From Hyaloperonospora brassicae (lineage: Eukaryota; Oomycota; Peronosporomycetes; Peronosporales; Peronosporaceae): a stretch of 64,000 nt of DNA. Position numbers and translations under genes: made by a program. Positions 1 to 64,000 of this stretch are shown one piece after another. Numbering within the stretch: the stretch's first letter is position 1; each line of letters starts with the position of its first letter. The stretch lies in contig CANTFL010000981.1 of assembly GCA_947650285.1 (NCBI GenBank), positions 1 to 64,000 on the forward strand, in the 5' to 3' direction. The notes beneath the pieces were generated by a model. The model was not told where the DNA came from. It did not search any database and worked only from the letters and a program-made list of their open reading frames with translations.

Positions 1-296
1 CGTACAAGCGAATGGTATGTCGATTGCACAATAGGCTTAATTAGTAATCACGCTCAGCGTGGGGCAGAGGCAACGTCATTGTCCATTCACGACTACGTAG
101 CATGGATTACGAAGTGCGTTTGTACAACGTATCACGCTTTAGGGAGGTTAAAAAATTTCGGCGTTCATCAACAAGCACAGTCCAATGGCACATGCCCTAA
201 AGAACATGGATAATATGTAGACCGAATTCCCGGACGTCCAACGTCTGGAAGCTCACCTTTCGACTATCCAGCTGTCCATACTTCATACGGGTAATC

Positions 297-578
297 GTGC
301 GAATTTATTGGTTTGGCATTATGATCGAAATTAAACATCCGGCGGTGGGTCGGAAACTTCAGTGCTATAAGTGCGGCACATTAGGGCAGTCCATCGCACG
401 ATGTGGCTATACCTTCGAGCAACTGCGAGGAGACGGCTGTTTGGTGCCAACTGAGCAAGAAATTGTGTCTCTGGACGACGTCGCCAATACTTTTGCTTCG
501 CTGGATGAGATCAAAGAGGCAACGTCACTCAGACGGCGCATTCATCAGGAAACGGCTGAAGTTTTACTCAGGACCTAA
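297..578 (+). pseudogene. LINE ORF1 fragment with degenerate CCHC zinc knuckle
   Basis: The translation contains C-x2-C-x4-Q-x4-C (CYKCGTLGQSIARC), the spacing of a retroelement CCHC knuckle with the histidine changed to glutamine. In intact LINEs this nucleic-acid-binding motif sits in ORF1. The fragment has no credible ATG context and frames end soon on both sides. It is a relic, and the lost His ligand fits that. Confidence 0.55.
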
Positions 579-3378
579 CAATTGCACCCGACGTCGATAA
601 TAGGGTCGCCTCAAACATAGGGGCCAGTCCACCTGCGATTGTCTCACCTGCTACCTCAGTTGCGCCAACCACGACCACGGCGACATCTGTACGTCACACA
701 TAAAGCCACAATACGAAGTCAACGTCTTCGTTGATTAAAGTTCCTACCCGAGGAAAGCGTCGGGTACTGGCTCACCGACGCTAACGACCTCTCACTGTAT
801 CGCGCGGATCAACACGGTACGATGTTCTAACAAGTCTTGCTGACAACGCAAACGACGATGAGGAGAAGTTGTCTCCGGAGATCTTGGAATAGGAGAATAA
901 GACTAGAGAGGCATCGGTATCAACAAAACCACCAGCACTCCAACTACCGACAGCATCAGAGCGGTCCATGTTACGTATCCTTACGACAAATCCACCAGCT
1001 CTACCATCGGAGCCACAATCACTTGGCCTTAAACAACAGGAACGCAGTGACATCTTCAGCGGGAATTAATCCTGCAGTCACCAACCTCACTTACTGGTCT
1101 AGTTGCCGAGGAAGAACGACCATATGTATCTCTCCGTCGAAGACTTGGCGCATCAACTTCGACTTAGAGAAGTCACAACGCCGGCGACAGGGAATTTTCT
1201 AGCCATGGCCGTCATGCAATCACTGTGCGATTCAGACCTCAAGGGTCATGACGAGCCCCTAACATCAGCAACAGCTATTCTCACACGGGGTATAAAAAAT
1301 GCCGGACAACTTCATTTGAGTGAGCGATTTATGCATGCAACCCGCGTCGCGACCCTTTTAGGCGTTCGACGGGGCTGTACGGGCATGTATTTGACGCTCG
1401 CGAAGAAACAATTTGGTTAATCAATGGAAGAATATGCTAAAGGTTTGTCGGGCATATCGAACTACGTCCAACTTTACAATTGGGGTGGCTGCGAGATCCT
1501 AGGCCTCGCGGCAAGTTTCTTACGCCGGGACATTTACTTACTGGCTCAAGAAGATACCGGTTACGGTTGGAGCTGCAGTCTCTACAGAGCTAGCTCTTTC
1601 ACTCGGCAGAACAAAATCATCGAGCGGGGGGAACAGCTCGTTCGAACTGCGGCTGAATGCTAGCAGCAGATTGGTTACACAAGTCACAGTCCGACCACCT
1701 AGTACTGCTCGTTTCGCGCTACAGCAACAGCTATTATTTGGCTTTTTCACCAACGCCACCCACCACTACTTGACCGTGAAGGAGATAACGTGGATTTTGG
1801 TGAATTACAGCGACGACTGTCCACCGTTTCAGACGTGAGCATGACCGAATATGTGGAGGACATATTAAATGAGCCAATTTTGGTCAGCGCGCATTCCTTA
1901 GCAAAGCGCCGGGAAGGCTACCAGCTGAACTTCAGTGCTGGGTTCTCGGCCATCATTCGCATGAGTGATTTACGCGTGACCTACCGACAGCTGCTGTTAC
2001 CACAGAGCCTCAAAGTCACCATCTAACATATCTTTGGCTACCTCAGACCCCAGCGTTTTTCCGCCATCTAAACTTTCTCACTGCGACGGTACCCGACCTG
2101 AAGACAATAGACCAGCAGCACCTTACAAGCGTCGACATGGCGGATATCTCTACTACCGAGGTTCGTTCAGCTTACCCAACAACACCACATATCCCCATGC
2201 GTCATGCTTCAGTGGCAATCTCTTGTGAACGAGAATAAGGGGCAGCCGATCCATTACGATCGTCTTGCGCAGAACCCAGCCGTAAACGATCCAATAATCG
2301 ACAGCCGTAACGTTACAGCAGTCGCAACAACGGCTCAAACGTTTCAAGAATCACATGGACAGATCCCGATCACCACACAAGTACCACGCTCCTCCCTCAT
2401 ACATACATCGACCGAATAAACCGCGTTAATCGTAGTCGACGGAACATGGGCACGTAGGCGCCGGTCAGATACCCAATACGACGAATTTGTGGTCCCGAAA
2501 CCCACAAAGGCGGCTTCAGCTAGGGCGTCCATCGGTCGACCTTATGTGCCGTTGCTCACCAACGGGTCCTGGAGGGACATGTGGCTATTGTTGTGATCCA
2601 CATGACTAGCGAATAATTGAGACCAATTTCCTACTCTCCAGAGTTCGTCGGCGGTATGGAAATGAGCAGTATCCGCTGATCCTGTCAAGATGCTGCTGCT
2701 TCAAGACTTTCCCTACCATGCAGCCCTTTTGGATGCCCTCGATGACGAGGTGCTCGTGGCGTGGACAGCCGCCTGGTGTTCCAACTTCCTGCTTTAGGGC
2801 CTTGGTACATATCACGATCAGGTGATGACCGCGCAACACAAGCGTGGCTTGAAGCATGTGGAACCTGTAAGCCTTTAGGCGACAGCAGGGCGAATCTTAG
2901 CCCCCCTGTCGACAATACGGATGGCTGGAATAAATTGAGCGACGTTGGATACGGCAAAGACAAGCTACTGCAGCTATGCGGCACTCGTATCAAATGCCTA
3001 TTTGCACGACACGCCGTCTGTGCGATTTCGCACAATGACGGCATTGAGGCGCCAATCGGTAAAACAGGGGAGGTTGAAGGCGAAGTACCGAACCGAATCA
3101 AACGGCATTTATCAGCCTTAGTTGCCAACGTTGGTTATCTAAAGCCTTCCTAGTAGCAAGCCATGAGAAGAACTGGATTGTGCTTCATTCCTTCTTCGAA
3201 GAGTCACTAGCTCACGAGTCCGTTCAACGGATTCATCACTACTGATGGCACCGCGGTACGGGACAGGTATATTTTGCTGCTGTTTTTAGGGCGGCAGCGT
3301 GATACCTATATACAACATATTACAGTGAAGCACTTGTTTCCGACAACGGACACAACCATTACCAACCACGGACACCTA

Positions 3379-4010
3379 CCAAACACCAACGATGTGCGGG
3401 GATTTACGAGAAAGGATCAAATTCAATGGATGACGGGGTGGAAGCAGCAAGGTCGTCACCACAATACTATATTGTGGGGTCTGCAGGAGACACACATTGT
3501 CTATAACAGTGCAGATGTAAAGACGTCTGATACGCGGCAATCTACCTGGGAAGTTACAACTCCCATCGAGGTCGACCCCTTACCGGGACATCGTTCAGAG
3601 GCGTAGGCAAGGAGAAATCTGGAGGTGTGGCGACATTTCTTGACCCGACCCAAAACCACGATGTTTTGAAATGTCATCCGGAACTGTGGTCTAAACGGGT
3701 CATTGACGTCATATTAGATGGACTCTTGGTGGCCAACGTATATGCGCCCAATGCCGGACGAGATCGGAAGCAATGTTTCAACCATCTTCCGCAGTGTCCA
3801 TGGCCTGACACAGATGTGCTTTTCCTGGGAGATTTCAATTGTGTGCAAATTCTCTACCTGGATAGGCTAGGTGGCTTACGGTCAGGGCGACCGGATGAAA
3901 CCGGCTTAAATACATTATTAAATACTCTAAATCTCGAGGACGCCACGACTCTGGCCGGATCAGCGATGGACGACAAGGTTAACGAACCGACGGACTTTTG
4001 CACGTACTAG
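3379..4010 (+). pseudogene. LINE endonuclease (EEP fold) remnant
   Basis: Two consecutive broken frames carry endonuclease/exonuclease/phosphatase signatures. The first, ending at 3606, contains LQETHI, the catalytic-Glu motif near the N-terminus of LINE endonucleases. The second, from 3627, contains VANVYAPN and FLGDFNC, the conserved NVYAPN and GDFN blocks. In active elements this enzyme nicks the target DNA. The C-terminal SDH block is not seen, and a stop plus frame change separates the halves. Confidence 0.7.
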
Positions 4011-4081
4011 AAACGCGCGGACAGCTAGCACGATTAATCGTTTTTTATACGCGCAAGAATTGGGGCGCGTCTATTTAGCAC

Positions 4082-5613
4082 GTGCAAGTACGCCTGCCAG
4101 TATTTCTCTATGAACACCTACAAGTCACTTTGCACGTGCAAGACACCGCGAGAAGGAGTGGTCGGCGAAGTACGGTCAAGCGGGTACATCACCCTATCCG
4201 CTCGGCGACATCAGAGCGCGTCCACGCGAATCTATTGAATAATCTTATCAGAGCCGAGGTTGGACGTGACGTAACCTCGAGAGCTTGGGACACAGCTGTC
4301 CTTAACTACAAAGCGAGCATTAAGCGAATTAAGAAACGGGAATCTCAACGGGCGCGTCGGATGCGGCACCGGGCCCAGGGACAAGGTCGGTCTCATCTCT
4401 CCACACGCCAAGGCTTCATCCAGAGTATCCAGGAATAGATATATACTGCACAAATTGTCAGACAGAACATGCGTTTGGAGCGGACAATGGATCGTCTCCG
4501 ATGGCAGTTCAAACGGGTATCTGATTGGGAAAAGGTTTAAACTATATCGTATCTTCAACAGATCAACGGCCAGCCTTTTTTACCCGGAGATACGATCGCC
4601 AACCGTTTCGCGTCAATATGGAGCCCATTCCTCTGTCCTTCACACAACACCGTCCCAGTGCCAGCGCTCCATACAGATTTGCAAAATTTCATTGCGCTTT
4701 TGGCGGACTGAGTGCTCTAAACTGATGATAACGCGTTGTTGATGGATTAGTTCCTGCTGGACGAAGTCCTTGAGGCGACTGGGGAACTTAATCGTCACAA
4801 AGCTGCACGATCGGACGGTATTAACAATGATTTTCTTATAGACTTTTAGGCGCCACTATCCCCTGCGTTTGTCAACATCAGCAACGAATTATTGCAAGGA
4901 CGTACGCCACCCGCCTCATTTTCGGAAGGATTGATCATACCAATACTCAAGAGGGGATTCGAAAGACTCGATGGATTACGGAACGATTGCTTTGTTACAA
5001 AGCGGTTACAAAGTTGTCGCGAAGGTGATCTTACGCAGAGTCCATATAGTGATCGGAGTTCTAATTTTGAACACGCAACAAGGTTTTGCCCACGACCGAC
5101 AGATGTCTAACTAAGACAGTGATGATGATGATGGCGCATTTTAGCTCGGCGGTGTCCGAACTGGAGCGATTGATCACTAATAGCCGAGTCATCTTGCTTC
5201 TAGATTTTCGTAAGGCATTTTACACGGCCTTACGAGAATTCTTATCTGAGGTATTACGGCTCTTTGGCTTTTCTATAACCTTTATAACGGTTATACGCCG
5301 TCTGCATGACGGCACCGCTGCGCATTTCTTAGTAAACGGAATTCTCTCAGCCCCTAATCTTGTACTTACAGGGATTCGACAGGGTTTCCTCTTAAATCCG
5401 CTTCTTTTTCTACTCGTGGCGGAGATACTGGCCATTGCCATCCTACAGAACCAACGAATTAAAGGGTACGAGATCCCTGAAATTCGGACGAGGAGCATAA
5501 AATTTTCGGTGTTCGCTGACGATTCGACGGTTTTTTATCGAGTGCGCGGAACAATGGACGCAGGTTCTGTCAATCGTGCAGCGCTTCGGAGAATTCTCGA
5601 GGCTTTTTGTTAA
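4082..5613 (+). pseudogene. LINE linker and reverse transcriptase remnant
   Basis: The basic segment at 4,082-4,438 (KRIKKRESQRARR) matches the usual linker between LINE endonuclease and RT. A degraded RT entry block (PASFSEGLIIPILKRG) lies near 4,905-4,960. The best preserved part is 5,086-5,613, with LLDFRKAF (RT motif A), GIRQGFLLNPLLFLL (motif B) and FSVFADDST (motif C, the FADD catalytic box). Frames differ between pieces, so there is no intact polymerase. Confidence 0.8.
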
Positions 5614-7033
5614 ACCTGCAAAAAGTGTGCTGATATTTATCGATACAGCGGTGGAAATCACGGAGTATGACGGAATTTCTGTACTCCAACATTAAAACAC
5701 AACTAGATATCTCGAGTATCATGTGGGGACCGGGGACCTCGTTGACGCCAACTGGGAATTACGGGTTCGGAATGAAAGAAAGCGGCTCGCTACAGCGACT
5801 AGTATTTCAACCACCGTAGACATCCGAATTATGCTACTTTATGCTATCATGCTTCCTGTCGTCCTCTCTACTGCGTCCGTCTCCAGAATCCCTCAGTGGA
5901 CCAAGAAGGGATTGCAAAATCTGCAAAAGCAGTTTATTTGGCATCATTCCACTTCAACAGACGACGGCAGTCATAAGGTGAAACCCAGGCCTGCTGTATT
6001 CTCGACGTGGCGCGGGCGGAACAGGCCTTATCTCCATAGTTGTCGCTTCCAGAACGCAAAATCTAAAGCACGCCCTGCAATGGTTGATGCACAAACAGGA
6101 ACGCTATTATAACATGTGGGCAACATGGATATTTCAAGATACCGAGGACTCTGCAAATTGAAGACTATCGCCGATCTAAAGTAAAGCTTGGCGCCACCGT
6201 CTAACAGATGGTCCTCAACCAGACATACAAGCAGAAGTCAGTGCTTGGATCGTACCGGAGAAGGTCGAATGACTAACTATCTAGCAGCACCGACACGGAT
6301 CATTTCTGCGCCTTGTCGCCAACCTCGTAGCCACTCGTAATGGCGAGAACTGCTTCTCCAGTACTACGAAAGCATACCGACGCCCACGAGTCTGTAAACG
6401 CAAGAGCACAAGACATTTTGTACAACTTATCGATGGGATACTAATCATTGGGTAGTAGATGACAAGGGGAATTCTTTAACAACTAAACCTACCCGAAAGT
6501 ACGGGAAGGTTGGTTTGAGGAATTGCTCATCACGCGTGTGTCGACGCTGGATTATATCTTCCGCCTTTCATGCACGGGACAAAGTAAATGTCACACGATC
6601 CCCAAATTATAGCGCTGGGCGGTGGGAATCCTAATGGCTTGCCCTGCTCTCCACGTTGGGGAATTATTCTGTGTACCACCTTAACTTAAGCCACGAGATG
6701 GACCTGAGATCCTAAACCAATTTACTTGGACACCTACAAGTCGTTGTGCTGTCAGCGGCCAGTCTCGTGACCCCCGGGAGCACAATCATACATTCGTCAT
6801 CCTCCATCAGGCGCCTTATGGCTTTCATTAAGATATAGGGAGGATAGACGGCTTACCCGCAGATGACGTGCAGCAATTATACGCCATTCAACAACGCACC
6901 CGCAACATAGCACTCGTGTTGGTCGCGCATTCACTACTCTATGAGTTTCCGTAGTGCCTACCTCCGACAGTCAACAACATTCACGCATGTGCAGAGTTAA
7001 AGCGCCAGCCTTTTCGAAGGGTGAAACGATGTT

Positions 7034-7369
7034 TTGACCTCAGCTCTCTCAGCTGCGATCGCCAGGCTCCTTCACAGAGCCAGCTCGCACGAAGGCGGTT
7101 ACTTCCAGTTGTCGCAGTCACCGGCGCAGCTTTACGGGCATCGCCATGCATTAACGGGGTACCAAATATGGGTCTGCTACAGGAATAGCAACTCATCAAT
7201 AAAATTGTACTATCCGGGGCCAGAGCTGGATGCGTCGTGCAAACGACATCTAGCTTGCCGCGGAAAACATGAAGACCTAATGCATATCGTTTGGGACTGC
7301 ACGGAAGCGAAACTGATCTGGACCTATATCGTATACCAGTGGTCTCGACCACTAGCAACAGAAGATTAA
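7034..7369 (+). pseudogene. LINE C-terminal zinc-binding (zf-RVT-like) remnant
   Basis: The frame ends in C-x6-C-x4-H-x4-H-x4-C with a following W (CKRHLACRGKHEDLMHIVWDC), the pattern of the RT-associated zinc-binding domain that follows the polymerase in many plant and oomycete LINEs. It sits about 1.4 kb downstream of the RT block on the same strand, as expected. A short basic or helical ORF at 7,572-7,820 may be the very end of the same element. Confidence 0.55.
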
Positions 7370-7830
7370 CTCCGTCGGTACAAGCGATCGGCTTTATCCA
7401 GACAGGCCTTCGAACTCCCTAGGTGGTGCACGGGCGGATATTAGGCGCAGGTTTCCCGATAACGCTAATACAGTCGGACAGACAGTAAAAAGAATCTGGT
7501 GGATATCTTGCTTAGTCTGCGTCACCACGCTCTGGATTCAAAGGAACCGAAGTGTATACAATCAGGACAGCATGACGCCGGAACAGGTTGTCGCCGAAGT
7601 GCGGCGCATACTTGTACAGCAATTGCGCGCTGTAGCGATCAAGGAACAACGGCATGGCAGAGATGGGGCAGATTGCTCCTTCTTTCAACCAGTGACAGAA
7701 TTGTTTCTAGATACAGTCGCGCATCGGCCGGTGGAACTCGAAACCCTCTTTCGGCAACCAGATTCACCTTCCGGGATCCTAGAGAGGTTGAGGGTACTTC
7801 ATAAATCTTATACGCCTTAAAGGTAAAGCT

Positions 7831-8121
7831 CACAGTCTGTTTCTCTCTCTCTCTGTGTTGCTACAAGGAGTATAGACCTTGCTCATTCGCAATAGAAATG
7901 AAACATCGCTAGCGCCCTGTCAATCTAATGATATGTTTTTTTACCTTCATCGACTTAACAGTTGGGCTGATAAATTGTAACAGACGTACTGAATAACGCC
8001 ACCCGAAATTACGTTTCTGTAATGCAGATAGACGTGTAACCTTAACGATACATGCATCCATCAACTCTATAATTACCCCTCACAACACGAATCGATCTAT
8101 TTATAGAACGTCGTATCAATA
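7831..8121. other. AT-rich spacer between LINE and Tigger element
   Basis: No gene is seen. A short CT run (about 7,841-7,855) and AT-rich unique sequence separate the decayed LINE from the TA target site of the downstream DNA transposon. Confidence 0.6.
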
Positions 8122-8619
8122 TACAGTCACCCCTCTCTATAAGAGACTCTCTATACGAGACACCCTGTATATAAGGGTCACAGTGTCGTCGAACATTGCA
8201 AACTATAAAGGAATTTGTATACCTTTCTCTTTATAAGCGAGTAAGATATAAGACACGAAAAACACTCGCCCATTTGAGGTGAAACCCCTCTTTATATGAC
8301 TCACTACCCCTAATTCTGATGCTGAAAGAGATACGTGGCATACGATGTGACAGTTGTTCTAGCCGAAGATTTGCCTTCAACCTATTCAGCAACGTCATAG
8401 AATCACAGACGTGACCTAGAGAAAGACATAGAGAATGTCATAATAGGCGATCTTATGAGGTCCATATTACTGATGACGTCATGACGACAGATACAGAGGA
8501 CGAAATTAATAACTTCGTAAGGCAATAGATAGGGAGATATAAAATGTCGATTTTCGTAAATAGTCGACTACACCACTGATACAACACGTCCACCCAAGAA
8601 CACCAAGCCCGTGCAACCA

Positions 8620-9626
8620 ATGAGTTTAGAGCGAGTATCCTTCTCTATAGAGCAGAACTACGAGGTCCTTCGACACTGCAAAAAACGCTCAAACATCCTC
8701 TTTAACGAAGCGCAGACTTATGTAAGCATATAGTTCCAGCACAGCATTAGTAAATCAACGGCGCGTCGGCTCATGGCCACGAGAGAAATCGATTTTGAGG
8801 GCTTTAACCCTGATATAAAAAAGAAACGTCGTGTAAACCATCCTGATTTCGAGAAGGAGCTGCTGAAAATTCTTTCTCGAGCGCGAGATTGACGGGTTTT
8901 CGAAAGATCTGGCCCTGAACAAAGCAGACCGACTGCGAGTATGCCATGATATCGACGATCACGATCTCAAGCTTTTCAAAATCTGGCTCCATAGTTCCAA
9001 GAAACGGAATAAAATCAAAAGCCGCGCGTTGACAGGCGGGAGCTGATGCTTATGTATCGAGGATGTGCAAGCAGCAAAGTCTGAGACCCGATCTCTGATT
9101 GAACAAAATTCTCCGAGTGATTTGTTTAATTTTGATGAGACAGCATTGTTTTACGACTTGCCACCGAGCAAAACCCTATCCACGGTACGAAACAACTGCG
9201 AGAAGAACGTAAAGTCACGCGTAACAGTTGCTCTGTGCTGCAACTCAAGTGGCTCGGAAAATCTGGAGCCCATGATCATCGGGAGGTTCAAATAGCCAAG
9301 GTGCTTTAATGATGTGGAGATCGAGAAGCGTGGCATCGTATACGCTGCAAAATCAAACGCCTGGATGACTGTATTTATCTTTGGTAAGTGGCTGCATCAA
9401 TTTAACCTTCGAATGCATGGTCGTAAAGTCCTGCTACTTCTCGATAATGCTTCCAGTCACAAGGTCCAACGAGAACTCAACAACTACAATGTGGTATTTT
9501 TTCCGCCTAGCATGACTTCCACTATCCAGCCGCTCGATGCAGGTACGCATTAATCTCATATTTTATATGTGTGCGTTTTAAATCTACATAAATCTCCTCA
9601 CCTACATATATGTTATATTGGTATCA
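8620..9626 (+). pseudogene. Tigger-like DDE transposase, 5' part
   Basis: The frame opens at ATG 8,620 and shows the N-terminal helix-turn-helix region of pogo/CENP-B transposases (SISKSTARRLM), stopped by TAG near 8,731 and again by TGA near 8,890. The catalytic core is at 9,065-9,553: FNFDETALF (first Asp), LLLLDNASSH (second Asp) and TIQPLDAG (third Asp). One in-frame TAG interrupts it at 9,293-9,295, probably a former CAG. After the third Asp the frame runs into what looks like a 78-bp intron at 9,543-9,620 and then into the inserted LTR element. The rest of the protein continues at 17,618. Confidence 0.8.
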
Positions 9627-10018
9627 TGTAACGGGGCAGCCCGTTACATGGAAATTGTCATTCAGAAGATAATGACAATAAAGAATATTAAGTTGAATAT
9701 TCTTTTAACAATATCACCAATGGTGGTGATATTGATGGGTCGACCAAAGAGTCTGCTCATTGGTTGATATCTTGACGATATCAACCCACCAATCGCCGCA
9801 AGACACGCGCAATGAGTGGTGAGTAGACGTCACCATACACTCAGTTTGATTAGAATAATTAAGTTAAGTCAAAAAGAGAGACAGTGGTTTAAGACTTAAT
9901 TATATTAATATAACAGTTCTGTTTTACCTTATCTACGCTTTCTCGTTTGCCTCGTGTATGTCTGTCGGGCGCACCAAAACCCTTGCGTTAAGTTCACGCA
10001 AGGGTGTGCCCCGTTACA
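9627..10018 (+). repeat. 5' LTR
   Basis: The LTR runs from TGTAACGGGGCA to TGCCCCGTTACA, a perfect 12-bp inverted repeat at its own ends. Internal perfect hairpins include 9,627-9,648 (9-bp arms), 9,681-9,704 (AAGAATATT arms) and one in the last 40 bp (CCCTTGCGT arms). It matches the 3' LTR along its full length with small indels. Confidence 0.95.
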
Positions 10019-10020
10019 CC

Positions 10021-10036
10021 TGGTAGCACTTTGTAG
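10021..10036 (+). promoter_or_regulatory. Putative primer-binding site
   Basis: TGGTAGCACTTTGTAG begins two bases after the 5' LTR. TGG is the complement of a tRNA CCA end, as in most Ty3/gypsy elements. The matching tRNA was not identified. Confidence 0.5.
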
Positions 10037-10119
10037 TCCTTCCAAGGACCACAGCATCCAGCATGAACATGTTGGATGATGAATAGACCTTTCACGCTAC
10101 GCGTGAAGGGTTTACCCAT

Positions 10120-11216
10120 TTGAGTGACATCGAATGGAGTGCGGTAGAACGAATGAGTTCTACTGTAAGCGAGTTCGCCATTAGCGCCATGTTGGAGTCT
10201 CTAAACAGAGACCAACAACATGCTGCTATAGCCAAGTTCATTCAAAATGAACTTGCCATCGAAAGGGAGAAAGTAGCCTTGCTTCACCAGCAAGGCTCTC
10301 AACAGGCCGAGCAGTTGAGAGAACTCGGTGCTCAACAGACAGAGCTGTTGATACAGCAGCAATTCCATGCAGCTGTGGGCGGGAAGGCGCATGTGCGTCG
10401 TCCCGAGGTCATGAAGGTTGACATCTCCAAGTACAGTGGAGTCCCGGAGGACTCCCTGTTACTATGATTTGTCGAACTCGACAGAGCCTAAAGGGCTTGT
10501 CGCGTCGAAGATGAGCAAATGAAACTCACATTTGCTCAGACCCACTTGGCAGGGCGTGCCTAAACTTGGTCCCTGGGACTCGAGAGTAGCGACCCACATG
10601 TGTTTAGGTTGCTAGATGACTTCAAGTCACGGCTCAGACAAACGTTTGAGCCTCCACGAGCTGAGTTCAGGGCTCGTTCTGAGCTCCAAAAATCAAGCAG
10701 GGTAAGCGTGATGTGCACGCTTACGCACAACATATACGACTCCTAGCGAGTAGTATAACTGCCAACCCAGTTCATGAACACACGTTGATTACGGTGTTCA
10801 TGCAAGGGCTCGCAGAAGGGCCCGTCAGGAGCCACCTGTTCCGCCTTGAGCTGAATACGCTTGATTAAGCGATATCAGCCGCGGAACAGGAAGACTTTAG
10901 CATGAGACAGGCTCATGCTAGCTCAAACTCTTAACGTCCACCGAGACGACAAGAGATCGGAGGCCCAGAACCAATGGACCTCTGCTATGTTGAGAGCGAG
11001 AGACCTCGCTCTTCAAACAACAAGCGATTGCAGAAGTGCAATCGCTGTCAGAAGTTAGGGCACTACGCATGTGAGTGTAGTGCTGCACGCCCAGTACCAA
11101 ACAGTACTGGGCGAAATGGACGACCATTCGCCAAGAAGGGCAATGGGCGTAGGTCCAGCGCTGTTGCGAAACCGCAACAGCGAGACGGACCATCAAAGAA
11201 TGGTCGGGGTCAGTAG
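10120..11216 (+). pseudogene. Gypsy gag with CCHC nucleocapsid knuckle (broken)
   Basis: The first frame (10,120-10,467) is a glutamine-rich, probably coiled-coil gag N-terminus and opens at TTG where an ATG is expected. The middle is out of frame. The third piece (10,974-11,216) contains CNRCQKLGHYACEC, a perfect C-x2-C-x4-H-x4-C knuckle followed by a basic tail. The protein would package the element's RNA. Stops and frame changes between 10,467 and 10,974 make it non-functional. Confidence 0.8.
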
Positions 11217-11266
11217 GGGCGGAGCGACCTATTGATCCAGCAACCTCAAGAGAATTTGCGAATCTC

Positions 11267-12007
11267 TTGACGAAAGTTGCTCCAGATACAAAATCATTGT
11301 GTGTCTCTGCACCTGGTGATGACGTTTCGCTCATCACCTTGAAGTTGGAAGCGACAAATGATTTGTCGCTTCGTGCCCTAGAAGACTGTGGGGCGTCGAA
11401 CAACTTTGTTCGTCGCCAGTCACTAGAGGGTCGTAGGCTCAAGTTTGTTGAGCGCGACGTTCCCCTCACGAGGATGACGGTGCGCCTTGCAACAGGCGCA
11501 TCGATAACCGTTGAGAAACGTGTAGTCGTGATCCACCACAAGTTAGAAGGAGAACAGTACGATGATGACTTCATCGTACTGGATCTGGATGACAAATTTG
11601 ATGTCATCCTGGGATTACCTTGGATCAGAAGGTGCGATCCAAGGGTGAGCTGGCAGCATCGATCCGTGAAGATGCCTGCTGCTAGTTCATCAGATGGCCA
11701 TCTGATGAACATCTTGGAGCGTCCACAAGCGTGTGGATGTTCTGCGAGTGAGTGCGATGGTCTCACTTGCGGTACGGTCGTTAGCACGACTGCACAAGAT
11801 CACAGTGTAGTTGATCACTACACTGTGGAGCAAGCTCCCGGCGGCTGTACAGAAGTACAGGCTGCGCCGAAGGTCCACCACTCGAATAAGTCGAGTGGAC
11901 CGGGACATGGATGCATGCCTAGCGGGCAGAATATTAGACAGAAGAAACCTGTTGCCTCCAAAAGGCAACATGGAAATCCTAGGTCGACTGTAGAGTCGAC
12001 CGTATAG
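11267..12007 (+). pseudogene. Gypsy aspartic protease region
   Basis: A 246-codon frame contains EDCGASNNFV, the catalytic retropepsin box, with Cys where Ser or Thr usually follows the Asp, and later DVILGLPWI, the C-terminal hydrophobic-G block. The protease would release the element's proteins from the polyprotein. The first codon is not ATG, as expected inside a polyprotein. Position 11,685-11,710 inside it is a perfect 26-bp palindrome. Confidence 0.8.
11685..11710. repeat. Perfect 26-bp palindrome in the protease region
   Basis: The 13-bp arms (centre GGCC) match without mismatch. It is one of the strongest of the many inverted repeats in the element. Confidence 0.95.
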
Positions 12008-12506
12008 GATCGGTGCCTGACTGTGGTTTCCGAGCCACAGTCAGAAGACGTCGAGGGAATTAGTCCCCACGTTCTTAAGGAAGGAATTTCTCAAGAGTCA
12101 CTTGCTGAGGGATCAGGCCCTCAGCAACCTGTGGAAGCAAGTTCCCAGGAAGTAACCGAGACGTTGAACGTCTTGGTTGATGACGGATAAAGAGTAGGCG
12201 CTTATACGCTTGATCTGATTGTACCTCCGAAGTTAACTTCGGAGAGAACTCAGTTGCCAACGCTAGAACCGAAACGGTTCTTGCGTGATCTGCGTAGTGG
12301 CAAAGTCAAGCAGATCTGCATACTCGTCACAGAGGATGAGTATGTGGCCGATATTCGGTCGGCCACAGTATTTGCTGAGAACGAACGGGTTCTCAGCAGC
12401 TCATCGATGGACGAAAGTGTCCTCGATGAGAAGACTCGGATTGAGTGATACGCGTCCCAATCCTGGGAGTCACTTCAGGCAAATCCTTTGTAAAAGGATT
12501 TGATCG

Positions 12507-12560
12507 AAGGTACGGATTCAAAGAACACAACCTTGAACGAGTTTCCTGAATCCGTACCTT
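12507..12560. repeat. Inverted repeat, 14-bp perfect arms, 26-nt loop
   Basis: AAGGTACGGATTCA at 12,507-12,520 pairs exactly with 12,547-12,560. It directly follows another hairpin with 10-bp arms and a 3-nt loop at 12,480-12,502. Confidence 0.95.
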
Positions 12561-12706
12561 GCGAGTTGCCTAAGGACAAAGGCACTCGACACGAGATCGA
12601 GCTCAGACCGGGCTCGAAGTACTGTGTCATGAAGCAGTGGCCACTGCCTCGTGAATAAGTACCATCTATCGACAAGTTCTTTGCCGATCGCTTAGCAGCG
12701 GGCCAT

Positions 12707-14025
12707 GTGAGAAAATCAAAATCCCCTTACAGCTCTCCGACCTTCTGTGTGCGAAAGGCAACAGGAAGATGGCGGATAGTGCACGCATTCAACAAATTGA
12801 ATGCTGCAACGGTACCGGCTCAGACGCCGATACCGAGGAAGGACGTAATCATAGATGGTATGTCAAAGATCACCATCTTTTCGTCCATGGATCTGATGGA
12901 TGGGCTCTATCAGATCCTCATGCGTGAACGGGACATCCCGTTCACGGCAGTGAGTACCCCCAGCGGGATGATGTGGGAGTGGCTAGTGATGCCACAGGGG
13001 CTGAGTAATGCCCCTGCAACATTCAACAGATGTGTAACAAATCTGTTGAGACCGGTGCGAGACTTCGCACCGAGTTACTTCGACGATGTGTTCGTCCATA
13101 GCCGGGCTATAGACGGAAAGACGGACGTTGAAGTTCACAGAACTCACGTTCGTCAGGTTCTCTAATTTATGCGCAAGCATAAGTTGTACGCCAACCTCAA
13201 GAAGTGTATATTCGCGGCTAGCGAAATACCACTTCTTGGGTGCATCGTGGGTAAACACGGCGTACGCCCTTATCCCGAAAAGATCAAGGCGATCACCGAC
13301 TGGCCAGTGCCAGTCGATGTCAAGGGACTTCGGAAGTTCCTTGGTCTAGCGGCTTACTTGCACAAGTACTCGCGCAACTACGCCGAGATGACTGTTCATC
13401 TTTCTTGCTTGCTCAAGGAAAATGTCAACTGGTCATGGAACGCTGAGTGCCAGCGTTCCTTTGAGGGTATCAATCAAAGCTTGGTGCAATCGCTGATTTT
13501 GGCGATTGCAGATCAGGACAGACCATTTCATGTGGTCTGTGACGCCAGCGTTTTTGCAATCGGCTGTGCGTTACTACAGTTCGACGCAGATGGCGCGGAG
13601 CGCGTCATCTGTTATCAGTCGCGTCAGCTGCAAGCAGCTGAGGGTAATTACCCAGTGCATGACAAGGAACTCCTTGCCATGAAATATACACTGGCTAATT
13701 TCGCGTCTATCTCTTGGGAGATAGACCGTTCATCGTCTATACGGATCATGCGTCATTACGCACGGCCGTAAACAGTCTACACCTCTCGCAACGAATGGCG
13801 AGGTGGCTGTCTTTCTTCGCGGAGTACAACTTCTCCGTGGAGTATAAACCCGGACGACTAAACGTCTTCGCTGATGCGCTCTCGCGTCGGCCCGATTTCG
13901 AGCCGGACGCTCAATCCAACAGTGAGGATACGCCTACTGTTGCGACACTGTCAGTCAGTGTCCCGTCGTTAAGTTTACTTGACGACGTACGAAAGGCATA
14001 CGCAGAAGATAAGGATCTTCTGTGA
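12707..14025 (+). pseudogene. Gypsy reverse transcriptase and RNase H
   Basis: The first part (12,707-13,165) holds GRWRIVHAFNKLN, FSSMDLMDGLYQI (motif A), MPQGLSNAPATF (motif B) and SYFDDVFV (motif C catalytic box), then stops. The same frame continues from 13,169 with the thumb and the RNase H start (VVCDASVFAIG). A frame change near 13,705 leads into IVYTDHASLRT and the tether NVFADALSRRP. The RT copies RNA to DNA and RNase H removes the RNA. The stop at 13,163-13,165 and the frame change inactivate it. Confidence 0.9.
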
Positions 14026-15450
14026 TTGATGTATCATCTGGTGAATCCATCCAGTAAATCCATAAGGGATTTACCGGCTTTGTACCGATCCTCATCGGAT
14101 CGGTATATTACACGCAACGGATTGCTGTACTATACAGCTGTTGCCGACGACACGCCTCGTGTCGTCGTCCCCGCTCATCATGATTTTTGTTTACGCATCA
14201 TGTATGAGTGTCACGATGGTTCAACAGGCGGCCATCGTGGTAGAGGAAAGACTTACCTCACAGTAAGTCGTGATTTTTACTGGCCACGCCAGTATCAGTT
14301 TTACGTAAGTACAAACGTGCTTTGAGGTTTGTCAACGGGTATAGCCTAGTCCTTCATCCCGTGCGCCATTGCAGCCTCTGCCTGTTCCGACAGAGTGCTG
14401 GCAGTCCGTTTCAATGGACTTCGTCTTCGGTTTTCCCGAAGACGCTCACAAGAATACTGGTATTCTTGTGATTGTTGACCGATTCAGCAAGATGGTCCAT
14501 CTTGATGCTGTCCCTGAGTTGATCAAGGCTCACGGTTGTGCTCGTTTCTTTCTCGACACGGTCTTTGGACTCCACGGGTTACCCCGTGAACTTGTATCCG
14601 ACCGTGACCCTCGGTTCACGGCGGCATTTTGGCAAATCGTGTTCCGTTCTCTTGGAACAAGATTGAAGATATCCACTTCTGACCATCCCGAAACAGATGG
14701 TCAGACGGAACGAGCGAACCGTGTCCTTGAAGAGATCCTTCGAGGATGTGTTCACTCGTTTCCGAGTTGGAGCGAATTCCTACCCATGCTGGAATTCGCC
14801 ATCAATAATTCGGTGCATGCTTCAACCCAGACACACCGTTTTACGTGAATGGCTTACGTCATCCACGTGTGCCAGCCCTTCTAGAGTGTGACTCTTGGAT
14901 AAGGGGGAGGGACTCGCTCGAGCAAAAATTGTTTTGGCTCTTGCTCATCACGTGTCGACGCTAACGTCGTCACGTATGATGCCGATGTCGATCAGGTCGA
15001 CATCGATGAAGAAGATCACCTCAATAATAGCGACGACGCTATTATTGACTCGGATGATGATGACGATGCTGGTATATTCAGCATCGTCAGCGATTATGCC
15101 AGCGAGGAAGAAGACAACCTCGCTGAAGAAGAGAACAATCTCTTAGCAGTGTGCACGAAGCGCACTGAAAACACAACAACAAGTCAGCAGAGAACTTCCT
15201 GCTGACTCGAGAGGCGGTAGTCCGTTTCGTTCAGGACTCCATCACAAATGCGGTGGACCGTCAGAAACGGAACGCAGACAAGAATGGAAGAGCAAATGTT
15301 CTTTCATTTATAGTTTATGACCTAGTACTACTGTCAACGGTAAACTTACCTGGACATGCAGTCACTAGTGTCGGTAGTAGTAATCTACTGCCGAATTACA
15401 TTGGGCCATTTCGAGTGTTGCATCGCAAGGGCAATGTATACACACTCTAA
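14026..15450 (+). pseudogene. Gypsy integrase
   Basis: The zinc-binding end starts at 14,160-14,260 with the two His of the HHCC motif (ECHDGSTGGH), and its Cys pair is lost in a broken stretch. The catalytic core (14,369-14,848) has SMDFVFGFP (first Asp), LVSDRDPRF (second Asp) and ETDGQTERANRVLE (Glu), the full D,D-35-E set. A later piece (15,253-15,450) with YIGPFRVL is the GPY/F module. Frames change near 14,330, 14,848 and 15,250. Confidence 0.9.
14422..14471. repeat. Two abutting perfect hairpins in the integrase core
   Basis: CGTCTTCGG arms at 14,422-14,444 are followed after one base by TCACAAGAATAC arms (12 bp, 2-nt loop) at 14,446-14,471. Both lie inside the conserved catalytic core coding sequence. 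Confidence 0.95.
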
Positions 15451-16124
15451 TTGCCACGTAATATGCGCACGCATCCTACGTTTTACGTGGGGAGGCTCAG
15501 GCCGTACTGTCAGTACGAGCCTTCTTCTTCCGATGAAGATAGCTCCCACGTTCAAGAACATCCATCAAGTTCTTGCATTCGCGCTCCAGACGATCCGTCT
15601 AGTCGCGCAGATATGATACCTCGGAACTCATCCGAGATATCTCCCCGCGAGCTGTCGCCAGCTCGCCGAAAAGGAGCGGACATCCCGCTCGACCTGAAGC
15701 TGCGCCGTGGCATAATCGGCGCGATCCCTCGCCCGATCAGCCTCGTGATCCTTGCGGTTCTTTCGCACGGTATCGGTCAAAGCGTAGCGCCGGTCGCGCT
15801 CGTGCTTTAAGTCATCGCGCAATTCATCGATTGCGCTATCCATCTCGTAAGGGTCGAGATGGTGAACCGAATCATCTGGAGGAGGTCTTTCCTCCTCCAC
15901 CACATCCTTTGGTGGATGCTCAAGGTGATCAACGCTTTCTCGTGGAGCGTATCTTGAATCACCGTGACGATTCAGGATCAAGGACGAGCTACCTCGTCCA
16001 GTGAAGGGGGTATCCACCCTCTTGGAACAGCTGGGAGCACCGCTCTCAGCTGTTGATGGATGTTGAAGGTCTCGTCCGCCAGTATGACGAGACCCATCCG
16101 ATGAGTCCTCGGGCCCATCGGTAA
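15451..16124 (+). pseudogene. Gypsy pol tail with C-terminal chromodomain
   Basis: HPTFYVGRLRPY follows the GPY/F module, then a Ser/Asp-rich linker. In a third frame from 15,909 the translation reads QRFLVERILNHRD, SRTSYLV, then after one TGA RGYPPSWNSWE and VEGLVRQYDETHP, ending at TAA 16,124. This is a chromodomain, marking the element as a chromovirus whose integrase would be guided by modified histones. The in-frame TGA sits where the conserved W of the K/R-W box is expected. Confidence 0.8.
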
Positions 16125-17101
16125 ACACGCGCTTTTGGCGCTTGTAGACGGATTGCAAGTTTGTAATCGCGTCACGCATCTCAGCCGAGATGTGTGCCCT
16201 TCCCCAGGGCGAACTTAGAGAATACACGTCCCTGTGCGCACGCTGCACGTTGTCAACACAAATTGCACAAGGGTCTCCCCATGTAAGGCAAGGAATGCCT
16301 GCCTCACTCGACAAACGATGCAACCGGTACCTAGCACCGGTTGGCGTTCGCCTTTCGAACCTGAGGCGTGTCGCCTCAAGTTTTTGAGCCACCCTTCTCG
16401 TCCAAAATTCTTTACGTTTTGGACGAACGCGTTCCACGCAGACAAAAGAGAGGCTTTGTCACGCTTTTGGTTGCCATTGTACCATCGATGTCTAAGAAAG
16501 ACATCGAGATAAAAATCTTCTTCAGCGCGAAAGTTCTTCGCGCTGGAACTCAAGCCGTGAAGCTCAGTCGCATCGAATAAGGGTATTCGATGGTGTTGGC
16601 TTGTCTCGTGAGACAAGCTGTTGATGAGTGTTCGGGCAAACGCCACGGCTTCAGCTCATCACTCTTCACGGTGGTACCCTTGTCGGTAGCACGGCTCCCA
16701 GATTGGCGACGGCTCACGCCATCGTCATCACGCTCGTGCGAAGACGCACGAGCCGGCGGTGGTAAGGAATAATATTCCTCACCACCCTAATCATCGTCAT
16801 CACTGCCGAACAGACTGTGATGCAAATCACGAGTTTGTTCGTTCGGCAGTGGCCTTGGCAAATACTGAGGCGTCGCCGGTGAGCGAGACGCCTCTGGAGC
16901 ATAGCCCGAGTCAGACACGTCTGACTCGCCAGAATAGATGACCTCAAAGTCGGGATCATCATGCGCACGCGGTGAGGTGCCGCGTGCACCTGCAGCACCT
17001 GTTGCTGAAGGCGAAGAAGGAGCAGCAGACGACGAATCGTTTGCCGCAGAGGCTGGCACAGCACCTGGCTGTGTGGGTCTTGAGTCATCTCGCATAGACA
17101 T
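15628..17101 (-). pseudogene. Antisense reading frame(s) between chromodomain and 3' LTR
   Basis: Read on the minus strand from ATG 17,101, a Ser/Ala-rich N-terminus ends in an acidic run at 16,787. A second frame (16,646 to about 16,350) contains FLRHRWYNGNQKRDKASLL. A third frame (to 15,628) has GIPCLTWGDPCAICVDN. Read together with one stop and two frame changes they could be one protein of nearly 500 residues opposing gag-pol. The part below 16,124 overlaps the sense chromodomain and may be only a shadow. Function unknown. Confidence 0.4.
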
Positions 17102-17220
17102 TTTAACTATGCAAGGTAAAGCGGAAAGTGAATGGAGCGGACTTAACAAGTGCTCCCTGTCCCAATGGTGGCCAACGGGTGGCCGCCATATTTTCGATAG
17201 TCACACGGTGACTATCAGTT

Positions 17221-17228
17221 AGGGGTGA
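17221..17228 (+). promoter_or_regulatory. Putative polypurine tract
   Basis: AGGGGTGA directly abuts the start of the 3' LTR, where plus-strand DNA synthesis would be primed. It is short and contains one T. Confidence 0.5.
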
Positions 17229-17617
17229 TGTAACGAGGCAGCCCGTTACATGGAATTTTCACTTTAAAGAAAGTGACAATAAAGAATATTAAGTTGAATA
17301 TTCTTTAGACAATATCACCAAAGTGGTGATATTGAAGGGTCGACCAAAGAGTCTGCTCATTGGTTGATATCTTGATGATATCAACCCTCCAATCGCCGCA
17401 AGACACGCGCAATGAGTGGTGAGTAGACGTCACCATACACTCAGTTATATTAGCATAATTAAGTTAAGCCAAACAGAGATACAGTGGGTTAAAGACTTAG
17501 TTATATTAATATAACAGTTCTGTTTACCTTATCTACGCTTCCTCGCTTGCCTTGTGTACGTCTGTCGGGGCACCGATACCCTTGCGTTAAGTTCACGCAA
17601 GGGTGTGCCCCGTTACA
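17229..17617 (+). repeat. 3' LTR
   Basis: This is the full-length partner of the 5' LTR. It starts TGTAACGAGGCA, with one change in the terminal repeat, and ends TGCCCCGTTACA. It is followed directly by the TATCA target duplication at 17,618-17,622, matching 9,622-9,626. Confidence 0.95.
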
Positions 17618-18114
17618 TATCATCCGATCGTTTAAAGCTCGCTACAAGAAACTTCATATGCGATGGCGCATGGATCTGATCGAAGCAAACATGGAACGCA
17701 GATTTAACGTCGTAGAAGCCATTGAGTTTGCAGCTAAGAGCTGTAACATTATTGGCGGGGAGACCTTTGAAGTTGCTGGATCAAGAGTGGGGTCATCGAA
17801 GCGCCACAGGTTGCGGATTTGCGTGCACAAAACGAATATCGACAGTCCAGCCTCGCCTTCCAACAAGACTGCTGCGATCTGGCTGATATGTTTCAAAAGC
17901 TTGGTGTCACCGTCAGCGATGGATGATATGTCGAAATCGAAACCACGAGCCGAGTCACGAAGAACAAGAAGCTCTGATTGAACCAGAAGTGGATCCCGCG
18001 GGAGTCGAAAGCGACGGAGATCAAGCGCCTGTCAGTGCAAGAGAAGCACTAAAGTGCTGCCTGCTTTTGCGTTCGTACTTCATACGCTCAGATGAGGACA
18101 CGCGAATCCTATAG
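17618..18114 (+). pseudogene. Tigger-like DDE transposase, 3' part
   Basis: Immediately after the right LTR the translation resumes with IIRSFKARYKKLHMRW, the block that follows QPLDAG in pogo/Tigger transposases. The tail ends in DPAGVESDGDQAPVSAREA and stops at 18,114. A frame change lies between about 17,770 and 17,930. Together with 8,620-9,626 this shows that the gypsy element landed inside an existing transposase gene. Confidence 0.75.
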
Positions 18115-18351
18115 TCAGATCTGGATAAGATGTCGTCGGTTATTCGCAAGAACCGGCACGATAGGGCGAAACAGCTCGACATGAGAGACTTCATATAGTA
18201 GGTAAACGTTAGATTATCATTATAATCGGCGGGTCACGCTTGTAAAATATCACGCGACTTGTTCCTTTCAGATTCTCTATAAGAGACTTTTTAGAAGACA
18301 CGCTGTAAAAATGGGGCACAAAGTTGTCTTTTATAGAGAGGGGTGAGTGTA

Positions 18352-18584
18352 GTGGTATTTCTTACGTCCATTAACCACACAGTTGTAGCGCCTTAGAGCG
18401 CATGCACTATCGTTTGTAACGGTCTCGGCATATCAAATTGTCAATCGAAGCAACAGAGCGCTGAAAACCCATTCTGTCCGTGGAAAGATATGACGTCGGG
18501 GCTGGCGCAACAGTCGATCGGTCTGCATGGCCTTTGTAAGTATTCGACTTACGAAGATATTGTATTGTACTTGAGTCGTTGATC
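18352..18584. other. Short spacer after the Tigger element
   Basis: Unique sequence with no recognised motif lies between the transposon's right TA and the next gene fragment. Confidence 0.6.
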
Positions 18585-19985
18585 ATGGAAGCGGTCGTCG
18601 CCATCAATCAGTTCGCGAGAGAACGAATGGAACTGCATGTGAAAGAGTGTGACCCGTGCGACTTGTGGGTTGCGTGGGACGAGGTGTGCGGTCTGAACCT
18701 CATCTCAATTCTCGATTTCTCTATCGGGTTCATGACGGTAAGACGCAGACGGTCAGGCAGAATGGCGGGGAACCCAAAGCAGTACGGTGCAAAGAAGCAA
18801 CAGCGAGCCATTGAAGAAGAAGACGCGCGACTGAATTGCCAAGAACACGGTGTCATGAATGCGTACCCGCATTGTGGAAACAATCCAGTGTGGAAGCGAA
18901 AATGTCGGAGTGTCGAGTCCCAAAACAACGATGGAGCCCCCAAAGCTGTTGTGTCGACTAAGCCAAGGCAAACGGAGACGCACAACTCTGTTGTAAGCTT
19001 CCAGAGTGCTGAGCGGCTTGCTGATTGGATGCACAACGCTGCGAAGCGCCAGACTATACAGCTGAGTCTGAAATGCGGCGAGCGCAGCGAAGAAGTGCGG
19101 GATGCCCTGCTTCGACAGTTTCATCGCTGGCCGGCGACGAAGCTTGGCCGTGCAGAAGAGCAATACCAAGAGCTGAGTCAGCAGGCTGAGGAGCGGTGCC
19201 AGCATCATGTACAGCTGTATATCCAAGAACTTCGGGGCAACTTGATGATCGGTGCGAAAGCCCTGTTCTGGCTCAATGTGCTTCATCCAATGATTCCCTT
19301 GGTGCCCGTGTCAAGACAGGAAGCCCGAGAAGTTCTGATGTTGTTTCTGGACGAGCTCAAAAGTGTTGACGGAGTTTACACAACACTGACGACGAGAAAT
19401 CCGTATGTCTGGGACATTCTGACGCTACCTCTTAGACTCGAGCCGTTGTTTCATGGTGTGAGCACGTTGGCACTGAATGGCCACGGTAGTGCTACAAAGG
19501 AGGCGATCCGACTAATGATGGTGTTTGCTGCGCAATATGCACCGCCCGGGCGAAAGAAAGCCACAGTGCCGACAGGGCTATCCATCGTAGCCTCAGTTGG
19601 AATACTTGCTCCACCGGATATCTTGCGCGTCAAAGAACTTCCGCAGACATTGCGTGATGACCTTGTGCAGCCGTTTTTAACAGTCACGCAAAAGTGGCTG
19701 TCGGTCGTCGATGAGGTGTTAGGAGTTTTGACACAAGCTCTTACGAAAAGATGGGTGTCGCGCGAACGAGCCCCTTATGAAAAAGAGCGCAACGACACGT
19801 TCGAGTGTGTTCTACAAAGTGATTTCGCACGGCTCAATCATGCGTTGGCGACAGACCAACTGTATGTGGCGAGAAAAACTCGGGAAGACACGTCAAGCGT
19901 CGATGGCGAGTGCTTAAACGTCCACGTCGTGTGCGACCATGGAGGACTGTTTGTGCAGCTAGACCGCGGCAACGGGTGGAAGTAG
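18585..19985 (+). CDS. N-terminal fragment paralogue of the giant GTPase/VWA/RING protein
   Basis: This frame of about 466 residues shares a clear pattern with the N-terminal third of the giant protein that follows. FQSAERLADWMHNAAKRQ and the later RWPATKLGRAEEQYQ match FDSADEFAKWLANESKLRN and KWPGTKLESIKETQD there. The first 145 residues (Cys/His/Arg-rich) do not match. It stops before any GTPase, VWA or RING region, so it is either a truncated tandem duplicate or a short family member. The ATG at 18,585 is the first in frame. It lies 230 bp from the Tigger element. A pseudogene is quite possible; no function can be assigned. Confidence 0.55.
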   Translation: MEAVVAINQFARERMELHVKECDPCDLWVAWDEVCGLNLISILDFSIGFMTVRRRRSGRMAGNPKQYGAKKQQRAIEEEDARLNCQEHGVMNAYPHCGNNPVWKRKCRSVESQNNDGAPKAVVSTKPRQTETHNSVVSFQSAERLADWMHNAAKRQTIQLSLKCGERSEEVRDALLRQFHRWPATKLGRAEEQYQELSQQAEERCQHHVQLYIQELRGNLMIGAKALFWLNVLHPMIPLVPVSRQEAREVLMLFLDELKSVDGVYTTLTTRNPYVWDILTLPLRLEPLFHGVSTLALNGHGSATKEAIRLMMVFAAQYAPPGRKKATVPTGLSIVASVGILAPPDILRVKELPQTLRDDLVQPFLTVTQKWLSVVDEVLGVLTQALTKRWVSRERAPYEKERNDTFECVLQSDFARLNHALATDQLYVARKTREDTSSVDGECLNVHVVCDHGGLFVQLDRGNGWK

Positions 19986-20276
19986 TCGTGAAGAAGGAAA
20001 GTTTGGTGTCATAGTCTAAGTGTTGCACGATGAGCGCTGCTGCAGTTAGGTAAAAGTCTTTTCAAGGAAAAGACTTCATTCTTCGGAAAGACACAATAAG
20101 CGATCAACTGCCAAATGACTTGAAACTGTTGGTAAATATGGCTAGATAAATTGACAAGGCCGGGTCCCAGTGTTTCTTTCTCGTTGACGAAACGAGTGCT
20201 GAGGGCAACCAACTTGTCATTCAATCCTCAATTTGCCTGGAACGGAGCACATTGACGAGCAGACTGTTGTTTGACT

Positions 20277-23200
20277 ATGCGTTTCCAGTTTGGTACGAAC
20301 CATAAGGTCATCAGTGCAGACTGTTTTCGTCTAGTGAGCTTGGTGCCGGAAGTGCAGAATGACGTTGAAGTCGTGAAGCCTGTCTTGGACGAGTTGGAAG
20401 TGATGCGACTGAGCTGCGCGCTCGGAATGTTGTCGACAGCAAGCTCCCAAGACTTTGAGAGCGAGATGCTGGAGGCCAGTGACTTCGATGACGACTTCGC
20501 TCGCTTCCTTCGAAAGCAGGTGTTTGAGACAAACGGAAAAGGCACCTCCGACGGCACCAAGGTGATATCCCTGTTCGGTAAGCAAGACGCTGTAAAGCAC
20601 GAGCTGAGAAAGATGGATCGCTGGTCTCCTGCGACTGACAACAATTTGAAGACGGAAGACCAGGGGATCTATTGCGTAACGCAAAAGGACGACGAAACTG
20701 CGGAGCACTCGCTGGTTTTATTTGGATGGATACAAGAAAGATTGTTCCGGAAGGTTCGACTGCGTGATACGGCGACGTACGTGCTCCGTTTCTTGTCATG
20801 CTTGAGCCCCGACATGGTGTGCTGCCTGTCATCCGAAGATGTGGAGTTGGTCGAGCAAGCGGTCGCTTCTATGAAGACAAACAATTTGGACGCTTGGGAA
20901 TCGTTTTCAGTATCGTTCCACGTTGACGTGCAGGAAGACCAGAAAGACGCTGTCGATTGCGGATGTCTGCCGGATATAGTGTTGCCTACAAGCGTGTCGG
21001 CACAGAATGTTCGGCTGCTAAAAGGCACTTATCCTGCGTTTGCCGTGGTGGAGTCAGCTCCAGCCGAGAGATGCAGCAAAACGGATCGCCTTACATTTGA
21101 CAGCGCCGATGAATTTGCGAAGTGGCTTGCTAACGAGTCCAAGCTGCGGAACTTACGGTTCGAAACTGATGGAACGCCAGGAGGCAAACTCATCAATATG
21201 ATGCTGAATGCAAGCGAAAAGTGGCCCGGAACGAAGCTCGAAAGCATCAAAGAGACGCAAGACCGTAGTCTGCAAGCGTCGATGGAGCAGTCAAAGGACC
21301 GAGTAGAACAGTGCATTGAGGATCGTCGGGCGGCCCTAATCCGATGTGTGGACAAGTTGTTTGACTTGGATGTGCTGTTTAAGGCGGCCAAAGATGAGCC
21401 GGCCTTCAAGGTGGTGCACGAGTACGTGCAGGAAGCCCAAACGAATCGCGACATCTGGAGCAAGATCGACAAAGCAACACAAACGACACTAGATTTACCG
21501 CTTCGTCTGAAGAATCAAATGGCGGCCATAGCTTTGGCATTCTGCGAGCACTCGTCGGATGATTCTCCAAGCAACGCAAGTAAAAGCTTAGCAACGTTCA
21601 TGAGCGACTTTACTACATCTGAAAAGGAACTTCCGGGCAACAACAGCAAAGGTGTTTTGACACGAGCGTGGAAGAAATTGAGCAGCATGCTTGGAGATCA
21701 AACTCCGGAGTTACTGACGGACCGATTCCGTGAATGCATGATCGAACCCCTGCACGAAGCTAAACAAGTTTGGTTCGAGGCGATTGAACAGTCATTTGCT
21801 GTCACTCACAGCGTCTTGCTGCCCGCGTGGAGTGAAGAAAAGCGGAAGGCAATTGTTCGAACGTGTCAAGAAGACGAGCGTGAGGCCATCTCGAGTGCTT
21901 TCGAGGAACTGTTGCAGATTTGGCGCAACCAACATGAAGGTGGTCTCATGACGACCATTCGTCCTCGCGTGTTTCCGACTGTGGTGAAGTGCTCGGTCGT
22001 AAAGGAACACTGGAAACCTGCGACGGACCAGATAAACGTTTTCAAGCTGGCACAGGATGACAACGGATCCTTTAGCCCCAATCAGCTGGGTACGCATCGT
22101 TTGAGTCCAGGGGCTACGCTGCTAAAAGCTTTCGCGATCAAAAATCGCTGCATCCTCTTGGTGACATGTTCTCAGCAAAAGATGACGGTAGAACGCATCG
22201 ACTTCCCACTTCAGCGATCGTACTTTTACAAAACCGTGGGAACGGTGACGTTCACGCGTTCATTTGGGCGAGTTGCATCGTTGTGCGACTACAACGTTCA
22301 TGAACGAGTCATGGCGTTCGTGGAAGAAGGTGGGCGGGTCGCGCTGTACCGCTTCAACGAAACGTTTTCATCGCTCGAAATTTACAAGCACGTTGAGTTG
22401 TCGCTGCGGACATCGTTGTCACTTCCGGTCGTCAGTTTTCTCTTGGTCGATGGCTTCCTGTACGCGATCGACAAGAACGGGTCGATCCAGTCTGTGAATG
22501 TCAAAAACCAGCAGACATCGCGCATTGCTCAAACGCTGGTATCAGGATCCGGTGGGTCTACGAGTCCGCTGTTTACTATAGCCGACAATGCAGTGTTGGG
22601 CTATATGGCGAGCAAAAAAGCCGAAGACGCAATGGATTCTACGCAACGATCCGAATTGTGTGCCATAGCCAGCGAAGACTACCGCGAAGTACCTGTAAGC
22701 AATCCGATATCTTTATCACTTCGATCGCAACACCTGTCGGTCGAAAGTTTCCAGGACTTTTTGTTTGCAGTCGACGAGGAGCGAAAGAGAATTCGCGTGC
22801 ATCGACTAACGGCAACCGTGCGAAGCGAATCGTTTCGCATTGAGCACTCGAAGGAACGTTCAGTAAACGGCACTAAGGTCGAGACGGATGGATCAAGCAA
22901 GGTCGATCACTGGCTTCGAGCCTTCTATCACATGTACGAGAAGTTTCCTGTTCGCGGCTTGATTCGGGGAGTTGACGACACGTATGCGACGTTGAAGCTG
23001 CGCTTGATGTGCAATTCTGCGCTGTCACAGTCTGATGAAAGTCACTGCCGTTACTTTTTTCAAACCGTGATGCGTGATCTCCGGAAACTAAACAAGCCTC
23101 TCGGTGGAATGGACTTAGCACGAGATTTGGTCTTCATGACACAGATGGATGCAAGGATGAACGGCATTGCGCCCCAGCCTGTGCGTTTCATTCTACAACA

Positions 23201-26200
23201 GCTGATTACATTTGTACCGATCCAGATTTGTCGAGCGGAAAGCAACTCGCTTACAGTCATGCAAAACGGTCAAGCGACCCAGATGATCGACCCGTCGCAG
23301 AGCCTTCACGCCGTCGACATCGCTCGATCGATTCGGTTCGGACTTCTGTCGCCGTTGCTCGAGTCGTGGCAGGGGAGGTGCGTCGTTATAACTTCAATGG
23401 GGAAGCAGTCCACTGGAAAGAGTTACTTGCTCAACCACTTGACGGGGTCGTCTTTTGCGATTGCTGGCGCACGCTGCACTGACGGAGCATGGATGTCGAT
23501 CCGTATCTTGCCGAATAACGTTCTTCTCGTTGTCCTTGACTTCGAAGGCCTTGGGTCTTTTGAGCGAACTGAGCAGGAAGACGTGTTCTTGTCGGTATTT
23601 AACGCCTCCATTTCGATGTTTACCATTTTTCGGATGGAAATGCGGTTCGATAAGGAGATCGATGATTTGTTTGCTCGCTTCCAGAAAGGTGTGGCGTTGA
23701 TCAAGGGGGATCCGAGTCTCTTCCGAGGCAAGCTGTATATGTCTGTGAAAGATGTGAACCCGAACGACCAGAAGGGTGTGCTCGACGAGTTTCGAGGCAA
23801 ACTTCAGAAGCTAGTGAGCGCGAACAAGCACGGTAACTTTCTGCTCGACTTGTACTCGGGCCAACTTGACATCAATTGCTCCCCGACGCTGGGCACGACC
23901 GACTACTACCAGTCGCTTATGCACGCTCAGAATTTTATCGAGAAGTTTCTGTGCAACTCAGAGAAAGCAGGCTTCCGTAGCGGCAAAACGTTTCTGGACT
24001 GCATTCGTCTGGTTCTCGCCAAAATCGCGAATCTGGACTGGACGTCGCTCGATGAAGGTGTAAAGCAGTTCCAGTTATCGGAAATCAGCTCGAAGCTGCC
24101 GGGGTTGATCCGAACGGGATGCACTATCCCTCAAGAGTACGTCGCGAGAAGAGAATATATCGCGCCGTACCTAAAAGAAGACATTGTGTTACCTGGTGGG
24201 AAAGTGATCGACATCGATCTGGAGGCAATGATGGCAGCGTGTCCTGCTTCGGGTGACAAGTGGCGCGCTCTTAGCGAATGTATTGATTTCAACTCGATAC
24301 TCGATAGGGAGATCGATTTCGGCTTCGACTCTTGCTCGACCAGCGAAGAAACGATCGAGCATGTTCATGCTGCAATCAAACAGATGTATTGGCTATTCTT
24401 GCGAACCAACTTGAGTATCCAAGGCGGCAAAGTGTCGAGAGAGATAGTCGCCGACTTCGACGCTTTCCTAGCTTTTATCGTCCGTCGTCGTAAGGCCCGA
24501 ATTCTCATTTGGGTAACGCAAATGCTCGGAGGTCGAGTGGCGGAGGAGTGGAAAAGTCTGGAGCAACAGTATCTGGGCCAGTTTCAGCTGCTGTTTAGGC
24601 GCTGTCAGAGCCAATGTGACGACTGCCGGCTGGGATGCATGAAAGCTGCTGCTCACTCGGAGAACTCTTCGCACAATTGTGGAGGGAGCCACGTTTGCGC
24701 TGGCCGCTGCGAGTACTGCGATAGCGGCGAGCAGTTCAAGACTCCTCCTTGCTCCAAAGAAGCCGGTCACGAAGGGAAGTGCGAATGTACCGGTGGGGAT
24801 CACACATGCGGTAAAGACTGCGGATTGGCGAACTCGCCAAACTGCGGCAAGAAATGCTCCTTGAAGCGAGGTCATAGTATGCAGCAGCACAAGTGCGACG
24901 TACTCGTTCACATTTGTGGTGAAGAGTGTTCGGCAAGCAACTGCTGTGGCCAATGTGTCTTGAACGTCGAAGATCTACATACCGCTCACAAGTGCGTCGA
25001 GCAGCGCTGCATGCAAAAGTGCATTATCGATGGATGCAACGAGCTGTGTGCTACTATGGACCATTTTCACGGGCAGGTTGACGTCGCTGTGGTGTACTCT
25101 GTGGAACATGGTATCGGGAAAGGCACGAATACGTTCGATGCATCTGCAGAAGCTCCAGTCGTACACATGTGCGGAAATTGGCACGAGTGCCAAGCCATGT
25201 GTGAGGAAAAGGGGATTTGCCGAGTGGATGTATTTCTCAAACAGTCGTCGAAGACGTTCACGGGGTCCCGTGGCAAATTTCAGTTCACGTTTCAGGAAAT
25301 GAACGGCTCGCGCAAGAAATGCACAAAGCTGCTTGCACCCAACCAGAAGATGCATCTAGGCGCCCACACTTGCCTCTGTGAGCCAGGCAAAGTTGACGAT
25401 CAACAAAGCGCGCGTGATCAAACAGTCCATTACTGCGACGTCCGGTGTCCGTGCTGCAGTTACTTTTGCAACAAAGAGTACGGGCACCATGACTCGCATA
25501 CGACGTCGCATGGCAACATGCGCAACACGTACTTCCTCTCGGACGCGAACGAGATTGATATTGAAGAGCGTAAATACAAGGCTGGTGAGCTGGGCATTGC
25601 TGAAATGTGCAACTTGTACTGTTCCAAAATGGGTCGTGAGCATGTGCACTACCTCGATTGCGAGCAGGGAACCAAGGAAAAGTGTGTGTACACTGGAAGC
25701 ACCTCGGATCAGCGTCGGCACTGTACACGCAAGTTGGAGCCGCCGCCGAAGAAGCAGGTGGACGAAGTTTTGCACGAGCAGTTTTGGAAAACACTGGGCT
25801 GGGACGATCCATGCACGTCGAAGATGGAACTCGAGCAATTTGGCAAGTGCGGATTCAAGTGTGATGCGCCGGATCACGATGACAAGCCCTCGTACTGCTC
25901 CCTTCCTGCGTGGCATAAGCCGGAAGTCAACCCGAGACGTGGTTTCACCGGGTCTACCTACGTCAGCGGACACAAGTTTGAGTGCTCGCATGTTGCGAGC
26001 GGTGGAAAGATGCACCATGTGTTCGTGCTCGATTGCTCAGGCTCGATGAATGGTCAGCCTTGGAATGGTCTCATAGCTGCATGGAGAGAGTTTGTCTACA
26101 ACCGCATTGCGGAAGGAGCTACACTGGATTTGGTCTCGGTTGTGACCTTCGACAGCCGCTCGGAGATTGTTTACGAAGCGCAGAACATAACGGCAATGAC

Positions 26201-26750
26201 TAACGCTAACATCAGGTATCGTGGTGGAGGGACAAACTATGCTGCGGGGCTTCGAGCTGCGACAGAGGTGCTTTCGCGAATAAACTTCGAAATGTACAAG
26301 CCGACTGTCGTGTTTTTCAGTGACGGACACCCTTGCGATCCCCTTCAGGGCGAACAGATTGCGGTGCACATCAGAAGCTGCTACGAGAAGAACGGACTCC
26401 AGGCGTTTGCGGTCGGCTTCGGTAGCATTAATCTGGTCATACTGGAGCGAGTTGCAGCAAAGATGGGTGGTACGTATCACCATGTCCTCACGGGCAACGA
26501 GCTGAAGGCGACGTTCTTCAGCATCTCTGCTTCGATGAGCACTCGAGCGGGTCTGGCGCTGGCCAAACCAGACCATGAACGCAACTGCGTGATTTGTGGA
26601 CAAGACCTTGCATCCGGCGAGACGGTCAAGCTAGATGGGTGTGGTCACGAGCTTCACAAGGCGTGCTTGGACGTGCTGATGCGCAATGCTGCGCAGGATG
26701 GAGAGGTGGCTCGTTGTCCATCGTGCCGCCGCAGTATTTGTTCTACTTGA
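20277..26750 (+). CDS. Giant GBP/VLIG-like GTPase with Cys-rich region, VWA domain and RING finger
   Basis: One uninterrupted frame of 2,157 codons is read from ATG 20,277. Residues 1-1,000 are helical and acidic, without a known fold that I recognise. A G domain follows: GKQSTGKSYLL (P-loop, about residue 1,042), CTDGAWM (G2 like GBP T-x-G-x-W), DFEGLGS (G3, about 1,088) and SVKDV (position of the GBP R/K-D guanine motif, about 1,158). Residues 1,440-1,810 hold many Cys/His pairs. A von Willebrand A domain carries a complete metal site: DCSGS (about 1,917), GGGTNY and FSDGHP. The last 55 residues are a RING-H2 type finger (CVIC, CGHELHKAC, CPSC). It is likely a large GTP-dependent E3 ligase; pathway unknown. 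Confidence 0.9.
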   Translation: MRFQFGTNHKVISADCFRLVSLVPEVQNDVEVVKPVLDELEVMRLSCALGMLSTASSQDFESEMLEASDFDDDFARFLRKQVFETNGKGTSDGTKVISLFGKQDAVKHELRKMDRWSPATDNNLKTEDQGIYCVTQKDDETAEHSLVLFGWIQERLFRKVRLRDTATYVLRFLSCLSPDMVCCLSSEDVELVEQAVASMKTNNLDAWESFSVSFHVDVQEDQKDAVDCGCLPDIVLPTSVSAQNVRLLKGTYPAFAVVESAPAERCSKTDRLTFDSADEFAKWLANESKLRNLRFETDGTPGGKLINMMLNASEKWPGTKLESIKETQDRSLQASMEQSKDRVEQCIEDRRAALIRCVDKLFDLDVLFKAAKDEPAFKVVHEYVQEAQTNRDIWSKIDKATQTTLDLPLRLKNQMAAIALAFCEHSSDDSPSNASKSLATFMSDFTTSEKELPGNNSKGVLTRAWKKLSSMLGDQTPELLTDRFRECMIEPLHEAKQVWFEAIEQSFAVTHSVLLPAWSEEKRKAIVRTCQEDEREAISSAFEELLQIWRNQHEGGLMTTIRPRVFPTVVKCSVVKEHWKPATDQINVFKLAQDDNGSFSPNQLGTHRLSPGATLLKAFAIKNRCILLVTCSQQKMTVERIDFPLQRSYFYKTVGTVTFTRSFGRVASLCDYNVHERVMAFVEEGGRVALYRFNETFSSLEIYKHVELSLRTSLSLPVVSFLLVDGFLYAIDKNGSIQSVNVKNQQTSRIAQTLVSGSGGSTSPLFTIADNAVLGYMASKKAEDAMDSTQRSELCAIASEDYREVPVSNPISLSLRSQHLSVESFQDFLFAVDEERKRIRVHRLTATVRSESFRIEHSKERSVNGTKVETDGSSKVDHWLRAFYHMYEKFPVRGLIRGVDDTYATLKLRLMCNSALSQSDESHCRYFFQTVMRDLRKLNKPLGGMDLARDLVFMTQMDARMNGIAPQPVRFILQQLITFVPIQICRAESNSLTVMQNGQATQMIDPSQSLHAVDIARSIRFGLLSPLLESWQGRCVVITSMGKQSTGKSYLLNHLTGSSFAIAGARCTDGAWMSIRILPNNVLLVVLDFEGLGSFERTEQEDVFLSVFNASISMFTIFRMEMRFDKEIDDLFARFQKGVALIKGDPSLFRGKLYMSVKDVNPNDQKGVLDEFRGKLQKLVSANKHGNFLLDLYSGQLDINCSPTLGTTDYYQSLMHAQNFIEKFLCNSEKAGFRSGKTFLDCIRLVLAKIANLDWTSLDEGVKQFQLSEISSKLPGLIRTGCTIPQEYVARREYIAPYLKEDIVLPGGKVIDIDLEAMMAACPASGDKWRALSECIDFNSILDREIDFGFDSCSTSEETIEHVHAAIKQMYWLFLRTNLSIQGGKVSREIVADFDAFLAFIVRRRKARILIWVTQMLGGRVAEEWKSLEQQYLGQFQLLFRRCQSQCDDCRLGCMKAAAHSENSSHNCGGSHVCAGRCEYCDSGEQFKTPPCSKEAGHEGKCECTGGDHTCGKDCGLANSPNCGKKCSLKRGHSMQQHKCDVLVHICGEECSASNCCGQCVLNVEDLHTAHKCVEQRCMQKCIIDGCNELCATMDHFHGQVDVAVVYSVEHGIGKGTNTFDASAEAPVVHMCGNWHECQAMCEEKGICRVDVFLKQSSKTFTGSRGKFQFTFQEMNGSRKKCTKLLAPNQKMHLGAHTCLCEPGKVDDQQSARDQTVHYCDVRCPCCSYFCNKEYGHHDSHTTSHGNMRNTYFLSDANEIDIEERKYKAGELGIAEMCNLYCSKMGREHVHYLDCEQGTKEKCVYTGSTSDQRRHCTRKLEPPPKKQVDEVLHEQFWKTLGWDDPCTSKMELEQFGKCGFKCDAPDHDDKPSYCSLPAWHKPEVNPRRGFTGSTYVSGHKFECSHVASGGKMHHVFVLDCSGSMNGQPWNGLIAAWREFVYNRIAEGATLDLVSVVTFDSRSEIVYEAQNITAMTNANIRYRGGGTNYAAGLRAATEVLSRINFEMYKPTVVFFSDGHPCDPLQGEQIAVHIRSCYEKNGLQAFAVGFGSINLVILERVAAKMGGTYHHVLTGNELKATFFSISASMSTRAGLALAKPDHERNCVICGQDLASGETVKLDGCGHELHKACLDVLMRNAAQDGEVARCPSCRRSICST

Positions 26751-27701
26751 GGTACCCCGCTGAAGGTGTTGGGTGTTGTCACGAGGTGCGTACTTGATGA
26801 AGCGAATGTGGTTGTTGAACAGTTAGTTAATCAAAGCGGACGGATCATTTTGTCAAGTGGCTTCGGCATTTTTCATTGCATGTTGTTGGCTCATGAAGCT
26901 GTGTAACAAACAAGCACAAGCACATTACAGCCCCCTGCTTTGCTTCAGCAGGGCTTTGATGCGCTTCTGAGTGCGCCTTGCTTCACATTCCAATTGTCCG
27001 GCTTCGCGTGACAATTGTGTCCGCCTTGGCAAGGTGAAGCGCCGACTGTCGTGCCTCGAGGCCAAAGCCTAAGGCGAACAAAAATGGTCATCGTTGTGTA
27101 AGCATTTGCACGCAACTGCCCCCCCTTCGTTACTGGCCGTGATGGACTACAGCTCAAGACATATATTGTTGTGCAACAGGCGAAACCCCATGTGGAGTTT
27201 CATTGCTATGTGTAACGGGCAAAACGCCTCCGTTTGCTTCCGTTGCGCTCGAAGTTTGACTAGTTGCTCTCAGTGTGTCGCCACCAGACATTGTTGGAAC
27301 CACAACGTCTGAACAACAATCCAACCGATGCGCTTGTTCCCACGTTCAGCATCAGTATGACGCTCATCGAATGCCGTGACCCTGCGTATATTATAGCCTT
27401 TTATTACGTCCTCAATGGCTGCTGCTACTTCACACCGGCGTCACGTCCAGTCACTCTTTTCTCGTCGCGTGCGACGCTTTGCAAGCACTAACAGTTGCAT
27501 GTTTTCATCCAATAAGATACGAATCCTGGTTGTTGCCTTCGACAAGATACCGTGCCAAACGCGCGAGGTCTCGTTCTGTGCTCGTATTGGCAGAAAGTCG
27601 AAAGCTGTCCCTCAATGTGAGTGATGGTCAGTCGCGCATCTTTCCTTTCGACCAGTCCGCACTCGCTCATTACGCGTTGGACCAAAAGGAAACCACTTGG
27701 T
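26751..27701. other. Intergenic, with a hairpin-rich patch at 26,930-27,075
   Basis: No convincing gene is seen. The patch contains several perfect short inverted repeats, for example CAATTGTC at 26,991-26,998 with GACAATTG at 27,010-27,017, and CCCTGC with GCAGGG near 26,933-26,953. Upstream of the next ATG lies GCTCATT (27,665-27,671). Confidence 0.6.
27665..27671 (+). promoter_or_regulatory. Candidate oomycete initiator (GCTCATT)
   Basis: GCTCATT is the core of the oomycete transcription initiator and lies 31 bp before the preferred ATG of the nuclease-helicase gene. The usual downstream flanking element is not clear, so this is tentative. Confidence 0.35.
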
Positions 27702-30700
27702 ATGGGCGTGCGCGGACTCAGTCGCTTCTGTCGCCAGCGCGAGGCGCAGACGTCGACCGAGACGCCGGACCTCCATGACGTCACGCTGGCCGTGGACTTT
27801 GTCGGCTTCCTCTACTACCTCTGCGACGAGCTCTTTCGCGAGACAGACGCGTCGCCCGCGTGGCTGCTGCTTGGCGGCTGCACGCTGCGCTTGGAGCGAT
27901 ACGTCGAGACGTGGCTTGCGCGACTGAAGGAGCGTCGCGTGCGGCTCGTGTTTGTCACGGACCCGCCGCAGTGTTTTGGCGGTGAGAGCCACCGCAAAGG
28001 CCTGTGCCTGCAGGACCGTCGACAGCAGAAGGCCGAGCAGATTGAGCAGGTGGCCCACAGTCCAGAGTGGAGTTTTCCTCGTTGCAGTGATGGTAGCCAG
28101 AGGTTGACACGCGCGGGTAGTGGTTCTCTGCTGGCCAAGACGTTGCTGCAGACGAATGGCCGCTTCCCGTTTGCCCGCGAGAAACTACGGGGAGTGCTGA
28201 AGAGCCACGGCATTCCGATCACAACAGCGAGTCGAGAAGCTGATGAAGAATTGGGCGCTATGGTCCGGACAGGCGCAGCGTTTGCGGTCTTGGCGGAAGA
28301 CTCGGACTTTTTGGTCATGACGGGAGTCAAGTACATTCCGTTTGACAGGCTCACGTTTTACGAGGACGAACAGTGTCCAGAGCACTTGAAAGTACGGGCG
28401 CGCGTGTTTTCGTCCGACCTGGTGGCACAGGCACTCGGACTGCAAGTGGAACAGCTGGTGGACTTGGCACTGCTGTGCGGCAATGACTTCACACCGGTGC
28501 TGGACGACGCCTTTGACATGGCGAAAACGCTTGGATATCCTGTGCAGCGCCTGCAGGCGTCGAGCTCGCTGTACCCTGCAACGGCTGCCAGGTGGGTTGT
28601 TGAGCATTTGCCGACGGTGGAGAATCCTTTTTTGGCGCAGATTGAAGCAAAGAAGAAGGGGTTTCTGCAGGCGCTGTTTGAGATTTACCGATTTTACGGA
28701 CACGAGGAAGTGTTTTTGAAGAAGTTTCCGATGAAGATCAAGCCGATTATACCTATCAAGAAGATGAAACAATACAAGAAGTTGATTGATCACTTCGATT
28801 ATCCCCAGATGGCAATCGACATTTTGGAAACAAAATCACGTGGGCTAAGTCTGAGGTTTGACCCGTTAGCATGGGTGCCTGGATTGGAAGGTAAGTCGCT
28901 GGATGACCTGCAAGCACCAGCACGATATCTGTCCTACGTCGCGCTGAATGCGCCAGTGGTGCAAGAAATGACATTTGACCGCACAGTGGAGGTACGCGTC
29001 AAACCGGTGGACAGCCTCAGTCCTTTGCTGTCAATTCCATTGCAGCAGCGCTCTGCAAAGGCGGTGGACAAGATCCTTCGCTCTCTGGCATTTTGTCTGC
29101 TGTACGATGATCCGAATGGAGAAAATCCCAAGGCAGCACAGTTAGCTGGCACGTTGGGAAAGGCGGACAAAAAGGGACTTGCAGTGAAGAGTATCGTGTA
29201 TGGTCTGCTCGCGTTATGGAAACAAGATAGAACGTATTTGGCTGATGCAAGCTTGCTGGATGACCGGCTTCTCGAGTTGTTGTTGCTGTCATCGTTGATC
29301 TCATTGGCGATATGTATGTCCAAGCAAAATTCAGAAGACGCTCGAGCTCTCGTCGTGTTCGATGAGCATCTCTTGAGTATGGAAGTCTATGCAGTTGTCG
29401 GCGGCTACCTCGAAATCCTGAAGCAGTTTCACCAGCTGCGGCTTGTGATCGGAAGCAAACTGCCAAAAAAGCTAGGCTGTGCGACGTATTTTTCGTGCGA
29501 AGTGTTCATTCAAGTATGCCAGGTTCTGATGCAGCGCAACGGCACCAACCCAATGACGGCAAAGACCCGGAGTGGCGTACCAGGGTTTTCATTCAATGAG
29601 GTGAAGCCAGTGTTGAATCTCTTCACGGAAATCTCTAGCAATGAGTTTTGGACGCATTACACAGCCGTTCGTACTACGATGCGACGCATGAAAGAATTGA
29701 TTGCGCTTCCAGCTGACCGTGTGCATGCTACCATGAGCGACAAGGGCCTCGCAATTCTTGCACTGGAAAATGCTATGACAAAGCGTGACCCGAACAGCGC
29801 TGACAGCTCTAAAGTACTGCCAGTGATTGCACGACCCCTCCCACCAGCTGATTTTATACCACCTTTGCCGCGAAGCTTGCCGCCTCAGCCGCATGTGCCA
29901 GCCTCGACGTCCAACCGCTCATTTGCTGACGCCCAGCCTGCATCTCCTTTTATTCCACCTCTGCCACCCAAGGCTTTCTCAAATCTCCAGGCCTCGGCGC
30001 CTCCTTTTAACTCGCGACTGATAAAGGGTTTAATGCCATCGTCTGTAGCAAAATGCCTTGGCATGGGTAGTGCCGTGCGTGAAAATGCTGGGCACGTGCC
30101 AGAAACAGAGTCCCAGGTCAAGAAGCCCGCGAGTTTGAAGGGGCTGATGAAAACGTTGCCTGTGTTTGGCCACCGGAAGGAGATTCTGGACAACGTGGCT
30201 GAAAACCAGCTGACGATTATCCAAGGCGAGACCGGTTGTGGTAAAAGCACATCGGTCCCTCAATTTCTATACGACTCTTGGGCCCGAGATCGTAGTACCA
30301 GTGGCCGACCCGTCAATATATATGTGACACAACCGCGACGTATTGCTGCGATAGAACTGGCCGGCACTGTGGCTAGGATGCGAGAGGGGAATGAGTTTGG
30401 GGAGGATGGTCGAGTGGGAAAAGTGATTGGGTACAGAATCGGGCAGAAACAAGTGACTTCCAGCGAGACCAAGATCACGTATGTGACTACTGGGTATATG
30501 GTGGAGCGGATTATCCATGACCCAGATGCGCTGAAAAGTATGACACACTTAGTGCTCGACGAGGTGCACGAGCGCAGTATGGATGTCGACCTGCTACTGT
30601 TGCTGCTCAAACTTCAGCTGAAGGATCACCCCCATCTCCGCCTCGTCATCATGTCTGCAACCATGGATGCGCAGCTTCTGATCAAGTATCTGGGCGGATC

Positions 30701-33272
30701 ACTTTCGACGCGCTTGGTCAACCGAAAGCCTCTTTTCGTTGGTTCCAAGTTGTTTCCTGTGAAAAGCGTGTACCTGGACGACTTATTAGATTGGTTTCCC
30801 AGTCTGTCGCGACGGTGTCAGAAGGAAATGACCTACATGAAAGGCCAGTTTCATTTGCTCTCGCAAGCTCGTGTAAGTGCGAACAGTGAAATGGCAAAGA
30901 AAGCAATTTCGAAGATCCACGAATACCAGTTGACCATGATTGAGGTCATGGTGCGCTTGCTCATTGAGGCCCACCGCTCTCGCACTGGATCACAATGTTT
31001 TCTTATATTCTTGCCTGGTGTCGGAAGCATCGACACGTTGTACGAGTCACTGAGCTTTCTTGCCATGGGCGAGCAAAACGTTCAGGTGTTGGTGCTACAT
31101 TCGGGAATAGAGTTGGAGCACCAGCAGGAAGCATTCAAATTGCTAGGGGAGAGATCAACTAAGATCATATTGTCCACGAACATTGCCGAAAGTAGTGTGA
31201 CGATCCCGGATGTTACGCATGTGATCAACTGCTCGATTGAGAAGCAGATTGAGATGCCGAATGCAGAGAAATCGCACGCGGAGGTTTTGGTGCATACTTG
31301 GTGCTCGCGCGCGTCTGCACTGCAACGCTCGGGGCGTGCTGGAAGAGTCATGCCTGGCACATCTTTTCACCTGTTTACGAAGCCATTCCGTGACCTGTGT
31401 ATGGCTGAATACAACACCCCGGAATTATTGCGCAAACCGCTCGACCGCACTGTGCTGCAATTGAAGGGACGGCTTCACCAGTTTGGGGTGCCCAGCTCAC
31501 TTCTCCAACAGGCTCTGGATGCCCCGGACCTTTCTCGTATCGGTGGAGCCTACAAGCTGCTGTCTTCGTTCGATGCCATTGACTCTGATGAGGAAAAGAA
31601 CTCTCGTTTGACGAGGTTTGGCTCGTTTGTTTGCCACATGCCTCTCAGTCTTGAGCTGTGCCGACTTCTCATGACGGGCGCCTATATGGTTCAGGACACT
31701 TCTAGTGGACATGAGAAGTGGCCATTGCTGCTAAACGTTGTCGTCCTGGTGGCAATTCTTGCTGCACCAGACCTGTTTGTGATGCCGTCGTTCTACCACG
31801 CGAAGTCCGCGCAAACTTATTTGCAGGAGATGAAGAAGAACTTGGCAGCGAAGCTGAAGTTGGATGACGGAATGTGGAGCGAGCCGCTATCGATTTGGTT
31901 GTTTTACATGAAGACAATGAGTGAGCAATCGTTGAATAAGAAACAAAACTTGAATGCCACTTTCTTTAAGGTGTCCATTTCTGCTCGACGGTATCAGACA
32001 TTGAATTTCTTGATTTCGGATCTGTGTGCGCGTCTAGTTGCACTGTCAAAGGACAAAACTGACGAGTTCAGCCAGCTGTTGGACTCGGAAACGGTCGTGA
32101 TGTTGATCAAGCTGGATGGGTACGCAAGTTCTCAGCGGATGGACAAGAAGCTTCTGACGTTTGCTCGAGCTGTTGTGGCTAGCAGACGCAACGAAGCGCG
32201 TGTCCTGCGTTTCTTGATTATACAAAACTTCGGTGAGCATCTTATCGGGAGCTCCCGAGCGAAGCCGACCAAGTTTGCAGACGATGATCTGGACGGCACT
32301 GATCGTGTGGATCTGAAAGTGGACAAGAAAGAAGCTGTAAGTTTTCACTCGCTTTCTGACGAGAACAAAAGCGTACTCTTTAGTCAACTCGCCAGCAGCG
32401 CCGAGCCGGCGGATGAGCTTGCAGCCATCACCCAAGCGCACAACGTTGTGTCAATCTACTCGTACATTACGCCGAAGAATAACGATGGAGGCTTACTCAA
32501 CGACAGCTGCTTTAGCGAAGTGACTGCCAACACGTTATCAAGAATGAGCTTCCCAGTGTCGCTGGTCTACTACATTCGTGGCGAGGGGTTCCCTGTGGAT
32601 ATGGGCTTGGGGACGGAACCAGAGCGAAATAACCTTTCGTTCAAGTTGCGTGTATCGCGTAGCAATTCATGCGGGCTAAAGTGGGAGCAGCTAAAAGACA
32701 ACGTCAAAGCGTCCATTGGCAACCGCAGTCTGTTCTCGCTGCCTGTTCGCCCAGTACTAAAGGAACCGAAGAAGGGGGAGAAGGAAGCGAAATTGCTAGC
32801 GGTTTATGCCGATCGACTGTTCATTGGCGACGAGACGAAAATGCGGTGCAACAACTGCACACTGCTGCCCCCAAGCAGCGTGTGCTACTACCCGATTATG
32901 TTGCTGGTCACTGCTCCACGCCATGCTAATATTCAGCTGCACATGGATCCGGTAGCAGGAGAAATCTTGCTGGTAAAGGTGGGGGCTCAAGACGCAACTC
33001 TTCCTCGCAAGATGGCACTCAAAGTCGACGTGCTAGCGACTGTCAATGCGGTGCGCGCGGCGCTGTCAGATGCACTGAACGCGACGGTAGGAGCCAGGAG
33101 AGTGTGTGTGTCTGACTTGCTGGCTTTAGCGGACGACTCCGTCTTCTTGACGAAGGAGAGTAAGGCGAATGCAAAGAATTGCAAGTGGGCACGCTTGTCG
33201 ATGGACATGCCTGATAAAGCACAGCTAGCGGAGGGAGAGACGCCGGCTCGGTTTCCAGCGTTGTACATCTGA
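27702..33272 (+). CDS. Asteroid/XPG-like nuclease fused to a DEAH-box RNA helicase
   Basis: An intronless frame of 1,856 residues is read from ATG 27,702. The start MGVRGLSRFC is the typical N-terminus of FEN1/XPG/Asteroid proteins; an upstream ATG would place 27 residues before it. ASREADEELGAM is the XPG-I acidic block and LLCGNDFTP the helical arch region. A Pro-rich linker (about residues 710-780) leads to a DEAH helicase: GETGCGKST (motif I, about 841), DEVHERS (motif II, about 951), MSATMDA (III), STNIAESSVTIPDV (V) and QRSGRAGRV (VI). The last 600 residues are helical and unassigned. It probably remodels and cleaves RNA or RNA-DNA structures; substrate unknown. Confidence 0.9.
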   Translation: MGVRGLSRFCRQREAQTSTETPDLHDVTLAVDFVGFLYYLCDELFRETDASPAWLLLGGCTLRLERYVETWLARLKERRVRLVFVTDPPQCFGGESHRKGLCLQDRRQQKAEQIEQVAHSPEWSFPRCSDGSQRLTRAGSGSLLAKTLLQTNGRFPFAREKLRGVLKSHGIPITTASREADEELGAMVRTGAAFAVLAEDSDFLVMTGVKYIPFDRLTFYEDEQCPEHLKVRARVFSSDLVAQALGLQVEQLVDLALLCGNDFTPVLDDAFDMAKTLGYPVQRLQASSSLYPATAARWVVEHLPTVENPFLAQIEAKKKGFLQALFEIYRFYGHEEVFLKKFPMKIKPIIPIKKMKQYKKLIDHFDYPQMAIDILETKSRGLSLRFDPLAWVPGLEGKSLDDLQAPARYLSYVALNAPVVQEMTFDRTVEVRVKPVDSLSPLLSIPLQQRSAKAVDKILRSLAFCLLYDDPNGENPKAAQLAGTLGKADKKGLAVKSIVYGLLALWKQDRTYLADASLLDDRLLELLLLSSLISLAICMSKQNSEDARALVVFDEHLLSMEVYAVVGGYLEILKQFHQLRLVIGSKLPKKLGCATYFSCEVFIQVCQVLMQRNGTNPMTAKTRSGVPGFSFNEVKPVLNLFTEISSNEFWTHYTAVRTTMRRMKELIALPADRVHATMSDKGLAILALENAMTKRDPNSADSSKVLPVIARPLPPADFIPPLPRSLPPQPHVPASTSNRSFADAQPASPFIPPLPPKAFSNLQASAPPFNSRLIKGLMPSSVAKCLGMGSAVRENAGHVPETESQVKKPASLKGLMKTLPVFGHRKEILDNVAENQLTIIQGETGCGKSTSVPQFLYDSWARDRSTSGRPVNIYVTQPRRIAAIELAGTVARMREGNEFGEDGRVGKVIGYRIGQKQVTSSETKITYVTTGYMVERIIHDPDALKSMTHLVLDEVHERSMDVDLLLLLLKLQLKDHPHLRLVIMSATMDAQLLIKYLGGSLSTRLVNRKPLFVGSKLFPVKSVYLDDLLDWFPSLSRRCQKEMTYMKGQFHLLSQARVSANSEMAKKAISKIHEYQLTMIEVMVRLLIEAHRSRTGSQCFLIFLPGVGSIDTLYESLSFLAMGEQNVQVLVLHSGIELEHQQEAFKLLGERSTKIILSTNIAESSVTIPDVTHVINCSIEKQIEMPNAEKSHAEVLVHTWCSRASALQRSGRAGRVMPGTSFHLFTKPFRDLCMAEYNTPELLRKPLDRTVLQLKGRLHQFGVPSSLLQQALDAPDLSRIGGAYKLLSSFDAIDSDEEKNSRLTRFGSFVCHMPLSLELCRLLMTGAYMVQDTSSGHEKWPLLLNVVVLVAILAAPDLFVMPSFYHAKSAQTYLQEMKKNLAAKLKLDDGMWSEPLSIWLFYMKTMSEQSLNKKQNLNATFFKVSISARRYQTLNFLISDLCARLVALSKDKTDEFSQLLDSETVVMLIKLDGYASSQRMDKKLLTFARAVVASRRNEARVLRFLIIQNFGEHLIGSSRAKPTKFADDDLDGTDRVDLKVDKKEAVSFHSLSDENKSVLFSQLASSAEPADELAAITQAHNVVSIYSYITPKNNDGGLLNDSCFSEVTANTLSRMSFPVSLVYYIRGEGFPVDMGLGTEPERNNLSFKLRVSRSNSCGLKWEQLKDNVKASIGNRSLFSLPVRPVLKEPKKGEKEAKLLAVYADRLFIGDETKMRCNNCTLLPPSSVCYYPIMLLVTAPRHANIQLHMDPVAGEILLVKVGAQDATLPRKMALKVDVLATVNAVRAALSDALNATVGARRVCVSDLLALADDSVFLTKESKANAKNCKWARLSMDMPDKAQLAEGETPARFPALYI

Positions 33273-33932
33273 CAAGTGACGTGTTGTTCCGGCAATCGTG
33301 ACTGAGTGCGAGGGCGGTGCTGGAGGTGCGTGGCAGGCAACAAAAAGGTGCATGGCATCAAAAAGATGCGGTCTAGCAGGTGAAGTGCGTGGAGGTCGTG
33401 TAAATCAATGCACCGTCTTTGGATCTTGTCAGCGCGCTTCTTCTCAACGACCGCTTTGGCATCGACGTATCAGATGCTGCTGCACTGCCAACGGCAGGCG
33501 TGTCGCGGAAGAGGTCGTGCTCATTTGGCGGATGTTCCACCACGGAACGCCACTCGGGGCTGAGAATTATAGCCAAACGTGCATGTTGCAGTCCTATGCC
33601 GACGCTGAGTTGACTAATAAGCGCGCGCGTGCTCTCGGCACTTCTCGAATGTTTATGGTCTGACAGGTGCAATTCTGAGTAAAGGTGGAGGAAACGCCAA
33701 CGTGATTATAGGTAGCTCGCTCCTATCAAGCGCTCATGACGATACATACCGCCATCGGACGCGTTCGCAGCGAAGCTTTGGTCGCTGGAACAGCTCCAAC
33801 AATAATGACATGCGAAAGAAAGTGGAAGTTGACATAAAACGAGTTGGTCTATCGTGTCTCGAGTCGCTCACGATGCAGTGGCATTGTAATTTTCACTTGT
33901 CCAGCTGTACCGTCAGCTACGCACACACACAA
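33273..33932. other. Intergenic between convergent genes
   Basis: Only short unsupported frames are present. The stretch serves as 3' flank to both the helicase and topoisomerase II genes. Confidence 0.6.
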
Positions 33933-36900
33933 CTACTCGAAATCGCTGTCGTCAGCATCCTCCAGTGCGAAACTCTCTTCCGCGTCATTGTTTCCATCCT
34001 CGTCGTCGCCCTCGTCACTCGATATTTCGTCATACACGACGGGCTTGCGCGCGCGGGCGGCGCGCTTTGGACGAGGAGCTATTGGCGAAGCCTCAGCTAC
34101 GTCGTTGCCGGCTGCACCGTCACTATCCTCGCTGTCTTCTTCAAGCGGCGACTTTTTCGACTTGTTTTTGGCGGACGCAGCCTTCTTGACCGGCGCGGCC
34201 TTCTTCGGTTTCGCAGCTGGTTTCTTCTCAGTAGCTGATTTACGCGCAGAAGCTTTCGGCTTTGCGGTGGACTTTTCTGCAATCTCCTTTCCTGCATCAT
34301 CCGACTCCATGGCAAAGACGTCATCTTCACACTCTACGGGAGCAGTCTTGTCATCGTCGGATTCCGCCAAATCGATTGCCGCGCCAGACTTGGTTGAGCG
34401 TTTTGTCTTCGATGTCGATGTGGAAGCAGACGCTACCTTCTGGGGAGAAGCCTTAAGCCTTCGAGCAAGCCGCTCGGCCAGCGAGAGCTCTTCGACCTCT
34501 TCTTCACGTTTTACAGTTGCTGGTGGTTCCTTTGATTGGAGAAACGTGGTTATGGTACCTGATTGCGGCCCCTTGTCGTTCGATTTGGCCTTACTTGCCC
34601 CGCCAGCCTTGTTCACGGCGGACTCCTTCTTGACTGGCCGCTTTGCTACAGTCTTCGGCTTGGCCTTCGTGCGAGGCTTTTTCGCCCCCTCGACTTCAAA
34701 GTCAGAGTCGTCATCGGCGTCTTCGTCATCGCTGTCATCGTTGTTCTTTCGCCTTCTCTTCTTCGTCGCAGCTTTCTTACCTTTCTTGCCACCATTTTTC
34801 TTGAACGTATGCGCCAAAATCTTTTCCCGTTCTTTCTCTGTCTCGATCAACATTTCCTCCAGCGCGTCAAGGTCTGTGAGCCACAGATTCTCTACCGTTC
34901 TGCCTTCCAGGACAGCGTACTCATTCTCGCAGTCCTGAAGTTCGCGACGCAGCTTGTCCACGCGTTCCTTCGTCAAGCTCCAGATCTTCATCGACAACAA
35001 GTAGTCGTAGCCTCGGCTGACATCAGCCAAGTTGTCATCCTCCTCCTCAGACTCGTTTGGATCGTCGCTGTCGTTTTTCTTCTTCGACTTTGACTTTGCC
35101 GTAATCTGATCGTATCCTTCTGCCACTAATTCTTCGAGCAGCGCTTGTTTCTTTCTGTTGTTCACGACCAGATTGCCTTCCACTACTGCTAGAACGAAAC
35201 GAGCCTTATTCGACAGAAGTTTGATCTGGTCCTGTAGTTTCTGTAGCATCGACTTCTTCCTGCGGTCATAATACTCCAAGCGGACGGTGTAAAACTCGTC
35301 CATGATCTCCTTGGGACTCTCGTACTTCTTGATGTGCCCATCTCTGTCGAAAAGATGCATGTTTGACGTTGACAAAGATGACTCAAGCTTAAACTTCTTC
35401 ACAATTCCTCCTGGCGCCTTGGCAATGTCGCTTAGTGTCTTGGGCTCCATCGTGATCGTAAACAACACCTTCACGTCAGTGTGATTCTCCTTAAAATCCT
35501 TGATCGTGCCCGCTTCAAGCAGCCCTTCCAGAAACTGCTTGTACGTTTGGGTCCACATCTTGACGGGCAGCTCTGAGATCACGAGCGTGGAGTCATCTAT
35601 TATCTCGTACAGGCCCTGGACAATGTAATTGCCGGTATCCGTTCCACGCGAGTTGGTCTTCTCCACGATGTGACCAGTGAAGCCACGGTACCACGGAACG
35701 AGAGGAGCGACTTCTTCTCCGTTGATCATCTTTCGTAGACTCTTGATGATGTCTAGTGGGTTGTAGGTCGGCACAGAACTGGACCAACCCGTTCCGATGC
35801 CGTCCGTGCCGTTGACGAGTACCATGGGGATGATCGGAATGTACCACTCTGGCTCGATCGATTGACCGTCTTCGTCCAAGTACTTGAGCACATCATTGTC
35901 CAAAGGGTCGTAGATTTTTCGGGTAAGTCGCTCCAAATTGGTGAAAATGTAACGAGAACTTGCGGCATCTTTGCCGCCCATCAAACGCGTACCAAACTGA
36001 CCGATTGGCGACAGAAGGTGGATGTTGTTGCTTCCGACAAAATCCTGTGCCATGTTCACGATACAGCCTTGCAAACTTTGCTCGCCGTGGTGGTACGCAG
36101 AATGCTCGGATACGTATCCTGCTAATTGTGCAACCTTGAGCTCCGACTATGATGTACAAGGCACATTGATCGTCAGACGTCAATCAAAGCGACAAAAAAC
36201 GAAAGCAGAACACTTACACGAAGATTACGCTTGAAGCAGCAGAAGAGCACTTTTCGCTGTGAGGGCTTGAACCCATCGAGGACACTCGGAATTGAGCGAA
36301 TGTTGTCTGCCATGGAGAACAGTATGAGCTCTTTGTTGACGAACCTGTCAGAAGAGCAGCGTCACAGATTGTGTAAGAACAATGGTCGATCAAAACTTCG
36401 GCGAACGTCGCAACGTACTCTGTGTAGCCCATGGCATCAACGTCGTAGTCGACGTGAGTCCCGGGTTCGTAGCCACGCAGCCAGTCCTTGCGGTCTTCGA
36501 CACGCTTCTTCGAGAACGCCATATCAATTACGTCCGCGTCGCCCTCTCCATCGTAAATGAACCCGATCTGGTGGGTCGGTAGATCAGAAAAGTACTCCTT
36601 CGTCTCAGCTGCCGTACTCGTACCCAAACCCTTATAGTACTTGATGATCCAGCCACGTCCTTGGTTCGTCCGTTCGCGCCAACCTTCGTACTCAGGCATC
36701 GTGTAGAATACCTCCTTCGTTCGCCCTTTGCTGCACTTTACGATCGGGGTGATGAACTCTTGCAAAAAGTCATCTATGAGCAGCAGCGACGGCCAGAAGT
36801 GGTGAATAAGATTGATCACGAGACCCTTAATGTGGCTGCCATCGTGATCCTGATCTGCCATGATCATCAAGTGGCCATACCGCAAGCCCTTCGTGGACTC

Positions 36901-39007
36901 ATACGTCTGGCCATACTTGAGACCGAGGATCTTGACCACGTTCTGGATCTCTTCGTTCTTCAAAATCTGAGTATGACTTGCTTCACGGACGTTCAACATC
37001 TTACCCCTCAACGGGAACACACCGTAGTAATCTCTGCCAACGACAGCAAGGCCACCAACAGCAACAGTTTTGGCCGAATCTCCTTCCGTCACAATCAGTG
37101 TGCAGTCCTTGCTTTTCGCTGTTCCTGCATGATTGGCGTCGTCTAATTTAGGGATGCCCGTCAGTCGCGATCGTTTTCCATGATTGCCGCCTTTCCGACG
37201 CAGCTCTGCTGTCTGCTTGAATGCGGCGAAAGACAGAATCTTTTCTACCAGTCCACTCTTTTCCACTTGCTTCAAGAATTTGTCGCTCAAGCTGAATGTT
37301 GATCCAAAGCCGTTGGCTCTTGTCGTCAGTGTCTCTTTCGTCTGAGTCATACAGTAGTTGTGGTGTCAGTCAATGATTGTAAGTATAATACAACAATGCC
37401 GTGCGTACCTGAGAGTCAAAAGCGGGGTTCTCGATGAGCGCGCTCACATAGACGAATATGTGATTCTTGATGTAATTGGGCTTCACGGCATCCCCCTTGT
37501 TTTTCTTTTTCAGCACACTGACAAGTTTGGTTGCAATTTGATCTACGATGTAGTTCACGTGCTGACCACCCTTTGTGGTACAAATGCCGTTGACGAAGCT
37601 CACTTGCTGGAAACCGTCTTCGCTCATGCCTACCCCGACCTGCCAACGTTCGTCTGGCTTTTCAAATATAACGCCGTTCTGTGTAATGTTTGACGGCTTG
37701 GCTTTGGCGGCCTTTGCCACTTTCGACTTTTCTTCACTGTACTCTTCATCGTCATCACCAGCCCCATCTTCTTCCGGAAGAGCATCGTCCTCCCCCTCGT
37801 TCGTGGTGTCTCTTTCAGCCTCGAACCCACGGGGTCCCGGGTAGAGCGCGACGTACTGCGGAAACGATTTGATCGGGATCTTTTCGCCATTGAGGAAGAC
37901 GTTGAGTCCCTTGCCAGAGACACCTGCTACATCGTACACTCGCTTTTTGAACAGCGAGACAATGTCGCTATTGAGAAAGTTGAGTTTGAACCGTTCCAAG
38001 TCCGGCTTGAACGAGATGCACGTGAAATCCTTCTGAGCCCACTTCGTGATTGAAGGTGGGTTCTTCTTGCTCATGTTGCTCTCAAACACTTGTCGATACC
38101 GCTGTTTCGTACTCGAGTCGGCGGTCTCAACAACAAACTCGTTCGAGAAAATGTTGGCAAGTTTCGCGCCGTAGCCATTCCGTCCACCCGTTGTCTTTTT
38201 CTTCTTGTCGTCAAAGTTGCTGCCCGTGAGCAAGTGGCCAAAGATCAGTTCCGGCACGTAGACTTTGTGCTCTTTGTGCAGCACAATGGGAATGCCTTTG
38301 CCATTGTTCCAGACCGAGATCTCGTTCTTCTCGTCGTCGATCGTCACTTTGAGCGTGTTCATCGACTTGTCGCGCTGCTTGTTGTCGCACGCGTTGACAA
38401 TGATCTCGTCAAAGATCTTGTAGAGACCCGGGACGTACGTAATCTTCTTCATGACCATCCGCTTCTTCTCGTCGTCAAACACCCACATGGTCTGCTCCAC
38501 GGGCTCGATCGAGCCCACGTACGTGTCCGGCCGCAGCAAAATGTGCTCGAGCTGCGACTTTTTCTGGTAAATCTGCTCAACGCTCTGCTTGGCTGCAGCG
38601 CCCGCAGTGTCCTCCGTCGCAGCACCAGCTTCGTCGCCACTGGCGTCCACGTCGTACACGGACCCGCCGTCGTCGCTCGCAGGGTCCGACTCGGCGTCGC
38701 TGCTCTCGAGAGCGTTTGCTTTCGGCTTTCCCTTGGCTAGCGCCTTCTTCTTCGTCGTCGTCGTCGCTGTCTTCTTAGCCCCTGCTGTTACTTTGCCAGC
38801 AGCGGCCGTCGTCTTTGTCTTCTTGCGGGGCGCAGCCGCTTTTTTCTTGCCGGTGGACGGCAGTTGGTGGGCCTACAGTTGGATTACAAATGACCAAAGG
38901 ATCCAATAAGAGAGAGAGTGAGAGAGAGAGAGTGAGTGAGGAACGAGACGGTCAGCGGCAATAGAGGGGGAGAGCTGTGACTGTACATTGTCTGCTGATC
39001 CGCTCAT
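33933..39007 (-). CDS. TOP2: DNA topoisomerase II
   Basis: Five exons are read: 39,007-38,987, 38,872-37,409, 37,341-36,407, 36,344-36,218 and 36,146-33,933. All introns are GT-AG and frames join exactly to give 1,586 residues. The ATPase part has NACDNKQRD, NGKGIP and GGRNGYGAKL. The TOPRIM part has TEGDSAKT (about 580) and DQDHDGSHIKGL (about 657). The DNA-gate part has SSRYIFT with the probable catalytic Tyr915. The C-terminal 280 residues alternate Lys-rich and acidic blocks ending EDADDSDFE, usual for the regulatory tail. The enzyme passes one DNA duplex through another using ATP, in the nucleus. Exon 1 codes only seven residues and is the least certain part. Confidence 0.95.
38907..38941. 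repeat. GA-rich microsatellite in TOP2 intron 1
   Basis: Alternating GAGAGA/GTGA units fill the pyrimidine side of the first intron when read on the gene strand. Confidence 0.8.
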
Positions 39008-41150
39008 GGCGAGGGCACAACGCGCTCGTGTACGAGGGGGTGCGGTCCGAGCGCTTTTGTGCAGTCTGTGCTGTTGCTCTGGAGTGCGGAATGCGGAATG
39101 ACGTCCGGCAAGCGGAAGCGGCGGAGAATATCTGGATAGTTTTTGGATTGGTGAGCAATGGCAACGAAACAGCTGCCGTGTTTTGATGCCGCAAGATCGG
39201 GTGAGTGGATGGGGACGGCAGTTATTCGACAAGAGGGGGCGCGCGCAATCCTAGAGTGTGTTGTTGGATCGTATATTGCTTGAGGTTTTGCGCACCTACC
39301 TGGTTTTGAAACGACACAAAGATACGTAGCAAGAGTCGAGGCGATGTACGTACATAGCGCTCCAGCGCTTTTGCTTGGTCGAGTTCTGGCATCAGCTCGA
39401 GTCGTCATATCGGCGATGGACCGCTCGCTCGCTCGCGTGTTCGCTCATCATCCATCATATCGTCATCGCATGTGGCAAACATACTGGCGATGTTGCACGC
39501 CTACGTTATGACATTAGCACGTGTCTGACCAGCACGGGCTTCCGACATGCACATCATCAAACTGTTTGAGCCTGGAACGGCTTCCGACGCATTGCACCAT
39601 CTCTAAACGGTCGGGTTGATCAGCAATTCGGACGCTCTTCGAATTGTGGTGAGATGCAAAGATATCTACTTACGCCGCTGCGAGGGACGATCGTACAGCA
39701 GCTTCTAGTCGACGTCGAGAGCGCCATCGCTGTGGTATCGGTCTCAGTGCACTACTACATGAGGTGCAGTTATTTCGAGGTCGGGTCTTGATAAATAGTA
39801 TGTTTCAGTCTCTCTCTTGTTCGTGTACCCTGAGGGGGTGCAGTGTGTCCCTTTCGAGAGCAGGCAGTGCGTCTACTCGCATAGTGACGCGCGCGATCAA
39901 TGAGCGCTACTTTGCGCTGATCGACGTAGATGCTCTACCTGTTGCCGAAGGGCTCGCCGTTGCTCAGTATGACGACTTTGTTGCACGGTGCTTACGGCAG
40001 TCAACGAGAAAGCACCGCTGTCTCGCATACGCGGACATACGACGAGTGGCTTCGCGGCTAGGAGACAAAGGTCGGGCGAGCTGGCATACCCTTGGCAATT
40101 TGCTTGTCAAACGATCGATCTGGTGAGCAAGATCGAGCAGCGAGCGGTCTTCGTGACCGTCCTCGACACCATCACACAATCTGAGCCCAGCAGCTCTGCT
40201 ACGAGATTGTCCAGCTTGATACCATTTCATGTCAGGTCTTCGTCGTACACGACAGTTCGGTGACTGTTTGCTCTCAGATGTCGCGTGTGAGTTCTCGTCT
40301 TCCTGCGTTTGAACTTGCGGAATCGATCGTTCGTGCAGTGCACTATCGAAAGGCCGACCATTGTCGCTACAGTCGTAATACGACACTTCCTGCTTCGACT
40401 ATTTGCATCCGTTGGGCGATGTGTAGTCGCTGTCGGATTCCGCAATGTTGTTACGCTTTTGCCACGTACGATTCGACTGCCTCTCGTCAAATGTGCCACA
40501 GTTGTGTCATTGTCTTGCGTGACCTGACAACAGAAGAAGTCAATGAGGTGCTAGCAGTATCACGCACGTAAAAGTGTCTGTCAAAGTGTTGGACTGTAAG
40601 GCATTGCCTCTCTTGCGCCGAGCAATGGATGGACCACAGTTGTGTCGATGTTCAACACGACTGTACGGCAAGTCGTAGTGGAAGTGGACCTGATCACGGA
40701 TAAACTTGACTCGCCATCAAGTCACAACAAAACAGAGCATATCCCTGGTCATGGCAAACTCCATCTGATGTGTACATGCGTTCCCGCATATGCGCACTGC
40801 GCGTGCGTCATGCGGGTGGCCACTTCAAAGCTACTGAACAAGCAATCTTGTGTCTCGTGATCAAGTGGACGTAAGCTGTCTGTATTTCCAGGTAGAACAA
40901 GTCAACAACTGGGTACCCCTCGCACACTGCCCAATCTTTCCGTAATGACAGATCTACCTCAACATCATGTGGACGAGTAGACAATGTCGGCGCACGTCGA
41001 CTCGGCCATGGGCGAGCGCAAAAGTCGTGTCTCGAGATGTAGTGAGACCGAGGCACGACAACATTCGCCCCCCCATGTGCCATCTTGCTCCTGCACCCAG
41101 GAGTCGCATGGAATCGTAGTCAGCTACGGTACAGCCAAAAATGTGCTGAT
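39008..41150. other. Gene-poor 2.1-kb interval
   Basis: Several frames of 60-140 codons occur on both strands, but none has a recognised domain, a consistent start or splice structure. I see no tRNA-like or repeat sequence here. Confidence 0.5.
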
Positions 41151-41603
41151 CTACGCGCGGTGGTAATCTGGACTGGCAAACGTCGCGTTCAGGTGCTCCG
41201 CCTGCACTTCGACCGTCTCCAGCTGCGTCTCCGCGACACGCAGCAAGAACCTGCGCACGCATCAGCAGTATCCATCAGCGATCGGCGCCACAAACTGGTG
41301 ATGACCACCCAACGTCTTCGACTGTCTTTGCAGTCACGAACATCAGTCGCTCGGGGTCCGTCTCCTCCCGCGCGACGTCATATTCGTGGCGCAAACGACG
41401 CCGCACGTAGTTAATGCGGTCGCGTGTCGGCATCTTCGCTGCGGCCTGCCGAACAAACAAACAAACAAACAACAGCCCGTACCACAACCACAAGTCGTAT
41501 GGTTCGCTCATGAGCCACACTATGTGCATCGTAAAGGACAGACGAGGCGATGTGCGTTACGTACGCGGTAGATGGCGCGGTATAGACGCAGCGCTTCCGT
41601 CAT
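41151..41603 (-). CDS. LYR-motif (complex 1 LYR family) protein
   Basis: Three small exons are read: 41,603-41,565, 41,445-41,342 and 41,250-41,151, with GT-AG introns. They join in frame to an 80-residue protein. Exon 1 encodes MTEALRLYRAIYR with the LYR tripeptide. Exon 2 continues AAKMPTRDRINYVRRR and HEYDVAREETDPERLM. Exon 3 ends the helical bundle. LYR proteins are mitochondrial matrix adaptors that bind acyl carrier protein and help assemble Fe-S or respiratory complexes. The MPTRDR and ETDPE blocks resemble the LYRM5/ETFRF1 branch, but the subfamily is inferred. It is transcribed divergently from the mitochondrial YCII gene only 93 bp away. Confidence 0.85.
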
Positions 41604-41696
41604 TTGTCAACGCAGTGGTGTCGTCTCCTATAAATGACGCAAGTAATTTATCTCGACTGGTGTACGGCACACCAGATTCCAAGCGATCCGCCAGCC
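41604..41696. promoter_or_regulatory. Short bidirectional promoter region
   Basis: Only 93 bp separate the ATGs of two divergent genes for small, probably mitochondrial proteins. A TATAAAT string lies at 41,629-41,635 in plus orientation. Shared regulation is an inference. Confidence 0.5.
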
Positions 41697-42056
41697 ATGA
41701 CGTTGGTCCAGCACGTGCATCGCGTCGCCCCCCGCGCATCGCGTGCGCTGTCCCGCGCCGCTCGCTCGACCGCTGCCGCGGAGCCAAAGTATTACATTCT
41801 GCAGTACGCGTACGTGGACGACATGGCGGACCGTCGAGGACCGTTTCGCGCCGAGCACTTGGAACGTGCGGGCAAAGCCAAACAGGACGGCCACGTCGTG
41901 ATGGGCGGCGCGCTCGTGAAGCCTCTGGACGCTGGCGTCTTTGTCTTTAACGTGGCGGACACGGCCGTTATTGACGCGTTTGTGGCGAACGACCCGTACG
42001 TTGTGAACAAACTGGTCACGTCGCACTCGATTCGAGAGTGGATGGTCGTTGTCTAG
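41697..42056 (+). CDS. YCII-domain protein, probably mitochondrial
   Basis: The intronless frame of 119 residues starts at ATG 41,697. Residues 1-30 (LVQHVHRVAPRASRALSRAA) are Arg/Ser/Ala-rich without acids, a good mitochondrial presequence. The rest is a YCII/ferredoxin-like alpha-beta fold: KYYILQYAYVDD, then R-x3-RAEHLERA, GHVVMGGAL, VFVFNVADTAVIDAFVANDPYV and a C-terminal W. YCII proteins are small, mostly uncharacterised or weakly enzymatic. In-frame codons upstream (41,634) lack an ATG. Confidence 0.85.
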   Translation: MTLVQHVHRVAPRASRALSRAARSTAAAEPKYYILQYAYVDDMADRRGPFRAEHLERAGKAKQDGHVVMGGALVKPLDAGVFVFNVADTAVIDAFVANDPYVVNKLVTSHSIREWMVVV

Positions 42057-42332
42057 CAAGGAACGAATAAACGAGAGAGAGAGAGAGAGGTGAGGACCAT
42101 CGATCGTCATCACATCTCATCGTCCTCCATAGTGAGCTGCTCGCGCTTGTCGCTTCTGTTTCGGCTGCTGCTACTCGTACAGACTCAACAGCGTGTGCAT
42201 GTCTAGTAAATGGATGGGTCGGCTCGTCTTGAGTTATACGTGCGGGGTGTTTGTTGCGTGTCTCTGGACAACGTCCTGCTGCTGCTGCTGCTGCTATCGT
42301 TGAAGGTGTCGTGCGCTCCGGGTCAAACCGAC
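42057..42332. other. Convergent 3' spacer with GA and CTG microsatellites
   Basis: A GA run at about 42,074-42,090 and a CTG run at about 42,279-42,295 are the only features. Confidence 0.6.
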
Positions 42333-44070
42333 CTATTGCAACGGCGTGCAGAAGGGCTCGTTGTTGATGAACCGCCGCATCATATCCAATGCAGCTTCCG
42401 GCTGGTCTGTAGGCACGAGGTGCCCCGAGTTCAGTACAACGACGAAGCTCATGTTCCCAGCAGCCTTGACTAGCCCTGCGACGCGGCTGTCCACGCTCCA
42501 GGGCTGCCGCTTGGCCACGCGATATTTGGCCGTGTCCTTCCACGCGAGTCGATCGATGATGCGCCCTACGCCTAAGTTGTTGCAAACCGAGCCGTCCATG
42601 TTCCCAGCGTAGAAGAGGAACTTGTAGTTGTCCAGCAGGTCACGAAACACATCGATGGGCACGTCTAGCATCTCGTCCTGCAGCAAATGACGCGCAAGGG
42701 CCGGTGCCGATGGTGATGTGCCGTAGGCAGACCCGTCCACTGAGTTCCATAGTGTGCCCGGGGGCACGTTCAGTGCTCGACGCACGGCGTCGTCGTTGAA
42801 GAAACTAGACAGCACTGCGCTCAGGTCCGTGAATGCATTGCCTGACTGACGGATGTCATAAATATACGGGTTCCCCGCGGCCTCATAAATCTTCTCCGTG
42901 ACAGCTTGGCATACCCGAAAGGCATCCACGTCGCGACCTTGTCGGTGCAGTTCCTCGCATATGCTGATTTGTGCATTCGCGTCTTCGTACTGCTGCGAAT
43001 CGATCAACCCCAGCGCGATCGCAAAGTCCGGCACAGAGCGAGTCTGCAACACAGGCCACATGTCACCATTGCCAATGGCGACCCCCGTCAGATTGATCTC
43101 AACGTCGTCATCATCCAGTACGCCGCTATTCTTTACGTGGATGTAGTGCGAGATCGACGGAGCATATTTACCGGCGTACGATTCTCCGCATACATACAAC
43201 GGGTTGTGCTTGTACTCCGGGTGACGCTTGTAAAACGCTTGGAGTCCTCGGTAGAGTTGTTGCGATACCTCCTCCTGCGTATTCACATGCCCGGCCTCGT
43301 CGCGCACAGACGAGTAGCCTGTGCCTACTGGTTGGTCAAAGAAGAGCATGTGGCCAACGTTCGTCCACGAGTACTTATGCGGGATCAGCTTCCGTTCCTT
43401 CGTAAGACGATAAGGTCCCATTTCCGCAAGCAAGCCAGTCATCGACGATGCACCAGGTCCTCCATTGAGCCACAGGACCAAAGGCGTTCGCTCATCAACC
43501 TGCATGGACGCACGTGTCTCGAAGAACCAGTAGAACAACTTGCCCGCGTACGTGCTGTTGACGCCGACCAACCCGGCATACTGTTTCCACACACCACAGA
43601 CAACCAAGCCACGACCAACGACAGCATCACCCATGAGGTCAGCAAGCACGAACGGCCACAAATGGCACGGAGACAGCGCCAGCAGCTACAAAAGACACGC
43701 AGTGGCACGAGAAAGAACTGCCTCCAGTCCATTTCGACCGCTAAAGACGCACCTGTTTCTCTAACGGTGCTCCAAAGCCCGGTAGAAACAGCACCGCATC
43801 TTCAAATACACTGCTTTCATCGACTGTCGCTGCCAGCTGCACCCCGTCTGCTGCCCCCTGCACCGCCGTGAACAGCGTCGAGCCATGCATGAACGAGATG
43901 GCAATGGCCAATAGAACACCAGCAGCAGTCAACGTGCGGATCACGTGCCGCGTCGGTCGTGCAGCAAAGAGGTCCGTGTGGCCTTCGTGTCTGGCCGTCT
44001 GGGCCAGCTCTGCGTCTATGGAGGAGATGGTGGACGACGGCCATAGCGCCGTGTGCTCGTTGACCACCAT
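42333..44070 (-). CDS. Serine carboxypeptidase (S10) with N-terminal membrane anchor
   Basis: Two exons (44,070-43,753 and 43,580-42,333) join in phase 0 across a 172-bp GT-AG intron to give 521 residues. Residues 1-40 are polar and cytosol-like, followed by one hydrophobic segment (TLTAAGVLLAIAISF), then the lumenal enzyme. FLPGFGAPLEKQ joins YAGLVGVN across the splice, as expected for the family start. LWLNGGPGASSM is the oxyanion block, CGESYAGKY holds the nucleophile (about Ser240), GNMDGSVCN the Asp region and NSGHLVPTDQP the His. It removes C-terminal residues from peptides. The anchor suggests a Golgi, endosomal or vacuolar Kex1-like role rather than secretion. Confidence 0.9.
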
Positions 44071-44438
44071 AAGAAGGCGCTAAACGGGTCACGCAGTCAC
44101 TTTGTCAATTTGTATGGCAATGATCGTAAAGGATCGAGAACCTGTTGTTCCGAGCGCGTTTGCCTGCAGCTTCAAGTGAGCTGTTCAGGTCGGAAGCACT
44201 GCTACACCTGTTGTTGCCCTCTGTTTCGGGTTGGGATCTTTTTTGCGAGTGACAACGAACGACCCTGCGATGATAATCAGACCCGCGGCGGCTCTGTGGG
44301 CGATCCGATTCGAGAGGCATTCGGTTCTAGAGTCGATGGCTCGGGTCTCGTCGATGCCCGATCTCGAAACGATGCAAACGATTGCGAGAGGGTTATTCAC
44401 TGAAAGAGGGGATCGCGACTAGTTCTATTTTCACTCTG
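44071..44438. other. Intergenic spacer
   Basis: It lies upstream of the carboxypeptidase gene and downstream of the exosome gene. No supported feature. Confidence 0.6.
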
Positions 44439-45560
44439 CTACGTTGACGCGTCCACGAGCGTAGCCACTGCATTGGCGTTTTGCTTTGCGAACTGCATGC
44501 AGCGCTGCATCACAGTGGCTGCGACGATCGTACCGCCAGCTTTCTGCACGCTACAGAGCTGTCCCGCGGTCGTGTATGCGATGCTCAACACGGCACTGGA
44601 GAGATCTTCCTCTTCGCTCGTGGGATCGATCAGGACCGTCTTGTCCACGAACGCGAACGACGTCGCGTACGCACCAAACTGTACACGCAGTGGCATGGCG
44701 TCTCCCTCTGATGGACGTCACATAGACACACAAACACACAGAGAGGAATAGGCACAAACATGAGCGTCCTTCCGTCGCCATTGAGTCCAGCACGCTACTG
44801 ACAGTGACGTACGTACCTGGCACGATAGAGACGACATGATCGTCTTCGTTGATCGATGTGGCCGGCAGCTTCAGCGTCTTGAGCGCCGCCACAATCGACG
44901 TGAGCGCAGCGTCGAGAACGTTGCCGTCGTGGTCGATACAGAACACATCTACCATGAGTTTCCAGGCTGACTGACCCTTGACAATGCTCAGGTCCTCCAT
45001 CTCCACGACGCGCGAGCTGCAGCAGCGACATCGTTAGCAAAGGCCTCTGTCTCCACACACTGCAGTCATCAAGACCTGCTGCATCAACGCACCCAACGAC
45101 GATCCGCGTGAGCTGACTACCGATGCTCTGAGCCTCTTCCGACGGTCGACCGACCGAGAACCGGTTCGAGCACATGGGCGACAGATGCACCTGAATGGCT
45201 ACACACACACACATCCCAAAAAACAAAAAGCGGGTTAGATGATACCCTATCAATAGGGGTTTACAGCCACTGATTGATGTACCACACACCAACTTCTCCC
45301 TGGTCAGGCGTAGCGACGGCGGGAGTGCCCACTGCGAGTTTAATGGCCGTCAGTACGGACGTCTTGCCGAGCTTGACGAGACTGGAGCTGGCGGCCGTCT
45401 GGATCACGTTCGTCTGCAGCTGCAGAGCGCGCGTGGCCCCAATGGCGCGTCCGTCGACCCGCACGTTGCTGTCGAGACACTTGCGCGCATACTCTGCTGG
45501 GAACAGCTTCTTGAACGCGTGCGCGCTGAACGACAGCGTCTCGTGGTTGGCAGTCTCCAT
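44439..45560 (-). CDS. RRP43: Exosome RNase PH-like ring subunit RRP43 (EXOSC8)
   Basis: Four exons (45,560-45,290, 45,198-45,093, 45,016-44,817 and 44,707-44,439) with GT-AG introns join exactly into 281 residues, normal for this subunit. Landmarks are VRVDGR near residue 35, HLSPMCSNRFSVGRPSEEAQ across exon 2, DVFCIDHDGNVLDAA and ALKTLKLPAT in exon 3, and FAFVDKTVLIDPTSEEED in exon 4. The protein forms part of the inactive six-member ring of the RNA exosome, which processes and degrades RNA in nucleus and cytosol. RRP43 is favoured over RRP42/45 because of length and the MCSNRF-EEAQ block. Confidence 0.88.
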
Positions 45561-45597
45561 TTGGACCGTCAGGAGAAGGAGATGTGGGTAAACCGGT

Positions 45598-45745
45598 AGC
45601 GATAGAGATAGAGATAGAGATAGAGATAGCGATAGATGGCGATATGTGAAGATAAAGATAGAAAGAGGTAGATGGATAGATAGATAGATACATACATAGA
45701 TAGGGATGTGAAAACAGATGGCGACAATTAGAGATAGAGATAGAT
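45598..45745. repeat. GATAGA/GATA microsatellite
   Basis: Runs of GATAGA, then imperfect GATG/GATA units, occur close to the 5' end of RRP43. Confidence 0.85.
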
Positions 45746-46276
45746 AAGTAGAAAGCGGGTTGCAACGGGGCTGTTGGATGTTGAGGCATTCGCTTACTCA
45801 ACGACGACGCATAGATAGCTTTCGGCTTCGATGTTTATCTTAATACTTTTACGATGTATTCCTGATGGTAATCGCGTGGCGCCAGCGGGAAGCGCATTCC
45901 TCGGACATTGTTTTGCAATCGTCACATTTTATCACGAGCTTGGTCTTGCAACACAGTGTTTGGCCGGATAGTTGACCCTACAAAGGCAGAAAGGTGCGTT
46001 TGTGACGGCAAATTAGCGCCAGGAGAATCCAAGGCCAAGGACCAGCAAGGTCAAAGCATTGACGCTTCTCTGCTTACGCTCGAAGAACTAAAAAGACGAT
46101 CAGCGCCGGTATCTTAGGACAAAGCACAAATGCATGTGAGTGTAGCGTTTCAGCTTGACTTTCTTTCGACGCCTGCAGCTGGCCCAGTGTGTTGTTCGAG
46201 TTGGCAATGAAGACATCGAAACCAGCAGCTTGTTTGTTCAGCAAAGTGATATCAGTGTTTGCTGCTGTCGGAATCT

Positions 46277-46302
46277 GCCAAGTACTTGGCCAAGTACTTG
46301 GC
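46277..46302. repeat. Doubled 14-bp palindrome
   Basis: GCCAAGTACTTGGC occurs twice, overlapping by two bases (46,277-46,290 and 46,289-46,302). It could be a dimeric factor site in this divergent promoter region; that is inference. Confidence 0.6.
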
Positions 46303-46605
46303 AACGGATGCCATCGTCGTCAATCTTAGCATACACTAGCGAGGCCTCGACACAACGGGAACACTCCGTCGCGCTTTTTAGTATCGACCGACGACAACCA
46401 GACACCACGAGTGCTTTCTACATACATCGATGAAAAATCGATAGGGCTCCATCGATCACGGCATCGATAGAGCAGCAGCAGGCACCGTCCATCTCGCAAA
46501 ATAGCGTGCCCCAACGCGGCGTCCCACCTCCGATCCACTACCGATGCTTCTAAAAAACCTCACCCCTCGCACGCGTATACAACTAACTGTCCAACGCGTT
46601 TGACT

Positions 46606-46653
46606 CGACCGACCAGTTGTCCGACCGACCGATTGTCCGACCGACCACTTGAC
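46606..46653. repeat. Three tandem 16-bp repeats before the kinase start
   Basis: Units begin CGACCGACC and end in TTGTC or TTGAC. They end 22 bp before ATG 46,676, so they lie in the 5' leader or core promoter. Confidence 0.7.
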
Positions 46654-46675
46654 CGTCAGATTTCCGTCCGCTCGG

Positions 46676-49267
46676 ATGCCGCCCAAGACGTCGCGCGGCC
46701 GCTCCCGCGCACAGGCGCCCGCGGACAAACGCCCGCGCGTGCAGTCGCCGCCTCGCGCTGCACAGTCCATAGCAGACGCTGCCCACGTCCTCACGACGGC
46801 TGCGGCCGCGTGGAGCGCGTCGAACGACCGCTATCTGCGCCGCAAGAAGCGCGAGCAGCTGCACGAAATGAGCGCGTTCCAAGCCATACGAAGGGCAGCA
46901 GGTACGTGTACAGAGACGGAACTGCACGAGGGAGCAGACGAGACGGCTGTCGTCGCGTGGCAGCGGTCGCCGATGCCGGCGAGCGCAGCAACAGAGCGGC
47001 CGACAGCACTGGACCCGGTCGCGCTCGAGGAAGTGGACGACGGCGGTCGTACACGTGACGGCGTGCGGACACAAGAACCGGCAGAATTGGACGACGCGGC
47101 TGCGTCGCTGTCGCCCGACTGGCGCGCGTCGATGCAGTCGCCCGTTGAGAGCCCAACGAGGCCGACGATCGATTGCCACATGGCGGCAATGGACCCCGCG
47201 CGGGACAAGAGCGCAGCTACTGTCGCCAGGTCGATACAGAAGACAAAGCAGGTGGCTCGAGGGATCGCACAGAGCAGTTCGTCGGCGTCGACGCGCAAGC
47301 GCATGATCTCGTTCTCGCCCGACTGCTCGCCACGGGAAGCAGACGAAGCGCTGGCGCTGAAGAAACTGGCAAAGAACATTAAGACCAATGAAAAGCTGCA
47401 GCAGCGGCTGGAGGCGCCAACGCCGGTGAAGTCGCCTGCGCTCTTGTGGACCTCGTCTCCTGCACCAGCAGCAGCATCTCAGACACGACGTTCGATGAGT
47501 TTTACGAGTCCACTGGCTCGACGGCCCATGACGTTCCAGAGTCCTGTGCGACGGCAGATGGCGACGTTCACGAGCCCGTTGTCGCAACGACCGGTGTTCC
47601 AAAGTCCCTGTGCTGCAGTGTCGTGCTCACCTTCGTTCAGCCGAACGGAAGAGATTGACTACAAGCCGATTGAAGACGATCGAAGGGAAGAGACGGGTAT
47701 GCCGTTGGCAGAGACATTGGCTCCTGGTCCTAGCCTTGTAGCTAATGCTGTCGTAAAGGAAGAAGCGGTACAGACAGTTGCGGCCGGCAAGCACGGTCGC
47801 ACTACGGAAGACGAGGATGCAATGCTCGTACACTCACAAGATGAGGCGGGCCTCTCTCAAGAGTCTGCACGAGTCATTGCCGACGCGCTCACACCTTTGT
47901 CGCAAGAAAGCTGTGCAAGCAACGCGTTTCAGATCGAAGCAGACACGACATTAGCTGACGCGAGCATGTCGTCCAGTGCGTTCACAAGCACTTCAGTGAT
48001 TGGAGACGTTGGCTTATTTAATTGCGAGACGGACGTAGAGTACACAGGTGGAGTGTACGGTGAAGGAACCGACGGGAAGGTCACAGCTGCTGTGATCAAC
48101 GGGCAGAAGATCGCACTGAAGCGCGCCAAGCCGCATGATGGGTTTCCTGAGCGCGAAGCGAAACACCGCGCAGCACTCGAGCTGCACTATTTACGCCGAG
48201 TGCGTCATATGAAGGGCTTTTTACGATGTCTTGGTTTGTGTGATGCCATCGAGCACACTTGCATCGCGCTAGAGGTGATGGACTGCAAGCTGAGCGATTA
48301 TTTACGACGATATGGCGTGAACTCGGGCGGGTCGAAGCACCGTCGATATACGTTGTCGTTTGATGACACGAAGGCGATGCTCAAGCAAATTTGTTTGCCT
48401 ATGATTACTCTCCATGAAGATATAAACGTCGCTCACGGCGATTTGGCTTGTCGGAACATTCTCATGCGCACGCCTCCAGAAGGATATGAGCAGAGTTGGG
48501 AGCCCGACATCAAGCTTTCCGACTTCGGTCGTATCAAGCTTCCGTCGGACGAGCCCAAGGTACTAGACAGCTCGTTCAGCTTTCACAAGAATTGCGATGT
48601 TGGTGCGTTTGGGCGAGAGATCTTGTACCGGCTGTTGGTTGGAGAGATTGTCCCGAAAGAGTGTGTGGAGACGCGTAGCTTGCACAAGCTGCTGCAAGAC
48701 GTCATCGTGATGCAGGTGCCTGACGCCGCAAAGGCTCGGCTTGGCCCGTACTTGGGGTTGTTCATGCGCTGCACAGCTTGGGGGGTGCGTCCGACGTTCC
48801 GTCAAATCTATGAGCATCTGGACGATCTGGAGCACTTTGACACGGCCGAGAATGGCCTGTTTCCGCTCAAACCGACAGGCAGCACGGACGCAACTTTCAT
48901 GTCGCCCGTTGCTGATGGCATGCGTCACAAAAGCGCGACATCCGGCACCTCGAGAGCACACAAGCGCGATACCCCGACGGGCTCTAGCCACCGTCTTTTG
49001 GGACCGAAGTCGAGAGTGCCGCCTTCTAGGAGCTACATCGAAGCAAATGCTCCATGTCCAAACAAGCCTGTGAACTGGTTGAAAACACGATCGGTAGCAG
49101 TTCAGCGAACGGTTGCGCAAGCGCTGACGCCAATCGCTCACCCCGCATTGATCAAGCAAAAGAAAAAGACACCACCGTCGGCTGGTGCAGGCGCGTCGCG
49201 GCGGTCTCTTCAGATTCTCAACCAGATCCAACACAGAACGACCGAAAAGGGCCGCAAGTCGACCTGA
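46676..49267 (+). CDS. Atypical protein kinase with long SP-rich N-terminus
   Basis: An intronless frame of 863 residues is read from ATG 46,676 (MPPKTSRGRSRAQ). Residues 1-450 are disordered, with many Ser-Pro sites, including a repeated FTSPL/FQSPV block near residues 270-320. The kinase domain spans about 450-730: GEGTDGKV (glycine loop), IALKRAK (lysine), HGDLACRNIL (catalytic loop) and SDFGRIKL (DFG). The activation segment lacks a recognisable APE, and CDVGAFGREI replaces the usual D-x-W-S-x-G. The SP cluster suggests regulation by proline-directed kinases, perhaps in the cell cycle. Subfamily not recognised. Confidence 0.8.
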   Translation: MPPKTSRGRSRAQAPADKRPRVQSPPRAAQSIADAAHVLTTAAAAWSASNDRYLRRKKREQLHEMSAFQAIRRAAGTCTETELHEGADETAVVAWQRSPMPASAATERPTALDPVALEEVDDGGRTRDGVRTQEPAELDDAAASLSPDWRASMQSPVESPTRPTIDCHMAAMDPARDKSAATVARSIQKTKQVARGIAQSSSSASTRKRMISFSPDCSPREADEALALKKLAKNIKTNEKLQQRLEAPTPVKSPALLWTSSPAPAAASQTRRSMSFTSPLARRPMTFQSPVRRQMATFTSPLSQRPVFQSPCAAVSCSPSFSRTEEIDYKPIEDDRREETGMPLAETLAPGPSLVANAVVKEEAVQTVAAGKHGRTTEDEDAMLVHSQDEAGLSQESARVIADALTPLSQESCASNAFQIEADTTLADASMSSSAFTSTSVIGDVGLFNCETDVEYTGGVYGEGTDGKVTAAVINGQKIALKRAKPHDGFPEREAKHRAALELHYLRRVRHMKGFLRCLGLCDAIEHTCIALEVMDCKLSDYLRRYGVNSGGSKHRRYTLSFDDTKAMLKQICLPMITLHEDINVAHGDLACRNILMRTPPEGYEQSWEPDIKLSDFGRIKLPSDEPKVLDSSFSFHKNCDVGAFGREILYRLLVGEIVPKECVETRSLHKLLQDVIVMQVPDAAKARLGPYLGLFMRCTAWGVRPTFRQIYEHLDDLEHFDTAENGLFPLKPTGSTDATFMSPVADGMRHKSATSGTSRAHKRDTPTGSSHRLLGPKSRVPPSRSYIEANAPCPNKPVNWLKTRSVAVQRTVAQALTPIAHPALIKQKKKTPPSAGAGASRRSLQILNQIQHRTTEKGRKST

Positions 49268-49817
49268 GCAACTGATTGAACGAAGCCCCTGGCGACGGCG
49301 ATCGCGTGCAGGGCAACTTGACAGCAACTCGTCGATTTCAGTATCGTTGACGTAACAAGACATGGCACATGCCGCGTGTAAGTCGTGCCCTTGCAAGTGG
49401 TCGCGGATGATGATGCGCTGGTATGAAACTCTCTGACAAAGTGTTGTTGCGGTTCAGACTCATTGGATGATGCACGACCAGTGGAATCCTTCGGTCCAAG
49501 CGGCGCGTACGTCCAGGGCGGCTTTGGTTTGGGAATGCCAACGAGCGGACGACAAGACGGCGTGTTGATCGGCTACTAGACGGACCTGGTGGTCTTCAGG
49601 GACGACGAGGTCGAACCGCAGTGTGCAGCCGCTTGTGGTCGTTCCCCGAGCGCTGGACGGACCCCTTTGTGGTATTCACTCGGCAGAACCGCTCGAGGGA
49701 ACGAACATGCGAGTCACTCGCGTTACGCTCATACTTAGTTTGTCTACAACCCAACATGAATCGCCACTACACTTACGCACTTGTCGATGCACTCGTCGCC
49801 CACTGGCATCGCGACCG
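49268..49817. other. Convergent intergenic spacer
   Basis: Only short overlapping frames without domains are visible. Confidence 0.55.
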
Positions 49818-50720
49818 CTACTTCTGCTGCTCTTTCGTCGCCGTCGAGTTCCGCTTGCCGCCCGCCGCTGCCTGAATCGCGCTAGTGTCCGACCTCGCTC
49901 TCGCCTTGGCGGCTTCACGCTCCGCCCTCTCCTGCTCCTTAATCTTCCGCCACACTTTCTTCTGCGCCTCTCGCTTGGCCCGACGCTCGGCTTGTGCCTT
50001 GTGGCGAGCTTCGGCCTGTGCCTCCCGCTGAGACTTTGGAAGGCGGTAAGAAGCATCTTTGTCGTCGTCGTCGTCATCATCGTCTCCGTCGTCGTCTCCG
50101 TCGTCGTTGTTTTTCTTGCTGCGCTTGTGCGGTGCATCTTTTCGAGTCGCATCGCCGTCTTCCGGAGACAAATCGACCTCGCGAGAGAACGGGTCGCGAC
50201 TGCGACTGTCCCTCTTCTTCTCCGTCTCCTTCTCCTCGGATGCAGCTGATCGGTTCCCAGTCTTACTAGTCGTGCCGACCTCGGTCTCGTCACGTGACGA
50301 AGCACCAGAGCTCGTGCTTTCTCCCTTCCTTCGGGAAAACACGTCTCTCGTTGCTGTTCCAGAGTTGGTACCAGCTGACGCGTTCGTCTTTGCTTTGTCG
50401 TCTCTGCGCGAAAGCGCGACCGCTTCTTTCGCACCTTTCTTCGGAGCAGCACCACTGTTTCTCGTGTGGTCCTCGCCGTCGTCGCCGTCGTTGTCGTTGT
50501 CGTCGTCGCCGTCGTCGTCGTTGGTTCCGAGGGTGTCCAAGTCTGCAAGCGCAAACGACTTTGGTTTCGTCGATTCCCTCGACGTGGGCAGTGAGGCAGA
50601 GGTCGTGCTCGTCGACCGCATCTCGACGAGCTTCCGGGACACGACCCGAGCGTCCAGAATCGAGACGCCCATGGCCAAGGCAGCAAAAACCACAGCTCTT
50701 AGCGCGTTGCGAGCGACCAT
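49818..50720 (-). CDS. Putative secreted, highly charged protein
   Basis: The frame from ATG 50,720 gives 300 residues. It begins MVARNALRAVVFAALAMGVS, a plausible signal peptide with cleavage near residue 25. The remainder alternates Asp-rich runs (GDDDGDDDDDDDD near the middle), Ser/Thr/Lys-rich stretches and a C-terminal Arg/Ala/Glu/Gln coiled-coil-like helix. No RxLR or Crinkler motif is visible. The low-complexity make-up makes function unassignable. It could be a secreted protein or a nuclear/nucleolar charged protein with a misleading N-terminus. The opposite strand also shows a long frame, which I take as a shadow of the GAC/GAT runs. Confidence 0.55.
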   Translation of the reverse strand: MVARNALRAVVFAALAMGVSILDARVVSRKLVEMRSTSTTSASLPTSRESTKPKSFALADLDTLGTNDDDGDDDNDNDGDDGEDHTRNSGAAPKKGAKEAVALSRRDDKAKTNASAGTNSGTATRDVFSRRKGESTSSGASSRDETEVGTTSKTGNRSAASEEKETEKKRDSRSRDPFSREVDLSPEDGDATRKDAPHKRSKKNNDDGDDDGDDDDDDDDKDASYRLPKSQREAQAEARHKAQAERRAKREAQKKVWRKIKEQERAEREAAKARARSDTSAIQAAAGGKRNSTATKEQQK

Positions 50721-52040
50721 GTGCGCATGGACGTGGCAACGTCCGAAAGGAGAGACACTCGAGTCACTTGCAAAGTGGCGATGGTGCTGCTGCTGCTGCT
50801 GGAATGCCGCGCAAAACAACAAGTGCGCACGAGGAACGGGGGGACTGAGGAACTGACTGCCACGAGCTGCGCACTAAAAAGAGAGCGTGGGGTCGCGTGC
50901 ATTAGGAACGGGGGCTCCACAAACACGGGGCGTGTGCAATACGTGATCAACGTGGCGACGCGGGCCAGCAGATTGTGGATAAGGAGAGCCAACCGGTTGT
51001 TACATTGGCAAAGGGTCCACTGGGCCAGAGGAGACCGGCGATGGGCACGTCACTCGCTCTCCCCAGTGCTTTGGAGGACCGAACGCTCGCGAGTCTCATC
51101 GCGCAGTGTCTCCAGCGCTCTTCGTTCAACGAACGTCTCACGACCGCGCGGCGCTACTACGCCACTTTTTCGCTCGCACCAATTTTTTTCGGCAAACGGT
51201 TCGGCAGTGAGCAGTGCATAGGCGCTTTGCCATCGAGAAGAGACGTGTTCGAGCGCCTTTTGCTTTATCGCACAGCTTTCGGTAGTCGCAGCTGGCGTCA
51301 GTCCGAGTCGGCAGACACTCGAGCGGTTGTCAACGACGTTTTCCCGGAAGGTGTCGAGCGACTCGAGGACCCGAGTTTGAAGCTGAGACGTCTGTAGAGG
51401 TCGAGGCAATAAGTCGAGGGACGACGAACTCAGCTTTACAAGTCTCGTGGAGCACCTGAGCTTTGGTTGGGCTGGTAGGTCGGGTCTCTGCTACACTTTC
51501 CTCGCGGTGCGTGAGCTGGAAAAGACGGCGCCAACGCGAATCTGCGAAGGCACTTGTCAAATCCTTTCGACGCAGCACCGACTCAGGGTATGGAGCAAGC
51601 GAGCGCAAGTCGCACGCGTTGCGCGAACGCATTTACGGTACGGTCGATACGCCGAGAGGTCGTTGATGGGAACATGAAGAACACACAGCACTGTCGATGT
51701 CACTTACGACGACGTGTCGATTTGGCCAAGTGTGTTGTCTGACGTCAGTACGCGTACATGTTGGGCGCTAGCAGTCGCTGGATGCGAGCCATCATGACAA
51801 CGCACTCAGTCCTGTAGTGCTCCTGCGTGGCAGCAAAAAAGCGCGGACGGCGGATATCATGCGAGATAACACTCGCTGCATCGTGGAACCTGTAGGCATA
51901 TGTGCCCAACCGGTAGTACGCATCTCTAGGATCGGGAGAGGTGGCATGCCATGATCCAGTTGCGCTGTAAAGACGAGCGAGTCGCCATGGCGACAACACG
52001 CACGTGAGCCTGTGCTTTGGGAGTCCTTGACATCGTGCTG

Positions 52041-52349
52041 ATGGTTTCAATGGCAGCAGTACTGGTGCTACTAGTCACTGCGGAAGCGAATGTTGCTGCC
52101 ATCTACTCTAAGCATAATCCGGACATGGCTGGACAGGTGGGGAGTCCAGGGCCCTGCTGCACGAAACCGACCGACCTGCTGGACCAGGAGGTCTCGAGCC
52201 CAGCTCGATCTAGTATAAGCTGGCGTCGGAACGAACACGTCGATGCTCGTGTAGCTCAGTTCTCGCGTCGTGCAGCAGTTTGTTGTTGTTCCCGCCATTG
52301 GGGCATCCTCCAGGTCGGGTGGAATAGTCCGGGCGGATGGAACGCCTAG
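52041..52349 (+). CDS. Possible small secreted protein (weak)
   Basis: A frame of 102 residues opens MVSMAAVLVLLVTAEANVAA, which reads as a signal peptide. The rest is Arg/Ser/Cys-rich without a known motif. There is no independent support, and it may be a chance frame in a gene-poor stretch. Confidence 0.2.
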   Translation: MVSMAAVLVLLVTAEANVAAIYSKHNPDMAGQVGSPGPCCTKPTDLLDQEVSSPARSSISWRRNEHVDARVAQFSRRAAVCCCSRHWGILQVGWNSPGGWNA

Positions 52350-54007
52350 ACGATAGCGGCTACGATGACGGCATCTGAATGCTGACGGGCATCTGCTTGC
52401 ACTTGCCAATCCGCCAGCCACTTGGACTGAACCATCGTCGGCTTATCCGACCAGACTCTACAACGCATGGCAAGACGTTCCTCACCGGACAAGCCGGTTG
52501 TTTGTCGATCGCGACTTTACGCAAGTGGAAACGCTATCGAGTTACAGCGTTTCGTACGTGATCAATGCCGTGACGGAAGCAGATGCCTGACTGTCTGGAG
52601 GTCGAAGCACCTACCTCGAGCATACACGTCTGCGTGCGTGCAGCGCGTAACTGCGGCAGACTGTCTACAGCTATCCACGCAGGAGACGTATAGGGTATCG
52701 ACAGCAGCCGTTGTGCAACCCACGCATTCTTCCACCAAGCAGCGCTTCGCAACACATGCTGCAGTGAATGGGTAGAGACTAAGCCGTGCGGTGTACTGCG
52801 CCTTTAGCGACCGCGCACAGGCCGAGTGAATGACAAGTAGACCGACAGCAATTATTGCTTCATGTAGGGCCCACGCGCTCGTTCGTCCAGAAGAGACAGG
52901 TGCTCAAGCGAGCGATGATAACGATGATGATGATGATGATAACCGCCTTGGGGACAGCCAAGCAACGAGGTCGTGGATATGCTGAGTTGGTAGGGACCCA
53001 TTTGCTCGTCTTTCGCAAAGCAAGCGCATGTGATCGAGTTGCAGGACGTGATGTTTGGCTTTGGCGCTACAACAGGTTGGATTTTGTCAAGCGCTTGTTG
53101 CCACGATGAGGTATCGTATCGAAGAGGATGCCACAGCCCGGTGTATAGTTCGCGAGGAGCTCCGGGAGCTGGAAGCTGAGCTACCAGGCAGTGTCACTCA
53201 GCAAGGATTTCTCTGTGCACTCTGTGCTTCGCCTCCTACTGGCCGGTAGCACACCTGCGTGGGCGAGTCAAGATGGTTTCCAGATCATCGGCAGCAACGT
53301 GGTCTAACGAGACGTCTGCCAGGCCTGCAGGAATAACGTGGGAGACGCTTTGTGGACAGGGGAGCTCACGAATGCAAACGGAGCTGCGCGTACACGGAAC
53401 TTGGCTTGCAACTCACGTCGAGCACATTTGACGACTTCCCGACGCCATTTTTCTGTCGTTGGCAGTGTTAGTCGCAGCACCGGTGGCATTGAGCTTCTGT
53501 CATGGGCAGAACAACAACAGCTTTGGGACCTTGAACAGCAATGCTTGTGGTGTCGCTTCACCAGTACGCAGTCCACTCGGCACAGGTTCAATCCGGCGCT
53601 CTTGCACAAGTGTGAACAGGCGAAGGCGTCGGTCCCTCCATGGCTATGATCAACTCTACCGGGTCAAACGACGCAGGAAGAAAGCAGCAGAGCATTACAG
53701 AGCTCGTGAGTCTGACTTCGATAGCCTCGAATGGGTCAACACCGCAAGAGCAGACGTTGGAGACTATGAGGTCGCTCTCTCGCTCTTGTAGGCGACGGTA
53801 ACGGAGGAAGGAGCGCCATCAGGCTCATGTACACTCTTACGACGACAACTCGAGAGATGGACATGGGCAGCAATGAAAGGGTCGCGGCAGGGTCAGGCCA
53901 CGACCAGCAGCACGTCATCCCGTTGGAACGCGAAAGTGATGGAATGCAGTGGAGGATCGTGGCGACCGACAGGGAGGAAAATCAATCGTACAGACCTCTT
54001 CCTCGCT

Positions 54008-54075
54008 CGCTCTTCCTCTCTCTCTCGCTCTTGCTCTCGCTCTTCCTCTCTCTCTCGCTCTTCCTCTCTCTTTGC
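54008..54075. repeat. CT-rich low-complexity tract
   Basis: Repeated CTCGCTCTTCCTCTCT-like units create long artificial Leu/Ser or Arg/Glu frames on either strand. Confidence 0.8.
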
Positions 54076-54407
54076 CGATCTTATCTGCGACTGGCTTTAC
54101 CTCATACCATCTTGTCGATCGACTCTCGCTGACCGTCTTCACTGAGCCTGTTCTCCCCTCTGCTTCGTATCCGATGGAACGGACGTGTCAGCGCGCCGAG
54201 TGCGACTACCCCGTGAGCTTATGATCTCACTATCGACGTCCTGCCCACGAGCTCACTGGCGTTGCAAACGGCCCCACGAAGGAGCAGTCGCACCACCACA
54301 ACTTCCCTCTCGTCCGTCGCCCATCGACCGTCGCCAACCCGAAAGTCATGGCGGATAGGCTACAACCGCTACGGGAGGCCCTCCTCGTCCGTCTCGTGTC
54401 GACGGTT

Positions 54408-54542
54408 CTAGCGCCTTTTGTCTTTGTCCTGCGCCTTCTGCTGCGCTCGCATCGCCGCAAAGTCAGCGGAGAACGCACTCGGGCACTCGCCCACTACCGC
54501 TAGTGATAGCAGCGCAAGGGCCGCGTAAACACACACTAACAT
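54408..54542 (-). CDS. Possible 44-residue secreted or membrane micropeptide (weak)
   Basis: ATG 54,542 opens MLVCVYAALALLSLAVVGEC, a good hydrophobic leader, followed by a charged tail ending KAQDKDKRR. Such a short frame can arise by chance. It has no family assignment. Confidence 0.3.
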   Translation of the reverse strand: MLVCVYAALALLSLAVVGECPSAFSADFAAMRAQQKAQDKDKRR

Positions 54543-55531
54543 GACACCGCAGCCGTTGCCATTGCCTATTCGTCTCTCTCGTCCTGCTTTTCCATTTTCG
54601 TGCTCCTTCGCCGTAGACACTAACGAGTTCGTCGGGAACAGCTTCAGTCGCGTATACACATTGCAGCTCTCACATCGCACGCTGCACTTTGACACCCATG
54701 AGCGTGACTGTCGATGTCGTTTGCAACAGTATTGCAGCGATACGGGTCAACGGAAGGGAGGCACTAGGACCTATGCGTACCACGACGTAGCACAAGACTC
54801 GCTATCACGGTGACCTCCTTGTCGATGGTGCCCAGCTGAGGATGCATCAATCTACGACTGATAGGATGCATCGATTGCTGCAACGCTTCGACTACAACCC
54901 TGAGCAATGGTGTCGTGTTTGTCGACACAGCGGTCGCCACAAACGCGTCTCAGCCTTCAGCCTTCAGCTTGCAGTGCCGAGTGTCGGAATGCAACGCACA
55001 GTCGATCAGCGTTGTTGCCACCCCACTCAGGCCGCACACGTGATGACAAGGACACGTCAACAGCGTGCGCGACGATTGCTATTGGTACTGCTGCGACAAA
55101 GTACGGGTATGTGTAGCAACTGTCGCGCATGTCAAGCATTGCATCTCGAGCTGGAAGAGCAGAGCAGAAGTTGGGCATGCGAAGGCAAGTGACGGCATGG
55201 AGCTGCCCCGTACATCGAGCGTCGAGTATGGCCTGTCCAGTCGTTGCCACGTTCTCTAGACCGAGTTCCGATTTCCATACTGTCTGTTGACTATCCTGAG
55301 CAGCTCAGTACGTACATCCTGTAAAGACGTTCAGATGCGCAGACATGCAGCTCGCTATGCTGTCGCTATCCAGTCCGGCACGGATACTGTGCTGCACACG
55401 TCAAGTCAAGAATCGACGCGTATAGCGCTTTCTAAACAAAATAGAGCCACCCACCCGCACAGCTCTATCCGTCCTCCGATCCGCACTTAAGCGCCAGCCA
55501 TGTACGATTTGCCCAGCAGAGACTTTCCAGC

Positions 55532-56503
55532 ATGGCCGAGTTCCAAGCCATTATTTTAGCTGGTGGCCGCGGCATTCGTCTGTACCCGCTGACGGAGGAG
55601 ACGCCCAAGACACTGCTACCTGCCAATGGCAAGCCGCTCCTCTGGTACCAGCTACACCTGCTCGAGACGTCGAACTTCACCGAAGTGCTCGTGCTCACGG
55701 TCTCGGACTTCCTACCGGCCATCCAGGACTATGTCACGCGCGAGTTTGACGGGAAGCTCCACGTGGAGCTGTGTGAAGTAACCGAGAACACCGAGACCGC
55801 CGAGGCGCTGCGTGAAGTAGCGGACAAGATCAAGCGCGACTTTATCGTGCTGGCCGGCGACCTCATCACGGACGTAGTGCTCCACAACGTGGCGGACTTT
55901 CACCGGATGAACGACGCGAGCGTCACGATGGTCCTTCGCCAAGACGCCCCCTTGCGGCCCAGCAAGAAGACGGAGAAAGCGCGTCGCGACAAGGACATGA
56001 CTGACTGTATTGCACTGGTCGAGTGCGAGCGGCACGAAGAGAACCGCGTCGTGCTGGTGTCGCAAGCGGTGCACATGAACGAGCACGTGGACGTGGCCAA
56101 GAGTCTGCTCCAGCGGCGCAGCCACTTTGTGCTGCATACGGACCTGTACGACGGCCACTTTTACATCTTTTCGCACTGGGTGCTCGACTTGCTGCAGGAG
56201 AAAAAGTACATTGCGAGCATCAAAGCAGACCTCGTGCCGCACCTCGTGCGACGTCAGTTTCGAGGAGCGCACGTGTTGCCCCCGAGCGTGCGGGACAAAG
56301 CAACGAGGAAACAGGAACTCGCCGCGTCCATGTCGTTGGCGGAAGAGCAGCACGACCCCGAGGACCTCGTGCGCTGCTTTGCGTACGTGCTGCCTATGAA
56401 CGCCTACTGCGAGCGGGCAGACACGATTCCGGCGTACCGAGCCATGGACGAAGAAGTCGGCTCGCGTCTGCGCATCCAGCGGTCGAGTTCCATTTCCAAC
56501 TAG
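55532..56503 (+). CDS. EIF2B3: eIF2B gamma-like nucleotidyltransferase-fold protein, short
   Basis: The intronless frame of 323 residues starts at ATG 55,532. The N-terminus AIILAGGRGIRLYPLTEETP is the nucleotidyltransferase P-loop signature. TPKTLLPANGKPLL, FIVLAGDLITD and VTMVLRQ follow the order seen in eIF2B gamma, as do YIFSHWVLDLL and the end block AYVLPMNAYCERADTIPAYRAMDEE. eIF2B exchanges GDP for GTP on eIF2 and controls translation initiation. Usual gamma subunits are about 450 residues with a C-terminal left-handed beta helix. That part is missing here, and only 239 bp separate this stop from the next gene, so no further exon fits. Confidence 0.8.
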   Translation: MAEFQAIILAGGRGIRLYPLTEETPKTLLPANGKPLLWYQLHLLETSNFTEVLVLTVSDFLPAIQDYVTREFDGKLHVELCEVTENTETAEALREVADKIKRDFIVLAGDLITDVVLHNVADFHRMNDASVTMVLRQDAPLRPSKKTEKARRDKDMTDCIALVECERHEENRVVLVSQAVHMNEHVDVAKSLLQRRSHFVLHTDLYDGHFYIFSHWVLDLLQEKKYIASIKADLVPHLVRRQFRGAHVLPPSVRDKATRKQELAASMSLAEEQHDPEDLVRCFAYVLPMNAYCERADTIPAYRAMDEEVGSRLRIQRSSSISN

Positions 56504-56742
56504 TCGCTGCGTTTTTCTGGTAGCACACAGCTTGACAAAAGGAAGCAACAACGACGTCAACGAGAAGACAAAAAGGCGTTGTTGATGCAAAACTCGACAA
56601 AGCATTGCTGCATTCCATTGTATCGGTAAACACCAGGTGACGTTGGCTACCGTGCCTGTCGTCGTCGTTGCCGCCTGCGTCGTCCACGTTTCTTCTGCTT
56701 GCCGCTGGTCGTCTTCCTTGCAAACACAACCAACCACACAGT

Positions 56743-58337
56743 TTACAGTTCCTCGTGCTCCACCGACGCGCCAGTGACCGCGGCGACGAAAGTTTGCATG
56801 TCACCGCTGACCGCCGAGAGCGGAGTCGTGCCGTCAATGAGCTTGTCTAAGAACTCCGACATAGTGCTCTCATCGCCCGCGCTGGGCAGGGCTGCACGTC
56901 ATATCGAACAACACAGCGAATGGTGAGAACGACAAAAGTACAGACCGCCACAATACAGAACTTGGCCGCATCGCAAACACGTACCCAAATACTTCATCGT
57001 GTGGCCGGACCTCATGACAATCACTTCAGCAGTCTCGCCAACGAAATTGGTCAGAGCTTGGAAAATCGGCGCGTCCGGCTTACTGGCCAAGAACACGAAC
57101 GGGTCACGGCGGTACTTCTTTGCTAGCGAGCGCGCCAACTCCGTGTCCTCTTTCGCCACCACGACGCACATCTTGTTCCGGTTCGCCACGCAATCACCAA
57201 CGGTTTCCACGTTCAGTTCCTCCAATGCAACCATGGGTCTCTTCTTCGCCAGTGCAGGCGACGGGAACAACGGCACCAGAGGCAGCAACCCATCCGCCTC
57301 GGCCGCTTCTGTGTTCGCCAACGCGTCATCGATAAACTTCTTGGCGATAGCTTCGTTCACGGTACTCCCCTCCAGCACAATGTACTTGTGGCTGACTGGG
57401 TACACGTAGATGACAGTAGGCAGCGCGTCTTCGTCAAGCTCAAAGTGGTTGGCAATCTGGCCATCTGATCCTGGCACATACGCCACTTGCACCTTCGGGC
57501 TCCTTTTCTTCTTCGTGCCTTCCATGAACGACTCGGCCAAGCTGCTCATCCACTTCGGCGGTGTCTTGGAGCTCTTCTTGCCGTTCTTGGGACTGCCGAA
57601 GAAAACAGCCGACGGCTTACCGGCGTTCAAGAACGCATACACATTCTCGTACGCGAGAGTCGCAATATTGGCGCTGCTGACTCCTAGCTTCTTTGCCTGG
57701 GGTGAGTTCTTCACGTACTGCACAATGTCTCGCGCAGTGCGGCCGCCACGATAGTCCTGTGGACGTGTCTTCTTCGCACCAAACTCTTTGATCGTCGGGT
57801 ACCCCTTGATCTGGTACTTGTGTGCCAACTGCTGGTAAGCCGTTGCGTCAACAGCACCCAGTCGAGCCTACATCAACGTCACATTGACACAAGTCCCTCG
57901 TCAATTTGGGCATCGTAGCTATCCACGACAAACGGGTGCCCTCAAAAGTCGCCCTGGAGTAACAAAAGACATGCATCCCAACCACGCACGTGTTTCTTCA
58001 GTTTCTTGGCCGCTGCCTTGAACTCGGGCTCGAGCTGCTTGCAATGTCCACACCTACCACAAACAACAACAACGACCCACTCTCTGTAAGTACGGGTGTC
58101 TACTTGTTAAGTTCGCACGCGACCGTAACCACTTTGTCGCGCACAACACGAGCGGTCCTACCAAGGAGCATAAAACTCGACAAGCCAATAGTCCGGACTC
58201 TGCAGCACCTCCTTCTCAAAGTTCTTCTCCGTGAGCACTACCACTGCATCGCGTGGACCATAGTCGGCCAGCGCAGTACAAGCCGCAAAGACGCTCAGCA
58301 CCGTCAACAGCAGTGGTAGGCAGCCACGTGGCAGCAT
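56743..58337 (-). CDS. Protein disulfide isomerase, P5/PDIA6-like, ER-retained
   Basis: Four exons (58,337-58,162, 58,053-57,990, 57,867-56,985 and 56,891-56,743) with GT-AG introns join exactly to 423 residues. MLPRGCLPLLLTVLSVFAAC is the signal peptide. FYAPWCGHCKQLEPEF carries the CGHC active site across the first splice, and YQIKGYPTIKEFG holds the cis-Pro. A second, Cys-free thioredoxin-like half follows. The C-terminus HEEL, encoded in the last small exon, resembles ER-retrieval KDEL/HDEL signals. It forms and rearranges disulfides in the ER. The gene is divergent from the COA5-like gene, 254 bp away. Confidence 0.92.
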
Positions 58338-58591
58338 CTTTTCTGACGTTCTGGAAGTCACAACGCCGTCGATTGCAAAGTGCCACTCTGACTGCACACT
58401 CGACACAATTGATCAAAGCTCAGAGGTTCGAGAACATCCGCTCGTGAGCGATGGTGGCGTCGCAAATATCCGGCTTTTCTTTCGCCCTCTCACATTCGAT
58501 ATACTGTCATGACTGATCATCATCGACCTGATTGACAACTCCACATAACCCACAATAACAACAACAATAACAACAACAAGTAAAACAAACA
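58338..58591. promoter_or_regulatory. Divergent promoter region (PDI / COA5-like)
   Basis: The 254 bp between opposite ATGs must hold both promoters. A CAA-rich leader (CAACAACAATAACAAC) precedes the COA5-like ATG. No clear TATA box is seen. Confidence 0.5.
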
Positions 58592-58936
58592 ATGGGCAAA
58601 GGGTGTCGCGACATGGCCGAAGCTCTTCGCGACTGTATGCTGCAGCAACCGTGCATGGCAGACGGGACAAAGACGCTGAAGCAGTGTCTACACGACCACA
58701 AGTACTCGCACGAGTGCCAGGCACGTTGCATCGAAGGAAATAGAGACGTGACGAGAAGAGCGACGGTCGAATTACTCTGTGTGTGTGTGTGTGTGTGTGT
58801 TTGTTTGTGTATGTGTCAATGTTCGTTACAGGAGTACCGCGTGGCGTATTTCGAGTGCAGACGCGGCCAGTTGGATATGCGGCAGAGGATTCGCGGCCCT
58901 AAAGGCGGTATGTCGAAGCCTCAAGAGCAAAAGTAG
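58592..58936 (+). CDS. COA5: COA5/PET191-like cytochrome c oxidase assembly protein
   Basis: Exons 58,592-58,720 and 58,832-58,936 give 77 residues. Exon 1 has four or more Cys in twin-Cx9C-like spacing (CRDMAEALRDCMLQQPC, CLHDHKYSHEC). Exon 2 continues EYRVAYFECRRGQLDMRQR, the hallmark of PET191. The protein folds by disulfides in the mitochondrial intermembrane space and is needed for complex IV assembly. The 111-bp intron begins GC (CAG|GCACGT) and ends TTACAG. It contains a GT microsatellite, has no in-frame stop and is a multiple of three, so unspliced RNA would give a longer protein with a hydrophobic Cys/Val insert. Confidence 0.88.
   Translation: MGKGCRDMAEALRDCMLQQPCMADGTKTLKQCLHDHKYSHECQARCIEGNRDVTRRATVELLCVCVCVCVCLCMCQCSLQEYRVAYFECRRGQLDMRQRIRGPKGGMSKPQEQK
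58779..58816. repeat. GT microsatellite in COA5 intron
   Basis: An alternating GTGTGT run with TTTG interruptions lies inside the GC-AG intron. Confidence 0.8.
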
Positions 58937-59027
58937 ACGAGAGAGTGGGGGTGACCGACCAAAAGCAGTAACAGCGTCCAGTAAAGGAGAGAGAGAGAGG
59001 ACAGCACTATTGAACAAAAGTGACGAA

Positions 59028-60545
59028 TCAACAGTTGCCGAGCCGAATATTGACGAGGCGCACGGTGCGCTGGGGTACACATTGTGTGAGCGTTGCTTGG
59101 TGGCGATGAAGGAGCTTGACGTCGCACTCGAAGAGCAGGTAGTGCAAAGCCATGGTGACGACCCACGTCAGCTTTTGTGGCTCGACTTGAATCGTTGCAG
59201 TCTCAGAGAGCCGCGCGATTGTCTCAATGTACAGTGACGAGTTTTGCTCGTCGAGCCACATGGGGTCGTCGGCAAGCGCGGGGTGAAGCAACTGGCCGAG
59301 CACGTCTTGACAGCTATCAACGTCGTGACCACGTCGATCAAAGAGCGAGAGCAAGATCGACACGGCGCGGAACGTCACGGGGTTCTGGTGACCTGGAACT
59401 CGCGGTGAAAGCGTGGCGCCGAGAAGCAACGATAAGTAGATGAAGATGTGCGGGAACAAGTGTGGTGGTGCCTCGTCCAAGTCACGTTCCAGCTCTGCCA
59501 GTAGACGTTCTTTCGCTCCGTTCGAAAGTGTTTGGACGTACTCACGCACAGCAGACTCGATAGCAGCTCGACATGTTGATGTCAAGACAAGTCTGCGAAT
59601 GTGCTTAGCACCACGAGCGAACGCACGATCCAGCTCGTTTCCCATTGCACGCATCTCCAGCAAAATCGTCGCTCGACTGGTGGCATCCACCAAGTTGACA
59701 AGACCCGACAGTGCTGTGCTCGTGCGCACGTGATGTGCTGCACTTTTTTCCGCGATAGTCCTCAACGCGATTGCGTGCTGTAGCAGGGGTCGAAAGAGCA
59801 TGGGCTTCAGCATGAACGCCCACCGCAACCTCACCAGCACCTCCTCGTCTTCCACGAGTTTTGTCGCGCTCCGCTGGGTCTTCACCGCCAGCGCATGCAG
59901 TTTCGCAGCACAGAGAAGACTGTAACTTGCAAGCTGCTCAGCACGTAGAAAACAAAAATCCAGCAGCTCTTCGACGGTCCCGATCGCCTGCATCGATGCC
60001 GCCGTCGACGTATCGATCGTCCCTTTCGCGTCTCGGTCGTCTGTACATCGCGTTTCCATCGCCTCGTTGACTGCGTGCAGGATTCGCAGTAAGGTCCACT
60101 TGAGTGACTTGACCACCTCGTGCAGTGTCGCTACCACCAGCGCGTGTCGCCATTGCACGAGCTCTTCTGCATCTCCTGCTGTAATTGTTAGCTGGCTACA
60201 CTGCAGCCAGTCGCAGACGAGCCATTTTCGAAAAAGCGTACGATGGGACTGCTGCAGCCATTGCTGCACAAGTTGATGGAGTTGACCTGCGTCCACTTTT
60301 TCGCCATAGTGCATCAGTGCCGTTAATTTCGTCGACACGGCGCTGTAATTGGGCAGATGCGGTACGACGTCGCCGATGGCGCCGACGATCCGTAACGCAC
60401 GTCGACGACGAGCCTCTTGTTCGTCGTCCATGTCCGTAGCGTTACCATGCAGTTGTCCCTCCTCTTCCAGCGCCCCATCCCAGTCGTCAGCTGTCTCCAG
60501 TCGGTCGTGCAGCAGCAACAACCGCAGCAACGTCCTTGCGGTCAT
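59028..60545 (-). CDS. Alpha-helical orphan protein
   Basis: The intronless frame from ATG 60,545 gives 505 residues. An upstream in-frame GTG adds ten residues but has no ATG. The sequence is Leu/Ala/Arg-rich with regular amphipathic helices throughout (RTLLRLLLLHDRL, LHQLVQQWLQQS, FRKWLVCDWLQC), consistent with HEAT/ARM-like solenoid repeats. There is no signal peptide, transmembrane segment or catalytic motif. An acidic loop (DMDDEQEARRRR) lies near residue 45. It is divergent from glycyl-tRNA synthetase with less than 200 bp between starts. I do not recognise the family; a scaffold role is only a guess. Confidence 0.7.
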   Translation of the reverse strand: MTARTLLRLLLLHDRLETADDWDGALEEEGQLHGNATDMDDEQEARRRRALRIVGAIGDVVPHLPNYSAVSTKLTALMHYGEKVDAGQLHQLVQQWLQQSHRTLFRKWLVCDWLQCSQLTITAGDAEELVQWRHALVVATLHEVVKSLKWTLLRILHAVNEAMETRCTDDRDAKGTIDTSTAASMQAIGTVEELLDFCFLRAEQLASYSLLCAAKLHALAVKTQRSATKLVEDEEVLVRLRWAFMLKPMLFRPLLQHAIALRTIAEKSAAHHVRTSTALSGLVNLVDATSRATILLEMRAMGNELDRAFARGAKHIRRLVLTSTCRAAIESAVREYVQTLSNGAKERLLAELERDLDEAPPHLFPHIFIYLSLLLGATLSPRVPGHQNPVTFRAVSILLSLFDRRGHDVDSCQDVLGQLLHPALADDPMWLDEQNSSLYIETIARLSETATIQVEPQKLTWVVTMALHYLLFECDVKLLHRHQATLTQCVPQRTVRLVNIRLGNC

Positions 60546-60729
60546 GTAGCTCGGGTGACGAACAAATGTACGCACCTCTTGTAGCTACATCTTTGTGCGT
60601 CCAAATTGTGGCTGTCTTTGTACGTACAATCGAAAACGACAGCCGTACCGGCATTCGATGGCTACATTTGTCCGCTCGCTTTTTGGCTACATTCCGTTCT
60701 GTAGCCATCTCGTTTCCACCACGCCCATC
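60546..60729. promoter_or_regulatory. Divergent promoter region (helical orphan / GlyRS)
   Basis: The interval between opposite starts includes an in-frame upstream ATG (60,658) for GlyRS. Transcript starts must be within this short stretch. No TATA box is evident. Confidence 0.5.
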
Positions 60730-62350
60730 ATGCCCCGCCGCGCCATCGTCTCCTGCGCGCTGAGCCGCAGCTTTGCCACGAAAGCACCACGCGACACGTT
60801 GCAAGAGCGCGTCGTGGCACTGTGTCGTCATCGTGGCTTCGTCTTCCCTGGCTCGGATCTCTACGGCGGCCTCGCCAACAGCTTTGACTATGGACCGCTC
60901 GGTACGTCGTCCACCATTCCCTCTATCTATCTATCTATCTATCGATCGATCGATCGATCCATCTATCTATCTCTATATATTATATGTATATACATGCCTG
61001 TCTACCTACACGTCTGTATGCTAATGCCACTTGGTTGTTGCGTGTCCTCTCAACTGCTGCACGTTTGCAGGAGCACTCATGAAGAAGAACGTGATGGATC
61101 GCTGGTGGCTCGAGTTCGTGCAGAAGCGCCCCAACTGCGTAGGTCTCGACAGCTCCGTGCTGCTCAACTCGGCCGTCTGGACGGCGTCTGGCCACGTGAA
61201 GAACTTTACGGACCCCATGACGGTCTGCAGCAATTGCAACTCCCGCGTCCGCGTGGACCAGTTGCTTGAAGCCGAGCTGCAGGACATTGACGCCGTCGCG
61301 TCGCTGTCGCTATCCGAAATGGATGCTTTGCTTGTACAGCTTGGCGTGCCGTGTCCTCACTGCAGCCACACGCGCAGCTTCCAGCCCACCAAGCAGTTCA
61401 ATTTGCTCTTTCGTACCAACATGGGTGCTACAGACGAGACCTGCGAGTGGATCTATTTACGTCCAGAGACGGCGCAAGGTGCCTACATTAACTTTGCCAA
61501 CGTGCAGAGCACAATGCGCAAGAAATTGCCGTTCGGCATTGGTCAAATGGGCAAGAGCTTCCGCAACGAGATTTCGCCTGGGCACTTTCTGTTTCGCACG
61601 CGCGAGTTTGAGCAACTGGAGCTGCAGTTCTTCACCAATCCGAACGAATCGGACGGCTGGTACCTCTACTGGGTGGACCAGTGCTACGACTTTCTGACCA
61701 AGTACGGCATCAAGTCCGAGAATCTGAGGAAGCACGAACATGCGCCTGAGGAATTAGCCCACTACGCTCGCGCCACGACGGACATTCAGTTCAAGTATCC
61801 GTTTGGCTGGAGCGAGTTGTGGGGCATTGCAAATCGCACCAGCTATGACCTGAAGAAACACATGGACGCGAGTGGAAAGAGTCTCAAGTATCAGGACCTT
61901 GTTGCGAAAGAAGAGTTCTTGCCGCACGTGATTGAACCGGCGCTCGGTGTTGGACGTGTCATGCTTTCGATGCTGCTGGATGCTTACGATGAAGAAGAAG
62001 TAAACGGCCGACAACGCACCCTGCTGCGTCTGCATCCGGATATCGCTCCGTACCGTTTCGCAGTGCTGCCTCTTGTGAAGAAGGAACCTTTGTTGGAAGT
62101 GGCTCAGAAGCTTTTCGAGGATTTGTGTGGAAGTGCTAGCGTGGACTATGATGTGGCGGGAAGCATTGGCCGCCGTTACCGCCGCCAAGACGAGATCGGC
62201 ACGCCAATGTGCTTGACTGTGGATTTCGATACTCTGGACGATAAGTGTGTGACGGTTCGTGACCGCGACAGTTTGGAGCAGAAGCGCGTGCCGATTCAAC
62301 AGATCCTTCTAGGCACGTCAGTGATGCCTCCCAGTTTTTCTTCCTTTTAG
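60730..62350 (+). CDS. GRS1: Glycyl-tRNA synthetase (class II, dimeric type)
   Basis: Exons 60,730-60,901 and 61,071-62,350 join in phase 1 to 483 residues. The start [20 protein letters not shown] is a good mitochondrial presequence. An in-frame ATG at 60,658 would add 24 residues, so two start sites are possible. Landmarks are [51 protein letters not shown] cut as separate blocks, [16 protein letters not shown] (motif 2) and [15 protein letters not shown] (motif 3), then the anticodon-binding domain. It charges tRNA-Gly with glycine. The intron is 169 bp and carries CTAT/CGAT microsatellites. Confidence 0.93.
60920..60980. repeat. CTAT/CGAT microsatellite in GlyRS intron
   Basis: Runs of CTAT, CGAT and CCATCTAT units lie in the single intron. 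Confidence 0.85.
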
Positions 62351-62574
62351 CGGTTGGAGAGAGCGGAAGGAGCCGAGTGGTGCGTGTGGAGCACGTTTGA
62401 ATAGAGACTATTGTTCGATACATGCTCTCGTCTTGAACAAATGGAAATGGACGACGCCGCGTTTGTCTTCTCGTGACGTTGCCGCTAACGGTTGTGCCAT
62501 TATTCCAACGGGCCAGCACGTCATCTTAAACTGTCAACGGGAGTATATGCATCTACAGCCGCTAGTTCTCTGAC

Positions 62575-62587
62575 CATTTTCGATTTT
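62575..62587 (+). promoter_or_regulatory. Candidate oomycete Inr/FPR core promoter
   Basis: CATTTTCGATTTT matches the oomycete initiator plus flanking promoter region pattern (CATTYYNCAWTTT) with one mismatch. It lies 28 bp before the ATG of the following gene, a typical distance. Confidence 0.5.
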
Positions 62588-62615
62588 GCCGTGCAGTGCA
62601 ACGAAGACAGGAAGT

Positions 62616-64000
62616 ATGACACGCAAGAAGGCCCGACGTAATTGTGTACCGAGTAATTTTTTTCGCCTGCTAGTTCTCAAGCAAGAACTACAAGGCGACG
62701 TGAAAGTGATGAAAGTCATTGTAGACGAAGTTGATGTACTGCGTTTGTGTCGTCAATTGGGCATGTCTATGTCCGGTGGAGGTGACCGGACTAAGTTCGA
62801 GCTCGGCAAGTTTGACCCCAGTGAGTATGACGCTGACTTCGCACGTTTCATTCGTGACAAGCTTGTGACTCGAGTAGGCGGCTGCGATGGACATGTCGAC
62901 AGCGATCAAGCCGTTGATGAGCAACTCGAAATTGGTTGTTTGTTTGGTAAGCAGGTAGAAGTAAAGGCGGAGCTCGATCGAATGGGGATTTGGAGTCGAG
63001 CGTGTGACAATCTGATCACTTACCAAGACCAGGGTGTCTATTGCCTTGAATGCGGCACCCAATGTGCAGGCGGTCGCGGATTCGTGGCGTTCTCGTGGCT
63101 TCGTGCCGACCTTTTTGGACCGAAAACAATACGCGATACCCCTGTGTATGTGCTTCGATTTTTACTGTCCCTCAGCTCGGCCATCACGTGCTGTATGTCT
63201 CGAAGTGATTTTGAACTCCTGAAGCGTGTGACAGACGCTAGGTTTGACAGCTCAAGCATGCGATGGCAATCGTGTTCGGTTGAATTTCAAGTAAAACGAC
63301 ACATGGAGCAGAGGGACAGTATCTGCAGTACTGGGCCGGCGAAAGCTCTTGTTCCTCAAACCGTTGACATCAAAACTATCCAGATTGTCAGCGGAATGTT
63401 CCCAGCCATTGCTGTCGAAAGCGCAGTACCATCGGTAACAGAGTGGGTGTCGCAAGACGAGACGTTGAGCTGTACAAACTTCGCAGACTGGCTACAGGAA
63501 AAGAGCGTCAATTATGCGGTAGAGCTCGTAAATGGAGATCTGTTACCCGTGGATGTGCGCAACTGCGTGCTTGCAAAGTTCGGCTATTTTCCGCAGTCAG
63601 GCCTAGATGAGTCGCGAGTGCGAATGGACGGAAAATTGGCAGAAGCGGTAAAGTTAGTTGGTGAACATGTGACGCACTATGTGAATGGGATATACGTCGC
63701 AATGGTCGATGTGAGCCAAATGCTTGTTGCTATTCCATACTCTCCGAATGACTTAGAGCAACAGGCAGCCTGCGGACAGTACGATCATCTATTGGACGAG
63801 CTGAACAGATACAAGGTGCTGGATGAACTCGACGATCAGACACGCACAGCACTTACAATCCCTGAAAGACTGCAGAATAGTTTGGATCTGCTGGCTGAAG
63901 TTTTCGAACGCCAGCCCGCCTTTTTCGAGGAAATGCTTGGATGCATTGAGACCGACAATTTGACGGCTATTTCCGCCCGTTATCAAAATTCGCTTACAGG
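62616..64000 (+). CDS. Third giant GTPase-family paralogue, 5' part (runs off the window)
   Basis: An open frame from ATG 62,616 to the edge (461 codons, no stop) parallels the N-terminus of the gene at 20,277. NFFRLLVLKQELQGDVKV and VDEVDVLRLCRQLGM match CFRLVSLVPEVQNDVEV and LDELEVMRLSCALGM. LFGKQVEVKAELDRMGIW matches LFGKQDAVKHELRKMDRW, and TPVYVLRFLLSLSSAITCCMS matches TYVLRFLSCLSPDMVCCLS. The GTPase, VWA and RING regions would lie beyond the window. Residues conserved between the copies point to a real domain in this otherwise unknown N-terminal region. Confidence 0.85.
   Translation, partial: MTRKKARRNCVPSNFFRLLVLKQELQGDVKVMKVIVDEVDVLRLCRQLGMSMSGGGDRTKFELGKFDPSEYDADFARFIRDKLVTRVGGCDGHVDSDQAVDEQLEIGCLFGKQVEVKAELDRMGIWSRACDNLITYQDQGVYCLECGTQCAGGRGFVAFSWLRADLFGPKTIRDTPVYVLRFLLSLSSAITCCMSRSDFELLKRVTDARFDSSSMRWQSCSVEFQVKRHMEQRDSICSTGPAKALVPQTVDIKTIQIVSGMFPAIAVESAVPSVTEWVSQDETLSCTNFADWLQEKSVNYAVELVNGDLLPVDVRNCVLAKFGYFPQSGLDESRVRMDGKLAEAVKLVGEHVTHYVNGIYVAMVDVSQMLVAIPYSPNDLEQQAACGQYDHLLDELNRYKVLDELDDQTRTALTIPERLQNSLDLLAEVFERQPAFFEEMLGCIETDNLTAISARYQNSLT

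What the first reader, a model, noticed from the sequence alone, without database searches (positions are those of the whole stretch)
9627..17617. A whole LTR retrotransposon built from back-to-back perfect inverted repeats
From LTR to LTR the element is a nearly continuous chain of short perfect inverted repeats, in gag, protease, RT, RNase H, integrase, chromodomain, the antisense region and both LTRs. By eye I find at least 55 in the internal part with arms of 8 bp or more and mostly short loops. Examples: 10,233-10,255 (10-bp arms), 10,702-10,724 (9), 11,023-11,046 (9), 11,159-11,182 (10), 11,348-11,372 (11), 11,555-11,581 (11), 11,801-11,827 (11), 12,017-12,044 (10), 12,102-12,127 (10), 12,480-12,502 (10), 12,507-12,560 (14), 12,923-12,946 (10), 14,446-14,471 (12). 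Chance expectation for arms of 8 and loops up to 35 nt in 8 kb is about 8,000 x 35 / 65,536, or roughly 4. The surrounding LINE and Tigger sequence and the host genes do not show this. Either the element's RNA/cDNA is under selection to fold locally along its length, or its replication repeatedly converts imperfect into perfect palindromes, for example by intrastrand template switching of its RT. It could affect packaging, RNA silencing or recombination.
Basis: partly seen in the sequence, partly recalled or inferred. Interest (0 to 1): 0.93.

Follow-up and report, generated by a model that had tools for sequence, protein, structure and literature searches.

The report
Retrotransposon folded into hairpins throughout
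A jumping gene in a water-mould genome carries a short perfect hairpin roughly every 60-90 bases along its length, apparently kept there by natural selection on top of its protein code, which may be a way of hiding its RNA from the host's gene-silencing machinery.

Summary
The element (9627-17617) has 92 perfect inverted repeats (arms 8+, loops up to 40) against a mean of 4.0 in 20 dinucleotide shuffles. The window copy is decayed: 29 other copies hold 54-61 in a 4-kb pol piece where it holds 46. Protein-, codon- and dinucleotide-preserving shuffles of one open copy give 3.4 against 61. Sense-strand folding excess is 44-49%; one paper quotes 23.4% as the highest for vertebrate RNA viruses (PMC7642675).

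Variants shared between copies are three times rarer in hairpin arms than outside. Two related families share eight hairpins against 0.11 expected; more distant families have theirs elsewhere. The property, not the position, recurs. I saw no clear template-switch events in the copies examined. It works like the 'genome-scale ordered RNA structure' of persistent RNA viruses, in extreme form. One oddity: pairing is nearly strand-symmetric, with G-U tolerated little or no better than A-C. Best guess: selection for self-folding that shields the element's RNA, perhaps both strands, from RNA silencing. The shielding step is inferred.

The parts
9622..9626 (.). left target-site duplication TATCA
   Evidence: repeated at 17618-17622
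9627..10018 (+). 5' LTR (TG...CA) with perfect hairpins, e.g. 9627-9648, 9654-9679, 9680-9705, 9709-9734, 9762-9786, 9979-10005
10021..10028 (+). possible primer binding site (TGGTAGCA, initiator-Met tRNA type; recalled)
   Evidence: sequence; no tRNA match was run
10123..11250 (+). gag region (approximate ends), with stops and frame changes in this copy; hairpins e.g. 10233-10255, 10702-10724, 11023-11046, 11159-11182
   Evidence: translation in three frames with stops left in, hairpins; named gag from position and a CCHC-like knuckle seen by eye; a 92-aa piece had no Pfam match
11267..14900 (+). pol (protease, RT, RNase H, zinc-binding and core integrase), broken here, open in copy L003; hairpins throughout, e.g. 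11348-11372, 11555-11581, 11801-11827, 12507-12560, 12923-12946, 14446-14471
   Evidence: Pfam of the L003 frame: RVP_2, RVT_1, RT_RNaseH, Integrase_H2C2, rve
14936..17228 (.). 3' region: Tf2-like SH3 and chromodomain on + (Pfam matches in copy L079), long antisense reading frame on -, hairpins throughout
15628..16437 (-). antisense reading frame, 269 aa in this copy; 441 aa in L079, without Pfam match
17196..17216 (+). hairpin GATAGTCAC-ACG-GTGACTATC just before a possible polypurine tract (AGGGGTG)
17229..17617 (+). 3' LTR; 28 substitutions and 5 gap columns in 393 aligned columns against the 5' LTR
17618..17622 (.). right target-site duplication TATCA

Best explanation
A Ty3/Gypsy chromodomain retrotransposon family whose sequence is under selection to fold locally into short Watson-Crick hairpins (in copy L003 arms mostly 8-10 bp, loops most often 4-5 nt, one per 65 nt of pol), built in coding DNA largely by codon choice. 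SHOWN: excess over codon-matched shuffles, constraint on arms, hairpins held in common by two related families, independence of positions between more distant families. INFERRED: what is selected is the global state 'self-folded, without long duplexes', as in GORS of persistent RNA viruses. MOST LIKELY REASON (inferred): a self-folded genomic RNA, and a self-folded complementary strand, is a poor partner for siRNAs and antisense RNA and forms little long dsRNA, so the element is shielded from host RNA silencing; stems stay at or below 14 bp in the window element and in L003, which should be too short for Dicer (recalled).
For: Excess: 61 against 3.4 under codon- and dinucleotide-preserving shuffles. 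Folding excess of A pol 48.1% (19 windows of 200 nt, mean z -6.9), 3' region 45.2%, window gag piece 49.3%; two host-gene stretches, one other RT locus and copia L074 lie below 4%; 350-nt windows give 48.6% and 44.4%. Constraint: variants shared by two or more of 29 copies: arms 15/1129 sites, loops 20/398, outside 96/2472; third codon positions 9/386, 12/128, 64/819 (arms against outside p=1.6e-5 and 8.6e-5). Singletons, which should mostly post-date insertion, are not significantly depleted (41/1129 against 112/2472, p=0.25). Fourfold sites in 37 copies: arms 8/189, loops 9/51, outside 45/413, arms against outside p=0.008. Conservation: B and C share 8 hairpin centres against 0.11, 2 of 55 pairs changed on both sides, although third positions differ by 57% elsewhere. 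Position-free: A-B 0, A-D 0, C-D 0, B-D 1, A-C 2 shared centres against nulls of 0.12-0.46. Loops have more A on the + strand (0.299 against 0.244 outside, p=0.021 with L003 as reference; 0.006 and 0.007 with L008 and L018). In L003, 67% of 21-mers and 71% of 25-mers overlap stem arms (7+) by 5 nt or more. In Phytophthora the larger small-RNA class (25/26 nt) is mainly associated with transposable elements (PMC3804510, passages).
Against: Against folding of sense RNA alone: folding excess is about equal on both strands (48.1 and 50.8%; 45.2 and 43.0%; gag piece 49.3 and 40.2%), and G-T is not clearly commoner than A-C: 13 against 11 internal single mismatches in L003, L079 and the gag piece (L003 and L079 overlap by some 250 bases), 5 against 7 among shared variants. 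The decayed window element leans to G-T, 13 against 8. Against silencing as the reason: no small-RNA or expression data were at hand; in P. infestans annotated inverted repeats gave more small RNAs per Mbp than transposable elements (PMC3804510, passage), so inverted repeats as such need not shield; family D copies C10 and C372 are 99.6% alike, so apparently young, yet hold 1 perfect repeat (arm 8+) each in 3 kb, though D has folding excess. About 30% of 21-25-mers in L003 overlap arms by less than 5 nt, and the longest arm-free run is 190 nt. Constraint was measured in one genome, on copies chosen as best matches to the window; hairpins were defined in one copy at a time, and copies are not independent.
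Confidence: 0.5

Rival explanations
1. Mutational origin: the element's RT, or a host polymerase, repeatedly switches template within a strand and turns imperfect into perfect palindromes; selection on protein removes the harmful ones.
For: Pairing is perfect and nearly strand-symmetric, as copying would give. Arm lengths have a second mode at 8-9 above the chance background (18 at 6, 14 at 7, 19 at 8, 15 at 9, 12 at 10). Three of 13 B-only hairpins differ from C mainly in one arm (1 and 7, 1 and 5, 4 and 0 changes). In the window copy one gained hairpin includes three adjacent substitutions. Against some relatives, P0002, P0004 and P0005 among them, the 5' arm is less conserved in protein than the 3' arm, but others show the reverse (15 proteins).
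Against: Of 10 hairpins found in one of 38 copies only, 6 differ from the commonest form at one column (two of them by a gap alone), the rest at 2-4. Of 154 cells where a common hairpin is missing, 128 differ from the commonest form at 1-2 columns, as point decay would give. 12 of 13 B-only hairpins (arm 7+) differ from C on both arms. Among shared variants 13 pairs are broken and 1 is switched on both sides, whereas re-perfecting should switch many; the protein filter weakens that argument.
Confidence: 0.15
2. Dispersed packaging or assembly signals: Gag binds many hairpins to condense and package the RNA.
For: Hairpins lie all along the element including the LTRs, and elements of this class package RNA (recalled).
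Against: No common loop motif was seen by eye in 76 listed loops of 3-8 nt from A sequences, 4 of them listed twice; no motif search was run. Families A, B/C and D place hairpins differently. Strand symmetry is left unexplained.
Confidence: 0.15
3. Constraint at the DNA level: hairpins matter in single-stranded cDNA or in integrated DNA (cruciforms, replication, recombination).
For: Near strand symmetry and little or no preference for G-T over A-C.
Against: Loops have more A, not more T, on the + strand, which suggests a one-sided single-stranded role; singleton variants of integrated copies are not significantly depleted in arms, so the constraint seems to act across replication cycles.
Confidence: 0.15
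4. Chance, composition or codon usage.
For: No call supports it.
Against: Dinucleotide, codon and codon-plus-dinucleotide shuffles all stay far below the counts; flanking DNA is at background.
Confidence: 0.01

Closest known systems
[quoted passage not shown]
   Same: Many consecutive local stem-loops through coding sequence, excess folding energy over shuffles, pairings poorly conserved in position between relatives, a difference in variability between paired and unpaired sites, short duplexes (PMC7642675 and PMC3950689, passages only).
   Different: Carried by an LTR retrotransposon; folding excess 44-49% against about 15% for SARS-CoV-2 and a quoted maximum of 23.4% (their windows were 350 nt, matched); stems perfect and nearly strand-symmetric; host without interferon (recalled).
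Ty3/Gypsy LTR retrotransposons of oomycetes with chromodomain
   Same: Domain order, LTRs, 5-bp duplication, chromodomain; protein relatives in Peronospora effusa (85%), P. matthiolae (80%) and Globisporangium splendens.
   Different: A paper on oomycete LTR elements has no 'hairpin', 'palindrom' or 'inverted repeat' in its main text (PMC5348765, term search). The relatives' DNA could not be read here, so whether they share the trait is unknown.
Viroids folding to escape RNA silencing
   Same: Compact self-pairing proposed as an escape from RNA silencing (PMC3185485, abstract start in the listing).
   Different: Viroids are non-coding circles (recalled); here the folding is laid over gag-pol and LTRs.
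Quasi-palindrome template-switch mutation (recalled)
   Same: Would yield perfect inverted repeats.
   Different: The expected one-step replacement of an arm was not clearly seen.

Membership tests
Ty3/Gypsy LTR retrotransposon with chromodomain | two LTRs with TG..CA ends and short target duplication | tested here: met
Ty3/Gypsy LTR retrotransposon with chromodomain | protease-RT-RNase H-integrase order | tested here: met
   Pfam of the open L003 frame
Ty3/Gypsy LTR retrotransposon with chromodomain | chromodomain after integrase | tested here: met
   Chromo in L079:812-1192
GORS | folding-energy excess over dinucleotide shuffles along the genome | tested here: met
   44-49% on the sense strand
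GORS | pairings poorly conserved in position between relatives | tested here: met
   A, B/C and D share 0-2 centres per pair; the closer pair B-C shares 8
GORS | lower variability at paired sites | tested here: met
GORS | duplexes not longer than about 11 bp (PMC3950689 passage) | tested here: inconclusive
   of 34 arms of 10 or more in the window element, 29 are 10-11 and 5 are 12-14
GORS | genome of a positive-strand RNA virus | tested here: not met
   LTR retrotransposon; it works like GORS but is not a member as defined for viruses
GORS | reduced recognition by host defence | not testable with these tools
   needs silencing assays
Template-switch palindromes | one arm replaced in one event by the complement of the other | tested here: inconclusive
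   not clearly seen among 38 A copies; 12 of 13 B-only hairpins changed on both arms, 3 of 13 lopsided

The most novel reading that the evidence does not exclude
LTR retrotransposons of downy-mildew-like oomycetes have evolved, more than once, a genome-wide hairpin armour that is Watson-Crick perfect on both strands, so that neither the genomic RNA nor its antisense (a copy of the element carries a 441-aa antisense frame) readily anneals to its complement or to siRNAs: a purely nucleic-acid counter-defence against RNA silencing, written over coding sequence.
Probability: 0.3. Interest if true: 0.92.

Novelty: new variant of a known kind. Interest (0 to 1): 0.8.

Why it matters
The folding excess is about twice the maximum quoted for vertebrate RNA viruses in the paper consulted, and it sits in protein-coding sequence: two codes, protein and hairpin, in one stretch of DNA. 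If shielding is the reason, it offers a natural test of whether target structure alone defeats RNA silencing, with strongly, weakly and hardly structured relatives (families A to D and others) in one genome as built-in controls. Dense inverted repeats of this kind could also mislead tools that take inverted repeats for transposon ends or microRNA precursors.

Tried and rejected
Rejected: chance and codon usage. Rejected: a trait of all retroelements of the genome: 30 other RT loci (best RVT_1 hits, not classified further) have 0-6 repeats in 2.6-3.8 kb (5-shuffle means 0.8-2.8, so a few such as L056, L059 and L060 are slightly above), copia loci L074-L078 have 1-5 in 3 kb, L063 1, L064 2, L071 5. 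Copia L073 looked positive (14) but 12 of its 14 come from a tandem array of TGACGTCA. Six loci fetched as possible new families (L080-L085) turned out to be A (four) or B (two), so the family sample is small. Protein conservation of arms (15 of 120 listed proteins): about equal to or above outside against the two Peronospora proteins, lower by 2-9 points against the other 13 (five of the 13 with p<0.05 in the RT-integrase core); read as hairpins older than the split from Peronospora, but confounded with where protein constraint is weak. Against families B, C and D arms are also lower (43-46% against 54%). Arm length against GC content: weak negative trend, p=0.07. No relatives' DNA was found in viral contigs or genome contigs. 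Literature: nine searches listed, by title and abstract start, no paper on dense hairpins along an LTR retrotransposon; only open-licence PMC papers are held. A P. effusa pangenome paper has no 'hairpin' or 'palindrom' (PMC11540230, term search). Host: closest glycyl-tRNA synthetases are Phytophthora kernoviae 89% and Peronospora effusa 88%, so an oomycete of that kind; species not settled.
Full report
WHAT IS THERE. The element is an LTR retrotransposon with LTRs 9627-10018 and 17229-17617 and a TATCA duplication. Pol domains are those of Ty3/Gypsy (RVP_2, RVT_1, RT_RNaseH, Integrase_H2C2, rve, on copy L003); the 3' part of the same copy (L079) shows a Tf2-like SH3 domain, a chromodomain and a 441-aa antisense frame. 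The window copy is broken and 95.5% identical to L003. A 1-kb pol query matches 40 places in the same genome over nearly its full length, 39 of them besides the window's own, all at 96% (only 40 of 2102 first-look candidates were scored, so the number is a lower bound).

THE OBSERVATION. 92 perfect inverted repeats against 4.0 expected; 34 against 0.55 for arms of 10 or more. In the 4-kb pol piece 29 other copies have 54-61, the window copy 46. The 2.9-kb 3' piece L079 has 50 against 1.6. So the trait belongs to the family and is fading in this copy.

CODING. In L003, whose frame is open over 1332 codons in the piece, 61 repeats stand against 3.4 (maximum 7 of 30 shuffles) when protein, codon usage and dinucleotides are kept. 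Loops of 4-5 nt make up 23 of 61. The phase in which third positions face each other is the rarest (9 of 61; null 119 of 434), as expected if synonymous freedom is used. Arm lengths (loops up to 12) show a second mode at 8-9 above a background that falls about fourfold per base: 18, 14, 19, 15, 12, 6, 3 at 6 to 12 bp against nulls of 8.05, 2.3, 0.6, 0.1, 0.05, 0, 0. The longest arm in the window element and in L003 is 14.

FOLDING. Excess over dinucleotide shuffles, sense and antisense: A pol 48.1 and 50.8%; A 3' region 45.2 and 43.0%; gag piece of the window 49.3 and 40.2%; B 15.7 and 16.2%; C 4.0 and 7.9%; D 15.8 and 20.3%; L063, L064, copia L073 and L074, RT locus L031 and two host-gene stretches between -0.2 and 6.6%. 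With 350-nt windows A is 48.6 and 44.4%, B 14.1%, C 4.4%, L064 4.8%, D 17.0%, or 13.0% without its first 600 nt. D has one perfect repeat of arm 8 or more in its 3-kb piece; its excess comes from shorter or imperfect stems, some in repeats.

SELECTION. Shared variants among 29 copies are threefold rarer in arms than outside and nearly fourfold rarer than in loops (tests). Singletons show no significant depletion. The contrast (41 singleton to 15 shared in arms, 112 to 96 outside, p=0.0096) points to selection over replication cycles rather than to a low mutation rate. Hairpins were defined in one copy; two other reference copies gave the same fourfold-site result. Pairs switched on both sides are few: one in 26 of 30 copies, two private to the window copy and one private to L007. 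An LTR hairpin differs between the window's 5' LTR and the L079 LTR with changes on both arms (ATTGTCATT/AATGACAAT against ATTGTCACTTT/AAAGTGACAAT).

BETWEEN FAMILIES. B and C, 75% alike over 1536 aligned bases, share 8 hairpin centres (of 42 and 25 with arms of 6 or more), null 0.11 over 92 shifts. Shared arms are conserved partly by definition, so the number shared is the fair statistic. A, B/C and D share 0-2 per pair. The trait has therefore been built at different places in different lineages. Hairpins in B that C lacks mostly differ on both arms (12 of 13), three lopsidedly.

STRAND. Two results pull apart. Folding excess and tolerated mismatches are close to symmetric (G-T 13, A-C 11, other 11 in L003, L079 and the gag piece; shared variants 5 and 7), which speaks against sense-RNA folding as the sole target; the decayed window element leans to G-T, 13 against 8. 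Loops have more A on the + strand (p 0.006-0.021 in pol, 0.063 in the 3' piece), which speaks for a role of the + strand. A constraint on both the genomic RNA and its complement would meet the first; I hold it as the most likely, with modest confidence.

MECHANISM. GORS in RNA viruses has similar anatomy: consecutive stem-loops, drifting positions, short duplexes (PMC7642675, passages; PMC3950689, passages), and is thought to shield RNA from recognition. Oomycetes lack interferon (recalled) but in Phytophthora the larger small-RNA class is mainly associated with transposable elements (PMC3804510, passages). That makes silencing the natural candidate. It is an inference; no small-RNA data were at hand, and the same paper reports that annotated inverted repeats yield many small RNAs, which a shield of short stems would have to avoid. 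Template switching, packaging signals and DNA-level roles remain as rivals with the evidence listed.

LIMITS. One genome; the 30 fetched A loci are the best matches to the window's pol (8 more A loci were added later); few families; no DNA from relatives; p-values from related copies do not count independent events.

Noticed in passing
window 9627-10018 and 17229-17617: The two LTRs differ by 28 substitutions and 5 gap columns in 393 although the target duplication is intact; the 3' LTR looks closer to the LTR of copy L079. The 5' LTR may come from another subfamily by conversion or recombination.
   Followed up: partly
L079:891-2216 minus; window 15628-16437 minus: A 441-aa antisense reading frame overlaps the chromodomain reading frame of the + strand; no Pfam match.
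   Followed up: partly
L073:466-540: A copia locus carries a tandem array of the palindrome TGACGTCA, about 13 bp apart, a CREB/ATF-like motif (name recalled).
   Followed up: no
L066 (family D): Folding excess of 17% with only one perfect repeat of arm 8 or more: stems shorter or imperfect, partly in internal repeats of the ORF.
   Followed up: partly
window 9401-9544: The element lies beside a DDE_1 transposase piece (pogo/Tigger-like by recall), whose reading seems by eye to go on after the right duplication.
   Followed up: partly
window 60941-60959: ATCG microsatellite; with it the 60-62 kb bin has 8 perfect inverted repeats, more than any other bin that does not touch the element.
   Followed up: partly
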